Shown piece after piece: positions 1-64,000 of a stretch of 64,000 nucleotides of DNA. Position numbers and translations under genes: made by a program. The stretch covers positions 1-64,000 of the forward strand of contig JAGXRM010000054.1 in NCBI GenBank assembly GCA_018335855.1, written 5' to 3'. The stretch comes from Clostridiales bacterium. Its GTDB lineage: Bacteria; Bacillota; Dethiobacteria; Dethiobacterales; Dethiobacteraceae. Every line of letters begins with the position of its first letter. The first letter of the stretch is position 1. Below the pieces are notes generated by a model. The model was not told where the DNA came from, ran no database searches, and was given only the letters and a program-made list of their open reading frames with translations.

Positions 1-31
1 TACGCGTTTTCAGATGAACGTCTTTTTTATT

Positions 32-116
32 CCGCTAGGGGCTGCCGCCCCTTCGGCGGGTCTGAGGACCCTGAGCACCCCGCAAGAGTAAGGGGGAACA
101 CCCCCTTACAACCCCC
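32..116. repeat. GC-rich structured repeat, copy 1
   Basis: This ~85-bp block recurs in inverted orientation at 51283-51366. Shared parts include the TAAGGGGG/CCCCCTTA hairpin, a GGGTC/GACCC hairpin and the CCGCCCCTTCGGCGG segment. Stems are kept while loops differ (GGGTC-tgag-GACCC here, GGGTC-gaa-GACCC in the other copy). Just before it lies a CGTT/AACG hairpin followed by a T-run that resembles a terminator, as also seen beside copy 2. No coding potential is evident. The block ends the previous, unseen gene's downstream region. Confidence 0.85.
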
Positions 117-163
117 ACGGCAAGGATCGTAGCTTCCCTGAGCGTTATAATCCTTGCCTATAA

Positions 164-190
164 TAAAAGGCGCCTGCGGGCGCCTTTTAT
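164..190. terminator. Bidirectional intrinsic terminator after the macro-domain gene
   Basis: AAAAGGCGCC and GGCGCCTTTT form a 10-bp stem around a TGCG loop, with A/T runs on both sides, so it can stop transcription from either direction. The TAA stop of the macro-domain gene lies inside the right arm. Confidence 0.8.
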
Positions 191-720
191 ATCTCAACTG
201 TCTCTAACGTTTTTCTGAAGACAGCCACGTCGTTTTCACTAAACAGCACAAACCGTACAATTTGTATTTCCGGATGCTCCAATAAATAGTCACGTACAGC
301 ACGGAGTGAAACACCGGCCGCCTCAGGGACGGGGTAGCCGAAAATCCCTGTGGATATGGCCGAAAATGAAATTGTTTTAACATCATGGGTTGACGCCAGA
401 CGTAATGATTCCATGAAACAAGAGCGAAGCAGTTTAGAATCTTCAGGGCTGCCGGAATAAACGGGCCCTACAGTATGAATGACATACTTCGCTCTAAGGT
501 TATGCCCGTATGTGATGGTTGCCTCCCCTGTATCACACCCATCTATTTTTTTAGCTTCTTCCCATAAACCCGGGCCTGCCGCCTTGTGTATGGCACCGGA
601 AACGCCTCCTCCCGGCGACAATTGCTTATTAGCAGCGTTGACGATGGCGTCTGTTTCTTCCATGGTAATGTCACCTTGTACCAGTTGGATTAACGAATTG
701 TTTACCCGCAACTCGTCCAT
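187..720 (-). CDS. Macro-domain protein (ADP-ribose/O-acetyl-ADP-ribose deacetylase family)
   Basis: This is a 177-aa single macro domain, a full-length member of the YmdB/MacroD type. Known members bind ADP-ribose and hydrolyse O-acetyl-ADP-ribose or remove ADP-ribose from proteins. Visible motifs are the early GDIT, the substrate-loop pattern DAIVNAANKQLSPGGGVSGA (about residues 26-45) and the phosphate loop AISTGIFGYP. The ATG at 720 is preferred because AGGAG lies 7 nt upstream. A GTG at 738 would overlap the stop of the rhomboid gene and lacks a ribosome site. The gene directly follows the rhomboid protease and is probably cotranscribed with it. The exact substrate is not known. Confidence 0.9.
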   Translation of the reverse strand: MDELRVNNSLIQLVQGDITMEETDAIVNAANKQLSPGGGVSGAIHKAAGPGLWEEAKKIDGCDTGEATITYGHNLRAKYVIHTVGPVYSGSPEDSKLLRSCFMESLRLASTHDVKTISFSAISTGIFGYPVPEAAGVSLRAVRDYLLEHPEIQIVRFVLFSENDVAVFRKTLETVEI

Positions 721-730
721 GTAAACACTC

Positions 731-1402
731 CTATTCACATTTTATTTTTTTCCCGAATAAACCAACCAGCACGAGTCCGGCAACAAAACCGCCAATATGG
801 GCCCAGAAAGCAATGGATACTCCGGCGGCACCGATACTGGCTATTCCGGAAAAAATCTGCAATATGAACCAGAAACCGAGAAATATTACCGCTGGTACTT
901 CTGCCAGGGTAAAGATGATAAACACAGGAATTAACGCCAGTACCCTGGCCCGGGGACAACTAACCAGATATGCCCCGAGAACTCCTGCTACGGCACCGCT
1001 GGCCCCGATGATCGGCACGGTACTTCCAGTATCTATCGCAATCTGCGCGAACCCTGCCAGGCTGCCGACCAGTAAGTAGAATAGTAAATATTTACTATGA
1101 CCTACCCGATCCTCAATATTATCACCGAAAACCCACAAGTAGAGCATGTTACTGCCTATATGCAACCAGCCGCCGTGCATAAATTGATACGTTAACAGAG
1201 GCGTAATTATCGCTGAGAAATGACCCTGGGTCAGTGCCTCGGTGACTGCCTGGGGAATCAATCCATAGGTAAAGACAAAAGACTGGAGCTCAGGATTGGT
1301 CATCGCCAACTGACGGATGAACACAATAATGTTGATAATAATAATAGACACGTTTACATAGGGAAATGTCCTTGTTTTCGGGGAGTCTTTCAGGGGAATC
1401 AA
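731..1402 (-). CDS. Rhomboid-family intramembrane serine protease
   Basis: This 223-aa polytopic membrane protein has the rhomboid signature: a WLHIGSNMLYLWVFGDNIED region, the catalytic serine in GASGA (about residue 135) and a late catalytic His in AHIGGF. Six or so hydrophobic segments are visible. Rhomboids cleave membrane proteins within the bilayer. The start is placed at a TTG, giving an N-terminus beginning MIPLKDSPKTRTFPYVN that is typical of the family; AAAGGAG lies 7 nt upstream. An ATG 51 nt further upstream has no such support. The substrate is unknown. Confidence 0.9.
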   Translation of the reverse strand: MIPLKDSPKTRTFPYVNVSIIIINIIVFIRQLAMTNPELQSFVFTYGLIPQAVTEALTQGHFSAIITPLLTYQFMHGGWLHIGSNMLYLWVFGDNIEDRVGHSKYLLFYLLVGSLAGFAQIAIDTGSTVPIIGASGAVAGVLGAYLVSCPRARVLALIPVFIIFTLAEVPAVIFLGFWFILQIFSGIASIGAAGVSIAFWAHIGGFVAGLVLVGLFGKKIKCE

Positions 1403-1421
1403 AATATCAGCTCCTTTACGT

Positions 1422-1691
1422 TCAAGGGCGAAGAGTGAAGTAAAGTAAAGCAAGCACCTGTACCGCTACCAGTAAAGGAATCACTGCAATAAACAGGCGG
1501 TGCTTCGTTTTATGACGGAATATCTGCATACCCAGCCAGACTCCGGCACTCCCGCCCAGGAAAGCCAAGGTCAGAAATACTTTTTCCGAAATTCTTCTCT
1601 TGTGCATCCGGGCATTTCTTTTGTCAAGACCCATAAGCATAAATACCAGTGTGTTTATTGCTATAATCAGCGGTTCCAGGAATTGGCTCAA
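1422..1691 (-). CDS. DUF1294 small membrane protein
   Basis: This protein of about 89 aa contains the DUF1294 pattern: an N-terminal hydrophobic segment, MGLDKRNAR, RRISEK, LAFLGGSAGVWLGM, then FRHKTKH and a C-terminal membrane span. Family members are short inner-membrane proteins without a defined biochemical role. The TTG at 1691 is favoured because AAAGGTGG stands 8 nt before it; a GTG at 1703 is an alternative adding four residues. It is followed by the rhomboid gene on the same strand. Confidence 0.8.
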   Translation of the reverse strand: MSQFLEPLIIAINTLVFMLMGLDKRNARMHKRRISEKVFLTLAFLGGSAGVWLGMQIFRHKTKHRLFIAVIPLLVAVQVLALLYFTLRP

Positions 1692-1765
1692 AAATATCGC
1701 CACCTTTATTTCCCACTACTTCCTTTACAAGTTGCCGGATTCCTGCAATGTCTGTAATATAAGTA

Positions 1766-1804
1766 TAAAAAAAGCATGATACGTTACAACATGTATCATG
1801 CTTT
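1766..1804 (-). terminator. Intrinsic terminator of cobT
   Basis: AAAGCATGATACATG pairs with GTATCATGCTTT, followed by a run of seven T on the minus strand just after the cobT stop. Confidence 0.8.
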
Positions 1805-1817
1805 CACAAAACGTTAA

Positions 1818-2876
1818 TTATTCGGTGCTTTCCGAAACGCCGGCATCGGCGAAACTGGCCATCTCATGCGTTATTTTTAATGCTGCATCAACCATGGTCA
1901 TCGCCAGTGCAGCTCCTGTTCCTTCCCCAAGGCGCATATTCATCTGTAAGAATGGCTTTAATCCCAGGAGGTTCAGCATTGCCCTATGGCCAGGTTCTTC
2001 GGAAAGATGTGAGGCAATCATATAATCGGCGGCCAGTGGGCTCATCCGCCCGGCCACTACAGCGGCGGCACCGGAGATAAAGCCGTCGACAATTACAGGA
2101 ATCCGGTTGGCTGCGGCGGCCAGTATTACACCGACCAAGCCGGCAATTTCCAAGCCGCCAACCTTGGCAAGTACATCAAGGGCGTCGGCGGGGTCAGGCT
2201 GATTTACCTGAAGCGCTTTCTCAATAACACTGATTTTCAAGGCCAGTCGCTGATCATCTACCCCAGTGCCACGGCCGCAAACTCCGGCCACATCCCCTCC
2301 GTGGAAGCAGGCAATAATTGCCGTGCTTGGTGTTGTGTTACCAATCCCCATCTCTCCTGTCCCAAATATGCCGGTACCGGTGGCAATGCATTCTTCTGCT
2401 ATCGCAATACCTGTTTCTATCGCGGCCACCGTCTGCTCCCGCGTCATAGCCGGTCCCTCGGCCATATTGGCTGTTCCAAATGAGATTTTCTTCAGTTTAA
2501 GCATTGGATGCTCCGGTAATTCCGCAGCAACACCCACATCGACCACAATCAGTTCCGCACCGGCGTGCCGTGCCAAAACATTCATCGCTGCACCGCCGTG
2601 GAGAAAATTTAAAACCATCTGAGGTGTCACTTCACTGGGATACGCAGATACGCCTTCAGCCACAACACCGTGATCTCCGGCCATCAATATGCTGGTTTTT
2701 TTAGGAATAGGCGGCTTAATTTCGCCGGTAATACCCGCAATTTTTTTAACCATGTCTTCCAGCACACCCAAACTTCCCACCGGTTTTGTGAGGGAGTCCA
2801 GGCGCTTCTGAGCCCCGGACATTGCCGCCTCATCAAGCGGCTTGATGGCGATTAATGTTTCTGCTAATTTTTTCAT
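1818..2876 (-). CDS. cobT: Nicotinate-nucleotide--dimethylbenzimidazole phosphoribosyltransferase
   Basis: This is 352 aa, the normal CobT length. It transfers phosphoribose from nicotinate mononucleotide to 5,6-dimethylbenzimidazole or a related base, making the lower-ligand nucleotide of cobalamin. Visible family features are the N-terminal RLDSLTKPVGSLGVLED, MAGDHGVVAEGVSAYP, GEMGIGNTTPSTAI, GRGTGVDD and C-terminal LGEGTGAALAM with the catalytic Glu. The ATG is preceded by AGGAGGT. The gene stands alone downstream of a cobalamin riboswitch and a terminator, so it should be shut off by B12. Corrinoids are needed by the Wood-Ljungdahl pathway, for which other genes lie in this window. Confidence 0.96.
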   Translation of the reverse strand: MKKLAETLIAIKPLDEAAMSGAQKRLDSLTKPVGSLGVLEDMVKKIAGITGEIKPPIPKKTSILMAGDHGVVAEGVSAYPSEVTPQMVLNFLHGGAAMNVLARHAGAELIVVDVGVAAELPEHPMLKLKKISFGTANMAEGPAMTREQTVAAIETGIAIAEECIATGTGIFGTGEMGIGNTTPSTAIIACFHGGDVAGVCGRGTGVDDQRLALKISVIEKALQVNQPDPADALDVLAKVGGLEIAGLVGVILAAAANRIPVIVDGFISGAAAVVAGRMSPLAADYMIASHLSEEPGHRAMLNLLGLKPFLQMNMRLGEGTGAALAMTMVDAALKITHEMASFADAGVSESTE

Positions 2877-2901
2877 CTTATGTACCTCCTATTTTTATAA
2901 T

Positions 2902-2937
2902 AAAAAGTCCTCAAGCAAAAGTTTGCTTGAGGACTTT
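2902..2937 (-). terminator. Riboswitch-controlled terminator ahead of cobT
   Basis: AAGTCCTCAAGCAAA and its complement form a ~14-bp perfect stem with a T-run on the minus strand. It lies between the riboswitch aptamer and the cobT ribosome site, so it is the likely expression platform (off when ligand is bound). Confidence 0.85.
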
Positions 2938-2954
2938 ACCATCATCCTTCACGA

Positions 2955-3125
2955 TCGACGCAGTGGCAGGTCTCCTGGCTCCCGGTTCGCCGTTCCCACG
3001 CCCTTCCCGTTTCAAAAAAAGAAACAGTGGTCTTTCGTGGGTTCTCCCCGGTTACAGTGGCGGGTCCGCCCGGGATTCTCACCCGGTTCCCTATTCTCCG
3101 CAATGCGGCACCACAAGTCGTATAT
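2955..3125 (-). promoter_or_regulatory. Cobalamin riboswitch
   Basis: Read on the minus strand, the region contains the family hallmarks in order: GGGAACCGGGTGAGAATCCC, GCGGACCCGCCACTGTAA, and the terminal B12 box GCCAGGAGACCTGCCACTG. The aptamer is complete and is followed by an intrinsic terminator and cobT. The aptamer edges are approximate. Confidence 0.95.
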
Positions 3126-3234
3126 TCAACTAGATTCATTATAACTATTTACAATTAATTTTGTCAACAGCTTCGACTCGTATTTCTGCAGGAAACCCGT
3201 TCAGTGCGGAGAAGTCTTATAATCAGGTGATGAT

Positions 3235-4107
3235 ATGGCTGCATTATATCTGTTTAGTGCAATTTTGCTTGTTTCCCTAAATCCTGTCTGGATTCAGCTT
3301 GCTCTGTGGGGCGGGGCGTCCTCCCTGGCACTTATCTTCTGGCAGGCTGTCTTTGCGGTATTATTATATTCCGGGTTTGCCCTGATAAGACACAGGAAGC
3401 TTTTCAACGTAAACCGTGCCAGCGTTGGCCCGCTATTGCTCTTAGGCATTGCCGGCTTTTTTTTCATGGCTCTTTTCTTCACTTTAAGTCTGGAGCGTCT
3501 CAGTGCGTCTTATACAGTCATGCTTTTCTTTTCCTATCCCTTCTTTGTGCTCGTGGGAAATGCTGCTTTCTTCCGCATTAGGCTGCGCAGACTGGACATT
3601 CTTTCTTTAGTCATTCTTTTTTCCGGGGTGCTGGTCACAACACGCCCCGGTGCCGGTGTGGTTAGCGCCCTGGGAATAATGTTAGCTCTTGGAGCCGCCT
3701 TGGCTCATGCTTTTTTCATTCTCTACAGCCACCATAACTTACAAAAAGTGCGTCCGCTGCAAGTTTCCATGTTTGTACAGTTTGGCTTTCTGGTTGGGGC
3801 CGCTTTCCTGCTGTTATTCATCCCGGAGGGAGCACTTCTTCAACCTGCCGCTATCGGCTACGGCTTTATATTAGCCGTGTTATCATCATTTTTTGGATTT
3901 TTACTATTTTTAAACGGTGTCGCGGGACTGGGTGCCAGGAAAGCTGCTGTTTACAGCGTGGTCAACCTGCCCATGTCACTATTCTTTGCATGGCTCTTTC
4001 TCGGTGAATTGCTTGGTTTGCATCTACTGCTTGGACTTATATTAATTCTAAGCGGAATTATTATCGAAAGCCGCTCTTCCATTGAAGCAGGCAATAGTGA
4101 CGACTGA
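3235..4107 (+). CDS. EamA-family (DMT) transporter
   Basis: This 290-aa integral membrane protein has ten predicted hydrophobic segments in two five-helix EamA repeats (about 1-140 and 145-280), the usual size and layout of drug/metabolite transporters of the RhaT/YdcZ/EamA type. The second repeat contains the common pattern VVNLPMSLFFAWLFLGE. The start ATG has AGGTGAT upstream. Such proteins export amino acids, nucleotides or other small metabolites; the substrate cannot be predicted. It is a single-gene unit divergent from cobT. Confidence 0.88.
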   Translation: MAALYLFSAILLVSLNPVWIQLALWGGASSLALIFWQAVFAVLLYSGFALIRHRKLFNVNRASVGPLLLLGIAGFFFMALFFTLSLERLSASYTVMLFFSYPFFVLVGNAAFFRIRLRRLDILSLVILFSGVLVTTRPGAGVVSALGIMLALGAALAHAFFILYSHHNLQKVRPLQVSMFVQFGFLVGAAFLLLFIPEGALLQPAAIGYGFILAVLSSFFGFLLFLNGVAGLGARKAAVYSVVNLPMSLFFAWLFLGELLGLHLLLGLILILSGIIIESRSSIEAGNSDD

Positions 4108-4136
4108 CTCTATAGATAGATACTATTGGCCTACCC

Positions 4137-4165
4137 TTGATTTATTACTCATTTCCGCATATAAT
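4137..4165 (+). promoter_or_regulatory. Strong sigma-A promoter of the 4.2-4.4 kb RNA
   Basis: TTGATT and a consensus TATAAT are separated by exactly 17 bp. It points into a ~230-nt unit that ends at the terminator at 4363-4400 and holds no gene longer than 27 codons. Confidence 0.75.
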
Positions 4166-4196
4166 AAGGATAGAGGCAAGTATTGGAGGTGGTGCA

Positions 4197-4280
4197 TTGA
4201 AAAGCAAAACAAGAAGTAAATTTCATCTCACCGGATTCTCTGTCTTAATCGCACCACTAACTCAAAGTCGGCGTACCTGA
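4197..4280 (+). CDS. Possible 27-codon leader peptide inside the RNA
   Basis: A TTG start with GGAGGT 6-7 nt upstream opens a 27-residue basic frame (MKSKTRSKFHLTG...) ending at TGA. It overlaps both arms of the proposed RNA stems, so translation and folding would compete. It matches nothing recognised. Either a leader peptide or a chance frame in a structured RNA is possible. Confidence 0.25.
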   Translation: MKSKTRSKFHLTGFSVLIAPLTQSRRT

Positions 4281-4362
4281 CGCAAAAAGATTATCGGGGT
4301 TAAGATGGTGTGATTACCGGAGCCGGTAGATGAGTACGGTTCGGATGAAATATACTTAGCCA

Positions 4363-4400
4363 AAAGAAGGAGCCTGCCGTTAACGGCAGGCTCCTTCTTT
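4363..4400. terminator. Bidirectional intrinsic terminator
   Basis: AAAGAAGGAGCCTGCCGTT and its exact complement form an 18-19-bp perfect palindrome with A/T ends. It can end the plus-strand RNA and the minus-strand genes arriving from the right. Confidence 0.85.
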
Positions 4401-4417
4401 GCATATCAATCAGAAAA

Positions 4418-4675
4418 TTATTTTACTACCAACACGTGACAAGGAGCCTTATGCATCACTTTATGGCTGATACCTGAACCGGTCAGGAATTCTTCCGCTT
4501 CAGATATACTGGAGTTGCCGATAACCATCAGGTCAGCGCCCACTTCGTTCGCTTTCTTAACCAGTTCATTGGCAGCTTTGCCGTACTCCAGAATTGTATG
4601 AACTTCGACGTTATTCGTATCGACACAAAGAGCTTGAACTGTACGCTGTAATATCTCTTTTGCGTTTTCTTTCAT
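4418..4675 (-). pseudogene. 5'-truncated universal stress protein (UspA family)
   Basis: The 85 residues match only the C-terminal half of a UspA domain (usual length about 140): EYGKAANELVKKANEVGADLMVIGNSS, then GSGISHKVMHKAPCHVLVVK. The N-terminal strand and the ATP-site Asp that begin a normal Usp are absent. The frame stays open about 80 nt further upstream (to a TAA near the addA stop) without adding that motif. The ATG at 4675 has no ribosome site, and the glycine-rich loop is degenerate. The likely reading is a remnant left by deletion of the 5' half against the addA operon end. Confidence 0.7.
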
Positions 4676-4766
4676 CTGGGAACCATAATGAATCTTTCTG
4701 TATTTACTTCTTTCGCCAGCTAATGCTGAATTCCTCTCCTTGAGGTCGCGAACAAAAAGAACTTAA

Positions 4767-7700
4767 TTATTGATTAATATTTGTGTCTTTATCTAGCAAG
4801 ACAGTGCATTTTGCATGGAGAAAATAGATGTACGTTGACTGTACCGGCTTTTTTAGAATTACTTCAACTGCTCTTTTGTACAAATCCATCTGTGTGCGGT
4901 AACGTGTGGTTAATTCACTGATTCCGCCGGCGGGTATTTGGTCAGTTTTATAATCAATGAGAACATATCCGGACGGAGTTGCGATGATTACGTCGATAAT
5001 TCCCTGTGTCACAATGTACTCATCTGTATCCGCCGGCAATTCCGGGTTAATTTCGTGAATTGGCAGAGACATGGTAAACGGCCATTCACGGTGAATTGTC
5101 CCTTTGTGGGCAAGTAGTACCTTGCCGGCTTCACTCTGCAGAAAGGCAGTAATAAGTCCGGGGTCAATCTCACCAGCGGTTGCGGCAGGAATTATTTTAG
5201 TTACGGCCAGTTCATAAATCTGTTGCCTGATTCCCTCTGGATCCAAAGACCCGTGGAAATCCAGGAACTGCAGTACAAGATGGTACAATGTTCCCTTGTC
5301 GGCGGCTGACAACCCTTTTTTTTGCGCTATAAAAGCAGGAGAGGACCACAACTGTGTAGACTGATAATTTATTGTTCCGTCTTCTTCCTTTTCTCTGTGG
5401 TCAAAGCGGCGTTTTATTTCACTGACGGAGAGCTTTGCCGGCAATGTGGATACAGGATATTGATACCGAAAGTTTATCCTCTCCCGCACTGCCTCCTCCA
5501 GATCTGCCGGTACATCACAGGAAACAGGGAGCATCGATAACAAGTCATTCCCGATTTGCTGCACTCTTCTGTGCTCTGCTATTTCAGTTTTCGCATCCGC
5601 CGCTGAATCCTCAGTTATCTCTAAGGCAAAACGGGATTCTTCTCCTGTAAGCCAGGAAAGTTGGGCTGTATCTTTACCAAACATGTCCGGATGGCGAACC
5701 AGCGCTTTGCCCAGCCAGTCCAGGTAACTTTTTGCGTCTGCAATTTCATCGGCGGGAAGCGTTTGCTCTGTATGGTTTAGCAGGCGGCTCCACTTTTTTA
5801 TTTCTTTGGGCAGATTTCTGACAGAACCAATCAGGACAAGTTTTTCGCGGGCCCGGGTCAGCGCCACATAGAGGATACGCATTTCTTCAGCCCGGGTTTC
5901 CGCCTCTGTCCGCAAGCGAAGCGCCAGATAAGGGAGAGACGGATAACGCAGTCGCTTTTCCGGCTCCACAATGAGCGGGCCCAAGCCAAGCTGGCGGTGT
6001 AACAGCACATCATCACGGGTATCCTGAACATTAAAGTCTTTTCCCAAATCACAGAGAAAAACAACGGGAAATTCCAGTCCTTTGGCTTTATGAACACTCA
6101 GAATTCGTACCACATTTTCCTTTTCACCGAGAGCCCTGGCTGCGCCCAAGTCTTTTCCGGAAGCTCTCAGTTGCTCTATAAACTGAAGAAAACGAAACAA
6201 TCCCTGCCTGGAAAACCGGTCAAATTGCCGGGCCCGTTCAAACAAAGCTCTCAGATTCGCCTGTCGTTGCGCCCCGTCCGGTAACCCGGCCACATAGTCC
6301 CGATAACCGCTCTCTTTGTATACGGCTGCAATAAATGCTGCCAGCTTTTCATGGCGAACCTTCTCCCGCCAATCATCCAACCGTCGGAAGAAATAGCGCA
6401 GCCTTTTTGAAATGCCGGGCAGACCACCTAGTGCTGCTGTGCGGGCGGCTCCGTAGAAATCGCAGCCTTTTCCTCCGTACAGCCTGACCGCTGCCAGTTG
6501 TTCTTCGTTCAGGCCCACAAATGGAGACCGGAGAACGGCAGCTAAAGGGATGTCCTGACACGGGTTATCGACAATTTTTAGGAAAGAGAGCATCGTGTCC
6601 ACTTCCGTTGCAGCAAAATAGCCGGTGGACAGATCGGCATACGCGGGAATTCCGTACTTACCCAGCAGCTCAACAAGTTGATTCGCCCTGCCCGTGGTGG
6701 CTCGCATGAGAATGACAATATCCCGGTACATGAGAGGCCGGTACACGTCGGCGGTTTTGTCATAAACCCGGGTGGCTCCGTTGCTCCCAGTGTCAACCAT
6801 TTGGGATATCCGGCGGGCGATAATGGCCCCTTCTTTTTCCAAAGCTGTGACGCCCGCTTCAGCCCAGTCAGGCATGCCTTCTCCCTGCGGCCTTTCATTA
6901 TTTCTTTCCAGCAGATATACTTCTACCGGAGTCTCATTCATACAGTTCTCGCCCGCTTCCGGGTACTGGGCACCGCAAGCCAGTTCCGCAGCCCTGTCAT
7001 ACTCGATTTCCGCTGCTTCCCGGGTCATAAGTTGCCGGAAGATAAAGTTAACGGCGTTGACCACACCGCTACGGCAGCGAAAATTGTACGAAAGTAGCAG
7101 CCGGCGCTCAGTGCCGCCGCCGGTTTCGGGATAGCGCTCAAAGCGCTCCATAAATAAGCCCGGGTCACCAAGTCTGAAGCGGTAGATACTTTGCTTCACA
7201 TCTCCGACCATAAAAAGATTGGGTGCCGGCTCTCCCTGTCGCGAAACTAAGTGAAGAATAGCTTCCTGTACCGGATTAATATCCTGATACTCATCGACCA
7301 AAACATGCTCATAACGGGAGCGAAGTTCATTTGCCGCCGCTGACGGGGTAAGCATTTCGTCAAAAGTTTCCCCGCTTAATAAGATGCTGAGGCAATTGTG
7401 CTCGAGATCATTAAAATCCAGCAATCCCCTGGCTTTCTTTGCCGCACCATAGTATTGGGCAAAGCGTATGACCAGGCCATTCATGGCATGAATCACCGGA
7501 CCCAGGATTTTTACTTCCTCGTAATATTCTTCAATGGAGCGGGTCAGATACATTACCAGACAGTCTTTTAGTTCGGTTTTTGCTCGGTCCCGAAGTTCCT
7601 TAATCTCCTCTTTCAGTTCCTCTTCGGCACCTTTTGCCTCGGGTAACCGCTTAAACTGAATACCGCTCCAGGCTTCCCGTAATTCTGCCCATGAACCGTA

Positions 7701-8495
7701 AAGCAGCATTTGAAGTTTGGCAATCTGCTCCCGTTCCGCAACAAGGTTCCCTTCATAAACAAGCGGCGCTCCCGGCAAGTTTAGAAGCCGGAGTGCACGG
7801 CACAAAGCGCTGTCAGCGGCTGTCAATGAGAGCTGTAATTGCTTCGTAACCGGTTCCAGCCAGTGCCAAAGGGCAGCCTCAGGCGCCGCACCTGTTGTCA
7901 GGTAAGGTTGTGCTGCATTAATCAGCCAGCGCTCCGGCCAGGGATTACTCCAGGCAAATCTGTATATGCGCAGTATCAGTTCAATCAGGCTTTCGTCGCT
8001 GTTCTTTCCGCCAAAACGGGACACTAAAGCAAGAAAGCCTTTTTCTCCTTCCTGAAACGCTTCTTCGAGTACATCAGCTAACACGCTCTGCTGTAATAGA
8101 GTGGCTTCCAGTTCGTCTGCGATACGAAAACCGGGATCCAGATCCAACAGGTAAAAATACCGTCGAATCACATCCAGACAGAACGCATGTAATGTTGAGA
8201 TCGCAGCGCCGTTTAGAAGGGCTAACTGGCGGGCAAGTTCAGGCCGGCTTGACACAATCATTTCATTCTGAAGCGCTTTACCGATACGTTCTCTCATTTC
8301 CGCCGCAGCAGCTTCGGTAAAAGTGACAACCAGCAACCGGTCAATATCAAGGGGTTTTTCCGCATAATTGAGCAGATGAATAATCCGCTCAACAAGAACT
8401 GCCGTTTTACCCGCTCCGGCGGCGGCGGAAACTAAAAGGTTACAGTCCCGGACTGTAATCGCCTGCCATTGTTCATCGGTCCACTTATGTTCCAT
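4767..8495 (-). CDS. addA: ATP-dependent helicase/nuclease subunit A
   Basis: This 1242-aa subunit of the AddAB complex resects double-strand DNA ends and loads RecA after Chi recognition. It has an N-terminal UvrD-like SF1 helicase (Walker A LLVSAAAGAGKTAVLVERI, motif II LVDEYQDINPVQEAIL, GDVKQSIYRFR, late SVHKAKGLEFPVVFL and LYVALTRAREKL) and a C-terminal RecB-type nuclease with GIIDVIIATPSGYVLIDYKTD. The ATG at 8495 is chosen because AAAGGAG lies 9 nt upstream; it overlaps the addB stop by 11 nt. It is the last gene of a five-gene operon. Confidence 0.97.
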   Translation of the reverse strand: MEHKWTDEQWQAITVRDCNLLVSAAAGAGKTAVLVERIIHLLNYAEKPLDIDRLLVVTFTEAAAAEMRERIGKALQNEMIVSSRPELARQLALLNGAAISTLHAFCLDVIRRYFYLLDLDPGFRIADELEATLLQQSVLADVLEEAFQEGEKGFLALVSRFGGKNSDESLIELILRIYRFAWSNPWPERWLINAAQPYLTTGAAPEAALWHWLEPVTKQLQLSLTAADSALCRALRLLNLPGAPLVYEGNLVAEREQIAKLQMLLYGSWAELREAWSGIQFKRLPEAKGAEEELKEEIKELRDRAKTELKDCLVMYLTRSIEEYYEEVKILGPVIHAMNGLVIRFAQYYGAAKKARGLLDFNDLEHNCLSILLSGETFDEMLTPSAAANELRSRYEHVLVDEYQDINPVQEAILHLVSRQGEPAPNLFMVGDVKQSIYRFRLGDPGLFMERFERYPETGGGTERRLLLSYNFRCRSGVVNAVNFIFRQLMTREAAEIEYDRAAELACGAQYPEAGENCMNETPVEVYLLERNNERPQGEGMPDWAEAGVTALEKEGAIIARRISQMVDTGSNGATRVYDKTADVYRPLMYRDIVILMRATTGRANQLVELLGKYGIPAYADLSTGYFAATEVDTMLSFLKIVDNPCQDIPLAAVLRSPFVGLNEEQLAAVRLYGGKGCDFYGAARTAALGGLPGISKRLRYFFRRLDDWREKVRHEKLAAFIAAVYKESGYRDYVAGLPDGAQRQANLRALFERARQFDRFSRQGLFRFLQFIEQLRASGKDLGAARALGEKENVVRILSVHKAKGLEFPVVFLCDLGKDFNVQDTRDDVLLHRQLGLGPLIVEPEKRLRYPSLPYLALRLRTEAETRAEEMRILYVALTRAREKLVLIGSVRNLPKEIKKWSRLLNHTEQTLPADEIADAKSYLDWLGKALVRHPDMFGKDTAQLSWLTGEESRFALEITEDSAADAKTEIAEHRRVQQIGNDLLSMLPVSCDVPADLEEAVRERINFRYQYPVSTLPAKLSVSEIKRRFDHREKEEDGTINYQSTQLWSSPAFIAQKKGLSAADKGTLYHLVLQFLDFHGSLDPEGIRQQIYELAVTKIIPAATAGEIDPGLITAFLQSEAGKVLLAHKGTIHREWPFTMSLPIHEINPELPADTDEYIVTQGIIDVIIATPSGYVLIDYKTDQIPAGGISELTTRYRTQMDLYKRAVEVILKKPVQSTYIYFLHAKCTVLLDKDTNINQ

Positions 8496-11400
8496 CGGGT
8501 AAAACTCCTTTATCATCGGAGCGTCTGCTCAAAGTATCCAGGACATCCTGGTGGCTGAAAGAAGAGAGATGTCGATACCCGTTGCCGGCAGTACCGGTAT
8601 CAAAGCGGCAAACAGGCTGGAATTCACAGAACTGGCATGCTCTGCTGCCGTCTTTCTTTCTGTATGGCAAAACGGCTGCCTTCCCGGAGAGAATTTCAGT
8701 ACCCAGTGATGCAACTTTCTCACGCGCAAACGTCATTAATGAAGCTATTTGCTCTGCAGTCGCCACCCGGGAGTGCCGGCTAAATGTTCCGTCATTATTG
8801 AGTTCGGCGCGGACCAGATCTCCCGAGCCGCCCATCAGTTCGTATGCCTCCCGTTCACCGAGAATAATCCCGTCCATACGCAGGGAATTTTCCTTCTCCC
8901 TTCCCTCCGATGGCGGATTGTCCACACGGCTGAATTGGCCGTTGACTGCAAAATATAAGGCACCGGCACTTCTGAAATCCCCGGACACCAAGGAACAAGC
9001 GGATTCATTCATCACCGCCATGTAGCATAACAACTGCAGGGAAAGCCCGTGCCAGGCATCTGCAAGACTCAATTCAGCCGGATTGCTTTTATAGTCAATA
9101 ATACGTATATAGCTAGCCGTTTCTCCGGTTGCCACATCCAGTCTGTCAATCTGTCCCGTCAGGGTGATAAAACTCTGGTCATCAAGGGGCACCTGCCAAG
9201 GAGGCAATCCCCCACCTCTGCCAAAAGGGATTTCCACAGCAACAGGACGAAAGCTGCCCCGTCTTGCATGCTCTGTCAATAAAACGGCGGCCTGTGTCAT
9301 TGTTTCTTTTAACCGGGAGGCCAGATAGCGCAGGCGGGCCGAGGATAGTAATATCTCATTCTGCAGTCGGGGAATCAGCAATTCCACCACGGCAGACATC
9401 CTGTTTTCGGCGTCTGCCGCAGTTAACGTCCCCCAGTCCAGACCATCATCGAGTAACTGTTCTGTAAAGATGCGAAGCGCCGCATGGAAAAAGACACCCA
9501 TATCTGGTGCTTCCACCTTAAACTCCCGTCGTACGTCAAGTTGCAAGCCATAGCGGGCAAAGTGGGCAAAAGGGCAACGGGCGAAAAGCTCCAGTCGGGA
9601 AACACTGCTCTTGAGCGGTGCACCGTACAAACTCCCCACCGTCTGTACGGATAAGTCAGGAACATAGTTTGTATAACGAAGTGAGGGCCAGAGTTTTCGC
9701 ATGCGCCGTTTGACTGCCGGATTTTTGATTGCTTCCCTGTATGCCGCGCTCCAAAGAGGTGACATCTCCCCATGCCGCACAGCTTGCCCGGCTTTTAACA
9801 GCAACAGGGCTGCGCAATTGTCAACACCCGCCAGATAATGCAGGTCGTCTCCCTCTGCGGTGTTTCCATAGAAACATACCTCTGCAGCGGGAAACATCGC
9901 CTGCAGCCGGTTAAACAATGAAGACGGACGTTTTGCCCTGCCTTCCCCGTCAGCCAGGGGAAAGCTGGCCCAAAGGTAGTCAGAACTCCTTGTAACTGCG
10001 ATGTACGAAAGATATTGTTCATGAAACAATCGCTGCCGTCTCGTAACAGCCATCTCTACTCCATCACCGGCAAGGGAATGCCTCTCCCCGTCAGCAAAAA
10101 GTCCGTCTTCAGCCAGGCGGGCCGGAAAATCACCCTCACTTAGCCCCAGCACATATGCCGCCTTTAATTTAGGCTGCCGCGAACGTTCCACGCTACCAAC
10201 ACTTACCTGGTCGGTACCCGCGGGAACCAGTCCCAGTGACAGACTCTCCAAACCAGACAGAAATGTCTCAAAGAACTCCTGCAGAGTAAGCTGCCGCTCA
10301 CCTAATATGTCGGATAACTGATCCAGCAAACCAATTACGCCCCGCCACACCTGGCTGTGGACAGCAATTGCATCTGCTTTTCCACGGCGCAATTCCCGTT
10401 CTGCCAGGTCCTGTAATTTGTCAAGGCTTTCCAGCCTCATCATGAACTCCCAGAGTGCCCTACAGTAAACATCCGTCTTTTTATTGCCCCCTCCCGACAG
10501 TGCGTCATATAGCGGAGAGAATGCTGTGCAAAAAATTTCCCTCGCCTGATTGATACCATCAAGAGTTTCATGATAGCTGTGATGTCCGTTTCCTTCTTCT
10601 TCATTCAGAGCCAGTTGATAACGCCAATGCCAGGGCTCCTTCGTCAGCCATGCTTTGCCGCGGATTCCATGGGCACGCACATAATTTTCCAACCTGTCCA
10701 CATCATATTGCTCTATGGGAAATAAACCGGTTTTCAGCATATGGAAAACAGGCACATAACCTATATTGGTCAGTATGGCCTCCAGCGCGGATCTAAGCAA
10801 CTCAACCAGGGGATGGTGTGCTGCAGTTCTCCTGTTATCAAGGAAATAAGGAATACCGAAATCTTCAAATACGGCTGTGACCAAATCATGATAACGGTCA
10901 AAATCCCGAAGAATGACACTCATTTCCCGGAACCGCCAACCCTTCTCCCTGACATTGTGGAGGATATCCCTGGCTGCCGACTCCACCTCAGCCCGGCAAC
11001 CGGCGGCAGCAACCAGGCGAATGCCCTTCGCTTCACCGGTAAATTCCCGGATTGGATATGCGTTGAAGTGGGACTCCAAATAGGCCAATGCTTTGTTGCC
11101 GCTAAAACGCCCTATCCCCTCCCTGTAGGGCAACGTCAATGGAGGGCGGGCTCTAAGACCAATATCACCACAGACTTGTCTTAGACGCCTGTACGTGTCC
11201 AGGGTGGGATGAAAGAGCTCATGCTCCGACAGTTTTTGCCTGGCATTGGCAGGGTCCAGGCAGAGAGCGATGTTTACCTGATCTGCGGAGACTAATAATG
11301 CAGCCAGCACACTGAATTCCTGCTGCGTAAAGCCAGCAAAACCGTCAACCCATATTCTTGTGCCTGTAGGCAGCACACCGTTGGTTACCGCAACAGCCAG

Positions 11401-11949
11401 TTCCGTTAAAACGTCTTCAGGATCAGTAAAACGGTCTTTAATAAACTCACTGTAAGATTGATAAATTCTGGACAAATCAGATAGTTTCTCCCGTAACGGC
11501 GGCGGAAAGCTTTCTACGCCGGAAACTTTCAGCAGCGTCTCCGGGGAAATACTGTAACTTTTAAACTCCCTGATTTGTATTGCCAACTTTTCGCAAAACC
11601 GGGGCTGGCGCGCTGCCCGTCGAAACACTCTTAGAAATGGTGCATTGTCTTGCAGAAGGCTGCGTAAAACCATCTGTCGGCCTTCGTCAGTTATAATCGG
11701 CCGCGCATCGCCCTGACTCTGCCTTAACAGTCGATACGCCAGGCGTCGAAATGAAAAAACCTGTGCACGGGACGTGCCTCCCTGACATAGTACGGTTAGT
11801 TCCTTTTCCATCTGAAAGGTCGCCTGTTCCGGTACAAGAAAAATCAGGGGAGAGCCGTCTGGCTCTACCCTGCAATGTTCGGCTATTTCCCGCAGGCAAA
11901 ACTGTGTTTTGCCGCTCCCTGCCCTTCCCAGAATAAATTGTACAGTCAT
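8485..11949 (-). CDS. addB: ATP-dependent helicase/deoxyribonuclease subunit B
   Basis: This 1154-aa partner of AddA has an N-terminal P-loop (ILGRAGSGKTQFCLREI), a long inactive-helicase-like scaffold that in known AddB reads Chi, and a C-terminal nuclease with IRIIDYKSN. The iron-sulphur staple is visible as one Cys in LFARCPFAHFARYG and three in the C-terminal ACQFCEFQPVC, so the 4Fe-4S cluster should be intact. The ATG has GGAGG upstream. It follows the YhaN-like gene after 10 nt and overlaps addA. Confidence 0.97.
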   Translation of the reverse strand: MTVQFILGRAGSGKTQFCLREIAEHCRVEPDGSPLIFLVPEQATFQMEKELTVLCQGGTSRAQVFSFRRLAYRLLRQSQGDARPIITDEGRQMVLRSLLQDNAPFLRVFRRAARQPRFCEKLAIQIREFKSYSISPETLLKVSGVESFPPPLREKLSDLSRIYQSYSEFIKDRFTDPEDVLTELAVAVTNGVLPTGTRIWVDGFAGFTQQEFSVLAALLVSADQVNIALCLDPANARQKLSEHELFHPTLDTYRRLRQVCGDIGLRARPPLTLPYREGIGRFSGNKALAYLESHFNAYPIREFTGEAKGIRLVAAAGCRAEVESAARDILHNVREKGWRFREMSVILRDFDRYHDLVTAVFEDFGIPYFLDNRRTAAHHPLVELLRSALEAILTNIGYVPVFHMLKTGLFPIEQYDVDRLENYVRAHGIRGKAWLTKEPWHWRYQLALNEEEGNGHHSYHETLDGINQAREIFCTAFSPLYDALSGGGNKKTDVYCRALWEFMMRLESLDKLQDLAERELRRGKADAIAVHSQVWRGVIGLLDQLSDILGERQLTLQEFFETFLSGLESLSLGLVPAGTDQVSVGSVERSRQPKLKAAYVLGLSEGDFPARLAEDGLFADGERHSLAGDGVEMAVTRRQRLFHEQYLSYIAVTRSSDYLWASFPLADGEGRAKRPSSLFNRLQAMFPAAEVCFYGNTAEGDDLHYLAGVDNCAALLLLKAGQAVRHGEMSPLWSAAYREAIKNPAVKRRMRKLWPSLRYTNYVPDLSVQTVGSLYGAPLKSSVSRLELFARCPFAHFARYGLQLDVRREFKVEAPDMGVFFHAALRIFTEQLLDDGLDWGTLTAADAENRMSAVVELLIPRLQNEILLSSARLRYLASRLKETMTQAAVLLTEHARRGSFRPVAVEIPFGRGGGLPPWQVPLDDQSFITLTGQIDRLDVATGETASYIRIIDYKSNPAELSLADAWHGLSLQLLCYMAVMNESACSLVSGDFRSAGALYFAVNGQFSRVDNPPSEGREKENSLRMDGIILGEREAYELMGGSGDLVRAELNNDGTFSRHSRVATAEQIASLMTFAREKVASLGTEILSGKAAVLPYRKKDGSRACQFCEFQPVCRFDTGTAGNGYRHLSSFSHQDVLDTLSRRSDDKGVLPDGT

Positions 11950-11959
11950 CCTGAGCCTC

Positions 11960-14900
11960 CTATATTTCCACCCAACAGCGATTTCCCCATGCGGAAAATT
12001 CCTGTCTGTGGGAAAAGAGCAACACCTGCCGGTTATTTTTTACTTCCATCACAGCCTGGCGCATTCTCTCAAGTCTTTCATCATCCCAATTCAAAAAAGG
12101 ATCATCAAAGATAAACGGCAGAGACGTTTCACCTGTCAGCAAATCGGCAATGGCCAGCCTGAGGGCAATATACAGTTGGTCCCGGGCCCCCTGACTAAGC
12201 TGGCTGACAGATGCCGGCTTGCCGTTTTCCATAATTGAAACAGAAAATTGATCATCTACCAGAACGCGCCGCTCATTTACGCCGGTCAGCCTCGAAAAAT
12301 ACTCTGTTGTCTTTGCCGCAAACTCCTGTCTGTATGACTGGGAAAACTCTTCGATTGCTGCGGCCAGTTCATTATAGGCTAACTCCAGTGATAAAGCTTC
12401 CCTGTTAAGACGATCCCGTTGTGTTCTTAGTTCAGATAGCCTGACTTCTCCGGCAGCAATATTCACCGGTGTCTGCCCCTGAAGTCTGGCATATTTTACG
12501 TCTAATTCCCGCAGCTTTTCCTGTAACGATTCAACGTCTGCCCGCAGTTGTATAATCTGGTCTTCCAACTGGAGGAAAGATGTGTGCAGAGCAGCAGGAT
12601 CATCTTGTTGGGTTCCGGGAAGAGCAGGAAAATCAGAGATTAAAGTTTCCCATTGTTGTAAGGCACTTATTGCTTTATTTGTGGTATCTGTCATATTTTG
12701 CTGCATTTCTGCCATGTTGGTTACCCCGTGAGACGAGAGGACACCGGCCAGCTCTTTCTTTTCCTCATCATGCAACCGGCGGATTTCGCGAAATGAGTGC
12801 CATCGTTCAACGACTGTTGTTAAATCACATTCATCACCAATCAGCGGCGCCAGCATTTCCAGCAGAGGAGCCAATTTTTCCTGTAAGTCAGATGTTAATA
12901 GAGTTATTTCCTCCTGTTGCTGCAAAAGGGTTGTCATGGCAGAGCGGCGGCGGGTCAGTTCCGCCTCAGCAGCGCTCCATTGTGATAACATATTTTCTAA
13001 TCTTTCCGGCTCTGTATTCTCATCAAAAGGAGCAAGTGCTGCCCGCAGTTCCTCTATTTCCCCGGCCAACCGTTCCCGGCGCTGCGCTCCTTCTGAGCCT
13101 TCCTCTGTCAGTGCCGAAAGTCCGTTTTTTGCCGCAGCGTATTCCTCAGTTACTTCTTCATAAACAATTACATCGCCTCTGACTTTGCTCCACCAGCTAT
13201 CATCGAGAGCTTCCAACCAGTCCAGCGCTTCCCCCAGTGTTGATGCACCCACGCCGCAGACTGTGGAAAATACGCCTACTTCCGTCCAGGGTGACGACAA
13301 CGACTGCAAGTCGATATCATTTACAAGCTGCCCATTGTCAATATTCGTTTGACGCCTTAAAAAGTCTGCCGTTTTCTTTCGTAACGTATTGGCATCCCGA
13401 CTAAGTTCACGCCACTGCCGAAATGCAGCAGGGATGTCAGAATATTTTGCGGTGAATACTGCTGTTCGTTCCATAAAAGCGTCTGATTCTTTTTTTGCTT
13501 GTTCCAGTCTTGTTTTAAGTTCTGAAAGTTCGTCGTCATCGGGCAGGTCTGCCTGCATTTGTTGAATCCTGTCTTGTTCTTCCTGCCGTTGCCTAAGCCG
13601 TATGCGCAGTTCCCCCAGTTGCGCTTCACTGCTGACTGAAAACGAACCAAGCAGCGTATCGACCTGGCGCATCTGCGCATTAATTTCTCCAAGCCGGGCC
13701 TGAGGTTGAGCCTTCTCTTTTTTCCCTGCAATCGTTTTGAGGATAATAAAAGTAACGAAACCCGCTGCAACCGCAATAACCCCGGTGACTACGGGGTTAC
13801 CGGTGTAGTAGTAAGCAGCACCCACTCCGGCCAGCATCATGATAAAGACTGCAAGACGTTGGCCCAGACCTGAACTATGGGAGGCAGAGGCAGTTTGCCG
13901 TAATACGTCCTCCTCAGCTTTCTTAGCCTGAAGCAAGTCCAATTTTTTTTCTACCAGCGACAGCCCGGTATCATCCAGTCTTTCCATCTCTGCGAACAGG
14001 CGCTGATAGTGTTTTCTTGCAGCCTGAATTTGCTCAATTTTTTGCAGTGCAAGCCCCCTGGCGTTTTGAGACGCACCTAATTCAACATCCAAACGCATCT
14101 TCCCGGTCTCATACGCAGCCAGCAATTCCAACAGGCTGTCATCAGCTTCTTCAAAAGGACGGTACTGTTGAAATATTTGTTCTTGTATCTGCCGCAGGTT
14201 TTCCATATCAGACCTGTACTCATTCCAGTCTTCTTTGCGCAGTTCACATTGCCGACGCAGTGTATCCAGCGCATGGAGTGGTGCTTTTCCCAGTTTAGCA
14301 AAATCCGGCAAAGCAGCAATCCGGTTCTTCAGACTCTCACACTGCCCCTGGAGTTTAGAAATGCTTCCCTCTATTTCCCGCCATTCAGACAGTCTGGTAC
14401 GTAACCCCCGGCAGAGAGCTGGCAAATCGTGACGGCCCTTTACCGTTGACAGTTCACCGCCAAGCAATTCATCAAGCCTGACAATTTCTGCTGACTCTTC
14501 TTTCATGCGTTCAGTAAGCTGAACTAACTTCTGTTGCTGAACAGCCAATTCCCTGCTGAGATGTGATACAGTAACAATCTGATCGCCGGTTTCCGGAGGA
14601 AATTTGCTAAACTGGGCAAATTCCTGGGACAGGCGCTTCTCTTTCTCACTGACGCTATCGGCCAATATTTTTCCGTGTTGGTATGCCGCTGTAACTGTAG
14701 CCTGCTTCACAGCAGCATCCTTGTACCGCTCCTGAAGTGTCCGCCACTGCTTCCACGCTTCCATTAGCCGGCTTTTTTCAGTCAACAGCGCCGTCTGACA
14801 CTGAAATTGTTCACGGGCCTCCTGTAAAGATGCCGCTGTATCCTGTAGTTCTACAACCGTTTGGCGGCTGGCTGTTATCTGTGTATCCTGTATTGATATC

Positions 14901-15547
14901 TCCTTCTCCAGCAGTTCAAGACGTCTTTCATTATTCATGTCCCGGGGAGTTATCCCCATCCTCCCGGTATAACGGGTAATGCTCTTTAGTTCTTCAATGA
15001 GAGCAGTCAACGCTGTCTGGTAATGGGCACCCGATCCGGACAACAATTGCTGAATTCCCGGAATAATTTTATCTCCTTCCGGCAGCGGCTGAGTAACCTG
15101 GAAGGTGGCCGTGAACAGTTCCCTGTCATTAAACCCAATCAGTTCAGAGATTTTCTGCTCGTACGTGAGATTGGGCTTATGTGCACCAGGGTTATGCTCT
15201 CCCGACACTTCTTCCTGCCATTGCCCGTCAACCTTGCGCTGAAGTGATATACGGTTATCATCAAAATTTCGCAGAATACGGTAGTGAATGTCCCCGGAAA
15301 AAAACTCTAACTCGCCTTCAAACGACGAAGGGTTGTGCCAATTGCGATAACGGGCCGAACCAAACTTGCGCGGATCCGCAATGTTCTGCAAACCAAAAAT
15401 TACGGCCGCCAATCCCGCAACCAACGTTGATTTCCCTTGTTCATTTTCAGCAAGACACACGGAGACCTCCGGGTGGAATTTTATCGTTACGCGGTCTTTA
15501 TAACGGCCAAATCCCGATAATGTCAGCGATGCCCAGCGTAAACCCAT
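11960..15547 (-). CDS. YhaN/SbcC-like AAA ATPase with coiled coils and membrane hairpin
   Basis: This 1195-aa SMC-like ATPase has an N-terminal ATPase lobe (LTLSGFGRYKDRVTIKF, P-loop AENEQGKSTLVAGL) and a C-terminal lobe with signature VSQLSQGARDQLYIALRLAIADLL and Walker B PFIFDDPFLNWDDERL, separated by long coiled coils. Two adjacent membrane spans near residues 565-605 replace the zinc hook, as in Bacillus YhaN. Its start shares TAATG with the stop of the upstream nuclease gene, the classic SbcC/SbcD or YhaN/YhaO arrangement. It probably anchors a nuclease complex acting on DNA ends at the membrane. Confidence 0.9.
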   Translation of the reverse strand: MGLRWASLTLSGFGRYKDRVTIKFHPEVSVCLAENEQGKSTLVAGLAAVIFGLQNIADPRKFGSARYRNWHNPSSFEGELEFFSGDIHYRILRNFDDNRISLQRKVDGQWQEEVSGEHNPGAHKPNLTYEQKISELIGFNDRELFTATFQVTQPLPEGDKIIPGIQQLLSGSGAHYQTALTALIEELKSITRYTGRMGITPRDMNNERRLELLEKEISIQDTQITASRQTVVELQDTAASLQEAREQFQCQTALLTEKSRLMEAWKQWRTLQERYKDAAVKQATVTAAYQHGKILADSVSEKEKRLSQEFAQFSKFPPETGDQIVTVSHLSRELAVQQQKLVQLTERMKEESAEIVRLDELLGGELSTVKGRHDLPALCRGLRTRLSEWREIEGSISKLQGQCESLKNRIAALPDFAKLGKAPLHALDTLRRQCELRKEDWNEYRSDMENLRQIQEQIFQQYRPFEEADDSLLELLAAYETGKMRLDVELGASQNARGLALQKIEQIQAARKHYQRLFAEMERLDDTGLSLVEKKLDLLQAKKAEEDVLRQTASASHSSGLGQRLAVFIMMLAGVGAAYYYTGNPVVTGVIAVAAGFVTFIILKTIAGKKEKAQPQARLGEINAQMRQVDTLLGSFSVSSEAQLGELRIRLRQRQEEQDRIQQMQADLPDDDELSELKTRLEQAKKESDAFMERTAVFTAKYSDIPAAFRQWRELSRDANTLRKKTADFLRRQTNIDNGQLVNDIDLQSLSSPWTEVGVFSTVCGVGASTLGEALDWLEALDDSWWSKVRGDVIVYEEVTEEYAAAKNGLSALTEEGSEGAQRRERLAGEIEELRAALAPFDENTEPERLENMLSQWSAAEAELTRRRSAMTTLLQQQEEITLLTSDLQEKLAPLLEMLAPLIGDECDLTTVVERWHSFREIRRLHDEEKKELAGVLSSHGVTNMAEMQQNMTDTTNKAISALQQWETLISDFPALPGTQQDDPAALHTSFLQLEDQIIQLRADVESLQEKLRELDVKYARLQGQTPVNIAAGEVRLSELRTQRDRLNREALSLELAYNELAAAIEEFSQSYRQEFAAKTTEYFSRLTGVNERRVLVDDQFSVSIMENGKPASVSQLSQGARDQLYIALRLAIADLLTGETSLPFIFDDPFLNWDDERLERMRQAVMEVKNNRQVLLFSHRQEFSAWGNRCWVEI

Positions 15548-16662
15548 TATTCTCCGCCCCCCCGCAATGCTGCGATTCCCCGTGTTAAAGCTTTCTTGAT
15601 CATATCAATTTCTGTATCATCTTCTTCACCTTCAAGCCGGGCCAGTAGCCTTTTTGTAAAATAGCCGCGAATGGTAGGTTCGCCGGCCAGGCTTGCCAGA
15701 CTGTCCAAATCTAAATAAACACCTTCGCTGTCAACTTGCAGGTGATAAAACAGATGTGCGTTGGCTTCCTGTAAGGCTGCCGGATCGACCCGGTAGTTAA
15801 CCTGTCCTTTTAACACGATGCGGAGGATTAATTGCGGGTCAGCCCACTGCGCGATGGTTCGGGCCACATCCTCAAAAGTGTCACACAGATTTAAGTCAAG
15901 CTCCTTTGTTTGGTATAGCCGGCAGGCTGCGTCAACTCTCTCCACGTTCACACTCTCACCAAGTGAGAGTACGGTAAACATTCCCGTTCCGGGGTCGTGA
16001 AACGTCTTGGCTTCTACAGCTCCGGCGTAGCAGGCAGTTGTCTTACCAAGAAAGCGCGTAGAGAAACGGTGGATATGACCCATGGCCAGACAGTCGTAAC
16101 CGGACCCTGCTACTGCTGCTGAAGATATTGGCATGCTCCGGTCCCCCGTGTCCCAGTCAAGGCTGCCGTGAAGCACAGCGACATGGCGGTCAGCCTCTTC
16201 TTTTGGAAATGTTTCCAAAGGTGGAGACGTCTTAGTCAAACCGCCTGTATACGCCATTCCATAAAAAGAAGTCGTTTTACCGTCTAATTCGAGCCTGGCA
16301 ATTTCCCGGGGCATAGGGCTAGTCGCCAGGTATCCAGGCCAGCGGTGTGCTTCTGCTCGGTAGACAGAGTCGTGGTATGTTATTTCATCGTGATTACCCG
16401 GCACAGTGAGTAGAAATATATTGTTTTTTACTAAACGCTGCAACTGACTGAGAGCCATTTCAACCAGCGGTCTGGAAGGGTTGTGTACTTCGAATAAATC
16501 CCCCGCTATAAGTACAACATGAATACGATTGCGCGAGTCTAATGCAAAATCTACGGCTCTGCGCAGGAAGTTGTCCCGTTCCCTGGTTCGTTCTTCTTTC
16601 TTCTCGCCCAGAAACTCAGGTTGCCAACCCAGATGCAAATCGGCTAAATGTAAAATGCGCAT
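15547..16662 (-). CDS. YhaO/SbcD-like DNA repair metallophosphoesterase
   Basis: This 371-aa protein carries all five calcineurin-type metal motifs: ILHLADLHLG, VVLIAGDLFE, PGNHDE, VAVLHGSLD and LAMGHIHRF. These bind two metal ions, usually Mn2+, in SbcD/Mre11 nucleases. The length and the C-terminal capping region fit the YhaO branch. The start ATG follows AAGGGAAGTGA. It is translationally coupled to the ATPase gene downstream and follows the ATL-like gene after 4 nt. The pair should form an SbcCD-like nuclease in the same operon as AddAB. Confidence 0.93.
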   Translation of the reverse strand: MRILHLADLHLGWQPEFLGEKKEERTRERDNFLRRAVDFALDSRNRIHVVLIAGDLFEVHNPSRPLVEMALSQLQRLVKNNIFLLTVPGNHDEITYHDSVYRAEAHRWPGYLATSPMPREIARLELDGKTTSFYGMAYTGGLTKTSPPLETFPKEEADRHVAVLHGSLDWDTGDRSMPISSAAVAGSGYDCLAMGHIHRFSTRFLGKTTACYAGAVEAKTFHDPGTGMFTVLSLGESVNVERVDAACRLYQTKELDLNLCDTFEDVARTIAQWADPQLILRIVLKGQVNYRVDPAALQEANAHLFYHLQVDSEGVYLDLDSLASLAGEPTIRGYFTKRLLARLEGEEDDTEIDMIKKALTRGIAALRGGGE

Positions 16663-16666
16663 AATG

Positions 16667-17725
16667 TCACTTCCCTTTGGATTCTGCTGTTTCCTTACGT
16701 GAAAAAGCTACGGCCTGCCGTTGCATATTGACACTGATTAAACGGCACCCGCCACCCTGCCAAATATAGGCATGGGGCATCTCATCGTCCCACCAGGAGC
16801 CAAGACGCCTGGCCGCCCTGGGTAAGGGAAACCCGAGAATTTTTTCGATTTCGTTAAATGTTAACTCGATAAATTTCATGCTTTGGTGAACGTGCCGCAG
16901 GTAATTGGTTAAGTTGCGGTATTTTTGCTTCGTCCAGAGAGCCAGCTTTAAGTCCACAGCTTTCTCATTCAGAAACGGAACCATTTCCCACTTAAGCAGA
17001 TCTCTTTGCAGTTCCTTTCCCTCCGGGTAAAACTCGCTCACATTACCGTCGCGGTTAACAACACGGTGACCAAAAACTTCTGCGCCGCCAGGCAGCCGTG
17101 ACAGTTCGGCCATAACCCGCTTTTCATTCCAGTGCAGCCCTAAAAGCTTGGCGAGTTCGGCAAAAGTGGTCACTTCTCCATAAGGAATTTGACGCAAATA
17201 TGTAAAAAGGGGGTTATTTTCAAGTAATAACGGAACAACACTTTGTAACTCCGGTAAAAACTCAAATTCGTCATTAAGAAAAAAATATCCGGTCAGGGCT
17301 GTCACAGTCGCATAAAAAGCTGTCAAAGATGGGGTTGGTAAAATCCTTATCCCGTTTTCTTCCAGCCAACGCCATGGCGTCAGTCCATCAATAGGAGTAA
17401 AAGCTTGTAGTATTGGGGTTAATTCCGTAGTAACAATGGGCACTTGCTCTTCATTTAAGAGCCGGAGAATGGAAAAATAGCGTTGAGTTACCCGCACTTC
17501 AGTACCAGTACTCACTACAGCTACGTGCGGAGAGTAAGAGCTATCCAGCATCTGCTTTAATTCCTGTTCATCACTAAATGTAGCTGTACGGCATTTTCTC
17601 CCTTTCAGCCAGGCAAAACCGCTCTCCCCGCCCTGCACCACATCGAGATAGATACCACAGCTTGTCGGGAATTGGGGATAACGTTTTTTTAACCGATTAT
17701 AAAAAGGAGATAATTGAATGCCCAT
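16667..17725 (-). CDS. Two-domain protein with alkyltransferase-like (ATL) DNA-binding domain
   Basis: Of 352 aa, residues 178-262 match the DNA-binding domain of O6-alkylguanine-DNA alkyltransferases: IPYGEVTTFAELAKLLGL, then FGHRVVNRDGNVSEFYPEG. The active-site Cys of the PCHR motif is replaced by Gly219 (FGHR), so alkyl transfer is not expected; alkyltransferase-like proteins with similar replacements bind damaged bases and flag them for repair. Residues 1-175 and the C-terminal ~90 residues match no family recognised here. It is the first gene of the addBA/yhaON operon, with GGAGG before its ATG. Its role may be lesion or end recognition, but this is inference. Confidence 0.7.
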   Translation of the reverse strand: MGIQLSPFYNRLKKRYPQFPTSCGIYLDVVQGGESGFAWLKGRKCRTATFSDEQELKQMLDSSYSPHVAVVSTGTEVRVTQRYFSILRLLNEEQVPIVTTELTPILQAFTPIDGLTPWRWLEENGIRILPTPSLTAFYATVTALTGYFFLNDEFEFLPELQSVVPLLLENNPLFTYLRQIPYGEVTTFAELAKLLGLHWNEKRVMAELSRLPGGAEVFGHRVVNRDGNVSEFYPEGKELQRDLLKWEMVPFLNEKAVDLKLALWTKQKYRNLTNYLRHVHQSMKFIELTFNEIEKILGFPLPRAARRLGSWWDDEMPHAYIWQGGGCRLISVNMQRQAVAFSRKETAESKGK

Positions 17726-17887
17726 AGAAAACCTCCCGAAAGCGGTGCGTCGGCGCTATATCAAACATCGGTCGTTTAGGTATTCGCCAAGTTTACGATG
17801 ATTTCCTTTTCAACCGACACTTCCCTTTTATAGCTTTTTGTATTACAATAGTGGTCAATATATTTTTTTTGACAGGAGGTTCACCCA

Positions 17888-18940
17888 ATGTACAAGATTG
17901 CCGTTTTACCCGGCGACGGGACAGGCCCGGAAGTTGTTGCCGAAGGCCTTAAGGTCCTGGAAGCTGTTAGTGAATCAGCTGGCTTTGCCATGGATTTTAC
18001 CCGCTACGACTTGGGCGGTGAGCGCTACATGCGTACAGGTGAAATCTTACCCGACAGCGTCATCGAGGAACTCCGCGGGTACGACGCTATTTACCTCGGT
18101 GCCATCGGTCACCCCGACGTGAAACCCGGTATTCTGGAAAAAGGGCTTTTGCTACGGCTCCGCTTTGAGCTGGACCTGTACATCAACTTACGTCCGGTCA
18201 AACTTTATCCCGGTGTGGACACCCCATTAAAAGATAAAGGACCAAAAGAGATTGACTTTGTTGTTGTCCGCGAGAACACAGAGGGACAGTACGCCGGTGC
18301 CGGTGGATTTTTACGTAAAGGCACTCCCGATGAAATTGCCATACAGGAATCCATTAGTACACGTAAAGGAGTGGAACGCTGCCTGCGTTATGCTTTCCAA
18401 TACACCCAAAAGAGGAATAAAGACAAAAAACTGACGCTCTGCGGTAAGACCAACGTGCTTACATACGCCTTTGACCTCTGGGAGAGGGCCTTCCATGAAG
18501 TGGGGCAAAAGGATTTCCCGGATATTACACGGGATTACGCCCACGTGGACGCGACGGTGATGTGGATGGTCAAAAATCCTGAATGGTTTGACGTCATTGT
18601 TACTGAAAATATGTTCGGTGATATTATCACCGATCTGGGAGCCATGATTCAGGGAGGAATGGGAATCGCTGCCGGTGGCAACATCAACCCGGAAGGGGTA
18701 TCCATGTTCGAACCTATTGGCGGATCAGCTCCCAAATACACCGGCTTGAGTGTGGTCAATCCGCTGGCGGCTATCGGAGCCGCTGCCATGATGTTAGAAA
18801 CACTTGGCGAGGACAAAGCCGCCTCCCGTGTCGAAAACTCTGTCATCCATGTTTGCCAGTCCCACCTCAAGAGTTTAGCTGCCGGGAAAATGGGCTACAA
18901 CACCCAAGAAGTCGGCGATTTGGTCGTGAAATCTCTTTAA
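17888..18940 (+). CDS. leuB: 3-isopropylmalate dehydrogenase-like beta-decarboxylating dehydrogenase
   Basis: This 350-aa NAD-dependent enzyme belongs to the isocitrate/isopropylmalate dehydrogenase family. Seen are [14 protein letters not shown], the substrate loop [35 protein letters not shown], catalytic Lys in CGKTNVL, metal Asp in [19 protein letters not shown] and the cofactor motif [13 protein letters not shown]. It most resembles enzymes annotated as leucine-pathway dehydrogenases. No other leu gene is nearby, and malate or tartrate homologues share these motifs, so the substrate is not certain. It is a monocistronic unit with AGGAGG before the ATG. Confidence 0.85.
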
Positions 18941-18948
18941 ATAAAAGG

Positions 18949-18975
18949 CACGCCGCTTTGTGCGGCGTGTTTTTT
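18949..18975 (+). terminator. Intrinsic terminator of the leuB-like gene
   Basis: CACGCCGC and GCGGCGTG pair around TTTGT and are followed by TTTTTT. An A-rich left flank makes it usable by the converging TPR gene as well. Confidence 0.85.
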
Positions 18976-18985
18976 ATTGTGGGTT

Positions 18986-19909
18986 TCAATTTTTCCGGTA
19001 CTCGGGAGCCAAAGCTGTCAGCCGGTCAAACTCCTTCTCGGCCCGGTAGCGGTGCCCTCCGGCTTCAAGAAGCCGGTATAACTGGAGACGTAAGGCCACT
19101 TCTAAATCTTTGCTCATATATTCTCTGTATAGAGTGTTTCGGTAAACCTGAATGGCAGTGCTGTGATAACCCATCTTCTCCAATGACAGGCCCAGAAGAT
19201 AGCAGGACGGTCCGGATAATAAACGGTTGCTGCCTGACTTTTTAAGAAGGTCAATCGCCTGATCATACTGCTGTTGCCTGAAATGCGCTTCGCCGCAGGA
19301 GAAGCGAAATATATCCAATTCTGCATGTTGGGAATTCTCCAGCAAACGGCAGGAATCATCTGTCTTGCCGTGGCTTTGATAAATTTCTGCCGCCAGCAGT
19401 TCCAGTCCTGGAAAATCACTCATTAAACGGATTTGTTTGCCGTCACACGCGGTAAGCATGGCACAGACACTCACGCCGGTTTCTTTCCACAAACGGGTAA
19501 ACCCCTTTCGGTGTATCAACGCACGGTCTACGGCTGTCAGTTGTTCTTCAGGGTTATCACTGATCAGTGAGAGAGCAAAATAAGCGTCCGCCAGCGTATC
19601 ATCGCGGTGGGCTGCCTCCCGGAAAAAAAAGGCAGCTTCCTCTTTGTTTCCGCAAAGTAACGCCGTAATGCCCCGATAAAAATCTTTCATAGCACGATTG
19701 TGAAATATTTTTGGCCGGATTAAACGTTCATCTGCTCCCCCTGATTCCCTTCCTGGTCCCCCGGTCTCTGCAAAGCCCGTTCCGATTAATAACGAATTTC
19801 GCCGTTCAGCGGAATATCTGCGGCGGCTTTTTGTTTCTCTGACGGCCGTAACAGAAATGAAGCGAATTAAACGGCCTTCCGGTATTTCCCAAGCTAAACG
19901 GAGTCCCAC
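18986..19909 (-). CDS. TPR-like repeat protein of unknown function
   Basis: This 307-aa soluble protein has a basic N-terminus (about residues 20-45) followed by helical tetratricopeptide-like repeats, for example the ALLCGNKEEAAFFFREAAH unit and the late KMGYHSTAIQVYRN unit. It starts at GTG with AAGGAGG 6 nt upstream. It lies 21 nt after cca on the same strand and is probably cotranscribed. TPR proteins act as scaffolds; no partner or role can be named. Confidence 0.6.
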   Translation of the reverse strand: MGLRLAWEIPEGRLIRFISVTAVRETKSRRRYSAERRNSLLIGTGFAETGGPGRESGGADERLIRPKIFHNRAMKDFYRGITALLCGNKEEAAFFFREAAHRDDTLADAYFALSLISDNPEEQLTAVDRALIHRKGFTRLWKETGVSVCAMLTACDGKQIRLMSDFPGLELLAAEIYQSHGKTDDSCRLLENSQHAELDIFRFSCGEAHFRQQQYDQAIDLLKKSGSNRLLSGPSCYLLGLSLEKMGYHSTAIQVYRNTLYREYMSKDLEVALRLQLYRLLEAGGHRYRAEKEFDRLTALAPEYRKN

Positions 19910-19930
19910 TCTAGTCCTCCTTACCCCTGA

Positions 19931-21337
19931 CTAACGTTCCCACCGGTCAATGAGTGTCGAAATCAGTGCCAGTGCCTGACCATGGGTCTTTACTGTTCCG
20001 GACAACTGTGCTGCATACGACTGTTCCAGCAAACCTCCCACAGCCCGGCTGGGAGGAAGATTAAAAAATTCCATCACTTCACGGGCACTTATAATCGGCG
20101 CTGGAAGTTCCTGCCCTGCCCCGCTGAAGTATTCATCAAGTATACTTATTAAAATGGCTACCCGTTCATCAGAGCACCGCCCCTGGGCAGAAAGATTTGC
20201 TATCCCCAGAAGAATCAGTTCAGGAACATAGTCACCGAATTGCCGGAAAAAGCGTAATTTACCGGCCAAGCCTGCCGGCCCTTCCTCAATATATAAAACC
20301 CGGGAATGGGCACAGACAAGAGCCGTTAGCAAAGCGGATTCGCCCTCAGAGAGTTTTAAGAGCCTGGCAAGGCTTCCGACATACGCTTCACCGGCCTGTT
20401 CATGGCTAAATAAATGGGCTGTACAGGCCGCAGAGGCATCCAGTTTGCCAATATCATGGATAAGGCATGCCAACCGCAAATAAGCAAGGCGGCGGCGCCT
20501 ATCCGTTACCTCCGTCTTCAGGTGCGAATGTAACTGTTCTACCAGCCTGCCGGGGAAACAACTTGTCGTCGAAAGAAATTCATCAAGGCAGTCGCAGGTG
20601 CGCAATCCGTGGGTTAAAAGATCTTCCCCTCCCTCGCTGACGCAGGCCATGGTTCCCAGTGGCGGGAAAAATGAGCTGAGCACATTGAGATCGTAGTGCA
20701 GAACCCTGATTCCATCGGCTGCCTGGGGAGCGCTTAATAACTGGAAAAATTCAATTGCCAGTTTCATCTTAGCCGACTGCCGGATTAGCGGAGCATTGCG
20801 TCGAATCATTTCTGCCGTTTCCCCGTCTAACCGTAAACCGACTTTATGCAAAAACCGTGCGCTACGGAGTAGCCTTACAGGGTCGTCCCGTAAGCATTCT
20901 TCCGATGTAAGACGAAGCAGCCCTGCAGCTAAATCTGCTTTACCGCCACATGGATCAGACACATAATCCTCCCATCCGTCTCCCTTGAGGTAATCTTCCA
21001 GAGAAATAGCCATTGCATTCACTGTAAAATCCCGGAAGCACAAATCATCAGCGATGTGCCTGCCCCTTTGCAGAGAAAAATCCAGCGTCAGAGGCAGACC
21101 GTCATCAGCGCAAACAGTAACACGGGAGAACTGTAACTTAGAATTCAATAGTTCATACCCTCCCCGTAACCGCCAGGATACGTGCTTCGCAAATTGTTCG
21201 GCTTCATCATTAACGACCATGTCAACATCTCTGCTTTGTATACCCATCAGTGCATCCCGCACAAAACCTCCAACAATAAATAGCCGCCTCTCCTCTTTTG
21301 CGGCAACGGCCGCCAGCGCTGCCAGTGTGCCTCGCAT
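19931..21337 (-). CDS. cca: CCA-adding tRNA nucleotidyltransferase / poly(A) polymerase family with HD domain
   Basis: This 468-aa class II nucleotidyltransferase has the head motif FIVGGFVRDALMG and catalytic pair RDVDMVV, the RRDFTVNAMA-type motif (as RDFTVNAMAIS), the neck RLLRSARFLHKVGL and an HD phosphohydrolase domain with CLIHDIGKLDA. Family members add or repair the 3' CCA of tRNA; poly(A) polymerase I and A-adding paralogues look alike. The ATG at 21337 is preferred over an upstream GTG because GAGGTG lies 6 nt ahead of it. Confidence 0.9.
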   Translation of the reverse strand: MRGTLAALAAVAAKEERRLFIVGGFVRDALMGIQSRDVDMVVNDEAEQFAKHVSWRLRGGYELLNSKLQFSRVTVCADDGLPLTLDFSLQRGRHIADDLCFRDFTVNAMAISLEDYLKGDGWEDYVSDPCGGKADLAAGLLRLTSEECLRDDPVRLLRSARFLHKVGLRLDGETAEMIRRNAPLIRQSAKMKLAIEFFQLLSAPQAADGIRVLHYDLNVLSSFFPPLGTMACVSEGGEDLLTHGLRTCDCLDEFLSTTSCFPGRLVEQLHSHLKTEVTDRRRRLAYLRLACLIHDIGKLDASAACTAHLFSHEQAGEAYVGSLARLLKLSEGESALLTALVCAHSRVLYIEEGPAGLAGKLRFFRQFGDYVPELILLGIANLSAQGRCSDERVAILISILDEYFSGAGQELPAPIISAREVMEFFNLPPSRAVGGLLEQSYAAQLSGTVKTHGQALALISTLIDRWER

Positions 21338-21473
21338 CACCAACACCTCACAATTGAATAATTAATGATATACTTCTTTCATGAAAGTCAATTTTCCTTT
21401 TATTTCTAATAATTATTTCACCCCATCCTCCCCACGTACGTACTATATAAAAACATAGTATGGGAGGAGAACC

Positions 21474-22493
21474 ATGACCGATAACTGTAATTATAAAGAC
21501 ACAGAACCGGTAGTTTACCAGGTTGATGCTGCCGTTGCCCGCCCCAGTGCCCCGGAAAGTGTAGACGATAATATCATTGGGCTTGGCACAGTCAAAGGGG
21601 TTACTGCAGCGGCACTTTATCAGGATGTCCGAAAAAGTGGCCGCTCGACAGGAGTTACCCGGGGACATGTGACTGTAATCGGTACCACCGTAAATGTCGG
21701 TGTTGGAAGCGGCCGGATCATCCGGTTGTCAGATCAGATAGTAACGACCCGAATGGCTGATCCGGGAGACAGCGGGTCCCTCTTACTGGACGGTGCAAAT
21801 CATGCGATAGGCCTGCTCTTCGCCGGAAGCAGTTCCGTTACACTTTACAATCCTATACATCAAGTGTTAGCAGCACTCCGGGTCCGGCTTACACAGGACA
21901 GCAGAGAGTCAGATTCATCTCTCACATCTCAATATGACAGTCTCATTTCCCTTGCCAGAGAAAAAGCTGCTGACCTCTTCCATTTCCCCAGTGTTGTCGG
22001 TGTGGGAGTGGGTACAAAAATCGTCAATGAAGTGGATACAGGAAAACCTTGCCTGACAGTTCTGGTTAAACAGAAAAAGTCCCGCGAACTACTGAGCGAA
22101 GAAGAACTGATTCCGGGAAAATTGGATGAAGCCGCTACGGACGTTGTGGAATCGGGATACCTGAATACCGGCAGCGTTACTAAATGGTACGGCTCACGTT
22201 TAGACAGAAAGATTAAAATGAGGCCTGCCCGACCTGGACTCAGTATTGCACATTACCAGGTGTCTGCCGGTACATTTGGCGCTGTAGTCTATGATATAAA
22301 TAACGGTGAACCATTAATTTTGTCCAATAATCATGTCCTGGCCAATGCAACAAACGGTAAAGACGGCCTTGCTAAAGCCGGAGACGCTATTCTGCAGCCG
22401 GGAAAACTTGACGGGGGAAATCTTCCCGGAGACATGATCGGCGAACTGCTTCGATTCTACCCTCTTCATTTTATTAACAACAGCAATATTTAA
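21474..22493 (+). CDS. Trypsin-like serine protease with circularly permuted domain order
   Basis: This 339-aa protein is built from recognisable parts of one protease family in the wrong order. Residues 13-140 match the normal C-terminal half: the Asp strand VDAAVARP (Asp18) and the Ser motif GDSGS (Ser100). Residues 165-339 match the normal N-terminal half: the VVGVGVG leader domain, then LILSNNHVLAN (His287), QPGKLDGG and an ending at LLRFYPLHFINNSNI. The triad thus reads D-S-H instead of H-D-S, and the break falls exactly between the two halves. AGGAG precedes the ATG. No signal peptide is visible. Either a working permuted enzyme or the scar of a collapsed tandem duplication is possible. 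Confidence 0.75.
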   Translation: MTDNCNYKDTEPVVYQVDAAVARPSAPESVDDNIIGLGTVKGVTAAALYQDVRKSGRSTGVTRGHVTVIGTTVNVGVGSGRIIRLSDQIVTTRMADPGDSGSLLLDGANHAIGLLFAGSSSVTLYNPIHQVLAALRVRLTQDSRESDSSLTSQYDSLISLAREKAADLFHFPSVVGVGVGTKIVNEVDTGKPCLTVLVKQKKSRELLSEEELIPGKLDEAATDVVESGYLNTGSVTKWYGSRLDRKIKMRPARPGLSIAHYQVSAGTFGAVVYDINNGEPLILSNNHVLANATNGKDGLAKAGDAILQPGKLDGGNLPGDMIGELLRFYPLHFINNSNI

Positions 22494-22526
22494 GCACTTT
22501 CTACGCGAATTTTTATACAAAATACT

Positions 22527-22556
22527 AAGGAGCATATCAAAATTATATGCTCCTTT
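22527..22556 (+). terminator. Intrinsic terminator after the permuted protease gene
   Basis: AAGGAGCATAT and ATATGCTCCTT flank a short loop between two converging genes, so it may serve both directions. Confidence 0.7.
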
Positions 22557-22560
22557 CTAC

Positions 22561-23190
22561 TTAAAACTGGTAAGCGTTCACGACGGCATGGCAGCCACAG
22601 GATGTTGCCAGTAATCCAGGTTTTCTGCGACTTATTACAGCCTCCTGTAATAAATGGAGTTGAGCTGGGGAAAGGCCGCCGACACCGGGTCTGAGTTGGT
22701 GGCTCCGCACCACATCCACCGCCAAATCTGGCAAATTCAGGTTTTTGAGAATCTCATAGAGCGGTGACGGACGCTCCTCGCCCGTCTTGTAACAATAACC
22801 CAATGGCTCAGGACAATCCTCGGGACACAGATCCCGGGCAAGACTGGCATAAAGAGTGCCGTCAGGCGTGTAATATGCATTGGGGACCGGAATATCAAGG
22901 GGAACGGGTATTTGTTCACAGTGATATCCGCCTCTCTGCAGAGTAATGAGCATCCAGGAAAAAACAACATGGACAGGCAGTGCGGGAACAATCCAGGCGT
23001 AGCGGGAAAGCTCAGAGTCAACTAAAAAATTGATACCTTCCGAGCATACGGTAACTATCTGGGATGTACTAAGTGCGCCTAAAGCCATGGGGTCTTTATC
23101 TACAACGGTGATCCGGCGCTCCATCCCCTGTAATAAATTGGCCGCCCTTACTCCAAAATGTCCTGCGCCTACGATCAAAATCTCTTCCAT
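22561..23190 (-). CDS. Rossmann-fold NAD(P)-binding protein with cysteine-rich C-terminus
   Basis: This ~210-aa protein begins with a dinucleotide-binding motif (EEILIVGAGHFGVRAANLL) and the acidic second strand ITVVDKDP, as in TrkA-N or siroheme-synthase-like domains. The C-terminal part has clustered cysteines (LCPEDCPEP, a later YCYK, and SCGCHAV) that could bind a metal or Fe-S cluster. The second of two adjacent ATGs is chosen, 5 nt after GGAGG. It is divergent from the padR-permease operon and shares its control region. No family name could be given with confidence. Confidence 0.6.
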   Translation of the reverse strand: MEEILIVGAGHFGVRAANLLQGMERRITVVDKDPMALGALSTSQIVTVCSEGINFLVDSELSRYAWIVPALPVHVVFSWMLITLQRGGYHCEQIPVPLDIPVPNAYYTPDGTLYASLARDLCPEDCPEPLGYCYKTGEERPSPLYEILKNLNLPDLAVDVVRSHQLRPGVGGLSPAQLHLLQEAVISRRKPGLLATSCGCHAVVNAYQF

Positions 23191-23235
23191 CATAACCTCC
23201 GCCACTTTAGTCTGAAATTTCGCTAGAAAAAAACA

Positions 23236-23264
23236 TTGCATTATTTAAAATGCAAGATTATAAT
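23236..23264 (+). promoter_or_regulatory. Promoter with overlapping operator of the PadR operon
   Basis: TTGCAT and TATAAT are 17 bp apart. The dyad TTGCATTATTTAAAATGCAA (23236-23255) covers the -35 box. A second dyad, ATGT-N7-ACAT, lies at 23279-23293 downstream of the promoter and resembles PadR operators. Autorepression by the PadR protein is the likely meaning. Confidence 0.65.
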
Positions 23265-23312
23265 TGGTAATATAGTATATGTTATTTACACATAGGTGAG
23301 AGGTGGATATAT

Positions 23313-23708
23313 ATGATTGATAATAATGTGCCGACTGAAAGGTCCGGTGAAACACCCTGCCCAAAAGGCAAAATCGAACGGTTTATCGAGCCTTGCCTGC
23401 TGCTCCTTTTAGCGGAAAAGTCAGCCCACGGATACGAACTCATGGATAATCTGGAACAGTTTGGCTTTGACCCCCGTTGTCAGGATCCGGGGCAAATCTA
23501 CCGCTACCTGAGACGTATGGAGACCGAGGGTTTGGTGGAATCAGCATGGGAATCCGGTGACTCTGGCCCGGCCAGGCGATCATACCAGATTACCGGAGAT
23601 GGATTGTCCTTGCTTGCATCATGGATGAAAACCCTTGAAAAACGGATTACCATTATTAATAAACTCATTACCCGTTATCAGCAAACAATACAAAAAGGAG
23701 ATGTTTAA
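23313..23708 (+). CDS. PadR-family transcriptional regulator
   Basis: This 131-aa winged-helix protein has the PadR core: FIEPCLLLLLAEKSAHGYELMD, DPGQIYRYLRRMETEGLVES and the wing GPARRSYQIT, followed by a C-terminal dimerisation helix. It is a PadR-s1-size regulator. It stops one base before the first permease gene, with the permease ribosome site AAAGGAG inside its last codons. It probably represses its own operon through the dyads around 23236-23293. The ligand is unknown. Confidence 0.9.
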   Translation: MIDNNVPTERSGETPCPKGKIERFIEPCLLLLLAEKSAHGYELMDNLEQFGFDPRCQDPGQIYRYLRRMETEGLVESAWESGDSGPARRSYQITGDGLSLLASWMKTLEKRITIINKLITRYQQTIQKGDV

Positions 23709-24188
23709 ATGTTTACCGCTTTTCTGTATACTGCAGCAGTCAGTTGTCTTCTGCTCTCCTTTATTAAGGACAGGAAAAAGACTAAAAAAGCTTTGATGGT
23801 GGCAAAAAAAGCGTTTCTGAATATTTTCCCGGAGTTTTCCGCTATCCTGATTTTAATTTCTATTGTTTTAGCCCTGGTCTCACCGCAAATGATTCAACGA
23901 TTGATTGGCGGGCAAAGCGGCGCCCTGGGAATGCTGATTACATCCATTATCGGCTCAGTTACTTTAATCCCGGGATTTATCGCTTTTCCTCTGGCAAAAT
24001 CACTTTTGGACAGCGGTGCCGGCGTTTCACAAATCGTTGTCTTTATATCGACACTGATGATGGTCGGTTTTGTAACCGCTCCGCTGGAAATTCGTTATTT
24101 TGGCAAAAGACAGACACTGCTGCGTAATGGGATGGCGTTTGTTTACTCCTTTATTGCTGCATTAATCGTAGGAGGAATAGTCCGATGA
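23709..24188 (+). CDS. Half-size permease, YraQ/DUF318-like, first subunit
   Basis: This 159-aa protein has about five membrane spans. It carries the family glycine/proline loop LIPGFIAFPLAKSLLDSGAG near residue 100 and an FPEF element near residue 38, matching one half of the DUF318/ArsP-type permeases, which normally number about 300-350 aa in one chain. The next gene supplies the other half. ATGA overlap with that gene implies coupled expression. DUF318 proteins include arsenical exporters; the substrate here is not known. Confidence 0.7.
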   Translation: MFTAFLYTAAVSCLLLSFIKDRKKTKKALMVAKKAFLNIFPEFSAILILISIVLALVSPQMIQRLIGGQSGALGMLITSIIGSVTLIPGFIAFPLAKSLLDSGAGVSQIVVFISTLMMVGFVTAPLEIRYFGKRQTLLRNGMAFVYSFIAALIVGGIVR

Positions 24189-24751
24189 AAACACTTCACC
24201 GTTATTGGCTCTCATTATTACTGATTGCTGTGACTGTTATGCTTTGGATATGGCAACCGGAACTCGGCCTGGACATTACCAACCGTACAGGACGTAACTT
24301 CCGGGAAATGCTGGGTGTCTTACCGCCCATTTTTATTCTGCTGGGGTTACTGGAAGTCTGGGTCCCACGGGAAACAATTATCAGAAATTTGGGAGATACA
24401 TCTGGCGCACGGGGGATTACTCTGAGTATACTCCTGGGTGCCGCAGCCGCAGGTCCACTATATGTAGCCTTTCCGGTAGCTGTTACAATGCTGCGCAAAG
24501 GTGCTCGATTTGCTAATATTATTATTTTCCTGTTTTCCTGGTCAACGTTAAAACTACCTTTACTTCTTTTTGAAGCATCGGCCCTGGGCTGGCGTCTGAC
24601 ATTGGCCCGTGCGGCAGTCAACCTGCCGGCAATTATTCTGATGGGCCTGCTGGTTGACCGCCTTGTCCCACTTTCAGAAAAAAGAGAACTGCGAGACCTT
24701 CATATCCGGGAAGAGTTACTGCAGACTCAAACTGCGACGCCTGTAAATTAA
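24185..24751 (+). CDS. Half-size permease, YraQ/DUF318-like, second subunit
   Basis: This 188-aa membrane protein has about five spans. Its conserved loop AAAAGPLYVAFPVAVTMLRKGA parallels the LIPGFIAFPLAKSLL loop of the preceding gene, so the two proteins look like the inverted halves of a DUF318 permease encoded separately. The pattern FRE(M)LGVLPPIFILLGLLEVWVP near residue 40 matches the family's other conserved element. Its ATG overlaps the previous stop by 4 nt. It is the last gene of the PadR operon. Confidence 0.7.
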   Translation: MKTLHRYWLSLLLIAVTVMLWIWQPELGLDITNRTGRNFREMLGVLPPIFILLGLLEVWVPRETIIRNLGDTSGARGITLSILLGAAAAGPLYVAFPVAVTMLRKGARFANIIIFLFSWSTLKLPLLLFEASALGWRLTLARAAVNLPAIILMGLLVDRLVPLSEKRELRDLHIREELLQTQTATPVN

Positions 24752-24800
24752 TGAATTGCTGTCTTCTTACTTTTCTGTCATATGTTTTTCCAGTTTTCGC

Positions 24801-25061
24801 CTATACTTTTCCAATACACTCATTGAGTATCTTTAAGTCCACATCACAACCGAGCCTAAGTGCTTCACCGATACTGCAACCGAATGAAACACGATCCAGC
24901 GATATTTCCCGAAAATCGGAATCAAGCAGAACTGCAATATCAACGTCGCGGAAACTTTCACTGCATAAATATGAACCAAAAACATACCCTAGTAATATTT
25001 GTGGAAACTGTTCAAGAATTGGTGTTAATGCTTGAATATGCGCTTGCCTGTAATCAAGCAT
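24801..25061 (-). CDS. Orphan MNT-type nucleotidyltransferase fragment
   Basis: These 86 residues contain the minimal nucleotidyltransferase motif GS(Y)-x9-D-x-D (VFGSYLCSESFRDVDIAVLL) and a third acidic strand CDVDLKILN. MntA antitoxins of HEPN/MNT modules are about 130-140 aa and sit beside a HEPN toxin gene. Here the protein stops just after the third strand and no HEPN gene is adjacent. It may be a decayed or reduced antitoxin. The start ATG has a G-rich ribosome site. Confidence 0.6.
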   Translation of the reverse strand: MLDYRQAHIQALTPILEQFPQILLGYVFGSYLCSESFRDVDIAVLLDSDFREISLDRVSFGCSIGEALRLGCDVDLKILNECIGKV

Positions 25062-25135
25062 ACTACCCCCCCTTACTGTTTAAAAACTACTTCGCCGCTA
25101 CCGCCGTTATCCCTGCAAAAAAGCGTATGCAAACG

Positions 25136-25164
25136 TTGACACCGTTTCTACTCTACGCTATGAT
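25136..25164 (+). promoter_or_regulatory. Consensus sigma-A promoter of the YchF-like gene
   Basis: A perfect TTGACA and TATGAT are spaced by 17 bp. Transcription would begin about 15 nt before the TTG start at 25186, leaving a very short leader containing GAGGTG. Confidence 0.8.
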
Positions 25165-25185
25165 GGGAAAAGTGAGGTGGGTACT

Positions 25186-26238
25186 TTGAAGATAGGTATT
25201 ATCGGGCCGGCAATATCGGGCAAATCAACATTATTTCAACTTTTAACCGGAATGACAGCAGGTTCGGGTGGAAAAGGAGGCGTGCCGCAAGCGGCGGCCC
25301 GTGTCCCTGACTCCAGGGTCGACACCTTGGCCGATATCTTTAAACCGAAGAAAACTACATTTGCCTCTATTGAATTTGCAGATTTCCCCGCCCTGGGAAG
25401 CGGTTGCGAGGTTAGCGGTGAAACTGCAGGAAGGTTGAAAACCTGCGACGCCTTAGCGATGGTTATTCGGGCTCACAGGGACCCTTCTGTTCCCTGGCCG
25501 GCTGAACCGGTTAACCCTTTTGCCTCATTTGAAAATTTTCTCCATGAAATGGTTTTAAATGACCTCTGTCAGGTAGAGGCGCTACTGGCAAAGAATAAGG
25601 ACAAAAAACGAACAGCTGATGAGCAGCGGGTTCTGGAAGCAGCGCAGAAGCTGCTGGAAGAAACCAAACCCCTTTCAACCGGTGAATGGTCAGCAGAGGA
25701 TTTGCCTGCTTTACGAAATTACGCCTTTTTGTCTTCCCGGCCTGTTCTGGTCGCCGTCAATTTAGACGAAGACCAAATGCTGACCCGGACATATGAAAAA
25801 CGGGACGAATTACTGCATTCCTGTAAAGATGCAGGCTATCCGGTTATTGAGTTTTGCGGTAGCCTGGAAAGCGAAATCAGCCGTATGGAAAAACGGGAAC
25901 AAGCAGAATTTCTCGCTGAATACGGATTGGCCGAGTCGGGGATTGCCCGGCTGGCAAACGCTGCTTACAATCTCCTAGATCTTTGTTCTTTCTTTACAGT
26001 TGGCGAAGATGAAGTAAGAGCCTGGACAATTAATGCGTCTACGCCTGCGCGTAAAGCAGCGGGGAAAATTCACTCCGATATTGAACGCGGCTTTATCCGG
26101 GCGGAAGTCATCGGATATGATGAGTTTATTGCGTTGGGCTCGCTTAAAACAGCCCGGGATCAGGGTAAGTTACGGCTGGAAGGAAAAGAGTACCCGGTAC
26201 GGGACGGAGATATTATAAATTTCCGCTTTAACGTTTAA
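25186..26238 (+). CDS. YchF/Obg-like GTPase
   Basis: This ~350-aa P-loop protein has KIGIIGPAISGKSTLFQLLTG as Walker A, ASIEFADFPALG in the DxxG region, NLDE in place of NKxD, a coiled-coil insert near residues 130-160 and a C-terminal TGS-like domain. The family includes YchF, which often hydrolyses ATP and associates with ribosomes. The sequence diverges from housekeeping YchF (normally about 365 aa with NVPE), so this may be a paralogue. The TTG start is preferred over a GTG 9 nt upstream because GAGGTG is 6 nt ahead of it. Confidence 0.82.
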   Translation: MKIGIIGPAISGKSTLFQLLTGMTAGSGGKGGVPQAAARVPDSRVDTLADIFKPKKTTFASIEFADFPALGSGCEVSGETAGRLKTCDALAMVIRAHRDPSVPWPAEPVNPFASFENFLHEMVLNDLCQVEALLAKNKDKKRTADEQRVLEAAQKLLEETKPLSTGEWSAEDLPALRNYAFLSSRPVLVAVNLDEDQMLTRTYEKRDELLHSCKDAGYPVIEFCGSLESEISRMEKREQAEFLAEYGLAESGIARLANAAYNLLDLCSFFTVGEDEVRAWTINASTPARKAAGKIHSDIERGFIRAEVIGYDEFIALGSLKTARDQGKLRLEGKEYPVRDGDIINFRFNV

Positions 26239-26250
26239 GTATAGTATACA

Positions 26251-26285
26251 TGAAGAGGCCGGACATAAAATGTCCGGCCTCTTCA
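26251..26285. terminator. Bidirectional terminator between converging genes
   Basis: GAAGAGGCCGGACAT and ATGTCCGGCCTCTTC form a 15-bp perfect stem between the YchF-like gene and the chemoreceptor gene. Confidence 0.85.
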
Positions 26286-26293
26286 TGTATTTA

Positions 26294-27124
26294 CTACGTT
26301 ACAAGTCTTTCAGCATACCCCAGCAACGACTGTGCCATGGCATTCACTTCCTCTATGGCTGCCATAACCGCTTGAACTGCAGCCGCCTGTTCCATGGATA
26401 TCCGGGAGATTTGATTAATTTCACCCTCCAGATTCCCGTTGGCTCCGTTTAATGTTCTGATTATTCCCTCAATTTCCTTTAAAGAAATGGTACTGCTTTC
26501 TGAAAGTTTGCGGATTTCATCAGCTACCACACCAAACCCTTTACCCTTGTCTCCCACCCTGGCCGCTTCAATCGAGGCGTTTAAACCTAACAGGTTTGTT
26601 TGCGCCGTTATCTTTTTCATCACGCTCAAAACACCGTTTGTTTCTTGAACACTGCTTCCAAGCTGGCCGCCCAATCCGCTAATATGCTGTCCTACCGCTG
26701 CTAACTCTTCGGCCTGTGCCGCCAGGGACTCGGTAGAACCAGTTACATCACGTATAGCGCTAAACAAGCCGTTTGCCATTTCCATCAATGTTTCTTGCCT
26801 CTCTAAGCTCTCATTAAAGGAAACCGCTCCAATGACTTTGTTGTTACCGTCACGAATTGGCACTCCGATTCCAACATAGGGAACTCCGTACACTTCCTTA
26901 CTAATTTGCCGGGTTACCCTTTTTCCACTCCTAATTGTAGTGCCGACAACCGATTCAGGCTTTACTTCATCACCGGGTAGAATTTTATGGTCTAACGTTT
27001 TTCCCGGAACGTAGACAAGGATTTTCTCCGTGTCGCTAACTGCAACTGCACAGTCACTCATGGTCAGGGAATTGATAAATGGCGCAATATCAACAAAGCT
27101 CTTTAACAACGAATCCGATGACAT
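26294..27124 (-). CDS. Soluble methyl-accepting chemotaxis protein
   Basis: This 276-aa protein has no membrane span. Residues 1-120 form a sensor domain of the short cytoplasmic Cache/PAS-like kind (SDCAVAVSDTEKILVYVPGKTLD, GIGVPIRDGNNKVIGAVSFN). Residues 130-276 are a truncated signalling domain with the conserved hairpin region QTNLLGLNASIEAARVGDKGKGFGVVADEIRKLSE. Soluble receptors of this size are common in Clostridia and couple intracellular cues to CheA. AGGAGG precedes the ATG. No che genes are in the window. Confidence 0.88.
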   Translation of the reverse strand: MSSDSLLKSFVDIAPFINSLTMSDCAVAVSDTEKILVYVPGKTLDHKILPGDEVKPESVVGTTIRSGKRVTRQISKEVYGVPYVGIGVPIRDGNNKVIGAVSFNESLERQETLMEMANGLFSAIRDVTGSTESLAAQAEELAAVGQHISGLGGQLGSSVQETNGVLSVMKKITAQTNLLGLNASIEAARVGDKGKGFGVVADEIRKLSESSTISLKEIEGIIRTLNGANGNLEGEINQISRISMEQAAAVQAVMAAIEEVNAMAQSLLGYAERLVT

Positions 27125-27207
27125 AGTTTCCTCCTATCCCTGTAAGATAAATATCTTTATTGAGAAACATTCGCTATGGACCAGAATTATCCTGCTTTGG
27201 TAAAAAA

Positions 27208-27486
27208 TTAACTATCACTCATTTTACTGTCCAGAGACAGAATTTCCGTCAGTATTTTTGCTACGGTAACGTATAATTCAACGGGTATCATATCACCGGT
27301 ATCGAGAAAACTTAACGCCCGGGCAAGCTCCGCGTCCTCCCGGACAGGGATCTTGTTTCCTTCAGCTATTTCCACAATTCGCTCCGCAATTTTTCCCGTA
27401 CCTTTGGCGACCACCCGGGGAGCGTTATCCGTTTGTTGATTATATGCCAGCGCCACTGCCTGCCGCCTCTTTTCTTTGTCTGCCAT
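27208..27486 (-). CDS. FlhB-like C-terminal-domain protein (YlqH type)
   Basis: These 92 aa match only the cytoplasmic autocleavage domain of FlhB/YscU: AVALAYNQQTDNAPRVVAKGTGKIAERIVEIAEGNKIPV. The NPTH cleavage motif is absent (positions read AKGTG). Stand-alone versions are common in Firmicutes next to a FliK-like gene, as here. They probably bind export substrates or regulate the switch in flagellar secretion. It follows the FliK-like gene by 12 nt. Confidence 0.85.
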   Translation of the reverse strand: MADKEKRRQAVALAYNQQTDNAPRVVAKGTGKIAERIVEIAEGNKIPVREDAELARALSFLDTGDMIPVELYVTVAKILTEILSLDSKMSDS

Positions 27487-27498
27487 AGAATCACATCC

Positions 27499-28140
27499 TT
27501 ACATTTTTAAATTCAGAGAAGCCCCGGCTTCAGTAGCATTCTGCAATTCTGCAGGAGTCAATAATCTTGGCTTTTGCCAGATAAACCGGGAAGCGTCTTC
27601 TTCCACTAGCTTCTGCAACTGCGGCATAATAACACGCAAGCTTTCCATGGTGTTGTTCGACTCTAGCAACAAACCGGCAGAATACATATCGTCCGATTTT
27701 CTCACCTGAAGCACGATTACTCCTAAGTTCAGGGTGCGTAGTGTAAACTGCCAGCTTCTGATGTTTCTGCCGTGTCCGGGTTTTCTTTCGTCATCTGTTT
27801 TTACAGTTAAAAAATACGGAGTATCCCATTCTTCACCTGCATATATGAAGGCGGAAAAAAGGTTAGCCTGCGGTTCGGTCCCTTTTACGTCTGTGGCCGG
27901 CACCCGTTGAAGCACCCGGCAGTACAAGACGCCTTCACGGGCCTCCTCCGGCTTTAATAACAATGTTTCTCCCACTCTTACCTGTACAGCCAGCCGGGCA
28001 TGAAAGCGCCTGTCCCCAGTCTGCAGCAAAGCATTCTCTCCATCTGCTTGCAGAACTTTCGCCAATATATTACCAGGCATGGTATTGTTATCACTCTGGG
28101 TAACCAGGGCTTGTAGCAATGATCGTACAGCACTAAGCAT
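27499..28140 (-). CDS. FliK/YlqG-like protein upstream of the FlhB-like gene
   Basis: This 213-aa soluble protein lacks a named motif. The central part (SWQFTLRTLNLGVIVLQVRKSDDMYSAGLLLESNN) follows the pattern of the FliK C-terminal domain: L-x-TLxLG-xVxVxV. It stands directly before the FlhB-like gene, the usual ylqG-ylqH order in Firmicutes. GGAGG lies before the ATG. Function in flagellar hook control is inferred from context only. Confidence 0.55.
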   Translation of the reverse strand: MLSAVRSLLQALVTQSDNNTMPGNILAKVLQADGENALLQTGDRRFHARLAVQVRVGETLLLKPEEAREGVLYCRVLQRVPATDVKGTEPQANLFSAFIYAGEEWDTPYFLTVKTDDERKPGHGRNIRSWQFTLRTLNLGVIVLQVRKSDDMYSAGLLLESNNTMESLRVIMPQLQKLVEEDASRFIWQKPRLLTPAELQNATEAGASLNLKM

Positions 28141-28220
28141 AATGGCCTCCAGACTTACGTTTCTATTTCATTTATTTCCCTCTCTTACCGGTTTATCCTG
28201 CTGTTAAAATTTTAAAAAGA

Positions 28221-28251
28221 AAGATGACTGGCAAACGCAGCCAGTCATCTT
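28221..28251 (-). terminator. Terminator at the end of the tad operon
   Basis: AAGATGACTGG and CCAGTCATCTT pair, followed on the minus strand by TTCTTTTT. It closes the tad operon just after the prepilin peptidase gene. Confidence 0.85.
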
Positions 28252-28270
28252 AAAGAGGAGGACTGAATGT

Positions 28271-28828
28271 TTAAAATCCGGCAAAGCTCATACTGGTCAG
28301 CGCATGATTCATGGAGCCCAAAACATAAATGATGATTACACCAGCCGAAAGTGCAACTCCATAAGGAATTGCATTTTTTTCTGCATCTTTATCCTGTATG
28401 TTGCTGCAGTATACAACCTTTTTAGTAGCTGCAAAGAAATAAAAACCCTGAATAATTTTCCACATTCTGCTCATTAGTTTTCTGCCCGCCAGCATAACAA
28501 TCAATGCATAAATTCCCCCGACAACGGCAGAAGCCAGCATGACTTGCACCACAATCCCATGACCGGTAAATGCGCCTATCATACCCAGCATTTTTACGTC
28601 ACCTGCACCAAGGCCACCCATGATAAAAGGAATAATCAAAAGTAAAATACCTATAAGAAGTCCGGTAAAAGTAAATAATGTCCCTTCTATCATATTTAAC
28701 TGGATGATGTTAATAATCAACGCTGCCACAATCCCGCATAGAATCACGCTGTTATAAATTTTTCGCTCAGTCAAGTCGGTGTACAGGCAAACTGCAACAA
28801 AAATAAAGAGCATCCAGACGTTTAGCAT
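28271..28828 (-). CDS. Prepilin peptidase (A24 family, TadV/CpaA-like)
   Basis: This 185-aa aspartic membrane protease would cleave Flp prepilins and TadE-like pseudopilins. The two catalytic aspartates are visible in the DLTERKIYN and GGLGAGDVKMLG motifs, and about six membrane spans follow the family layout. It lacks the N-terminal methylase domain, as is usual for TadV/CpaA. The ATG at 28828 shares TGATG with the DUF192 stop, with AAGGAG 9 nt upstream. It is the last gene of the tad operon. Confidence 0.92.
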   Translation of the reverse strand: MLNVWMLFIFVAVCLYTDLTERKIYNSVILCGIVAALIINIIQLNMIEGTLFTFTGLLIGILLLIIPFIMGGLGAGDVKMLGMIGAFTGHGIVVQVMLASAVVGGIYALIVMLAGRKLMSRMWKIIQGFYFFAATKKVVYCSNIQDKDAEKNAIPYGVALSAGVIIIYVLGSMNHALTSMSFAGF

Positions 28829-29193
28829 CAAAACATCTCCTTTCCGTTTTCAGGATGAAACGAAAGATAGTCGCCAATTTGTGTACCGGTATGAGCTACT
28901 GTTCCAGCAGGCAGTTCCACAACCTGACGGCAACCTTTAACAAGCGGGGAGAATCTTCCAGGACGAAGAACAGGGCAAAAATGAATCACTTGCAGCTTCT
29001 CGTTTACAAACACGACATCGATGGGGTAAAACATAAACATAGTATGAACAGCATTACAGGGAGAAATGATTAAGGCTTCATATGTTTTGGGAAAGGAGCG
29101 GCTGAACATCAACCCACGCAACCGCCTGAAAAATTTTGAGGCCAATTTAGTCCTTTCCGCTAAAACTTTCTCCCTTGTCAGATTGTAGAGCAT
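28828..29193 (-). CDS. DUF192 protein within the tad operon
   Basis: These 121 aa match DUF192: ASKFFRRLRGLMFSRSF, then ISPCNAVHTMFMFYPIDVVFVN and VVELPAGTV. The family is small and of unknown biochemical function. It overlaps tadC (TAATG) and the prepilin peptidase (TGATG), so all three are translated together. That tight coupling suggests a role in pilus biogenesis or pilin handling, which is inference. No signal peptide is seen. Confidence 0.85.
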   Translation of the reverse strand: MLYNLTREKVLAERTKLASKFFRRLRGLMFSRSFPKTYEALIISPCNAVHTMFMFYPIDVVFVNEKLQVIHFCPVLRPGRFSPLVKGCRQVVELPAGTVAHTGTQIGDYLSFHPENGKEMF

Positions 29194-30110
29194 TAATTAA
29201 GGATTGTTCCCATAATTTGTATCGCTGCCGGCCCCAACAGCACGATAAAGATTGTTGGAAAAATAAATACCACTAACGGGATCAACATTTTTACGGGTGC
29301 TTTCATTGCTTGTTCTTCAATTCGCTGCCTTCTTTTGCGGCGCATCTGCTCAGACTGGTTTCTCAGTGTGTTGCCGATACCAAGACCAAGTTGTTCTGCC
29401 TGAACGATGGCATTGACGAAAGAAACGATATCGTCAACCCCTGTCCTATCGGCAAAGTCACGCAGTGCTTCCTTCCGGGATTTTCCCATTTTTGTTTCTT
29501 GCAATACCCGCTTAAATTCCAGGCCAATAGGACCGGTATCCTTCTCCACAACTTTGGCCACCGCCCCTTCAAATCCCAGCCCTGCTTCAACACTGACAGT
29601 AAGAAGGTCCAGGGTGTCGGGGAACGACTTTTCCAGAAGTTGTGCTTTTTGTGTCAGTTTTTGTGTAAGATAAACTTCAGGCAATTTCCAGCCAACTACA
29701 GCAGCTACAGCAAGTATGGAGAAGAATTTACCATCCTGTATTTGACTGCTGGTATAATAATATATAGCTGGCAGGCCGAGTACGAGAAACACCTTAAGCC
29801 CCAGAAATTCGCTAGCCGTTAATCCTCCAGGGTTGCCCGCCCGTATAACTTTAGGTTCTAACGCTTTTAGCATGCCTGCGGGCAAAAAACTGCCGACTAA
29901 CGTTGAGAGCCGGCCTAACGTGGGACGAAGGATTCTTTCGCTTATAGGCTGACTTAATTCGGCCTGCCGTATGTCACTGAAACTATCCGATGAAACTACC
30001 TGGCCAAGGCGTCCCCTTACATCTACTTTAACCGGCTGGAATTTCGCCTGGACTGATAATGCAAAACATACAATCGCCAGGAAAACAAAGATGGGAATCA
30101 GTATCTGCAA
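29193..30110 (-). CDS. tadC: Tad pilus inner-membrane platform protein TadC
   Basis: This 305-aa T2SSF-domain protein has an N-terminal span, a cytoplasmic core (KSFPDTLDLLTVSVEAGLGFEGAV, GIGNTLRNQSEQMRRKRRQRIEEQAMKAPVKMLIPLV) and C-terminal spans. With TadB it forms the GspF-like platform that works with the TadA motor. The TTG start has GGAGG 8 nt upstream. It lies 12 nt after tadB. Confidence 0.93.
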   Translation of the reverse strand: MQILIPIFVFLAIVCFALSVQAKFQPVKVDVRGRLGQVVSSDSFSDIRQAELSQPISERILRPTLGRLSTLVGSFLPAGMLKALEPKVIRAGNPGGLTASEFLGLKVFLVLGLPAIYYYTSSQIQDGKFFSILAVAAVVGWKLPEVYLTQKLTQKAQLLEKSFPDTLDLLTVSVEAGLGFEGAVAKVVEKDTGPIGLEFKRVLQETKMGKSRKEALRDFADRTGVDDIVSFVNAIVQAEQLGLGIGNTLRNQSEQMRRKRRQRIEEQAMKAPVKMLIPLVVFIFPTIFIVLLGPAAIQIMGTILN

Positions 30111-30122
30111 AGCGGCCGCCTC

Positions 30123-31076
30123 CTAATAGTCAATATTCACAATTTTTTTAATCATCATGGCTCCCACCAGCTCTGAAACAAGGGCTCCGCCGATCATTAC
30201 CAGACCTACCGGGTGTTTAATTAGCTGTGACATATAAGCCGGGTTGGTAACGGATATAAATCCTGCGAGGAAGACCGGTAGCAAGCCCACAATCAGGCCG
30301 GAAATCCTTCCCTGAGCGGTCAGCGTCCTCACTTCCCCTTTAATTCTGACTCGCTCTTTAATAGTAAAGGCAATATTATCCAGAACTTCTGCCAGATTAC
30401 CTCCTACCTGTCTCTGAATACTGACGGCTGTCACGACAAGATCGAAATCTTCGCTGGCCACTCTTTTTGTCATATTATGCAAAGCTTCCTCAGTGGGAGT
30501 ACCCAGTCTCATTTCCCGCAAAGCGCGGCCAAACTCGGTGGACATTGGCTCCGCGCCCTCTTTTTGCAAAGATTCCAGCGTTTGTAAAAATGAATAGCCT
30601 GCCCGCAGAGAATTTGACATAATGGCTAAGCCTTCACCCAGTTGGTCATTGAATCGCTTAAGTCTCTTTGCCTTAGCCTGTTTAATAAACAGAGTAGGCG
30701 CTACAGCTCCTATCAGGGCAAACATCAGAGAAAAAGCTACGCTTTGGAAAATAAGTTGGCCAAGTAAAATCGGCACAATAATGACAGCGATCTGGATAAT
30801 GGCCAATTCTTCAGGTTTCAGTAGTATATCTGCCTGAGAAAGTTCCAGTTCAGAACTTGCCAGTAATTTTTTAGGCGCCAGTGCCCGAAAAATACCAAGA
30901 AGTTTTTCCCTAAAGCTTTTTTCTTCCAGGCTTATCTTTTCAGAACTGCTGTCCCGGGTAAGTGCCTGTACTCTCTGACTAATTTCTTCTTTACCTTTAG
31001 TCATGCGACTGGTTGCAGCTTTCAGGATCAGATAAGTACTGAAGAAAACCAGGACGGAAATTTTAAAAGCCTCCAT
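30123..31076 (-). CDS. tadB: Tad pilus inner-membrane platform protein TadB
   Basis: This 317-aa partner of TadC has the T2SSF domain: LGEGLAIMSNSLRAGYSFLQTLESL, GTPTEEALHNMTKRVASEDFDLVVTAV and NLAEVLDNIAFTIKERVRIKGEVRTLTAQGR, flanked by an N-terminal signal-anchor and C-terminal spans. It is encoded directly after the motor ATPase, the standard tadA-tadB-tadC order. GGAGG lies 10 nt before the ATG. Confidence 0.94.
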   Translation of the reverse strand: MEAFKISVLVFFSTYLILKAATSRMTKGKEEISQRVQALTRDSSSEKISLEEKSFREKLLGIFRALAPKKLLASSELELSQADILLKPEELAIIQIAVIIVPILLGQLIFQSVAFSLMFALIGAVAPTLFIKQAKAKRLKRFNDQLGEGLAIMSNSLRAGYSFLQTLESLQKEGAEPMSTEFGRALREMRLGTPTEEALHNMTKRVASEDFDLVVTAVSIQRQVGGNLAEVLDNIAFTIKERVRIKGEVRTLTAQGRISGLIVGLLPVFLAGFISVTNPAYMSQLIKHPVGLVMIGGALVSELVGAMMIKKIVNIDY

Positions 31077-31090
31077 GGCTAACAGACCTC

Positions 31091-32461
31091 CTAAAATTCT
31101 GCTGAAGAGAACATCACTGCGGGAAGTTCAATCCCTGCATCCTGAAGCTGTTTAATAAACTTGGGACGAATACCTGTGGATCGATACCGGCCCATAATTT
31201 TTCCGTTTTCGTCAATTCCTGACTGTTCAAAAATAAAAAGATCCTGTAGAACGATGACTTCACCCTCCATACCCTGAACCTCAGTAATATGGGTTATTTT
31301 CCGGGAGCCGTCACGTAAGCGGCTTTGCTGTACAATCACATCTATAGCGGATGATATTTGCTCTCTGATGGCTCGTACCGGCAAATCCATTCCGGCCATC
31401 AGTACCATCGTTTCCAAACGGGAAAGCATATCACGGGGAGTGTTCGCGTGTCCGGTAGTCAGTGAACCGTCATGACCAGTGTTCATCGCCTGGAGCATGT
31501 CCAGCGCTTCACCGCTGCGAACCTCTCCTACAACGATTCTCTCAGGCCTCATACGAAGTGAGTTTTTTACTAAATCCCGGATGACCACAGCCCCTTTCCC
31601 CTCGATATTGGGAGGGCGTGTTTCCAGTGAAACAACATGTTCCTGACGCAGTTGCAGTTCCGCAGCGTCCTCGATGGTAACAATCCGTTCATCATCAGGG
31701 ATAAACGAGGAGAGCACATTCAGTGTAGACGTTTTACCGGAACCGGTACCGCCCGATACCACCACGTTCAGTCTCGCTTTAACCGATGCTTCAAGAAAGG
31801 CAGCCATCTCCAAACTCATCGTGCCGAAATTAAGCAAGTCATCGATGGTAAACGGGTCTTTTGCAAATTTACGGATTGTTATACATGGGCCGCAGAGGGA
31901 AAGTGGCGGTATAATTGCGTTTACCCGGGAACCATCGGGAAGCCTGGCATCAACCATCGGTGAACTTTCATCAATCCGCCGGCCAATCGGTGCAACAATC
32001 TTTTCAATGATATGCATAACATGTTGGTCGTCACGAAAAACAACATCTGTAAGAACCAGCTTACCCTTTCGCTCCACGTAGACTTGGTTAGGTCCGTTTA
32101 CCATGACTTCAGAAACACTCTCATCATTTAACAGCGGGTGGATGGGACCAAAACCAACTGCTTCGGCCACAATTTCCTGAACGATACGCTCTTTGTCACC
32201 GCGGGGGATAAACGTAACTTCCAGGTCAATCGCCTCGGACACCAGCTTACCCAATCTTGCAGAGAGCTCTTCATCTCCACCTTTTTCATTTTCGTTTTTC
32301 TTTCCCAGCTCTTCAATCATTTTTTTATGTATTTTTATTTTAAGCTGGCCGTAAGGGTCATTACGTGCAGCAGGCTCAGCTCTTTTTTCCGTAACAGCCT
32401 GAACCGGCTTCCCTTCTCTCTCCTGCTGTTTTACTTTTTCCAGCCTTTCCAATAAAGACAT
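31091..32461 (-). CDS. tadA: Tad pilus assembly ATPase (CpaF/TadA)
   Basis: This 456-aa secretion ATPase of the VirB11/PulE class powers pilin assembly. Visible are an N-terminal helical domain, [17 protein letters not shown], Walker [19 protein letters not shown], the Asp box [16 protein letters not shown], Walker [30 protein letters not shown] and the His box [16 protein letters not shown]. All motor motifs are intact. AGGGGGAG precedes the ATG; 14 nt separate it from cpaE. Confidence 0.97.
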
Positions 32462-32475
32462 GTGACTACTCCCCC

Positions 32476-33921
32476 TTACAGACTGAATATACGGTTAATC
32501 AGTGCTTTCCCCTGTTTTTCCTGGTTTGGCAAACGTTTGCCGCCTACCATTTTTTCCCCCAGGCGACGAAAGGATTTTGAAATTTCCGCGGAACCGCTAC
32601 TTAGTACAACCGGCACACCTTTATTAATGGCAGAAATCACAGAACGCTCATCACTGGGGATTTGATGTGAAACAACCAGTTCCACGCCTTTTTCCAAATC
32701 AGCAATTTCCACACCTAAGTCCTGGTCTGACCGGTTTAATACAAGCCGGATTTTATCCCGTAAGTCAAGAGAGTCGAGAATATTTAAACTTGTCTTTACG
32801 TTTTTAATGGTTGCAAGATCACGGTTAGCGACCAGCAGAATCTGATCTGTGAAATCCAGAGCCTGTAGATTAATATCGTGGAAAGCAGAAGCTGTGTCGA
32901 TAATGATATAATCATAGTTTTCCTTTAAAAGCCTCAGGATGGTTCCCACATGCTGAGTCGTCACATATTCCGCATCCTGGGGAAATAGTGGTGCAGGCAG
33001 TATATCAATTCCTGTAAAGTGACGCAGCATATAATTTGTCAGTGTATCCGAGTTCAGTGCCTGCTGATCACGAACCATATCACTGATTGTTTTTCCGTCT
33101 GTCAGGTTTAGCATGACTGCAATATCACCAAACTGCAGGTCCAGGTCAATCAGGGCGACCTTTTTCTTTTCATTTTGTGCCAGGACAACTGCCAGATTGG
33201 TGGCCAGTGTTGTTTTTCCCACGCCACCTTTACCACAGAAAACTAAAGTAACTAACCCTAATGGTTTAGATTCAGGTTGGGGAATCTGCATAACTTTATT
33301 TGCGGGGGGTACTGATCCGTGCGGCAGTTGTTTCTCTTGCTGCTGAATCATCCTTAGTCCGCCGCTTAGCGGCTCTTCCATCTGTTGGCCGGAAGGCTGC
33401 CTGCTCTGATAGACGGTTGAAGAAAAATCCCGGCTGTCTGCTGGATTCTTGTGATAACCCGTTTCAATATTTACAGAGCCGGTGATGGGTGGGTTGTTAC
33501 CAGTTGGAATCTCTTGATGAATACTGTTCTGTTGAGAGCTGTGCAAATGCTGCTGCTTATATACTGAGCGGATAGCTGTGGCCATATCTTCACTGGTCAG
33601 AGGTTTGACCAGATAATCCCGTGCTCCGGCAACCATGGACTTTTTCAGGTATTCTGACTCACCCTGGATAGAAATGATAATTACCGAAATGTCCGGATAA
33701 ATCTGGCGGGCCCGCTCCGTCGCCTTAATCCCGTCCATTTGCGGCATATTAATATCCATCAGGACAACATCAGGCATAAGCTCGTTCATTTTTTGCAGGG
33801 CCTCTATACCGTTGCCAGCTTCACCGACTACTTCCATGTCATCCTCAAAATACAGGAGGCGGATAATATCCTTCCGCGTTTGTGGGACGTCATCGACAAC
33901 CAATAACCTTATTTTATTCAT
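32476..33921 (-). CDS. cpaE: CpaE/TadZ-like protein: receiver domain fused to ParA-like ATPase
   Basis: This 481-aa protein positions Tad machinery in known systems. Residues 1-120 are a receiver domain with all canonical residues: Asp10-Asp11, phospho-acceptor Asp56 (VLMDINMP), Ser84 and Lys106. Many CpaE proteins have a degenerate receiver, so phosphorylation control seems possible here. A Gln/Pro-rich linker (about 121-220) leads to a MinD/ParA domain with deviant Walker A CGKGGVGKTTLATNLA (residues 231-237) and IDLDLQFGD. AAGGAG stands 10-11 nt before the ATG. Confidence 0.93.
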   Translation of the reverse strand: MNKIRLLVVDDVPQTRKDIIRLLYFEDDMEVVGEAGNGIEALQKMNELMPDVVLMDINMPQMDGIKATERARQIYPDISVIIISIQGESEYLKKSMVAGARDYLVKPLTSEDMATAIRSVYKQQHLHSSQQNSIHQEIPTGNNPPITGSVNIETGYHKNPADSRDFSSTVYQSRQPSGQQMEEPLSGGLRMIQQQEKQLPHGSVPPANKVMQIPQPESKPLGLVTLVFCGKGGVGKTTLATNLAVVLAQNEKKKVALIDLDLQFGDIAVMLNLTDGKTISDMVRDQQALNSDTLTNYMLRHFTGIDILPAPLFPQDAEYVTTQHVGTILRLLKENYDYIIIDTASAFHDINLQALDFTDQILLVANRDLATIKNVKTSLNILDSLDLRDKIRLVLNRSDQDLGVEIADLEKGVELVVSHQIPSDERSVISAINKGVPVVLSSGSAEISKSFRRLGEKMVGGKRLPNQEKQGKALINRIFSL

Positions 33922-33944
33922 GCGCCCATCACTCCTTATATTTA

Positions 33945-34661
33945 TTACTGACGCTCGCCCGCAGGCAAGAATTGCCTTGGCAAACGGGGCGAAGCAGTAT
34001 TATTTCCTTCTTCTTCATTCGGCCTGAGAACCAGGCGCACTGAGCCTTTTTCGGATGCCTGAACAAGTGTGTTTACCTGATCCACCGGTGTATCTATGGT
34101 AACACTGTCCACAATGAGCTGTTCTTTACCCTGCTCTACAGTAAACTGACCGACAGCCAGGATTTTTAGATTTGTACCGATTACCGTAGTCACTGTGGTG
34201 GTTTTATCTCCTTCAGTTACATCGATGGTCAGAACCACATCAACCTTATCACCTGGCAGAATGTAGCCCGCCACCCCTGTTACCGTTCCTACCGGTATTG
34301 TTAACGCCCGGTGACCCGGGGAGATCTTATAAGATAAGCCGTTTTTACTGTCTTCAAATACGAGTCTTGAACTGAGGACTTGTTCCCCGCTCAGCAAGCG
34401 GTCGGCTGCAAATGTACCTTTAATCTGATTCTTATCGATAACCGCATTGGCGTGCCGGAAATCTTTCGGTACCTCAATCACTGTAAACATGGCCTCGGTA
34501 AGTTTCGTCCTGGCCGGAATATCCTCTTTGGCCACGACAACCGGCACCAAATTGGCCGCCGCTTTCGCAGTATTTTCAACATCGTTTAGGTAACGGAAGA
34601 CCGATACACCAGCAAGCATCGCAAGCACTAATGATAAAAGCAGTAATTTTTTACCCTTCAT
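33945..34661 (-). CDS. cpaB: Flp pilus assembly protein CpaB (SAF domain)
   Basis: This 238-aa protein has an N-terminal membrane anchor (LLLLSLVLAMLAGVSVFRYL), a SAF domain (VVVAKEDIPARTKLTEAMFTVIEVPKD and LLSGEQVLSSRLV) and a C-terminal region (ILPGDKVDVVLTID, VQASEKGSVRLVLRP). In diderms CpaB/RcpC helps at the secretin; in monoderms it likely stabilises the pilus at the wall. Its ribosome site GGGGGAGC lies in a complementary G/C-block ladder at 34667-34796 and could be masked by RNA folding. Confidence 0.92.
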   Translation of the reverse strand: MKGKKLLLLSLVLAMLAGVSVFRYLNDVENTAKAAANLVPVVVAKEDIPARTKLTEAMFTVIEVPKDFRHANAVIDKNQIKGTFAADRLLSGEQVLSSRLVFEDSKNGLSYKISPGHRALTIPVGTVTGVAGYILPGDKVDVVLTIDVTEGDKTTTVTTVIGTNLKILAVGQFTVEQGKEQLIVDSVTIDTPVDQVNTLVQASEKGSVRLVLRPNEEEGNNTASPRLPRQFLPAGERQ

Positions 34662-34666
34662 TCGCC

Positions 34667-34796
34667 GCTCCCCCTGTTCGAATTTAAATTATCCCCCGAT
34701 GGTTATGGTTATCAGTTATAAGAAGTCCGGGGGAGCCTGCCGGGTGCTTTCGGGGGAGCATTTTTTCCCGTATGGCATACTTAAAACTTTTCCCCC
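34667..34796 (-). promoter_or_regulatory. Alternating G5/C5 RNA element ahead of cpaB
   Basis: Read on the minus strand this 165-nt tadG-cpaB gap holds five blocks: TTCCGGGGGA, GCTCCCCCG, GGCTCCCCCGGA, ATCGGGGGAT and AGGGGGAGC. TCCGGGGGA pairs perfectly with TCCCCCGGA, while the last block, the cpaB ribosome site, can pair with either GCTCCCCC. The pairings exclude one another. This looks like a translation or processing switch, but no known class was recognised. Confidence 0.45.
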
Positions 34797-34826
34797 GGAA
34801 ATTGTAATCCGGTTTAATATAGGGCT

Positions 34827-35786
34827 TTACTTCACAAGTTTTATACTGGTCATTCCGTACGGACTTTCACCTTCAGCACTGACAGCACCGGTTACATGGG
34901 GTTTGACAAAATATCCCCAGACTTTTCTGTTTTCTCCCTGTCCCTCGGTCCTGCTGACCCAAAATGCTGCAAAGTCTACAATTTCCACAAACTTTGTCTT
35001 ATTTGCATCTTCAGCAGATGTCGGGGTATATACGGGCAGAATTAAAACCCGCGGACACCCTGGCGGGCAATTATTCAAACTGCACACATGAGTCTTTGCA
35101 GCTTCTGTAATTCTATAGTCGATAGCATCGCTAATCGGTCCGGACTTTGCGCCCGACTCTGCCCTCGCTTCATCTTCAATCATAATAAGACCTGAAAAAC
35201 CGTTTTTCAAATTCTCTTTAAAAATGTTTGCGCCGGTTTGATAATTTCCGTTTTCGTCCTTGAACTGTAACGCTCCCCAGTTACCAGAACCCATTAATTC
35301 ACTGCCAAAAAGGTTTAACTCCACTCCGTGGGTAATATTCGCTTTCTCATCTACCCCCAGGGGGAATAGATTAAATAAACCTATGGGCCTCGTCATGGCA
35401 ACCCTGGCGAGCTGCTCCATCTGACTGTCTACATTATTGAAGATAATTCCAAAAAACGTTTGTATTGGTCCGCGGGTCTTTACAGTTATCCCCTTGCCGT
35501 CTTCATCCACATCAACGATCAGATTTTCTAAACTGATGCCGTTATTTACAGCTATTTCAGTGGCTGCCTCCAGGGCATACGAATTGCCCTGATCCAGCTT
35601 TGTCCCGCCAGCCAAAGCGGCCGCATCTGCCGCCACCGAAAGCTGGGTCTGCTTAACATAATTGACACCGACATCGGCCACCAAAGCCATGACGCCAACC
35701 AGTACAACCATGGCTGCGGTCAGCAGTACGATTGCCGAGCCGCTCTCATTGCCAGCGATTTCCCGGATTGCTTTCCTGAGAATCAT
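34827..35786 (-). CDS. TadG-like pilus-associated protein
   Basis: This ~319-aa protein has an N-terminal anchor (GSAIVLLTAAMVVLVGVMALVADVG) followed by the TadG motif YVKQTQLSVAADAAALAGGTKL, then an extracytoplasmic domain with a short Cys pair region near residue 240 (SLNNCPPGCP). TadG-type proteins are surface or membrane parts of Tad systems. The ATG at 35786 is preferred over a GTG 9 nt upstream because GAGGTG lies 6 nt before it. It nearly abuts tadE. Confidence 0.85.
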   Translation of the reverse strand: MILRKAIREIAGNESGSAIVLLTAAMVVLVGVMALVADVGVNYVKQTQLSVAADAAALAGGTKLDQGNSYALEAATEIAVNNGISLENLIVDVDEDGKGITVKTRGPIQTFFGIIFNNVDSQMEQLARVAMTRPIGLFNLFPLGVDEKANITHGVELNLFGSELMGSGNWGALQFKDENGNYQTGANIFKENLKNGFSGLIMIEDEARAESGAKSGPISDAIDYRITEAAKTHVCSLNNCPPGCPRVLILPVYTPTSAEDANKTKFVEIVDFAAFWVSRTEGQGENRKVWGYFVKPHVTGAVSAEGESPYGMTSIKLVK

Positions 35787-35796
35787 TCTGTCCACC

Positions 35797-36189
35797 TCAT
35801 TCTAACCGCATTATGACTGTGCTTTTCACATTAACCGGGCTAGCTAAACCGGAGAATATCGGGATAATCAGTTCTACTGGATAAGTAACTGTAATGCTAA
35901 GATCATTTCCAGTTATCCTGCCGGTTGCCGGATCAATGGTTACGGCCAGCTTATCCACGTCAAGGGGTACTGCAGCGTATTTTACCTTATCAATAATTTC
36001 GGCATTACTACCTCCCACAGCACCGTAGCGTGCTCCGTGGCGCGCCGCGTGGGTGACGGCAAGGTAAGCGTTGCTCAAACGTCCCATCTCCACCATACCC
36101 ATAAGCATCAGTATCAGGAGCGGCATTATCAGGGCGGTTTCAACGATAGCCTGACCGCACTCACTTTTAATCAGCCTGGAAAGCTTCAT
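35797..36189 (-). CDS. TadE-like pseudopilin
   Basis: This 130-aa protein has the TadE signature ECGQAIVETALIMPLLILMLMGMVEMGR: a short charged leader, a possible prepilin cleavage site at G/Q, Glu at the fifth mature position and a long hydrophobic helix, followed by AYLAVTHAARHGARYGAVGGS. It is probably processed by the A24 peptidase of this operon. GGGGTGAT precedes the ATG. It heads the part of the operon downstream of the pilin gene. Confidence 0.92.
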   Translation of the reverse strand: MKLSRLIKSECGQAIVETALIMPLLILMLMGMVEMGRLSNAYLAVTHAARHGARYGAVGGSNAEIIDKVKYAAVPLDVDKLAVTIDPATGRITGNDLSITVTYPVELIIPIFSGLASPVNVKSTVIMRLE

Positions 36190-36241
36190 GTCATCACCCC
36201 GCTAAATTATCTGACCGTTAACTGTATTAATTTCTGAAAAT

Positions 36242-36266
36242 GGCCCTGCCCTTTGCGGGCAGGGCC
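36242..36266 (-). terminator. Stem-loop between pilin gene and tadE
   Basis: GGCCCTGCCC and GGGCAGGGCC pair (10 bp, all but one GC) right after the 58-aa pilin gene, with only a weak TTTT afterwards. It likely gives partial termination or RNA stability, so that pilin is made in excess over the assembly proteins. Confidence 0.65.
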
Positions 36267-36283
36267 AACCTTGGGGAGGAGCA

Positions 36284-36460
36284 TTAGTCTGTTGCGCCAT
36301 CTAACGTTGAAGAAATACTATTGAATTTCTCTTTGATCGCGTCGCCCATAAATCCTAGTGCAACCATAGCGACAATTGATACGAGTGCTAAGATAAGTGC
36401 GTATTCTGTCATGCCCTGTCCGGATTCCTCAGTGATAAATCTTTTAACTACATCCTTCAT
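36284..36460 (-). CDS. Flp-type pilin (58 aa), first of two
   Basis: This short gene encodes a class IVb Flp prepilin: a 16-residue leader (MKDVVKRFITEESGQG), the Flp box GMTEYALILALVSIVAMVALGF and a short hydrophilic tail ending LDGATD. Flp pilins polymerise into bundled adhesive pili. AAGGAGG lies 7 nt before the ATG. It stands directly upstream of tadE. Size and box match the family. Confidence 0.93.
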   Translation of the reverse strand: MKDVVKRFITEESGQGMTEYALILALVSIVAMVALGFMGDAIKEKFNSISSTLDGATD

Positions 36461-36552
36461 TATTCTTCCTCCTTTTAATTTGGTTATATTTTTCCCGAAA
36501 GCGAATTACCTGGTATCAGTGTACCATCGTCTGGAGATTCCTGGAATCAATC

Positions 36553-36768
36553 CTACGTCTCAAATATTCCGGGACCAAGGTCCCAATTTACCGCAGCGTT
36601 TTCGTTTTTCAGTGCATCTACAGCCCGGTTAAGCAAGTTGGTGATTTCTTCACCCATTACTTTCATCGCTATAAATACAGCCAGTGCTAAAATAGAAATT
36701 ATCAGTGCATATTCCGTCATTCCCTGCCCAACCTCTTCCGAAAGAAACCTTACAAGCAGTGAGGACAT
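36553..36768 (-). CDS. Flp-type pilin (71 aa), second of two
   Basis: This 71-aa prepilin has leader MSSLLVRFLSEEVGQG, Flp box MTEYALIISILALAVFIAMKV and a longer C-terminal tail ending WDLGPGIFET. It is a paralogue of the pilin downstream with a different tail, so one may be the major and one a minor pilin. GGGAGGG lies about 10 nt before the ATG. It begins the tad operon. Sequence resembling its last codons recurs upstream at 36840-36890. Confidence 0.92.
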   Translation of the reverse strand: MSSLLVRFLSEEVGQGMTEYALIISILALAVFIAMKVMGEEITNLLNRAVDALKNENAAVNWDLGPGIFET

Positions 36769-36892
36769 TCCATTGTATCCCTCCCAGTCGAAGTAAATTC
36801 TTCTATGTGCTCATTGTAGCATGCACAGATTGCTTGGCATATTCTCCCAAAGTCTCAAATACGGTAGGACCATAGTCCTGTTTTATGCGCAC

Positions 36893-36919
36893 AAAAAAAC
36901 CGCTCGCCTGAGCGGTTTT
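36893..36919 (-). terminator. Terminator of the degS-degU operon
   Basis: AAAACCGCTC and GAGCGGTTTT form a stem followed by a T-run on the minus strand, overlapping the degU stop. It separates the two-component genes from the tad operon. Confidence 0.85.
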
Positions 36920-37571
36920 AGAGTTTTACCAGTCTGTTTTTAACGGCATACAGCGCGGCCTGTGTCCGGTCTGTCACCTCAATCTTACGGAAGATGTTCG
37001 TGATATGATTCTTTACCGTCTTTTCACTGATATATAACTCTTCCCCGATTTCTTTATTGCTTTTTCCCCGGGCAATGAGCATCAGTACGTCCTGTTCCCG
37101 GCGGGAAAGCTGTTCTGTCTCCAAGTTCTTCTTAGTAATACGCTGAAATTCTCCTAGCAGCTTTTGGGTGATCCGCGGGTGAAATACTGTTTCGCCGCGG
37201 AAGACAGCCCGGATAGTCTCCACCAGGGAATCTGATTCGATATCTTTAAGTATGTACGCCGAGACACCGGACTTGACCAGTTCAAAGACATATTCTTCAT
37301 CATCGTGAATCGTCAGAGCGATAATACCAATCTGGGGAAAGTCAGTCTTAATGCGTCGCGTAGCCTCGATTCCGTTCACATTGGGCATATTTATGTCCAT
37401 CAGAATGATATCGGGCGTCAGCTCACCGGCTAATGTGTAGGCAATCTGGCCATCCGCTGCTTCAGCAACCACTTCCAGCCCTTCCTGCAGTGACAGAATT
37501 TTACGAAGCCCGTCACGGATCAAGGCATGGTCATCAGCTATTATTAGCCTGATATTTGTTTCCCCCGGCAT
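36918..37571 (-). CDS. NarL/DegU-type response regulator
   Basis: This 217-aa regulator has a receiver domain with ADDH acidic pair, phospho-acceptor in ILMDINMPNVNG, conserved Thr (ALTIHDD) and Lys (YILKDIES), and a C-terminal LuxR-type helix-turn-helix (LSRREQDVLMLIARGKSNKEIGEELYISEKTVKNHITNIFRKI). The ATG at 37571 is chosen because AAAGGAG is 8 nt upstream; the upstream GTG is too close to that site. It partners the DegS-like kinase and is the nearest regulator to the tad operon, which it may control (inference). Confidence 0.93.
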   Translation of the reverse strand: MPGETNIRLIIADDHALIRDGLRKILSLQEGLEVVAEAADGQIAYTLAGELTPDIILMDINMPNVNGIEATRRIKTDFPQIGIIALTIHDDEEYVFELVKSGVSAYILKDIESDSLVETIRAVFRGETVFHPRITQKLLGEFQRITKKNLETEQLSRREQDVLMLIARGKSNKEIGEELYISEKTVKNHITNIFRKIEVTDRTQAALYAVKNRLVKL

Positions 37572-37576
37572 CCCGC

Positions 37577-38716
37577 TCACTCCTTTATCGGTATCGTTAC
37601 GAAAATTTCCGTCCCTTTACCTGCAACTGAGGATATTTTCATCTGTCCGTCAAGCAATTCAACTCTTTCACGCATACCTAAAAGACCGAAGCACTCCATA
37701 TTTGCATCATTTAAGAAAGGATCCGTTTCAAAACCGCAACCATCATCGGTAATAGATATATTGACTCTGCCAGGGAGAACTTCAAGTTTAATCATGGCGC
37801 GGCGTGCACCGGCATGTTTATTGATATTATTTAACGCTTCCTGAACAATGCGGAAAACGGCTACTTCCAGCGGACCGGAGAGACGTCGCTCTTCTCCGCC
37901 TAATACAACCAGCTCAATACTCATGGCGTTTCGTTTTTGCAGTTCGGCAATAAAGCGGCGGAGTGTAGGCACAACGCCCAGATCATCCAGAACCATGGGA
38001 CGTAAGTCGAAGATAATTTTCCTAACTTCATGCAGGCTTTCTTTCACCATTTCCTTGAGATCATAAAGTTCCTGCTTAACTTTGTCGGGCTCCACAGCCA
38101 TTAGTTTTTCACATATTTCTGCCCTCAGGACAACATTGGCCATGGACTGAGCTGGTCCGTCATGAATTTCCCGGGCTACGCGCAGCCGTTCTTCCTCCTG
38201 CGCTTTAATAACCCTCACACTAAGTTGCTGCCGCAACTGCAATTCATCTAACTTTACAGTAACATCCTGCAGGCCTCCCGACAGGAGGTTAAGAGCGAGG
38301 CCGACATGGTTCTCTAATTTTTCAGCTCTATCCAGGGTTTCTGTAATCCGGCGTAATGTTTTTTCGAACTGATCCCTTCTTTGCCGGTGCTGCGTCTCCC
38401 TCTCACGCATTAAACCCAGTTGAATCTGAATATGTTGAGCATCCTGATATGCTGCCTGAATATCCTTTTCTGAATATCCCTTGAAATTACGGTTCACTTC
38501 CATTAGATATAAGCGGGCCAGTTTCTCTTCTTTTTCCAACCTGTCCACTGCCGTTATGACATCGAGAATATCTCCCTTTAAATCGACTAATTTGGTTAAT
38601 ATTTCATCCCGCTCCTGCCTTGCGCCCTGCGCAAAGGAAAAGATCTGCTCGCGGCCTTCTTCGACTGCTTCGATCGTTCTTTTTAAGACCTGGTCCAGTT
38701 GTTTTATATCCTGCAA
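37577..38716 (-). CDS. DegS-like cytoplasmic sensor histidine kinase
   Basis: This 379-aa kinase lacks membrane spans. Residues 1-160 form a coiled-coil sensor as in DegS. The HisKA_3 domain has the phospho-acceptor His in RVAREIHDGPAQSMANVV, and the C-terminal ATPase has IVQEALNNINKHAGA, DDGCGF and GLLGMRERV. It starts at TTG with GGTGAT upstream. It lies 5 nt before the regulator gene. DegS kinases respond to intracellular cues; the signal here is unknown. Confidence 0.92.
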   Translation of the reverse strand: MQDIKQLDQVLKRTIEAVEEGREQIFSFAQGARQERDEILTKLVDLKGDILDVITAVDRLEKEEKLARLYLMEVNRNFKGYSEKDIQAAYQDAQHIQIQLGLMRERETQHRQRRDQFEKTLRRITETLDRAEKLENHVGLALNLLSGGLQDVTVKLDELQLRQQLSVRVIKAQEEERLRVAREIHDGPAQSMANVVLRAEICEKLMAVEPDKVKQELYDLKEMVKESLHEVRKIIFDLRPMVLDDLGVVPTLRRFIAELQKRNAMSIELVVLGGEERRLSGPLEVAVFRIVQEALNNINKHAGARRAMIKLEVLPGRVNISITDDGCGFETDPFLNDANMECFGLLGMRERVELLDGQMKISSVAGKGTEIFVTIPIKE

Positions 38717-38761
38717 ACAATCACCGCCGTTTCCGTACTCACCTTGTCTATATTCGACTCA

Positions 38762-38875
38762 TTATTTTCCCTTTCCTTCCTGTGTTACTGTTTTTCGACA
38801 AAAGACATATATTCTCTCCTGCGTTTGTTTTTGCAAAGTGGCCAGTAATTCGTTCAAATATTGCGTCCCGGGCAT
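38762..38875 (-). CDS. Possible 37-aa protein upstream of the DegS-like gene
   Basis: The 246-nt gap between the kinase gene and acd contains a 38-codon frame starting MPGTQYLNELLATLQKQTQ and ending GKGK. Composition looks protein-like and it lies 45 nt before the kinase start on the same strand, but the ribosome site is poor and no family is recognised. It may be chance. Confidence 0.3.
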   Translation of the reverse strand: MPGTQYLNELLATLQKQTQERIYVFCRKTVTQEGKGK

Positions 38876-38962
38876 AATTTAACACTTTGATTTGAACAAT
38901 ATGACTATCGGCCTTTTTTAAACATACTTTAATTGTCAGAGTCCCAAAGAGGGTGAGAACGT

Positions 38963-41080
38963 ATGACACTGGATTCATTATTTAAACCTGAAACGGTAGC
39001 AATCATTGGCGCGTCGAATACAGAAGGAAAAATAGGACACGCCATTATGAAAAATATTATCAGCAGCGGTTATAGAGGTGAACTTTATCCTGTAAACCCT
39101 GGTAGTTCTGAAATTCTGGGCTATAAAAGCTATGGTGCCGTCAAAGAGATTGGCAATGTGGTAGATATGGCCGTTATTGCCGTTCCCGCAGAACGGGTCC
39201 TGACAGTCGCCCAGGATTGCGGTGAGGCAGGGGTCAGGTATCTCGTTGTCGTAACTGCTGGATTTAAGGAAATTGGCGAGAAAGGCATGAAGCGGGAAAA
39301 AGATTTACTTTCTGTTTGTCAAAAATATAATATGCGCCTCGTCGGGCCTAATGTTGTTGGAGTTATGGATACTCACACACCCTTGAATGCATCATTTGCC
39401 AATGGGTTTCCGTTAGAGGGAGAAATCGCTTTTATTTCGCAGAGCGGTGCCATGCTGCTGGCAATTCTGGATTGGAGCCGCAGCGTGGGTCTGGGTTTTT
39501 CCCGATTTATTTCCATGGGGAATAAGGCAGATTTAAACGAAGTCGACTTTATTTGGGCGGCGGCAGAGGATGTCAATACTAAAGTTATTCTCTGTTACAT
39601 CGAAGATGTGGCAGACGGACAACGCTTTCTCCGGGTGGTACGTGAAGCCAGCAAACGTAAGCCCGTCATTATCTTAAAATCCGGGACTTCCTCAGCCGGT
39701 GCGCGGGCAGCGTCATCCCATACTGGTGCACTGGCAGGAAGCGAGGTAGCATATGAAACAGCCTTTTTGCAAAGTGGTGTTATCCGTGCAAAGAACATGT
39801 CTGATCTTTTTGATCTGGCAGTTGCCTTTGTCAATCAACCGATCCCTGCCGGGAAACGGGTCGCCATTGTAACCAACTCCGGCGGCCCCGGGATTATCGC
39901 CACCGACAGTGTGGAAGAATACGGGATGCAAATGGCCCGTTTCAGCAAAGAGACCATTGAAAGAATGAGAAAGGTGCTCCCGGCCGAGGCGAATCTGTAC
40001 AACCCGGTTGACGTCCTGGGCGATGCCAGAACCGGGCGGTATCGGGATTCTCTGGAGGCAGTCCTTGAGGACGAAAACACAGACTGTGTTCTGGTCCTCC
40101 TCTCACCAGCGGCTGTAACAGAACCGGTGGAAACGTCTAACGCCATGGTCGAGTTGCAGCAAAAATATAAAAATAAACCGATTTTTGCAGCTTACATGGG
40201 TGGCGAGGGACTTGCCGAGGGATGTCGCATTCTCACATCATCCGGCCTGCCGTGTTTCACATTTCCTGAGACTGCAGTAAAAGCCTTTTCCGGTATGGTC
40301 AAATATTCAAGTCTGCACAAAAAGCTAACCCGGGATCAGAGCCCGCCAAAGTTTGAAAACCTCGATAGCAGGTCGGTAAAAGCAACATTTTACGACGTTT
40401 TACGTGACAGGCGTGTTGTCTTATTAGGCTTTGAAGCTACACAGGTGGCGGAAGCCTACGGAATTCCTGTAGCTCCCGTCTATTTGGCCAAAAGCGCGGA
40501 AGAAGCTGTTGAAATTGCGGAGTCCCTGGGCTTTCCATCTGTTCTGAAAGTTGCCTCCCCCAAAATAATGCACAAAAGTGATGTAGGCGGAGTAAAAGTT
40601 GGCTTACACGACAGCAGACAAGTGACAGAAGCGTTTCATGCAATTATGGAAAGTGTTACACGTTTAATGCCCGGCACACCAATTTACGGGATTGAAGTGC
40701 AGAAAATGATGCCTCCGGGCAATGAACTGATCATCGGAATGGTGCGCGATGTCCAGTTTGGCCCGCTACTGGCCTTTGGCTTAGGCGGCATATATGTAAA
40801 TCTGTTAAAAGATGCATCTTTCCGTCTGGCACAAGGGCTGACAAAAACACAAATTGAAGAAATGATTGCCGAGACAAAAGCGTATACTCTGATTCGGGGA
40901 TATCGCGGCAGTCAGCCCTCCGATATCGGTACAATCATTGATACCATAGCCAGAGTGGGCCGATTGGCCTTGGACTTTCCCGAGATAACGGAAATTGACT
41001 TAAATCCGATTATTGCCTATCCCGAAGGCGCTGTGGTCCTCGATGTGAAAATAACAGTCTCCTACGGTGACGATCTGTAG
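38963..41080 (+). CDS. ADP-forming acetyl-CoA synthetase (fused alpha-beta)
   Basis: This 705-aa acyl-CoA synthetase would convert acetyl-CoA + ADP + phosphate to acetate + ATP + CoA. Residues 1-450 are the alpha part: CoA-binding Rossmann fold (AIIGASNTEGKIGHAIMKNI), SQSGAMLLAILDWS, and the phospho-His in AASSHTGALAGSEVAYETAF. Residues 480-705 are an ATP-grasp beta part (GFPSVLKVASPKIMHKSDVGGV, EVQKMMPPGNELIIGMVRDVQFGP). GAGGGTGA precedes the ATG. It is followed after 14 nt by a DRTGG protein, a frequent pairing. It suits substrate-level ATP gain during acetate formation. Confidence 0.92.
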   Translation: MTLDSLFKPETVAIIGASNTEGKIGHAIMKNIISSGYRGELYPVNPGSSEILGYKSYGAVKEIGNVVDMAVIAVPAERVLTVAQDCGEAGVRYLVVVTAGFKEIGEKGMKREKDLLSVCQKYNMRLVGPNVVGVMDTHTPLNASFANGFPLEGEIAFISQSGAMLLAILDWSRSVGLGFSRFISMGNKADLNEVDFIWAAAEDVNTKVILCYIEDVADGQRFLRVVREASKRKPVIILKSGTSSAGARAASSHTGALAGSEVAYETAFLQSGVIRAKNMSDLFDLAVAFVNQPIPAGKRVAIVTNSGGPGIIATDSVEEYGMQMARFSKETIERMRKVLPAEANLYNPVDVLGDARTGRYRDSLEAVLEDENTDCVLVLLSPAAVTEPVETSNAMVELQQKYKNKPIFAAYMGGEGLAEGCRILTSSGLPCFTFPETAVKAFSGMVKYSSLHKKLTRDQSPPKFENLDSRSVKATFYDVLRDRRVVLLGFEATQVAEAYGIPVAPVYLAKSAEEAVEIAESLGFPSVLKVASPKIMHKSDVGGVKVGLHDSRQVTEAFHAIMESVTRLMPGTPIYGIEVQKMMPPGNELIIGMVRDVQFGPLLAFGLGGIYVNLLKDASFRLAQGLTKTQIEEMIAETKAYTLIRGYRGSQPSDIGTIIDTIARVGRLALDFPEITEIDLNPIIAYPEGAVVLDVKITVSYGDDL

Positions 41081-41094
41081 AAGGGGTGAAACGA

Positions 41095-42156
41095 ATGAAA
41101 AGTCTTTTTATCAGCGGAATGGCCGGCAGTGGAAAAACAGCCATAGCTTTAGGTTTGGCTCTTAAACTGCAGGAACAGGGCAAAAATATCGGCTATTTCA
41201 AGCCGCTTAGTTCCGCTAAAGGGCCGGGTAGCCGGACTGACGAAGATATACTTCTCTTTAAACAGGTGCTCTCCCTGACGCAAAAGGAAGAATTACTTGC
41301 CCCGGTAAAAACCGGACCGTACTATCTTTCCGTAGGGGCAAGGCGGGACCCGGCGGAACTTACTAAAAAAATTCAGAGTGCGTTTGAAGAGATTGCAGCA
41401 GCGGCCGATGTGGTAATCATTGACGGCTACCTCTCCCCATACTCGGCAGCCGGTAAAGGGTTGGACTCCATCCGTCTGGCAAAGATGTTTAACAGCGCAA
41501 TGATTTACGTTGCCCGGGTCGATGATGATCACAGCCTGGATAAAATGATCTCCTACAATGAATACTTCAAGCTGGCGGGAGTGAATCTTTTAGGTAGTAT
41601 ATTTAATAATGTTGAACGGACTCTCCTTGATAAAACCAGGGGCATCTATGCCCCTATTCTGGAGGAGTTCAACCATACGCTGCTGGGGATTATACCAAAA
41701 AAGCCAGAGATTGCCGCACCCACCGTCCGTGAATATTTTGAAGCACTGGGCGGGGAACTGTTAACCGGGGAAATTGGTATGGACGGCTTAGTGGAAGACG
41801 TGTTAGTTGGCTCAATGACGATCGAGAGTGCTCTGGGATACCTGCGACGGGCACCAAACAAAGCTGTCATCACAGGGGGCGACCGTTCCGATATGGCCGT
41901 TACCGCCCTGGAAACCAGTACTTCCGTCCTCATTTTGACCGGAGGCCTTTATCCCGACGTTGGCGTCCTCGCCCGGGCCATTGAAAAGAAAGTACCGGTC
42001 ATTCTGGTCCATTATGATACCTTTACGACGATTGAGCGCCTCCATGAAGTTACCCGTCGCATTCACCCGGGCGACGAACAGGGAATAGAAATCGCCAAAT
42101 CCAATATTAATGACCACTGCCGCTGGCAATCAATTCTTGATTATATTAACAGCTAA
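41095..42156 (+). CDS. BioD-like P-loop ATPase with DRTGG domain
   Basis: This 353-aa protein has an N-terminal dethiobiotin-synthetase-like P-loop domain (LFISGMAGSGKTAIALGLALKLQEQGKNIGYFKPLSS) and a DRTGG domain (about 210-320), like the regulatory N-terminus of large phosphotransacetylases but without the catalytic acyltransferase domain. The ATG at 41095 is chosen because GAAGGGG lies 8 nt upstream. Its position behind acd suggests regulation of acetyl-CoA/acetate flux. That role is inferred. Confidence 0.82.
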   Translation: MKSLFISGMAGSGKTAIALGLALKLQEQGKNIGYFKPLSSAKGPGSRTDEDILLFKQVLSLTQKEELLAPVKTGPYYLSVGARRDPAELTKKIQSAFEEIAAAADVVIIDGYLSPYSAAGKGLDSIRLAKMFNSAMIYVARVDDDHSLDKMISYNEYFKLAGVNLLGSIFNNVERTLLDKTRGIYAPILEEFNHTLLGIIPKKPEIAAPTVREYFEALGGELLTGEIGMDGLVEDVLVGSMTIESALGYLRRAPNKAVITGGDRSDMAVTALETSTSVLILTGGLYPDVGVLARAIEKKVPVILVHYDTFTTIERLHEVTRRIHPGDEQGIEIAKSNINDHCRWQSILDYINS

Positions 42157-42202
42157 AAAGTGTGACAGGGGCAATTCAAAAACTGCCCTTGTCACACTTT
42201 TC
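42155..42202 (+). terminator. Intrinsic terminator of the acd operon
   Basis: AAAAGTGTGACAGGGGCA pairs with TGCCCTTGTCACACTTTT (one wobble) around a ~10-nt loop. Confidence 0.85.
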
Positions 42203-42276
42203 GTTCTTGTCAACGACGGTTAACAGTTCGTTGACGATTTACTATTTTTGCGACAGAGAGTATTCCTGTCGTATTT

Positions 42277-43122
42277 TTATTCCACTTCTGTAAGCCATGA
42301 TATTATTAGAGAAATTTCCTCGCCGTATTCCAGATAGTTTTCTACCGGCGTTTCCAGAACCATTGGCAGGGATATAAACGCGGGGTGAGTAATGAAATTT
42401 AGCAGGCCTTCCTTCCCCAGATAACCGCGGCCGATCCGTTCATGTCTGTCTTTATGCGTGCCAGGGGGGAATTTTGAGTCGTTGAGATGAATTGCCCCTA
42501 TCTTGTCAAGGCCAACCGTCCCCCCTATGTCTTCCACAAGCCTGTCCACCTCTTCCCGACGTAAAAAGTCATACCCTTCACCCGTCAGGTGACAGGTATC
42601 AAGACATACGCCCAATCGTGCGGGGTGTCCCAATGCAGTGAATATTTCCTGAATATCGTGCAGTGTTCCAATTTCTGACCCCGACCCTGCCATGGTTTCA
42701 AGCAACAGATTTGTTTGCCCGGTAAATGGCAGGAATGACTCTTCCAGGCAATCTACAATACGTTTTAGTCCTGTATCTCGCCCAGAACCTGCATGGGAAC
42801 CAGGATGAATCACCAGATATTCAGCTCCCACCGCGTCCATACGACTCAAATCATCTGCCACCACCATCCGGGCAAACGTAAAGGAACGCTCGACGGGAGA
42901 AGCCATGTTAACCGTATATGGCAGGTGTCCAACAATGGGAGCAATATCGTACTCTGCTTTAAGTGCACGCCACCTCACTGTTTCTTCCGCCGAAATAGTC
43001 CTGGCTGCACCGCCCCGTGGGTTCCGTGAAAAAAACTGAAATGTATTGGCGCCTATTTCCCTGGCAGCCCTTGCTGCCTGGTCAAAGCCTTTAGAAACTG
43101 ACAAATGAGAGCCGAGACGCAT
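42277..43122 (-). CDS. nfo: Endonuclease IV (AP endonuclease)
   Basis: This 281-aa TIM-barrel enzyme cleaves abasic sites in base-excision repair. Motifs with metal ligands are visible: GSHLSVSKGF, IVGHLPYTVNMASP, LVIHPGSHAGSG, LLLETMAGSGSEIGT, GVCLDTCHLTGEGYD, HLNDSKFPPGTHKDRHERIGRG and the final VLETPVE. Length equals that of typical Nfo. GGAGGAG precedes the ATG. It is a single-gene unit. Confidence 0.97.
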   Translation of the reverse strand: MRLGSHLSVSKGFDQAARAAREIGANTFQFFSRNPRGGAARTISAEETVRWRALKAEYDIAPIVGHLPYTVNMASPVERSFTFARMVVADDLSRMDAVGAEYLVIHPGSHAGSGRDTGLKRIVDCLEESFLPFTGQTNLLLETMAGSGSEIGTLHDIQEIFTALGHPARLGVCLDTCHLTGEGYDFLRREEVDRLVEDIGGTVGLDKIGAIHLNDSKFPPGTHKDRHERIGRGYLGKEGLLNFITHPAFISLPMVLETPVENYLEYGEEISLIISWLTEVE

Positions 43123-43194
43123 AGTGCTCCTCCTTTATAATCCAAATAACAGGCTATCTCTTTTATACCATAAGGTACCGGAAATTCAAAATAG

Positions 43195-43218
43195 AAAAAG
43201 CTCCGACCGGAGCTTTTT
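43195..43218 (-). terminator. Intrinsic terminator of the spore-protein gene
   Basis: AAAAAGCTCC and GGAGCTTTTT pair around GACC, 10 nt after the stop codon. Confidence 0.8.
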
Positions 43219-43227
43219 GGCTGGCTA

Positions 43228-43452
43228 TCACCCGCTCTTTCTGGGCGCATTATCTTTTTTCTCTTCATCTTTCCGCAGTCTCTGGGAAACAAAACCACCT
43301 ACCTTGCCGGTTTCCCTGGCTGTCAGGTTCTCCCACCCCTGCTTTTTTATCTTATCCGTCAGACCCAATTCTTCTGCCACTTCAAACTTCATTTTTTCCA
43401 GCTCTTTTTCCCATGGCGTCATTTTATCCGGCTTTTTTTTATACTTTGTCAT
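43228..43452 (-). CDS. Small acid-soluble spore protein, alpha/beta type
   Basis: These 74 aa contain the SASP pattern: EKMKFEVAEELGL with the GPR-protease-like Glu site region, and the second signature WENLTARETGKVGGFVSQRL. Such proteins coat spore DNA into the A-form and protect it from UV and heat. AAGGAGG lies before the ATG, and an intrinsic terminator follows. The gene is a key sign that the organism can form endospores. Transcription by sporulation sigma G is expected from the family but not seen directly. Confidence 0.88.
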   Translation of the reverse strand: MTKYKKKPDKMTPWEKELEKMKFEVAEELGLTDKIKKQGWENLTARETGKVGGFVSQRLRKDEEKKDNAPRKSG

Positions 43453-43641
43453 GGCTGCCTCCTTTTAGTAAGTGACTCTTACGAAGATTGTTCCCCGGTT
43501 GCAGCATGTTTACTCTAAACTAAAAGCTGAAAAAAATATAAAAGCAAGATAACGGACTATTCAATAATAGGTGTTACCACCGTTGCAAAGAAGTAATCGG
43601 TACGTTTCCCGAAACCAGAGGATCCGGCTTCCCTCTGAAGC

Positions 43642-43677
43642 AAACACAAAAGCAGCTCATTGGCTGCTTTCGTGTTT
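43642..43677 (-). terminator. Terminator after the thiamine-binding protein gene
   Basis: AAACACGAAAGCAGC and GCTGCTTTTGTGTTT pair around a 6-nt loop on the minus strand. Confidence 0.75.
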
Positions 43678-43681
43678 GATA

Positions 43682-43978
43682 CTATTTGGGATTTTTTACT
43701 GCCTCAACCATACTGCTCATGTTCATTTCTTTGTCGCGGCGCTCATCAATGGTCATGTTGGTAATTACCCGGTTCACCCCAGCCTGAAAAGGAAGTTGGT
43801 GAACCTCAGAAGCCACTGACATTAAGTCGTCGAACTTCCCCTCTACCATTGTTGACATGGGCGTCACCTGGTAGGACAAACCGCGTCTTTCAAAAATGTC
43901 CTGGGCTTGGGTCAAATAACTGCTAAAACTGGCCTGGTCCGTTCCAACGGGTATAATGCTGATCTCAAGGACAGGCAT
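43682..43978 (-). CDS. MTH1187-family thiamine-binding protein (YqgV-like)
   Basis: This 98-aa protein has the ferredoxin-like fold pattern of the MTH1187/YkoF family: LEISIIPVGTDQASFSSYL, LSYQVTPMSTMVEGKFDDLM and GVNRVITNMTIDERRD. Members bind thiamine or hydroxymethyl pyrimidine and form tetramers. GAGAGGTGAT precedes the ATG. It stands alone with its own terminator; a thiamine gene (thiD-thiN) occurs 19 kb away. Confidence 0.85.
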   Translation of the reverse strand: MPVLEISIIPVGTDQASFSSYLTQAQDIFERRGLSYQVTPMSTMVEGKFDDLMSVASEVHQLPFQAGVNRVITNMTIDERRDKEMNMSSMVEAVKNPK

Positions 43979-44026
43979 CTAATCACCTCTCTTTAAAATT
44001 AGCATCCCCGAAAAAAGGTAAAAATA

Positions 44027-45280
44027 CTAGCTGACAACAGGATGTTGATGATGGTAAAACAAGCTGTAAAAAATTTTTCCACTGTTTATCAGCTTCTCTT
44101 TACGGTTCCCCAGGCGCTTTCCTTCGCGGATAATCGCAGTTAATAGTCCGGCGTTTCCGGTCTCTCCGGCCAGTATATAACCAACAAGAAGATCATCCTT
44201 AAAAACCAGCCGGCGGTAACTGCCGTCCACACTGATATATCTGCGCACTTCATATTCCGGCTCTTCGCCGCGGGCAAATCCGCCGGAAATTGCGGAAAAG
44301 CCAAATAACTCTGTGGAATTCATCGCTATGGACCCGCGATACTCTATCTTTCCTCCAAGCATATTCAGACCGGCAATCCTTCCCTGTTCCGTTGCATTGG
44401 GCCAAATTGCATTAACACGCTGACAGAGCCGGGCCAAATCAAAGGTCTCGATAACATCTCCGGCAGCAAAGATATCGGGTATATTCGTTCTCAACTGACT
44501 GTCAACGATTACTCCAAAATCAATGTGTATGCCGCTGCCACGAATACAGTCCACGTTGGGCCGTACTCCCTTACCGATAACGACCAAATCTGCAGGCAGA
44601 ACATCCCCGTCACTGGTTTTTACAGCGCAAACTGTGTCATCGAAAGATTGAATTTCATTAACATCTTTTTGCTTCAGGAATCGGATACCATGACGGGTAA
44701 GGTGGCCCTCCACCAATCCCGCTGCATATTCGTCCAACGCCTGAGAGAATATCTGCGATGAAGCACTGAGTACTGTAACGTCCATCCCCTGTTTTCGTAA
44801 GCCATAGGCGGTTTTCAGAGAGACCTGACCAGCACCTAAAATCACGGCATGCTTGCCCGGTTGCGCGTAGCGCAGCATCGACTTCGCATCGTTTAATGTC
44901 CTCAGCCCGTTAAAAACGGCTCGACACGCACCGCCAGGTATAAACGGAACTTCCGGCCCTGCCCCTGTCGCAATTAAAAGTCTGTCATACTCATACTTCC
45001 GTTCCGACAGTGTGTAAACACATTTCTTCTCCGGTTCTATCCGAATGGCTTTTTCACCGGGTCGAAAACGAATGTCCATTTTTTGATAGTAGTCAGCATC
45101 CCTGATGGATAACTGCTCTTCCCCACAGTCACCAGCCAGATAGTATGTTAGCAGACAGCGGGAATAAACGGGATATTTTTCATCCGATAAAATGGTAATT
45201 TCCGCAACGGGATCATGTTTGCGTATGGCTTCTGCAGCAAAAATCCCCGCCGCGCTGTTGCCGAGTATCAGATGGCGCAT
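44027..45280 (-). CDS. FAD/NAD(P)-dependent oxidoreductase of the CODH operon (FNOR type)
   Basis: This 417-aa pyridine-nucleotide-disulphide-like flavoprotein has an N-terminal FAD motif (HLILGNSAAGIFAAEAI), ATGAGPEVP, a second Rossmann motif for NAD(P) (AVILGAGQVSLKTAYGL) and FAAGDVIETFD near the C-terminal part. It resembles nitrite-reductase-large-subunit-type and rubredoxin-reductase-type enzymes. It is third in the cooF-cooS operon, 16 nt after cooS. In such operons it is known or proposed to pass electrons from CO through CooF to NAD(P)+. Confidence 0.9.
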   Translation of the reverse strand: MRHLILGNSAAGIFAAEAIRKHDPVAEITILSDEKYPVYSRCLLTYYLAGDCGEEQLSIRDADYYQKMDIRFRPGEKAIRIEPEKKCVYTLSERKYEYDRLLIATGAGPEVPFIPGGACRAVFNGLRTLNDAKSMLRYAQPGKHAVILGAGQVSLKTAYGLRKQGMDVTVLSASSQIFSQALDEYAAGLVEGHLTRHGIRFLKQKDVNEIQSFDDTVCAVKTSDGDVLPADLVVIGKGVRPNVDCIRGSGIHIDFGVIVDSQLRTNIPDIFAAGDVIETFDLARLCQRVNAIWPNATEQGRIAGLNMLGGKIEYRGSIAMNSTELFGFSAISGGFARGEEPEYEVRRYISVDGSYRRLVFKDDLLVGYILAGETGNAGLLTAIIREGKRLGNRKEKLINSGKIFYSLFYHHQHPVVS

Positions 45281-45296
45281 TTTATCGCCCCCCTCG

Positions 45297-47204
45297 TTAA
45301 ATACCTAGCTCACTGCGCTTTGCCCTGATATGCTCCAGGATTGTGCCAACAGCTTTATGCGGGTCAGACTCTACATAGAATCTTCCCCCGAGCAAATCCA
45401 CCACTGGCTGTGAGGTTAATATTTCCGTGACCTGGGGACCGCCAAGGACCGGCGGGACTACTCCCAGGTGAGTTAATAACCCTAAAGATACTGCCCAGGT
45501 ACCAATGGAGAGAGCCTTTTCATGCATGGGCTCCGGAGCAGAAGCAACCACAGGCAATGCTTTTATCGGAACATTAAGATAGGCCGCCAGCGCGTAAACA
45601 AGCTCACCAATCCTTGAATTGTCAACGCAACTTCCCATATGAAGTACAGGCGGCAAGGGACACCCTAAGCCTGCCGCTTCTCCGACAGCAGATAATACTG
45701 CCTTCAGTGGCTCCCCTGCGAACCGTTCTGCAGCATCCGGCGCCATAAACCCTGCTTTTGCCAGGGCCAGTGCTGAACATCCTGTGGCTACGACCAAGAC
45801 ATTCTCCTTCACCAGTTCACGCACCATTTCCACGTGAAGGAGATCATGAGGGAGCTTAGAATTGCTGCAACCGACGGTACCTACCGCACCCAGAATATTA
45901 CCGGCAACGATATTGTCTACCAAAGGCTTTAAGGGGTTTTCCGGGTTAACCTTTGAAAGTGCCCCGATAATCGCTTCGACAGAGAATCCGGCGATCATTG
46001 GTGTTTTTTCAGCAGGAATTCTTACCCGTGATTTATCTCTTTTTTTATACGCATTAATCGCTGTATGAATAATTTGCTGTGCGGCTTCATCTGCTTTCTC
46101 CAGGGTAAAGTCCACGTGGATGGCACCGGGTATTTTCACAATCGGCATTGTTGTAATCAGTGCTGTGTGATAACAGCGAGTTACCGGACCCAGCGACGGC
46201 ATGATGCACTGCACATCTACAATAACAGCATCGGCAGCGCCGGTAATAACGGCCAGTTCCTGCGCCAGGCCGTTTGTTGCGGGTGGCACTCCCTGACGCA
46301 TTAAGACTTCATTTCCTGTACAGCAAATACCGGCAAGCTGAATACCTTTTGCCCCCGCAGCCACAGCCTCATCTTCCAAGGTACGCGCCCACTCTACAAC
46401 TTTTTCCGAAAGAAGCGGCACATGACCGTGAACAATAATATTAACGTAATCCTCTTTAAGAACACCCAGATTCGCTTCCGTGACAACCGGCTGTGGTGTG
46501 CCAAACAGGATGTCCTGAACATCCGTGGCCAGATGAAGTCCCGCATATCCGTCAACAAGACCCTGTCGGACCGTGGAAAGAATCAGATTAACCGGATCGG
46601 CGTCCATACCCATTGATGTCTGATGCATTGCCTGGCGAATTTCCCTGTCGGGGTTTCGAGGCAGTACACCAAGGTTCCGCCACGTTTCCACCCTTTCTGC
46701 CGGTGCCGTAGCTGTCAGGTAGTGCATGGTTTCTCCGCTATGGTTAGCAAAATCGGTGAAAATGGCATCAGCTAACTCTTTCGCCAAAGACCGGTCATCC
46801 TTATCTTCTGTCGGTATCCCCAGTTTACCGGCCACCTGCCGCAGCTTCTTACTGTCTTGTAACTCATATGGGGCTTTACCCTCTGCAGCAAGCAATAGCG
46901 CTTCCACAGCCTCATAGGCATGGTCTACATGGGATGCGGCTCCTGCTGCTACCTGTCGCAGTAAATTGCGTGCTACAAACAAATCCGGACCGGCACCACA
47001 AATCCCCGTCTGCGGGCCGCCATCGCCAAACGGGTCTATCCGGCAAGGGCCCTGCAGGCAATGCCGGCAGCAGAGGCCTGTCAGACCAAAACCGCATTGA
47101 GGCTGCTGGGCATCGTGACGGTCCCAGGCAGTCTCGATGCCCTCTTCCCTGGCGACTGGCAACATTTTCAGAACAGCGGGGTCAATAGAAACGTTCCTGT
47201 TCAT
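45297..47204 (-). CDS. cooS: Anaerobic carbon monoxide dehydrogenase, catalytic subunit
   Basis: This 635-aa Ni-Fe enzyme catalyses CO + H2O to CO2 + 2e-. The N-terminal cysteines of clusters D and B are visible (CGFGLTGLCCRHCLQGPCRIDPFG, GICGAGPDLFVARN). Active-site features include HGHVP, GICCTGNEVLMRQG, QCIMPSLG, TVGCSNSKLPHD, VVATGCSALALAKAG and MGSCVDNSRIGEL. It is full length. TAATG overlap with cooF gives coupled translation. No CooC nickel-insertion gene and no acetyl-CoA synthase genes are present here. Confidence 0.97.
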   Translation of the reverse strand: MNRNVSIDPAVLKMLPVAREEGIETAWDRHDAQQPQCGFGLTGLCCRHCLQGPCRIDPFGDGGPQTGICGAGPDLFVARNLLRQVAAGAASHVDHAYEAVEALLLAAEGKAPYELQDSKKLRQVAGKLGIPTEDKDDRSLAKELADAIFTDFANHSGETMHYLTATAPAERVETWRNLGVLPRNPDREIRQAMHQTSMGMDADPVNLILSTVRQGLVDGYAGLHLATDVQDILFGTPQPVVTEANLGVLKEDYVNIIVHGHVPLLSEKVVEWARTLEDEAVAAGAKGIQLAGICCTGNEVLMRQGVPPATNGLAQELAVITGAADAVIVDVQCIMPSLGPVTRCYHTALITTMPIVKIPGAIHVDFTLEKADEAAQQIIHTAINAYKKRDKSRVRIPAEKTPMIAGFSVEAIIGALSKVNPENPLKPLVDNIVAGNILGAVGTVGCSNSKLPHDLLHVEMVRELVKENVLVVATGCSALALAKAGFMAPDAAERFAGEPLKAVLSAVGEAAGLGCPLPPVLHMGSCVDNSRIGELVYALAAYLNVPIKALPVVASAPEPMHEKALSIGTWAVSLGLLTHLGVVPPVLGGPQVTEILTSQPVVDLLGGRFYVESDPHKAVGTILEHIRAKRSELGI

Positions 47205-47701
47205 TACATTTCCCCCTTATGGATCCTGATTTGAAAGAGAAATTCCTGACGGACTTTCTTACTCTGGGCCGGAACATCAACGTAAGTCAGCGCTCCGGTT
47301 GGGCAGGATTTTACACACTGCGGATAATCGTTTTCAGGACAGCGGTCACATTTAACGGCAAGCCTGCTGAACTGGTCCCGGTTTATTACTCCATAGGGGC
47401 AAGCCATTACACACATCCAACAGCCGACACATTTTTCCCGGTGGTTTTGTATAAGGCCGGTATCTTCATCCTGGACCATGGAACCTGCCATACACGCATG
47501 CACACAGGGAGCGTCCTGACAATGGCGGCACTCTACAGCAAAGTTCAGGTCTCCGTCCGTTTCCACAAATATACGCTTACGGGGCCGTGGTATTTCTAAT
47601 ATTGCCGCATATAAGTCTTTACTGGCAGAATGTTCAACTGTACATGCCAATTCACAGGTTTTGCACCCTGTGCATTTTGTAGGATCTAAAAATATTTCCA
47701 C
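47204..47701 (-). CDS. cooF: CooF-like ferredoxin with four 4Fe-4S clusters
   Basis: This ~165-aa electron-transfer protein has four cysteine clusters: CTGCKTCELAC, CRHCQDAPCVHAC, CVGCWMCVMACPYG, and CDRCP with QCVKSCPTGAL. It is the usual partner that carries electrons from CooS. The GTG at 47701 is preferred because GGGAGG lies 9 nt upstream; a TTG 27 nt earlier would include that site inside the gene. It heads the cooF-cooS-FNOR operon and is preceded by a possible attenuator hairpin. Confidence 0.92.
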   Translation of the reverse strand: MEIFLDPTKCTGCKTCELACTVEHSASKDLYAAILEIPRPRKRIFVETDGDLNFAVECRHCQDAPCVHACMAGSMVQDEDTGLIQNHREKCVGCWMCVMACPYGVINRDQFSRLAVKCDRCPENDYPQCVKSCPTGALTYVDVPAQSKKVRQEFLFQIRIHKGEM

Positions 47702-47755
47702 TATGATCTTCCTCCCTTCCTGTTCCAATATATGGTGTTTTTTCCTGGAAAGAAC

Positions 47756-47785
47756 AAAAAAAGACCTGGCCCAGGCACAGGTCTT
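47756..47785 (-). terminator. Hairpin with T-run in the cooF leader
   Basis: AAGACCTGTG and the pairing CCAGGTCTT are followed by TTTTTTT on the minus strand, 55 nt before the cooF start and about 100 nt beyond the folD terminator. It may be a second folD terminator or an attenuator of the CODH operon. No leader peptide was identified. Confidence 0.55.
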
Positions 47786-47880
47786 ATACGTTATTGTTAA
47801 AATCTATAACTACTTTTTGGGCATATTTTTTACTTCGACAATCAGCGGAAAATTCCTGCATAATATTGTGGAGTGATGAC

Positions 47881-47904
47881 AAAAAGACCTCCGACAGGAG
47901 GCCT
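47881..47904 (-). terminator. Intrinsic terminator of folD
   Basis: AGGCCTCCTG and CGGAGGTCT pair with a TTTTT tail on the minus strand, 24 nt after the folD stop. Confidence 0.75.
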
Positions 47905-47927
47905 TTCTCTGTAACGTTAGATTGATA

Positions 47928-48788
47928 CTAGGACTGGTTTTGAAGTTCGCAGGCCATAACAGTATGCTTACACAGAACAGCGGTTGTAACCGAACCAACA
48001 CCGCCGGGAACCGGCGTAATTTTCTCTACGATTGGCTCAACAGAAGCGAAATCCACATCACCACAGTATTTGCCTTCGTTGTCCGGATCTGCGTTAATAC
48101 CAACATCGATGACAATTTGTCCAGGCTTTACGAATGTGCTGTTTATCATTTTCGCGCGCCCGATAGCAGCAACAAGAATGTCGGCTTCAGCACATACTCC
48201 GGGAAGGTTTTCTGTCCGGGAATGACAAATCGTAACCGTGGCATGTTCCCGAAGGAGCAACATCGCCACAGGCTTGCCTACTACCAGTGAGCGTCCAACC
48301 ACGACAACTTTTTTGCCCTTTAAGGGAATCTGATAATGTTTTAAGATATCCATACAAGCTGTGGGAGTGCACGGCGGGAATCCTGTTTCTTCATCGGCAA
48401 ACACTTTGCCTGCACTGCCCAGCGACATGCAATCAACGTCTTTTTCCACAGGAATTAAGGAACGAATTTTTTTCTCATCGAGAGTTTTAGGCAGGGGAGC
48501 AAACATCAAAATTCCGTTTATCTCTTTGTTGGCCCCTACATCCAGAATCGCTTTTTCAAAGTCTTCCTGTGTAATGTCAGTGGGATACTCAAAAACTTCG
48601 TAAGCCATTCCAATGGAATCGCAGGTTTTTTTTGCTCCTCCTTCATAAAACAGGTCGTCAGCTCTGGCACCTACTCTGACAATGCCAAGTTTCGGTGTTA
48701 TTCCTTTGCTTTTTAGCGCTTCGACCCGCTTGTTAAGGTCCTCTTTCATCGCATCGGCAACAGCTTTACCTTTTAACGCATCTGCCAT
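47928..48788 (-). CDS. folD: Bifunctional methylene-THF dehydrogenase / methenyl-THF cyclohydrolase
   Basis: This 286-aa enzyme interconverts 5,10-methylene-, methenyl- and 10-formyl-tetrahydrofolate, a central part of the methyl branch of the Wood-Ljungdahl pathway and of purine supply. Seen are the catalytic region [14 protein letters not shown] (a variant of the usual YxxxK motif), [29 protein letters not shown], the NADP loop [18 protein letters not shown] and [24 protein letters not shown] precedes the ATG. It follows fchA by about 40 nt on the same strand. Confidence 0.96.
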
Positions 48789-48831
48789 TCTTCAACCTCC
48801 AGATTCTAATAATATTTTGAGTGGATTATCT

Positions 48832-49464
48832 TTATTTTTTAATTTTCGCGGTAACCAGTTCCAGTGTTTCGTCAGCAATTTTACTGCCGTCTTCCAACAG
48901 CCTGTTCATTTCTTCTGAAACTTCACTTACATATGCCTGATCCTTAATGGTGTTGATGTTGATAATCACATTTAAGTAGCCGCTTATTAAAGCCGCCTTC
49001 AAAAATGCGACTCCGCATCCCACATCAGATATGGCTATCAATGTGCCGATTTGCCCCATTCTTTCGTGGATCTTAATTCCTTCATACGATTTCCGCATTA
49101 TTTCAATAGGTACAGAGCAGGCCACTTTAGAACACTCCTCCATCGTCTTTGCCTTGAATTCAATCTGTTCCGGAGTGTCTTTCGGCAGTCCATATGCTTT
49201 GGATAGAGGCTCAAATACCTCGGCATCCCTGTCAACCAAAATTTTTAATTCCGAAATAACCGCACTGCCCTTTTCCACTAATTCTTTTACTTCGTCCTCA
49301 ACATCTGCATATTTCTTTTTCCCTACAGTTAAATTACCAACCATGTTGGACAGGGCCATCCCGATTGCACCGCCCATTGCAGCTGCCCCACCGCCGCCCG
49401 GTACCGGAGCCTTGGAAGCCAAGACGTCCAGGAAATCCGCACAACTTTTCTCTGTCATTGACAT
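48832..49464 (-). CDS. fchA: Methenyl-THF cyclohydrolase / formimidoyl-THF cyclodeaminase family
   Basis: This ~210-aa helical protein belongs to the FTCD_C/FchA family: CADFLDVLASKAPVPGGGGAAAMGGAIGMALSNMV and a following NLTVGKKKYADVEDEV. In acetogens FchA opens methenyl-THF to formyl-THF, and it is commonly encoded beside folD as here. The ATG at 49464 is favoured, 8 nt after GGGAGG; upstream ATGs at 49470 and 49485 lie on or too near that site. Confidence 0.92.
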   Translation of the reverse strand: MSMTEKSCADFLDVLASKAPVPGGGGAAAMGGAIGMALSNMVGNLTVGKKKYADVEDEVKELVEKGSAVISELKILVDRDAEVFEPLSKAYGLPKDTPEQIEFKAKTMEECSKVACSVPIEIMRKSYEGIKIHERMGQIGTLIAISDVGCGVAFLKAALISGYLNVIININTIKDQAYVSEVSEEMNRLLEDGSKIADETLELVTAKIKK

Positions 49465-49613
49465 TGGCATAACCTCCCAAATCATAATTTACTGGAGTAA
49501 GTGGCTATATTATTAAAACTCCAGAATATTTATATTATTTCTTCGCCTTTAATGAATCTCCCTCTATTCGAACAGGCTAATTATATCTTTTTTTCTGTTT
49601 TTTTCTATTTACG

Positions 49614-49638
49614 TACATATTTTTAACCAAAATATGTA
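49614..49638. promoter_or_regulatory. Perfect dyad upstream of fchA
   Basis: TACATATTTT and AAAATATGTA (10-bp arms, 5-nt spacer) lie about 150 nt before the fchA start in an AT-rich stretch, adjoining TTGAAT and followed by a TATAAT at about 49580 on the minus strand. It may be an operator for the fchA-folD genes. No regulator is identified. Confidence 0.4.
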
Positions 49639-49656
49639 TTCAAGGATCAAATAGGT

Positions 49657-49693
49657 GAAAAAAACAGGAAGCGACTAAAAAGCCGCCCCCTGC
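49657..49693 (-). terminator. Intrinsic terminator after the 158-aa gene
   Basis: CAGGGGGCGGCT and AGTCGCTTCCTG pair with GU wobbles and are followed by TTTTTTT on the minus strand. Confidence 0.75.
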
Positions 49694-49707
49694 ACATTTG
49701 TTAAATA

Positions 49708-50184
49708 TTAAATCGTTACGTCCATATCTTCTGCCCATGATTTGAAGCCTTGCATTACTAATTCATACGTTCGCCGGGAAACATCCGGAAGCCCGCCCAG
49801 CATTTTTTCTGCAGCTTCGAACCCCATAATAGTAGCATTTTTAAGCAATTCGATTTTAGAGGAATCATCTCCGGCCAGGTTTTTAGCAAATGCCAAGATT
49901 CTCTCAGATGTTTTTTCTGCGCCCCAGTAACCCTGATCCCCGAGGTCTTTTTCCAGCTCGAGGCGAACATCCACATGTACAGTCAGCTTTCCTTCAGCTA
50001 AACCACCCTGTTGTTGTATAAGCTCCCGTACTACATTCATTAGTTTACTGAATTTTTCCTCGGCAGCTTTTTGCCAGGCTTCCATTACATCGTCACTTTT
50101 CTTAATACGTTGCCCTTTTTCACCTGAGCCGGCCTGAACGGAGCGGTATGGCTGCCCGGTAACACCTATATTGAATTGACTCAT
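49708..50184 (-). CDS. Conserved hypothetical protein, DUF5610-like C-terminus
   Basis: This 158-aa soluble protein ends in a segment GYWGAEKTSERILAFAKNLAGDD ... GFEAAEKMLGGLPDVSRRTYELVMQGFKSWAE that resembles the DUF5610 pattern from memory. The N-terminus is disordered-looking and rich in Gly and Ser. GGGAGGG precedes the ATG. No function is assigned. It is a single-gene unit downstream of the 29-aa membrane peptide gene. Confidence 0.55.
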   Translation of the reverse strand: MSQFNIGVTGQPYRSVQAGSGEKGQRIKKSDDVMEAWQKAAEEKFSKLMNVVRELIQQQGGLAEGKLTVHVDVRLELEKDLGDQGYWGAEKTSERILAFAKNLAGDDSSKIELLKNATIMGFEAAEKMLGGLPDVSRRTYELVMQGFKSWAEDMDVTI

Positions 50185-50288
50185 ACAATTCCCTCCCGCA
50201 TTGTTTACCGGTATATCGGCATTAGTACGGGAATCTTTAGCCCAACTTTATAATTAAATCGTACTCACCACGGCGAGTAAAATTAGTG

Positions 50289-50378
50289 TCAACCGCCACC
50301 GCCACTGAGTTTGGTGATTAAAAACCCGACAGCAACTAAAATTCCGATATAAAATAATACCATAATCAATGAGTTCAT
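50289..50378 (-). CDS. 29-aa single-span membrane peptide
   Basis: This tiny gene has a strong GAGGAGGTGA site 7 nt before its ATG. The product is one hydrophobic helix (MNSLIMVLFYIGILVAVGFL) with a tail ITKLSGGGG. It lies alone between the SOD gene and the 158-aa gene. The ribosome site and one-helix design make a real small membrane protein likely. No named family is recognised, although sporulation-linked Gly-rich peptides of this size are known. Confidence 0.65.
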   Translation of the reverse strand: MNSLIMVLFYIGILVAVGFLITKLSGGGG

Positions 50379-50470
50379 AATAATTCACCTCCTCAAACTG
50401 AGCTTATCATCTGTTGAGACAGAATACAATAATATTCAATTCTATTTTACTAACGATTATTCCTGTTGGT

Positions 50471-50534
50471 AATGTTAATTAAACATTACGATTGTTAGCA
50501 TATCCTTCCACTCTTTTGCATAAATTGGTATAAT
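50471..50534 (+). promoter_or_regulatory. Promoter and dyad of the superoxide dismutase gene
   Basis: An extended -10 (TTGGTATAAT, TATAAT at 50529-50534) has a poor -35 (TTCCAC at 17 bp), which suggests activator help or reliance on the TG motif. The dyad AATGTTAATTAAACATT at 50471-50487 lies about 45 bp upstream and could bind a redox regulator. Confidence 0.55.
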
Positions 50535-50563
50535 AGATGTAAATTACATGAGGAGGTAAATTA

Positions 50564-51151
50564 ATGGCCGAACTGATAGCAAAAGAGCTAAGAACCAATA
50601 AAATGGACGGCTTATCTCAGCGTCAGCTTGACGAGCACCACGGTGTTTTATACAAAGGTTATGTTAACAAAGTCAATGAAATTCGTTCCATGATGCAATC
50701 TGTGGATTACGGAAAAGCGAATCAGTCGTTTAGTGACTTGCGGGCAATGAAAATAGAAGAAACCTTTGCTTTAAACGGTGTTAAACTACATGAAGCCTAT
50801 TTCGAAAACATGGGCGGTACCGGCGGTCAGGCTGACGGTGCGGCACTTACAATGATTGAACGTGATTTTGGCTCTTACAATACCTGGGAGACAGATTTTA
50901 AAGCCACCGGCATGGCTGTCCGCGGCTGGGTCGTTTTAGCTTATGACAAGGAAGACGGAACATTGCACAATTTTGGCAGCGACTCGCATAACCTGGGACC
51001 CATTTGGAACGCAGTTCCCATTCTGGTTATGGATGTATACGAACACGCGTATATGATTGACTATGGGGTTAAGCGTCCCCCATATATTGACGCGTTCATG
51101 AAAAATATTGACTGGCAGGTTGTTAATAACCGCCTGACAAATCTCTTATAA
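50564..51151 (+). CDS. Fe/Mn-type superoxide dismutase
   Basis: This 195-aa protein has the SOD fold with all four metal ligands in recognisable contexts: His in LDEHHGVLYKGYVNK, His in LNGVKLHEAYFENMGG, and Asp plus His in VMDVYEHAYMIDYG. It dismutates superoxide. The usual catalytic-loop Gln is in the GGTGGQADG region, as in variant clostridial SODs. AGGAGGT precedes the ATG. Metal preference cannot be decided. Oxygen-defence genes (desulforedoxin, rubredoxin) lie within 4 kb. Confidence 0.9.
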   Translation: MAELIAKELRTNKMDGLSQRQLDEHHGVLYKGYVNKVNEIRSMMQSVDYGKANQSFSDLRAMKIEETFALNGVKLHEAYFENMGGTGGQADGAALTMIERDFGSYNTWETDFKATGMAVRGWVVLAYDKEDGTLHNFGSDSHNLGPIWNAVPILVMDVYEHAYMIDYGVKRPPYIDAFMKNIDWQVVNNRLTNLL

Positions 51152-51282
51152 CAAATTTCCCCGAAGGAGGCTGTCAGGCTGTTCAAAAACAAGCAGAACG
51201 AGGAGCAAGAAAATCCGGCACCGCAGGCGTATATAATATGGTCCTGGAAATATATCAATCAATGATGCCACAATCCTGGACC

Positions 51283-51366
51283 GGGGGTTGGTAAGGGGGA
51301 CTCCCCCTTACTCTTGCGGGGTGCTCAGGGTCGAAGACCCGCCGAAGGGGCGGCAGCCCATAGCGG
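51283..51366. repeat. GC-rich structured repeat, copy 2
   Basis: The block is inverted relative to the copy at 32-116, with about 80-85% identity by eye. Hairpins GTAAGGGGGA/TCCCCCTTAC, GGGTC/GACCC and GCCG/CGGC can form in a row. It sits inside the MITE-like element and adjoins a terminator-like hairpin, as does copy 1. Confidence 0.85.
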
Positions 51367-51398
51367 ACAAAAAAAACGCATTCCTGCGTTTTTTTTGT
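51367..51398. terminator. Bidirectional terminator inside the MITE-like element
   Basis: AAAAAAAACGCA and TGCGTTTTTTTT pair perfectly around TTCC; strong in both directions. It may insulate SOD from the converging DUF1786 gene. Confidence 0.85.
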
Positions 51399-51444
51399 GT
51401 TGAGTATGCCGGATTATCGCGGCGACGAAGTAATGCGCAGTTTT

Positions 51445-52467
51445 TCAACAGCCTGACAGTCTCCTTGCTGCAATCAGACCATAACAGCCCATAAGCATCA
51501 TATTTCCCTGAGGAGCGGCAAAATAATATCCGGTGCCTGCCAGCATTTCACGCCTTGGCCCCGTTACAGCAATCAGTCTGGCAGCTACCGGTTCCACCGG
51601 CGCAATACAGCCGTGACCTCCGTCCTGCCGGATTTCAATATCCGTTAACGTACCTGCAAGCAACCGTTTCAGATATATTTTGGCTTTAACAGCGGAAAGC
51701 GCGCCTGTATGATGTTCAAAGAGGCCTAAAACCTTTCCGTTCCTGATGATAGCAGCAAAAGTATGTTGATTTCCCAGGTTTACAACAGCTACCGCAGTCT
51801 GTTTGGCCGCGGCCGCTACAGTTTTATCAGTTAACGCACCGAGTAGTGCTGCTCCGCAGGTGTCCATGAGTAATGAGCCAGATACAATATCCTGAACAGC
51901 CCGCATACGGGTAAAATAATCGGGGACGTCGCGATAAATTAAAGCATGCAAATCTCCACCGGAATGCATAAATTCCTCCCAGATACGGAAGCGGAATGAT
52001 CGGTTGGATTCATAAGGCGAATAACCGTGGTCCTGTACGGCCACTGCAAAGTTTGACGGCAGTTCTTCCCCCGCCTCAGCTAAAATTCGTCCTAACATTT
52101 CAACGTCTATATCGCTGAGACTAACAGATCCGGCACCAGCAGGTGGCTCGTCGCCGATTATCACACCCAACTTGGTAACATGCTCGAGATTATCGTGGAT
52201 GGTTAACGCTGCCCGGGCCGTTGCAATTACAGGCAGCCCTTTCTTTAAGTGATTGCGAATGGCTTTGGTTGAAGGTCCTCCGCCCATAACACTCCCGTCT
52301 AAAAATAGCGGTTTGCCCGCCTCGGTAATGCGGGCAATTTTTTTTGCCACCAGTACAGTAGGAGAAGGTAAAACCAATTGTATACAATTTTCCAGTGTTT
52401 TTGCCTGATCAAATAGTAAAATGTCCTGCGTCCCGCCCCCAATGTCAAGGGCAAGCAGTTTATCCAT
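51445..52467 (-). CDS. DUF1786 ASKHA-fold protein, 3' end altered by element insertion
   Basis: This 340-aa protein begins with an actin/hexokinase-type phosphate motif (LLALDIGGGTQDILLFD) and matches DUF1786, often annotated as pyruvate-formate-lyase-activating-like without proof. Other family marks are DGSVMGGGPSTKAI, AVQDHGYSP and VNLGNQHTFAAI. The last residues (LSGC) and the TGA are read from the inverted terminal repeat of the adjacent MITE-like element, so the natural C-terminus has been replaced. GGGAGG precedes the ATG. Biochemical role unknown. Confidence 0.8.
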   Translation of the reverse strand: MDKLLALDIGGGTQDILLFDQAKTLENCIQLVLPSPTVLVAKKIARITEAGKPLFLDGSVMGGGPSTKAIRNHLKKGLPVIATARAALTIHDNLEHVTKLGVIIGDEPPAGAGSVSLSDIDVEMLGRILAEAGEELPSNFAVAVQDHGYSPYESNRSFRFRIWEEFMHSGGDLHALIYRDVPDYFTRMRAVQDIVSGSLLMDTCGAALLGALTDKTVAAAAKQTAVAVVNLGNQHTFAAIIRNGKVLGLFEHHTGALSAVKAKIYLKRLLAGTLTDIEIRQDGGHGCIAPVEPVAARLIAVTGPRREMLAGTGYYFAAPQGNMMLMGCYGLIAARRLSGC

Positions 52468-52488
52468 TCATTCAACCTCCCCTGTTAC

Positions 52489-52514
52489 ATAGAAAAAAAC
52501 CCGCGCCCGGGTTT
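52489..52514 (-). terminator. Terminator of the desulforedoxin gene
   Basis: AAACCCGGGC and GCGGGTTT pair with TTTTTTT on the minus strand; the left arm overlaps the desulforedoxin stop codon. Confidence 0.75.
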
Positions 52515-52644
52515 ATTTTTCTACTTTTACAACCGGAACCATAGGTTCGCCGCAGCAAACCAATGTGCCTACTCCACGATCGATTACTTCCACTTTATTG
52601 CCGCAAATTTCACAATAATATACTTCTCCAACTTGGGTGGCCAC
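52513..52644 (-). CDS. Desulforedoxin (43 aa)
   Basis: This 43-residue protein starts at GTG behind GGCGGTGA and matches the desulforedoxin fold: [16 protein letters not shown], then [12 protein letters not shown]. The four cysteines (CxxC and CC) bind a distorted rubredoxin-type iron centre. The same unit forms the N-terminus of desulfoferrodoxin (superoxide reductase), but here the catalytic domain is absent. With SOD 1.5 kb away and rubredoxin 1.6 kb away, a role in oxygen or superoxide defence is likely. Confidence 0.88.
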
Positions 52645-52648
52645 TATT

Positions 52649-53770
52649 TCACCGCCTTTCTGATGAATGCAAGGGTAATTCTACTTCCCTTTCTTTTTCG
52701 CTTAAGACTTCAACAATAACAAGATTAAGCTTTTCCATCAGATTGATGTCATAAGGGGAATCATATATATAACCGTCGCCGCTCTTACATATCCTGATAA
52801 CCGGACGAAGGGGTGCCCCTTTATGATTTTTGACTACTAGCCCCAGATCTCCGTTACTCAGTCGTATGACAGTACCCACTGGATAAGCGGCCAGGTGCCG
52901 AAAGAAGTGCTGGACCATGCTTTCGTCATATAATCCGGCACATACGGAGATATTTTCTATGGCCAAATGCGGAGGCATCGAACTCCTGTAAGGGCGGTCT
53001 GCAGTCAATGCGTCATAAACATCTACAGCCATAACCAGACGTGCTGCAGGGTGAATGTCTTCCCGTGTCAGTTTATAAGGATAACCACTGCCATCACAGC
53101 GCTCATGGTGTTGCAGGACAACTTTAATACTGTCGGCGGAAATACTTGGCTGCTGAGATAAAATTTCGAAACCAAGGGCCGGGTGCCTCTTTATTTCCTC
53201 ATATTCTTCCGGAGTTAAACTGCCGTTTTTATTTAATATTTTATCGTCAATACACACTTTTCCCATATCATGCAGCAGAGCCCCCACTCCCAGTTCTTCC
53301 AAACTGGTCCGGGAATAATCCATCCCTGCGCCAGTCAGCAGGCAAAGAGTGCAGACATTCACAGAGTGAAAGAAAGTATAATCATCCGAGTTTCGTATAT
53401 CCGAAAGATTGATTACGACATCTTTATTGGCTAACACATCCTCGACCATTTTCTCCAGTACTGGTCTGAATCTGTTATCAAGAACGATTTTTCTCTGGCC
53501 TTGTCTGTCGAACCTGTTCGCCATCAACATCCCTTTTAATACTTTCACTGCTTCACGTCGGGTCTCTTCAGTTATAACGTCAGCCACTTCCACATCCTCA
53601 AGCAACGGATCACTGATATAAACAAATAAAATACCGGTACGGCGAAGGTTGTGAATGTAGCGGTATTTCAACTCCACACCGGAATTTAAGTATAACTGTC
53701 CCTCTGCACCCATAACAGGCTTTGCCAGAATCATGCCGGGACGTAATGCATCCACGGAAAATTTTCGCAT
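52649..53770 (-). CDS. HD-GYP domain protein (cyclic-di-GMP phosphodiesterase family)
   Basis: This 373-aa protein has an N-terminal domain of about 110 residues ([28 protein letters not shown]) and an HD-GYP domain with [38 protein letters not shown] and [14 protein letters not shown]. The GYP motif is intact, so c-di-GMP hydrolysis is expected. Only 4 nt separate it from the desulforedoxin gene downstream, so the two are cotranscribed. It might tune pili or motility encoded elsewhere in the window (inference). Confidence 0.92.
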
Positions 53771-53851
53771 TAACTTTACCTCTTCCTGGGCATTATTACG
53801 TTGGTTTATTATTCGATAATTAACAACAAATTCCTTTATAAAATAATAAAA

Positions 53852-53871
53852 AAACCCGCCCTAACGGGTTT
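53852..53871 (-). terminator. Terminator of the 52-aa membrane protein gene
   Basis: AAACCCGT and GCGGGTTT pair around TAGG, with TTTT on the minus strand, overlapping the end of the gene. Confidence 0.65.
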
Positions 53872-54028
53872 ATTCTTCTTCTGTCAGAAGAACGCATTCA
53901 TTTTTCTCTTCCGCAATTTCTATTTCTTCCGTGCAATTTTTTTTAATACGACACCGGTATAGCCATATTAGTGGCCAGACAACCAGTTTGGGAATTATAA
54001 ATATGGCAGTAGCCAGATATCTAAACAT
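53870..54028 (-). CDS. 52-aa membrane protein of unknown function
   Basis: Starting at the ATG 4 nt after AGAGGTG, the product is 52 aa: one long hydrophobic stretch (MFRYLATAIFIIPKLVVWPLIWLY), a basic turn RCRIKK and an acidic tail rich in Glu. A longer frame from 54130 lacks a ribosome site. It is divergent from rubredoxin. No family is recognised. Confidence 0.5.
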   Translation of the reverse strand: MFRYLATAIFIIPKLVVWPLIWLYRCRIKKNCTEEIEIAEEKNECVLLTEEE

Positions 54029-54195
54029 TGAGCACCTCTCATAATTAAACAGCGTTAGGTTAATTATATATTTTGTCAGAGTAAAATGAAAGATGAATAT
54101 ATTTTCACAGCACATTTGCAGGAAAGTCATGTGTAAAGCTATAATATATGTGTAGGCATAAAAAGCCTATCCATCTCTCAAGAGGAGGTCATGTA

Positions 54196-54354
54196 ATGGA
54201 AAAATGGGTCTGCACAGTATGCGGTTATGTTTACAACCCGGAGGAGGGGGATCCTGATAACGGGGTCTCTCCCGGTACAGCTTTCGAGGACCTGCCTGAG
54301 GATTGGGTCTGCCCTGATTGCGGAGCAGATAAAGACATGTTTGAAAAAGAATAG
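54196..54354 (+). CDS. Rubredoxin
   Basis: This 52-aa protein is a standard rubredoxin: [19 protein letters not shown] and [20 protein letters not shown] with two CxxC pairs binding one iron. It carries electrons to rubrerythrin, superoxide reductase or rubredoxin-oxygen oxidoreductase in anaerobes. The ATG at 54196 has GAGGAGGT 7 nt upstream; a longer frame from 54148 is not supported. The FAD enzyme of the CODH operon resembles rubredoxin reductases. Confidence 0.97.
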
Positions 54355-54355
54355 T

Positions 54356-54389
54356 AAAAAAAGACGCTTCAGAGAAGCGTCTTTTTTTT
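54356..54389. terminator. Bidirectional terminator after rubredoxin
   Basis: AAAAAAAGACGCTTC and GAAGCGTCTTTTTTTT pair around AGA; strong in both directions. Confidence 0.9.
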
Positions 54390-54499
54390 GCTTCTGCAAT
54401 AATTGCTTCCACTGTTTGATCAATCAGAGAGCCCGGCAAACTGCCAATACCCATCTGTTTCCGTTCTGCCAGGAACAGTTCGTAAATGTTTTTGTCCAC
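54390..54499 (-). other. Possible 3'-truncated gene remnant
   Basis: In the 244-base gap after rubredoxin a GTG opens a frame of about 37 sensible codons (MDKNIYELFLAERKQMG ... TVEAIIAEAKK) that then runs without a stop through the terminator and into the rubredoxin antisense strand. No ribosome site is seen. It may be the start of a gene cut off by deletion, or chance. Confidence 0.2.
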
Positions 54500-54598
54500 A
54501 GGAGCCGGCGGTGTAATCTTATTCTTAATGCATTATAATCTGTGAAAGTAGCGATTGCAAGCACAATTTATGAAAAAGGCTTTCACATTATGAAATTA

Positions 54599-56371
54599 TT
54601 ATTTGATATAGACAGGTAATTCTATGACAACCTTCGTTCCTCTACCTTCTTCACTTTCTAGTTTCAGACTACCACGATGTGCCTCCACAATATGCTTAAC
54701 AATGGCCAGCCCCAACCCTGTTCCGCCAAGACGGCGTGAGCGGGCCGTATCTACCCGGTAAAAGCGCTCAAAAATCCTCTCCATGGCGTCCCGGGGAATA
54801 CCAATGCCGTTATCTTTAATAACAACCTGAACGTTGTCATTCACCTTTTGGGCTCGCAAAGCTATGGTACCACCTACATGTGTATATTTAATTGCGTTAT
54901 CCATTAAATTATAAATAGCCTGGAGCAAGAGTCCATAATCACCGGATACAGGGGGCAACTCCGCATCTACATGGATGTTCAACTTGTAACCGGATAAACG
55001 TTGGGAGAGCCGCTCCATCACGTCCTTAGTAAGCTCGTTCATATCAACAGGCACTAAAGTAATACTTGTTTTGTCACTTTCAATTTTAGAAAGCTTAAGC
55101 ACATCTTCTATCAGATTACTTAATCGCTCCGCTTCTTTATGAATAATCTTAGCAAAACGAAATGCTGATTCCGGTTCACTATATGCACCGTCCAGAAGTG
55201 TTTCCGCGAATCCACGGATTGCAGTTAAGGGTGTGCGCATTTCATGGGAAACATTAGCCGCGAAATCAACTCTCATTTCTTCCAATTTGCGTAAACGGGT
55301 AATCTCATGGAATACGGCCAGTACACCGGTCATTTCCTCTTTTTGCGCAACAGGTACCAAGCTGACGCTTAGGACTTTCTTTTCAGGAAAGAATGTAATG
55401 ATTTCATGTTCAAGAACAACTTTTTCCCTGCTAACAGAACGAATTTTTTCGTGTAGCTGCGTGTTACGGACAATTTCCAGGTCACGACGTCCGAACCATT
55501 CCTTATCATCGAGACTTAGCATTTTTCTTGCCATAGGATTGACCATCACGGCTCTCCCATCATGATCAAAAACAATCACACCGTCTACCATTGTGGACAA
55601 GATTGCTTCCAACTGGTCGCGGTTGGCCATAACTTCTCTGACCTGTTCCTGCAGTGACTCCGCCATGTGATTAATAGAATTCGCCAAATCGCCAAGTTCA
55701 TCCTGATTTTGCAGATAAATCCGGCTGGTTAACTCACCGCCGGATATCCGTTCCGCCACTTCAGACATTTGCTCGAGAGGACTTGTCAGTCCGGATGATA
55801 ACTTAAAGCTTACAGCCAATGCCAGTCCCAGTACAGAAAGAAGCCCGGCTAACAGTGCATATTGAATTCTGCGGAGCACTAGATTTAAGGATGAAAGCGG
55901 CTGTGCCAAACGCAAGTAACCGATTCCCTGACCTTCATCATCCAGGAAAACAGCAACATAGAGCATATCCTGATTCACTGAATCTGAAAAACGAATGGCC
56001 GTGCCAACGCCACTTTCCCTGGCCTTTCTGACTTCCGGTCGATTAAAATGATTGTCCATTAGATCTCTGTCCTGAGCGGAGTCCCCCCAGACCAATCCGT
56101 CAGGGCCAATAAGAGTAATTCTGGTTTCGTTGTCTTTACCAAGATCATCTATAACACGGTTAATATCTGTAAAACGTGACCCAGCAGGGCCTTCCTGTAT
56201 CATTGGTATAAGCATCCTCCCAATGACCCGGGCTTCCTGTGTCATACGTTGTTGCAGCGTATCAAGATACAAAGCCCGGACAAACAAGGTGAATCCTGTC
56301 CCGATAATCAGAATCGTGAACAAAATTAATATGGCATAGGTTGCAAAAAGCTTATGCCGGATGCTTTTCAT
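54599..56371 (-). CDS. phoR: Phosphate-type sensor histidine kinase (PhoR/ResE-like)
   Basis: This 590-aa membrane kinase has an N-terminal span (about 8-30), an extracytoplasmic sensor (about 31-165), a second span, HAMP (SSGLTSPLEQMSEVAERISGGEL), PAS (LEAILSTMVDGVIVFDHDGRAVMVN), the phospho-acceptor His in FAANVSHEMRTPLTAIRGF and an ATPase with NLMDNAIKYT and DNGIGIP. The ATG at 56371 shares TGATG with the phoB stop and has AGGAG 8 nt upstream. It ends the pst-pho operon. Confidence 0.93.
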   Translation of the reverse strand: MKSIRHKLFATYAILILFTILIIGTGFTLFVRALYLDTLQQRMTQEARVIGRMLIPMIQEGPAGSRFTDINRVIDDLGKDNETRITLIGPDGLVWGDSAQDRDLMDNHFNRPEVRKARESGVGTAIRFSDSVNQDMLYVAVFLDDEGQGIGYLRLAQPLSSLNLVLRRIQYALLAGLLSVLGLALAVSFKLSSGLTSPLEQMSEVAERISGGELTSRIYLQNQDELGDLANSINHMAESLQEQVREVMANRDQLEAILSTMVDGVIVFDHDGRAVMVNPMARKMLSLDDKEWFGRRDLEIVRNTQLHEKIRSVSREKVVLEHEIITFFPEKKVLSVSLVPVAQKEEMTGVLAVFHEITRLRKLEEMRVDFAANVSHEMRTPLTAIRGFAETLLDGAYSEPESAFRFAKIIHKEAERLSNLIEDVLKLSKIESDKTSITLVPVDMNELTKDVMERLSQRLSGYKLNIHVDAELPPVSGDYGLLLQAIYNLMDNAIKYTHVGGTIALRAQKVNDNVQVVIKDNGIGIPRDAMERIFERFYRVDTARSRRLGGTGLGLAIVKHIVEAHRGSLKLESEEGRGTKVVIELPVYIK

Positions 56372-57075
56372 CAAACCTGCTCCTTAAATTTATAGCCCAC
56401 ACCCCTAACAGTCAGCAGGTATGCAGGGTTGTTGGCGTCATCCTCAATTTTTTGGCGCAGATAGCGGATATGAACATCTACTGTGCGTGTATCGGCAGGA
56501 TAATCGTATCCCCAGACCTTATTTAAAATTTCTTCCCGCCTGTAAACGCGACCAGGGCTTGCAGCCAATAGGAAAAGCAACTCAAATTCTTTGGGCGGCA
56601 GCTCCAGAGACTTATTATTTTTTTTAATAACATACCGTTCTGCATCCAGGTATATCTCGCCCTGTTTAATGATTTTACCGCCTTCCTTTGGCACAGCATC
56701 TTTGGCCTGATGTGCACGCAAATGTGCCTTTATCCGTGCAGCTAGTTCCCGGGGAGAAAACGGTTTTGTCACATAGTCATTGGCGCCCAGTTCCAAGCCA
56801 AGAATCTTGTCCACTTCCTCCCCGCGGGCAGTCAGCATGATTACAGGTAAGGCTGCAATCTCAGCATTACGTCGGATCTGCCTGCAAACTTCCAGCCCGT
56901 CCATGCCGGGCAACATCCAATCCAAGACAACAAGATCAGGCTTAAGCGTTACTATTTTATCCAACGCCTCCTGTCCGTCCACAGCTGTTTCCACCTGAAA
57001 GCCTTCTTTTACTAATGTAAAAGATATCAGTTCCAGAATTGTTTCTTCGTCGTCTACAATCAGTATCAGCGGCAA
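56371..57075 (-). CDS. phoB: PhoB/PhoP-type response regulator
   Basis: This ~234-aa OmpR-family regulator has a receiver with the DDEE acidic pair, phospho-Asp in LVVLDWMLPGMDG, VIMLTARGEE and DYVTKPFSPRELAARI, then a winged-helix DNA-binding domain (LELPPKEFELLFLLAAS, VWGYDYPADTRTVDVHIRYLRQKI). The TTG at 57075 is favoured, 6 nt after GAGGTG. It should bind the Pho box upstream of pstS. Confidence 0.94.
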   Translation of the reverse strand: MPLILIVDDEETILELISFTLVKEGFQVETAVDGQEALDKIVTLKPDLVVLDWMLPGMDGLEVCRQIRRNAEIAALPVIMLTARGEEVDKILGLELGANDYVTKPFSPRELAARIKAHLRAHQAKDAVPKEGGKIIKQGEIYLDAERYVIKKNNKSLELPPKEFELLFLLAASPGRVYRREEILNKVWGYDYPADTRTVDVHIRYLRQKIEDDANNPAYLLTVRGVGYKFKEQV

Positions 57076-57152
57076 GCAGACCACCTCACTTTTATACTGC
57101 TATTGTACATACTATTACATTCGCAAACAATAGTTATATCTTCTGTCTGGCT

Positions 57153-57812
57153 TTAGTCATTCAAGTCAACACGTTTACCGCTGACCAGATAAATTACATT
57201 TTCGCTGATGTTTGTAGCATGGTCGGCAATCCGTTCGAGGGAACGGCTGACAAAAAGTAAATGAGTGGCCTGACTTATGGTGCGGGGATTCTCCATCATT
57301 AAAACCAACAGTTCACGGAAAACCTGTTTGTGCAATTGATCCACATCATCGTCAGCACGACCCACCGCTCTTGCTAACTCTTCATTTTCCGTAACATAGG
57401 CGTCTAACGAATCCTTTACCATCTTCTGCACCAACATGGCCATTCGCGGCAAGTCAATTAACGGTTTTATCAGTGGAGTCGTGCCAATACGTTTAGTCAC
57501 TTTGGCGATATCCACGGAGTAATCGCCCATTCTTTCCAAGTCGGTAATAATTTTAAATGCAGAAGCAATTTTGCGGAGGTCCTTTGCCATGGGCTGTTGG
57601 GTAGCAATGAGGCGCATACAGGTTTCTTCAATCTCTGACTCCATCCTGTCAATGGTTTCTTCAACATCAAAAACAGTCTGAGCCAGTTGCAGATCCTGCC
57701 TGGCCAGTGAGTCCACAGACATGGCTATATTCTCCTCAACCAAGCTACCCATTTTTAATATATCTTTCTGCAGTTCATCCAGTGACTTATGAAATTCGCT
57801 GCGCTGTATCAT
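57153..57812 (-). CDS. phoU: Phosphate signalling protein PhoU
   Basis: This 219-aa protein is built of two three-helix PhoU repeats with the metal-binding patterns RKIASAFKIITDLERMGDYSVDIA and FVSRSLERIADHATNISENV. PhoU links the Pst transporter to the sensor kinase and lowers signalling when phosphate is plentiful. AAAGGGGAGT precedes the ATG. It lies 16 nt after pstB, the standard order. Confidence 0.97.
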   Translation of the reverse strand: MIQRSEFHKSLDELQKDILKMGSLVEENIAMSVDSLARQDLQLAQTVFDVEETIDRMESEIEETCMRLIATQQPMAKDLRKIASAFKIITDLERMGDYSVDIAKVTKRIGTTPLIKPLIDLPRMAMLVQKMVKDSLDAYVTENEELARAVGRADDDVDQLHKQVFRELLVLMMENPRTISQATHLLFVSRSLERIADHATNISENVIYLVSGKRVDLND

Positions 57813-57828
57813 TTCTTACACTCCCCTT

Positions 57829-58599
57829 TTATCCGAATTTTCCAGTGATATAATCTTCTGTCCGCTGATCCTGCGGCCTGGTAAAAAGAAGTTCCGTTCC
57901 GCCGATTTCAATGATTTCTCCGTTAAGAAAAAAGGCGGTTGTGTCAGATACACGGGCTGCCTGCTGCATATTGTGAGTGACAATGACAATGGTAAATTTC
58001 TTTTTTAAGGCTCTAATCAGGTCCTCAATCTTTTGTGTGGCAATGGGATCCAACGCCGACGTCGGTTCATCCATGAGTACCACGTCTGGTTCCACCGCCA
58101 ATACCCGAGCAATGCAAAGCCTTTGCTGCTGGCCGCCGGAAAGGCGCAGTGCAGAACGGTTTAAGTCGTCCTTAACTTCATCCCAGAGCGCCGCTTCCCG
58201 CAAGCTTTTCTCAACGATAATATCCAGTGACTTCCGGTCTTTTGTTCCGTGAATCCGTGGCCCGTACGCCACATTTTCATAAATGGTTTTTGGGAATGGG
58301 TTAGGTTTTTGAAAAACCATGCCTACCTTTTTGCGAAGAGCTACCACATCACAATTTTTATCGTAGATATCTTCCCCGTATATGGTAATCTTGCCTTCTA
58401 TCCGCGCGCTGTCAATCAAATCATTAAGACGGTTTAACGTGCGCAGAAATGTGGATTTACCACATCCTGACGGGCCAATCAGAGCTGTTACTTTATTCTT
58501 TTCTATCTCCATATTAACGCCTTTAAGTGCCTGAAACTTTCCATAATACAAATCTAAGTCGTGTACGTGTATTTCGATTTGCTCATCTTTATTATGCAT
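57829..58599 (-). CDS. pstB: Phosphate ABC transporter ATP-binding protein
   Basis: This 256-aa ABC ATPase has Walker [23 protein letters not shown]-loop [24 protein letters not shown], signature [16 protein letters not shown] and Walker [14 protein letters not shown], with the PstB-specific NPFP and YGPRIHG elements. It energises PstAC. GGAGGAT precedes the ATG. Confidence 0.98.
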
Positions 58600-58608
58600 G
58601 ATATCCTC

Positions 58609-59523
58609 CTACCCACGCAGTTTTTTACGATAATGTATGCGCAGTACTATTGCTGTCATGTTCATGGCTACAACTAAAGCGATGAGCACCAAAGCGGTGC
58701 CGTACGCCAGCGGCCTGACTTTATCGATGGAATGATGCTGCGTCGACATAATAAACAAGTGATACGGCAAAGCCATAAATTTCGATGAAAGCGAACCTGG
58801 CAACCTTGGCAGATAAAAGGCGGCACCGGTAAACAAAATTGGAGCTGTTTCTCCTGCGGCCCGGGAAACTCCAAGAATCATGCCGGTAATAATACCGGGA
58901 ATGGCAGACGGGATCACATTGGTACGGATAGATTGCCAGCGAGTGGCACCTAATGCCAATGCCCCTTCCCTGTATGATTCCGGCACTGCTTTTAACGCTT
59001 CTTCCGATGCAGTAATCGTCACCGGTAACGTCAACAGACCCAGGGTAAGGCCAGCAGATAAAATCGAGGAACCAAGCGCCAACGCCCGCACAAACAATGC
59101 TACGCCAAACATACCGTATACAATAGACGGAACACCAGCTAAGTTACGGATGGAGAGACGGATTGCTCTGGTGAATAAATTTTGACGGGCATATTCGTTT
59201 AGATATATGGCGGCAAACACTCCTACCGGAACAGAAGCCAGTGCCGTAATCATGGTCACGTAGATTGTCCCCAGGATGGCCGGTAAGATTCCACCTTCTG
59301 TCATCCCTTTTCTGGGCATGGCAGTGAGGAACTCCCAACTTACAGCGCCAATGCCCTTACTGACAATATCATACATTAAATAGGCTATGGCCAGAATTAC
59401 TATGACCATTGTCAGGCGTAGCAACATGAAAGCTATTTGTTGCGTTCCAAAGACTCTATTCTTTCTTCCTTGTTTCGTTGTGATTATCTGTGGTACAGCA
59501 GGCCTATTTGTAGCACGAGTCAT
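58609..59523 (-). CDS. pstA: Phosphate ABC transporter permease PstA
   Basis: This 304-aa permease has six spans and the inner-membrane-component loop EALKAVPESYREGALALGATRWQSIRTNVIPSAIPGIITG that contacts PstB. The region NLAGVPSIVYGMFGVALFV is typical of PstA. Its ATG overlaps the pstC stop by 4 nt (ATGA); GAGGTGA lies in the end of pstC. Confidence 0.96.
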   Translation of the reverse strand: MTRATNRPAVPQIITTKQGRKNRVFGTQQIAFMLLRLTMVIVILAIAYLMYDIVSKGIGAVSWEFLTAMPRKGMTEGGILPAILGTIYVTMITALASVPVGVFAAIYLNEYARQNLFTRAIRLSIRNLAGVPSIVYGMFGVALFVRALALGSSILSAGLTLGLLTLPVTITASEEALKAVPESYREGALALGATRWQSIRTNVIPSAIPGIITGMILGVSRAAGETAPILFTGAAFYLPRLPGSLSSKFMALPYHLFIMSTQHHSIDKVRPLAYGTALVLIALVVAMNMTAIVLRIHYRKKLRG

Positions 59524-60401
59524 CGTTTCTTCACCTCACTTGCCCGGTGGAGAAAGATATCTGCCAGCAAACTGACTGCAAACGTCATAACAAACAGTAC
59601 CAAGCCAATGGCGAATAATGCATAATAATGGGTAGTATTATAAGGAACCTCCCCAAGTTCTATGGCAATGGTCGCTGTCATTGTTCTCACGGAGCTAAAA
59701 TAGCCGGTTGGAAATTTTAACGCATTTCCTGTGGCCATAATTACTGTCATCGTTTCACCGATGGCCCTTCCTACGCCTAGCATAACAGCCGCAGTAACAC
59801 CAGAGCCGGCAGCGGGCAGTAAAACATGCCTTAGTGTCTGATAACGGTTTGCACCCAAAGCCAGTGAGGCCTCCTTAAACTCCCGGGGAACTGCGGTGAG
59901 TGCGTCTTCAGCAATACTTATAATGGTGGGCAAGGACATCAGGGCCAAAAGAATGGAACCGTTAAGCGCATTAAGCCCATTTGGCAAATTAAATATCCTG
60001 GCCAGAATCGGGCTTAAGACAACAATACCGAAAAATCCCAAAACTACTGATGGTACCGCAGCTAATACTTCAACAACCGGTTTAATAATTTCTCTCTCCA
60101 CCGGGGAGGCCACTTCCGCAAGGTATGCCGCACAACCCACTCCCAAAGGTACAGCAATGACCATGGCGCCCACGGTAACCATCAGCGTACCGACAATTAG
60201 TGTTCGAATGCCATACAATGATTCTGAAAAACCGGACGGCCGCCACTCTATGCCGATTAAGAAACGGAAAAAGCCCACATCCTGCCAGGCAAAAAAGCTG
60301 TTAGACAGGAGCAGGCAAAAGACGCCGATTGAAATGAAGATAACCAGTGCCCCGTTTAACGTAAAAAACCAGGCAATGGCAGTTTCTCTTTTTTTATTCA
60401 T
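59520..60401 (-). CDS. pstC: Phosphate ABC transporter permease PstC
   Basis: This 293-aa partner permease has six spans and the loop DALTAVPREFKEASLALGANRYQTLRHVLLPAAGSGVTAA, plus EVLAAVPSVVLGFFGIVVL and GVGRAIGETMTVIMATGNA. GGAGGT precedes the ATG. It follows pstS after a 90-nt spacer that contains a hairpin. Confidence 0.96.
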   Translation of the reverse strand: MNKKRETAIAWFFTLNGALVIFISIGVFCLLLSNSFFAWQDVGFFRFLIGIEWRPSGFSESLYGIRTLIVGTLMVTVGAMVIAVPLGVGCAAYLAEVASPVEREIIKPVVEVLAAVPSVVLGFFGIVVLSPILARIFNLPNGLNALNGSILLALMSLPTIISIAEDALTAVPREFKEASLALGANRYQTLRHVLLPAAGSGVTAAVMLGVGRAIGETMTVIMATGNALKFPTGYFSSVRTMTATIAIELGEVPYNTTHYYALFAIGLVLFVMTFAVSLLADIFLHRASEVKKR

Positions 60402-60438
60402 ACTCTACCTCCGTTTCCTATGATTCCCCCTGAAGGGG

Positions 60439-60460
60439 CGGGAGCCGAATTCGGCTCCCG
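60439..60460 (-). terminator. Hairpin between pstS and pstC
   Basis: CGGGAGCCGAA and its complement form a 22-bp perfect palindrome without a T-run. It likely stabilises the pstS RNA or gives partial termination, so the binding protein is made in excess. Confidence 0.65.
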
Positions 60461-60491
60461 TATAGGAAGGAATTGCTGACGAAATATTTTG

Positions 60492-61448
60492 CTACTTGAT
60501 ATATTTATTGTTTTCTTGCATGAATCCAGATGTAACCGGTAAAAACCCTTCAGCCTCCACCAGTGCCTGACCTTCAGCACTCAGTTCAAAATCAACAAAC
60601 TGACGCAACGCACCGGTGGGAACTCCGTTGAAATACTGGTACAGCGGCCGAGTCAGTACATATTCGCCGCCTTTTACTTTAGCGGTATCCAAGGGGGTGA
60701 CAAAGGGACCGGCTTCGGTTTCAGCAACGGACAGAGCGGAAATCCCGGATGCACCCTGCAGATAACCAATGGCCACATACCCAATGCCTGTGGTGTCTGC
60801 ACGGACACCTTCCACTATCTGCGAGTTGCCGTTCATGTTTTGCATAGCTTGGGAATAGTCGCCACGGACAACCCGTTCCATGAAGAATACATAGGTGCCG
60901 GAGTTGCTCTGTCTGCCATACATGGAAATGGGCTTATTTTCGCCTCCTACTTCACTCCAGTTGGTAATTTCACCGGCAAATATTTTACCGATCTGCTCAA
61001 CACTCAGTTCAGTAACAGGGTTATCTTCATGAACAATTACGGCTAAACCATCCATGCTGAATACCACAGGAACAGGTTCCACGCCGTTGGCTCTGGCTTG
61101 CGCAATCTCTCCATCCTTCATAGGACGGGATGAATTGGCAATATCCGTTTGCTTGTTAATCAGTGCAGCGATACCGGTACCGGAACCGCCGCCGGTAACG
61201 GAAAACTCAGCTACATCATTCACGTTTGCAAACGCTTCCACCATAGCTTGTACAAGGTTTACTTCACTGTCAGAACCTTTGATTTCAAAAAACCCGGAAA
61301 GATCTTCAACCGGTTCCTCCTGTTCACCGTTTTCTGCAGGCGGTGTCGGTGCAGGTGTGCTGGAACTGCCGCATCCTGCAAGCAACCCCATAAGTAACAG
61401 TGACACAACCAGAATTGCTATAACCCCCGTACGATGTAATCTCATCAT
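60492..61448 (-). CDS. pstS: Phosphate-binding lipoprotein PstS
   Basis: This 318-aa solute-binding protein has a lipoprotein signal (LLMGLLAGCGSS, lipid Cys near residue 26), an Ala/Pro/Glu-rich linker and phosphate-binding motifs: IKGSDSEVNLVQAMVEAF, VTGGGSGTGIAALINKQTDIANSSRPM, and GRQSNSGTYVFFMERV. It captures phosphate outside the membrane. AGGAGGAG precedes the ATG. It is the first gene of the pst-pho operon behind the Pho box. Confidence 0.97.
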   Translation of the reverse strand: MMRLHRTGVIAILVVSLLLMGLLAGCGSSSTPAPTPPAENGEQEEPVEDLSGFFEIKGSDSEVNLVQAMVEAFANVNDVAEFSVTGGGSGTGIAALINKQTDIANSSRPMKDGEIAQARANGVEPVPVVFSMDGLAVIVHEDNPVTELSVEQIGKIFAGEITNWSEVGGENKPISMYGRQSNSGTYVFFMERVVRGDYSQAMQNMNGNSQIVEGVRADTTGIGYVAIGYLQGASGISALSVAETEAGPFVTPLDTAKVKGGEYVLTRPLYQYFNGVPTGALRQFVDFELSAEGQALVEAEGFLPVTSGFMQENNKYIK

Positions 61449-61493
61449 TTTCTCTGCTCTCCTCCTGTAAAGGAAATTTTTTAACTCGCATTC

Positions 61494-61547
61494 ATTATAT
61501 CAACCCCGTGTTAACAGCAAACCTTCTTTATGTTAAAAGTACGTTAA
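61494..61547 (-). promoter_or_regulatory. Pho box and -10 of the pst-pho operon
   Basis: On the minus strand TTAACG, TTAACA, AAGGTT and TTAACA follow one another at exact 11-bp steps (plus-strand positions 61542, 61531, 61520, 61509), the PhoP-type direct-repeat array. A TATAAT follows at 61494-61499. No good -35 is present, as expected for an activated promoter. Confidence 0.9.
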
Positions 61548-61624
61548 CTTTCATCAGATTTCCATTGACGAGGATTTATCAAGGTCCTTGTGGAATATAA
61601 GAAAAAAATCCATAGGAGGAAACT

Positions 61625-62725
61625 ATGAGTACATCTAAAATAAAACGTTTAGGTATCCTTACAGGAGGTGGTGACTGCCCCGGGCTGAACGCGGTCATCC
61701 GCGCGGTGGCCAAGACCGCCTTTAACCGCTACAACATTGAGGTTCTTGGTATTACCAACGGGTTTCGCGGCATCATGGAAAATGAACATTTTCTCTTGAA
61801 TGATAGTCATGTCTCCGGTATTCTTCACCGCGGCGGCACCATTTTAGGTACCACCAATAGGGACAATCCCTTTCGCTATCCTGTAGGCACAGAGAACGGC
61901 ACCACTGTGTGGGGTGACGTTTCCGACCAAGCCATGGCCAACTTAAAAAAAATGGAGATTGAAGCCCTGATTGTCGTCGGCGGAGACGGCAGCCTGATTA
62001 TCGGCAACGAGTTATATAAAAAAGGAATCCCGGTGGTGGGAATCCCCAAAACCATAGATAACGATCTTTCTGCCACAGATATTACCTTCGGCTTTGATAC
62101 CGCTTTAAACACGGCCACTGATGCCATAGACAAACTTCATACCACAGCTGAATCCCATCACCGCGCCATGATTCTGGAAGTCATGGGCCGCAATGCCGGT
62201 TGGATTGCACTTCATTCCGGAATGGCCGGTGGTGCCGACGTAATTTTGATCCCCGAAATTCCCTTTACCTATGATTCTATTTATAATAAAATTAGCGATC
62301 GGCAAAACCGTGGCAAAAAGTTTTCCATCATCGTTGTGGCAGAAGGAGCAACATTACCCGACGGTGATCTGGTTTATCAAAAAGAAGTAATAGATAACCC
62401 TCATCACAGTAAGTTAGGCGGTGTGGCCGACATCGTTGGCAGTGAAATTCAAAAGCAGTTTGGTGTGGAAACACGGGTAACCGTTCTTGGCCACCTGCAG
62501 CGCGGCGGCACACCCACTCCCTTTGACCGTATCCTTGGCACCAGGTTTGGCGTCAAAGCAGTAGAACTGGCCATGGCCGGAGAATTTGGTAAAATGGTTT
62601 GCCTCTGCAGCGGTGCCATTCAATCCGTTTCCATGGAAGACGCAGTAGCAGTGCAAAAATTGGTCAGAGCCGACGGAGAATTGGTCAGAGCGGCCAAGTC
62701 TGTTGGCACATCATTTGGTGACTGA
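61625..62725 (+). CDS. pfkA: 6-phosphofructokinase
   Basis: This 366-aa enzyme phosphorylates fructose 6-phosphate. Motifs: LTGGGDCPGLNAVIRAV, the nucleotide site VVGGDGSL, the catalytic GIPKTIDNDL, MGRNAGWIALHSG and LGHLQRGGTPTPFDR. The Gly of GGDGS points to ATP use, whereas the Lys of PKTIDND is usual in PPi-dependent enzymes; this mixed pattern is typical of long group III forms. AGGAGG precedes the ATG. It is followed by thiD-thiN after 9 nt. Confidence 0.93.
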   Translation: MSTSKIKRLGILTGGGDCPGLNAVIRAVAKTAFNRYNIEVLGITNGFRGIMENEHFLLNDSHVSGILHRGGTILGTTNRDNPFRYPVGTENGTTVWGDVSDQAMANLKKMEIEALIVVGGDGSLIIGNELYKKGIPVVGIPKTIDNDLSATDITFGFDTALNTATDAIDKLHTTAESHHRAMILEVMGRNAGWIALHSGMAGGADVILIPEIPFTYDSIYNKISDRQNRGKKFSIIVVAEGATLPDGDLVYQKEVIDNPHHSKLGGVADIVGSEIQKQFGVETRVTVLGHLQRGGTPTPFDRILGTRFGVKAVELAMAGEFGKMVCLCSGAIQSVSMEDAVAVQKLVRADGELVRAAKSVGTSFGD

Positions 62726-62734
62726 GGTGGAATC

Positions 62735-64000
62735 ATGTATAAAGCATTGACGATTGCCGGATCCGACTCCGGTGGCGGCGCCGGGATCCAGACAGATCTT
62801 AAAACATTTACCGCCCTGGGTGTTTACGGCACCAGCGTGATCACCGCACTAACAGCGCAGAACACGTTAGGTGTACACGGTATTCATACTGTTCCCGAAG
62901 ATTTTATTGCGCGCCAACTTGAGGCGGTGCTCTCAGACATTCCTGTGCAAGCGGCGAAAACCGGCATGCTGGGTGACTCAGCTACAATATCAGTCGTTGC
63001 TGAGATGCTGACAAAGTACCGGATACTGAATTTGGTAGTTGACCCGGTGATGATTGCGCAAAGCGGAGACCGCCTCTTACAGGAAGATTCCGTGGATGTC
63101 CTGCGTAATAAATTACTGCCGCTGTCGCTCATAGCAACTCCCAATCTTCCCGAGGCCGGTTTCCTGCTGGACAGGGAAATCACCAATGTAAGTGAAATGG
63201 AGACTGCTGCCAAGGAAATCCGTCTTCTCGGACCCCGATGCGTTCTCGTCAAAGGAGGCCATCTTCCCGGCGAGGAAATGGTTGATGTTTTTTACGACGG
63301 CAACTCGTACCACCACCTTACGGCAAAGAAAATTGACACAAAAAACACCCACGGAACCGGATGCACATATGCTGCCGCCATAACAGCCCACCTTGCCCGG
63401 GGTCTTACACCTCTCGAGGCGGTGCAGTTAGCTAAACATTTTATTACCGACGCTATCTCCCACGGCATCTGTGTTGGTGCCGGTTACGGCCCCACTAATC
63501 CCATCGGCTCTCTGTTGCGCGAATTGGAAACTAGCCGCGTCATAGAGGGGTTGCGTACCGTTCTGGAACAACTTATGCAATCCCCTGGAGTTTCAAACCT
63601 GCTGGCTGAAGGCGAAACCAACTTATTCTATGCTCTGGAAGATGCCATAACATTATCTGATATCGCTTCCTATTCCGCACCTCTCCTGCGTAGCCAGGGC
63701 AAAATTGAAGCCCTGGGTGCCCCGGTTTTCGATAGCGCCCACCCGGTCGCGCCCATCCTTTTAGCCGCCCGCCAGACTAATTCGCGCATCCGTTTGATGA
63801 TTAACCTGCGCTTCAGCGAAGAAATTATCGCCGCAGCCCAAGCCATGGACTGGTCTATTGTCGAATTCACGGAAACCCCACTCTTCAACTCTTCAGACAT
63901 TCCATCCATTCTTTATGACCGCGGCACCTCAGACCGCCCCCCTCAAATCTTCCTCTTTGCCTCCACCCCAACCGACCTGGCCGACAAAACCGCAACCCTC
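62735..64000 (+). CDS. thiD: ThiD-ThiN fusion: HMP/HMP-P kinase and thiamine-phosphate synthase (partial, runs off the end)
   Basis: The open frame continues to the last base (422 codons seen). Residues 1-260 are ThiD: ALTIAGSDSGGGAGIQTDLKTF, AAKTGMLGD, LVVDPVMIAQSGDRLL, TPNLPEAGFLL, LVKGGHLPGEE and NTHGTGCTYAAAITA. From about residue 280 a ThiN domain follows (GVSNLLAEGETNLFYALEDA, GAPVFDSAHPVAPILLAARQ, LMINLRFSEEIIAAAQ, SILYDRG), which in known fusions replaces ThiE. GAGGTGG precedes the ATG. No TPP riboswitch lies upstream; it is probably cotranscribed with pfkA. Confidence 0.92.
   Translation, partial: MYKALTIAGSDSGGGAGIQTDLKTFTALGVYGTSVITALTAQNTLGVHGIHTVPEDFIARQLEAVLSDIPVQAAKTGMLGDSATISVVAEMLTKYRILNLVVDPVMIAQSGDRLLQEDSVDVLRNKLLPLSLIATPNLPEAGFLLDREITNVSEMETAAKEIRLLGPRCVLVKGGHLPGEEMVDVFYDGNSYHHLTAKKIDTKNTHGTGCTYAAAITAHLARGLTPLEAVQLAKHFITDAISHGICVGAGYGPTNPIGSLLRELETSRVIEGLRTVLEQLMQSPGVSNLLAEGETNLFYALEDAITLSDIASYSAPLLRSQGKIEALGAPVFDSAHPVAPILLAARQTNSRIRLMINLRFSEEIIAAAQAMDWSIVEFTETPLFNSSDIPSILYDRGTSDRPPQIFLFASTPTDLADKTATL

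Follow-up and report, generated by a model that had tools for sequence, protein, structure and literature searches.

Few enzymes have been studied as much as the trypsin-fold proteases and, to our knowledge, the order of their two barrels is nearly always assumed to be fixed. A gene in the window, the whole 64,000-nucleotide stretch of DNA analysed here, raises the question of whether that order has been rewired. Its open reading frame at 21474-22493 (+) encodes 339 amino acids plus a stop and reads Asp - Ser - NAL1_N - His. The initial annotation had noticed this reversed arrangement, in which Asp18 and Ser100 precede a leader domain and His287 comes last; it is confirmed in the 339-residue frame, and canonical relatives run the opposite way. 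Judged from sequence comparison and modelling, the protein is most probably a genuine circular permutant, fixed in the genome, within the bacterial NAL1-like trypsin-fold (PA clan) serine proteases; it would have arisen by tandem duplication, would fold in cis and is predicted to be catalytic. The route by duplication, the folding in cis, the catalytic activity and the cellular role are what we infer.

Domain order and the site of the cut

The gene encoding this predicted protease (21474-22493, +) is preceded by a ribosome binding site, GGAGGAG, at 21463-21469 (+), 4 nt 5′ of the ATG and as good as first described. Residues 1-16 (21474-21521, +) form a new, poorly conserved N-terminal extension with pLDDT <50, in place of which one orthologue (L002) carries an extra domain. 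The Asp/Ser half follows (residues 17-139, 21522-21890, +); it would comprise the last part of the first barrel and the Ser barrel, and it corresponds to the C-terminal part of canonical proteins. Within it lie the presumed triad Asp, Asp18 (21525-21527, +), in the motif VDAAVARP, and the presumed nucleophile, Ser100 (21771-21773, +), in PGDSGS. A new linker (residues 140-154, 21891-21935, +), variable in length and sequence, then connects what is the C-terminus in canonical relatives with their N-terminal helix. This helix and the NAL1_N-type domain (residues 155-230, 21936-22163, +), which includes FPSVVGVGVG at 171-180, are N-terminal in canonical relatives. The His half of the first barrel (residues 231-333, 22164-22472, +) carries the presumed triad His, His287 (22332-22334, +), in SNNHVLAN (ILSNNHVLAN when extended), and the chain ends in a new C-terminal tail (residues 334-339, 22473-22490, +) at the canonical variable-loop site, its C-terminus reading LLRFYPLHFINNSNI. 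The gene had also been credited with its own terminator. The hairpin in question, which lies between two convergent genes (22527-22555, unstranded), is terminator-like for the minus strand, having a convincing U-tract for that opposite strand only, and the terminator of the window gene is weak or shared with the convergent gene.

Homologous NAL1_N and trypsin-like parts are both found in the window protein, the NAL1_N part weakly. In Pfam, the C-terminal part of Trypsin_2 (profile positions 75-144 of 144) is placed at residues 59-114, preceding NAL1_N at residues 175-218, both scores lying under the curated cut-off; NAL1_N exceeds that cut-off in a sibling protein, L010 (29.7 bits vs 27). The Asp/Ser half aligns by sequence (3e-6) and by fold with streptogrisin-type proteases of the streptogrisin / alpha-lytic protease group, which, unlike the window protein, have the canonical order and are without NAL1_N. 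The alignment to 1sgc_A begins one residue past Asp18 and one residue past Asp55 of that chain, its active-site Asp (chymotrypsin Asp102). Because the match starts just after both residues, Asp18 occupies the expected position of the triad Asp. The three presumed triad residues, all of which had been recognised as present from the outset, are also invariant (D18, S100, H287) in all 11 permuted sequences described below. Since it is ordered Asp - Ser - NAL1_N - His and departs from the linear order NAL1_N - His - Asp - Ser, the window protein is to be filed, on sequence grounds, as a permuted offshoot of the bacterial NAL1-like trypsin-fold proteases and not as a canonical member.

The relationship to canonical proteins becomes direct once the chain is rotated. 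In BLAST, the window protein gives two crossed matches to the canonical relative L063 (from Desulfosporosinus), residues 158-332 to 19-193 (146 bits) and residues 17-139 to 201-323 (94 bits), and the rotated window protein gives a single match of 225 bits and 42% identity over nearly the whole chain. Such a single match after rotation is far beyond chance, and two crossed family matches that become one end-to-end alignment are the pattern by which a circular permutant is recognised. When other relatives from its class and phylum are compared, the two parts likewise match separately and in the opposite order. Among the open reading frames classified from fetched loci, 116 records are canonical vs 24 permuted, the latter representing 11 distinct genes, some of which were fetched more than once.

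The His half of canonical relatives is connected to their Asp half by a loop of 5-147 residues, and it is at the site of this variable loop that the permuted proteins start and end. Their old ends are bridged by a linker of about 15 variable residues; a canonical C-terminus normally stops a few residues past the last helix. The initial view that the cut falls between the His half and the Asp/Ser half stands, but the proposed natural join of last residues to first is not literal, since residues 1-16 precede VDAAVARP and canonical relatives have the variable loop at that place. In L002, a carboxypeptidase-regulatory-like domain is found before the Asp strand (4e-10; L002:1270-1494), and the N-terminal part of another orthologue, L011, weakly matches the same family, pointing to an exposed new N-terminus. 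The domain added in L002, and a probably related one in L011, would stand where an ordinary protease has the interior of its catalytic domain.

Distribution, inheritance and selection

A check advised in the initial annotation, the search for the same order in related genomes, returned 11 distinct full-length permuted genes from 8 genera, all of them Dethiobacteraceae. Within this family a match is found in 12 of the 20 species examined, which also make up the whole order as sampled; 11 of these matches are the full-length permuted genes and the remaining one, in G019, is truncated. The G019 remnant (L122:7104-7292) covers about the first 75 residues only of the permuted gene. The other 8 species have no permuted gene, and a canonical copy is found in none of the 20. 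The window protein shares 48-55% identity with its orthologues. Its source genome holds one copy, with neither a second copy nor split halves.

Among the genomes and viral contigs searched, the permuted order is confined to this family. Elsewhere in the class it occurs in 0 of the 28 matching genomes, the order being canonical wherever both parts are seen. In a draw of 399 genomes from the phylum, no other permuted gene appears among the matches listed; there, full-length matches (>500 bits) come only from Dethiobacteraceae, and the next best, a half match of 232 bits, lies far below what a permuted gene should score. Other phyla were covered through the best 80 loci of one search, in which every locus outside Dethiobacteraceae is canonical. 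Viral contigs yielded 76 canonical, 3 partial and 0 permuted genes, and a first scan of genome contigs using a single sequence as query gave no matches. The search of phage records returned partial matches only; in one of them (HE681887.1:10466-11023), an archaeal virus with an Aeropyrum host carries a 'putative serine protease' that matches the NAL1_N/His part.

The permuted genes also share a locus, in which IPMDH is followed by TPR and/or CCA genes where present, the protease, further genes and YchF; IPMDH upstream and YchF downstream are common to the permuted orthologues. The neighbours are not shared with the canonical gene in other families of the class. Phylogenetically, the permuted proteins form one clade in the rotated alignment (99), in the Asp/Ser half (97) and in the His half (80). 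Given 11 genes from 8 genera at the same locus and in one clade, the permuted order is inherited and is not an artefact. The true circular permutation envisaged initially is supported by these same observations and by the invariance of the triad. Moreover, the permuted proteins are under purifying selection, since the triad and the surrounding motifs are invariant in 11 divergent sequences and close pairs of permuted genes give dN/dS values of 0.16-0.23. On the IPMDH tree, presence and absence of the permuted gene are interspersed, and G001, which belongs to the same genus as the window's source, lacks the gene; the pattern is most simply read as repeated loss. Because it is absent repeatedly, the gene is dispensable and not essential. 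In G001, a sister species (L241:8654-8855), the segment TPR-CCA-protease-orf22561 is missing between IPMDH and PadR; this absence looks like one clean deletion and includes a CCA tRNA nucleotidyltransferase-like gene.

These data bear on two alternative readings. A tandem duplication collapsed in this particular assembly, as the initial annotation had considered, is excluded by the orthologues, and assembly artefact of any such kind has a negligible chance of accounting for a gene that has the same order at the same locus in 11 genomes, at 48-55% identity to the window protein, 3 of the 11 also being present as public records (L031-L033). The gene could instead be a dead relic or pseudoprotease, the scar of a recombination event, as its absence from 8 of 20 species and its truncation in G019 would allow; against such a highly improbable relic stand the triad and nearby motifs kept invariant across divergent sequences, together with the low dN/dS values.

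Predicted fold, origin and alternatives

AlphaFold2 returned a permutant model with pLDDT 80 and pTM 0.81, and a model of the canonical control, L063, with pLDDT 90 and pTM 0.88; the alignment behind the permutant model is shallow and consists mostly of unpaired halves. When the printed elements are compared, every strand and helix of the control except two has a match in the permutant in rotated order. The two unmatched elements, H104-107 and E118-121, fall in a low-confidence stretch of the permutant model (235-267), where the control has a first-barrel strand. Rice NAL1 is matched along the entire control model (TM by query 0.64-0.73). In Foldseek, the permutant model matches known proteases in one half only, as expected because this search is order-dependent.

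These findings can be accommodated in a model in which a canonical gene, encoding NAL1_N, the His strand, the variable loop, the Asp strand and the Ser barrel, would have been duplicated in tandem in an ancestor of the Dethiobacteraceae. Loss of the outer pieces, namely the first NAL1_N/His part and the last Asp/Ser part, would have left the Asp/Ser part of copy 1, a short linker and the NAL1_N/His part of copy 2, with the variable loop that separates the His and Asp strands now supplying the new ends. This one chain is then predicted to fold in cis into a two-barrel protease with a NAL1_N domain, in which His287, Asp18 and Ser100 would meet and work as in an ordinary serine protease. It may act in the cytoplasm as a serine endopeptidase of the NAL1 type; this location is probable because no signal peptide was recognised by eye in the window protein.

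The permuted gene is likely to have originated in an ancient tandem duplication whose outer halves were later lost, by analogy with a pair of canonical NAL1-like genes arranged head to tail in another genome (G211; L124:1246-3212). In that pair, the second gene begins about where the first ends and the loop lengths are very different; were the outer parts of a pair like this lost, the order seen in the permuted gene would result. Permutation by duplication is also the model described for natural circular permutants (PMC3320104). The duplication step rests on analogy because no remnant of the discarded halves is found in the window or beside the orthologues. A fused canonical dimer, suggested by an 865-aa open frame in G404, was set aside since the frame crosses stretches of N.

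The missing remnant would suit another route, in which a canonical gene underwent fission into two neighbouring genes and then fusion in reverse order, or in which two different paralogues gave rise to a chimera. Such a route concerns the origin only and is compatible with the fold and function proposed above. It is also favoured by the half-trees, which place the permuted clade differently, the Asp/Ser half near short-loop forms and the His half without resolution. Support in these trees is too weak to establish a chimera, which was rejected on that account, no split gene occurs among the classified loci, and the tandem canonical pair does exist, so that a route of this kind seems unlikely. 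The other alternative concerns the active site. Subunits could swap domains within a head-to-tail or ring oligomer, so that the Asp/Ser half of each would pair with the His half of its neighbour and the site would be completed in trans. A swap of this kind would be permitted by the new ends and by the linker of about 15 residues; six chains are present in several rice NAL1 entries (8hau, 8hat, 8has), and part of the first barrel is of low confidence in the monomer model. Yet that model reaches pTM 0.81 with its elements in rotated correspondence, and the linker differs between species in both length and sequence, a freedom that a precise swapped interface would limit; we regard completion in trans as rather improbable. 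A duplicated and trimmed gene whose product folds in cis is the preferred reading, and the family history is probably that of an active trypsin-fold permutant, cut between His and Asp, that arose once, replaced the canonical enzyme family-wide and used its new N-terminus for domain addition.

Relation to known proteases and permutants

The closest known systems are rice NARROW LEAF 1 (NAL1; PDB 8hau, 8pme, 7y77 and others) and its bacterial NAL1_N (PF25608) homologues, with which the window protein shares a homologous domain and, by prediction, the trypsin fold; the canonical bacterial profile matches rice NAL1 at 1e-12. Compared with NAL1, the order of the window protein is rotated, and its chain starts and stops between the His strand and the Asp strand.

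Circular permutation itself is a known kind of event. Natural cases include favin/concanavalin A, saposin/swaposin and DNA methyltransferases (PMC3320104), and permuted papain-like peptidases are known as well (PMC10318531). These permutants likewise have two exchanged halves, the same expected fold and a duplication model, but their folds are other than the trypsin fold. Among the open-access papers searched, none was found to describe a trypsin-fold protease with a natural permutation inside its catalytic domain. If natural selection has kept a permutant whose first barrel is opened between His and Asp, then the fold and its triad can withstand such rewiring in evolution. Permuted and canonical relatives, at ~42% identity, also provide a matched pair for tests of folding, activity and oligomer assembly. 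Finally, proteins of this kind are scored too low by order-dependent profile and fold searches, as seen in the Pfam matches below cut-off and in the one-half Foldseek match.
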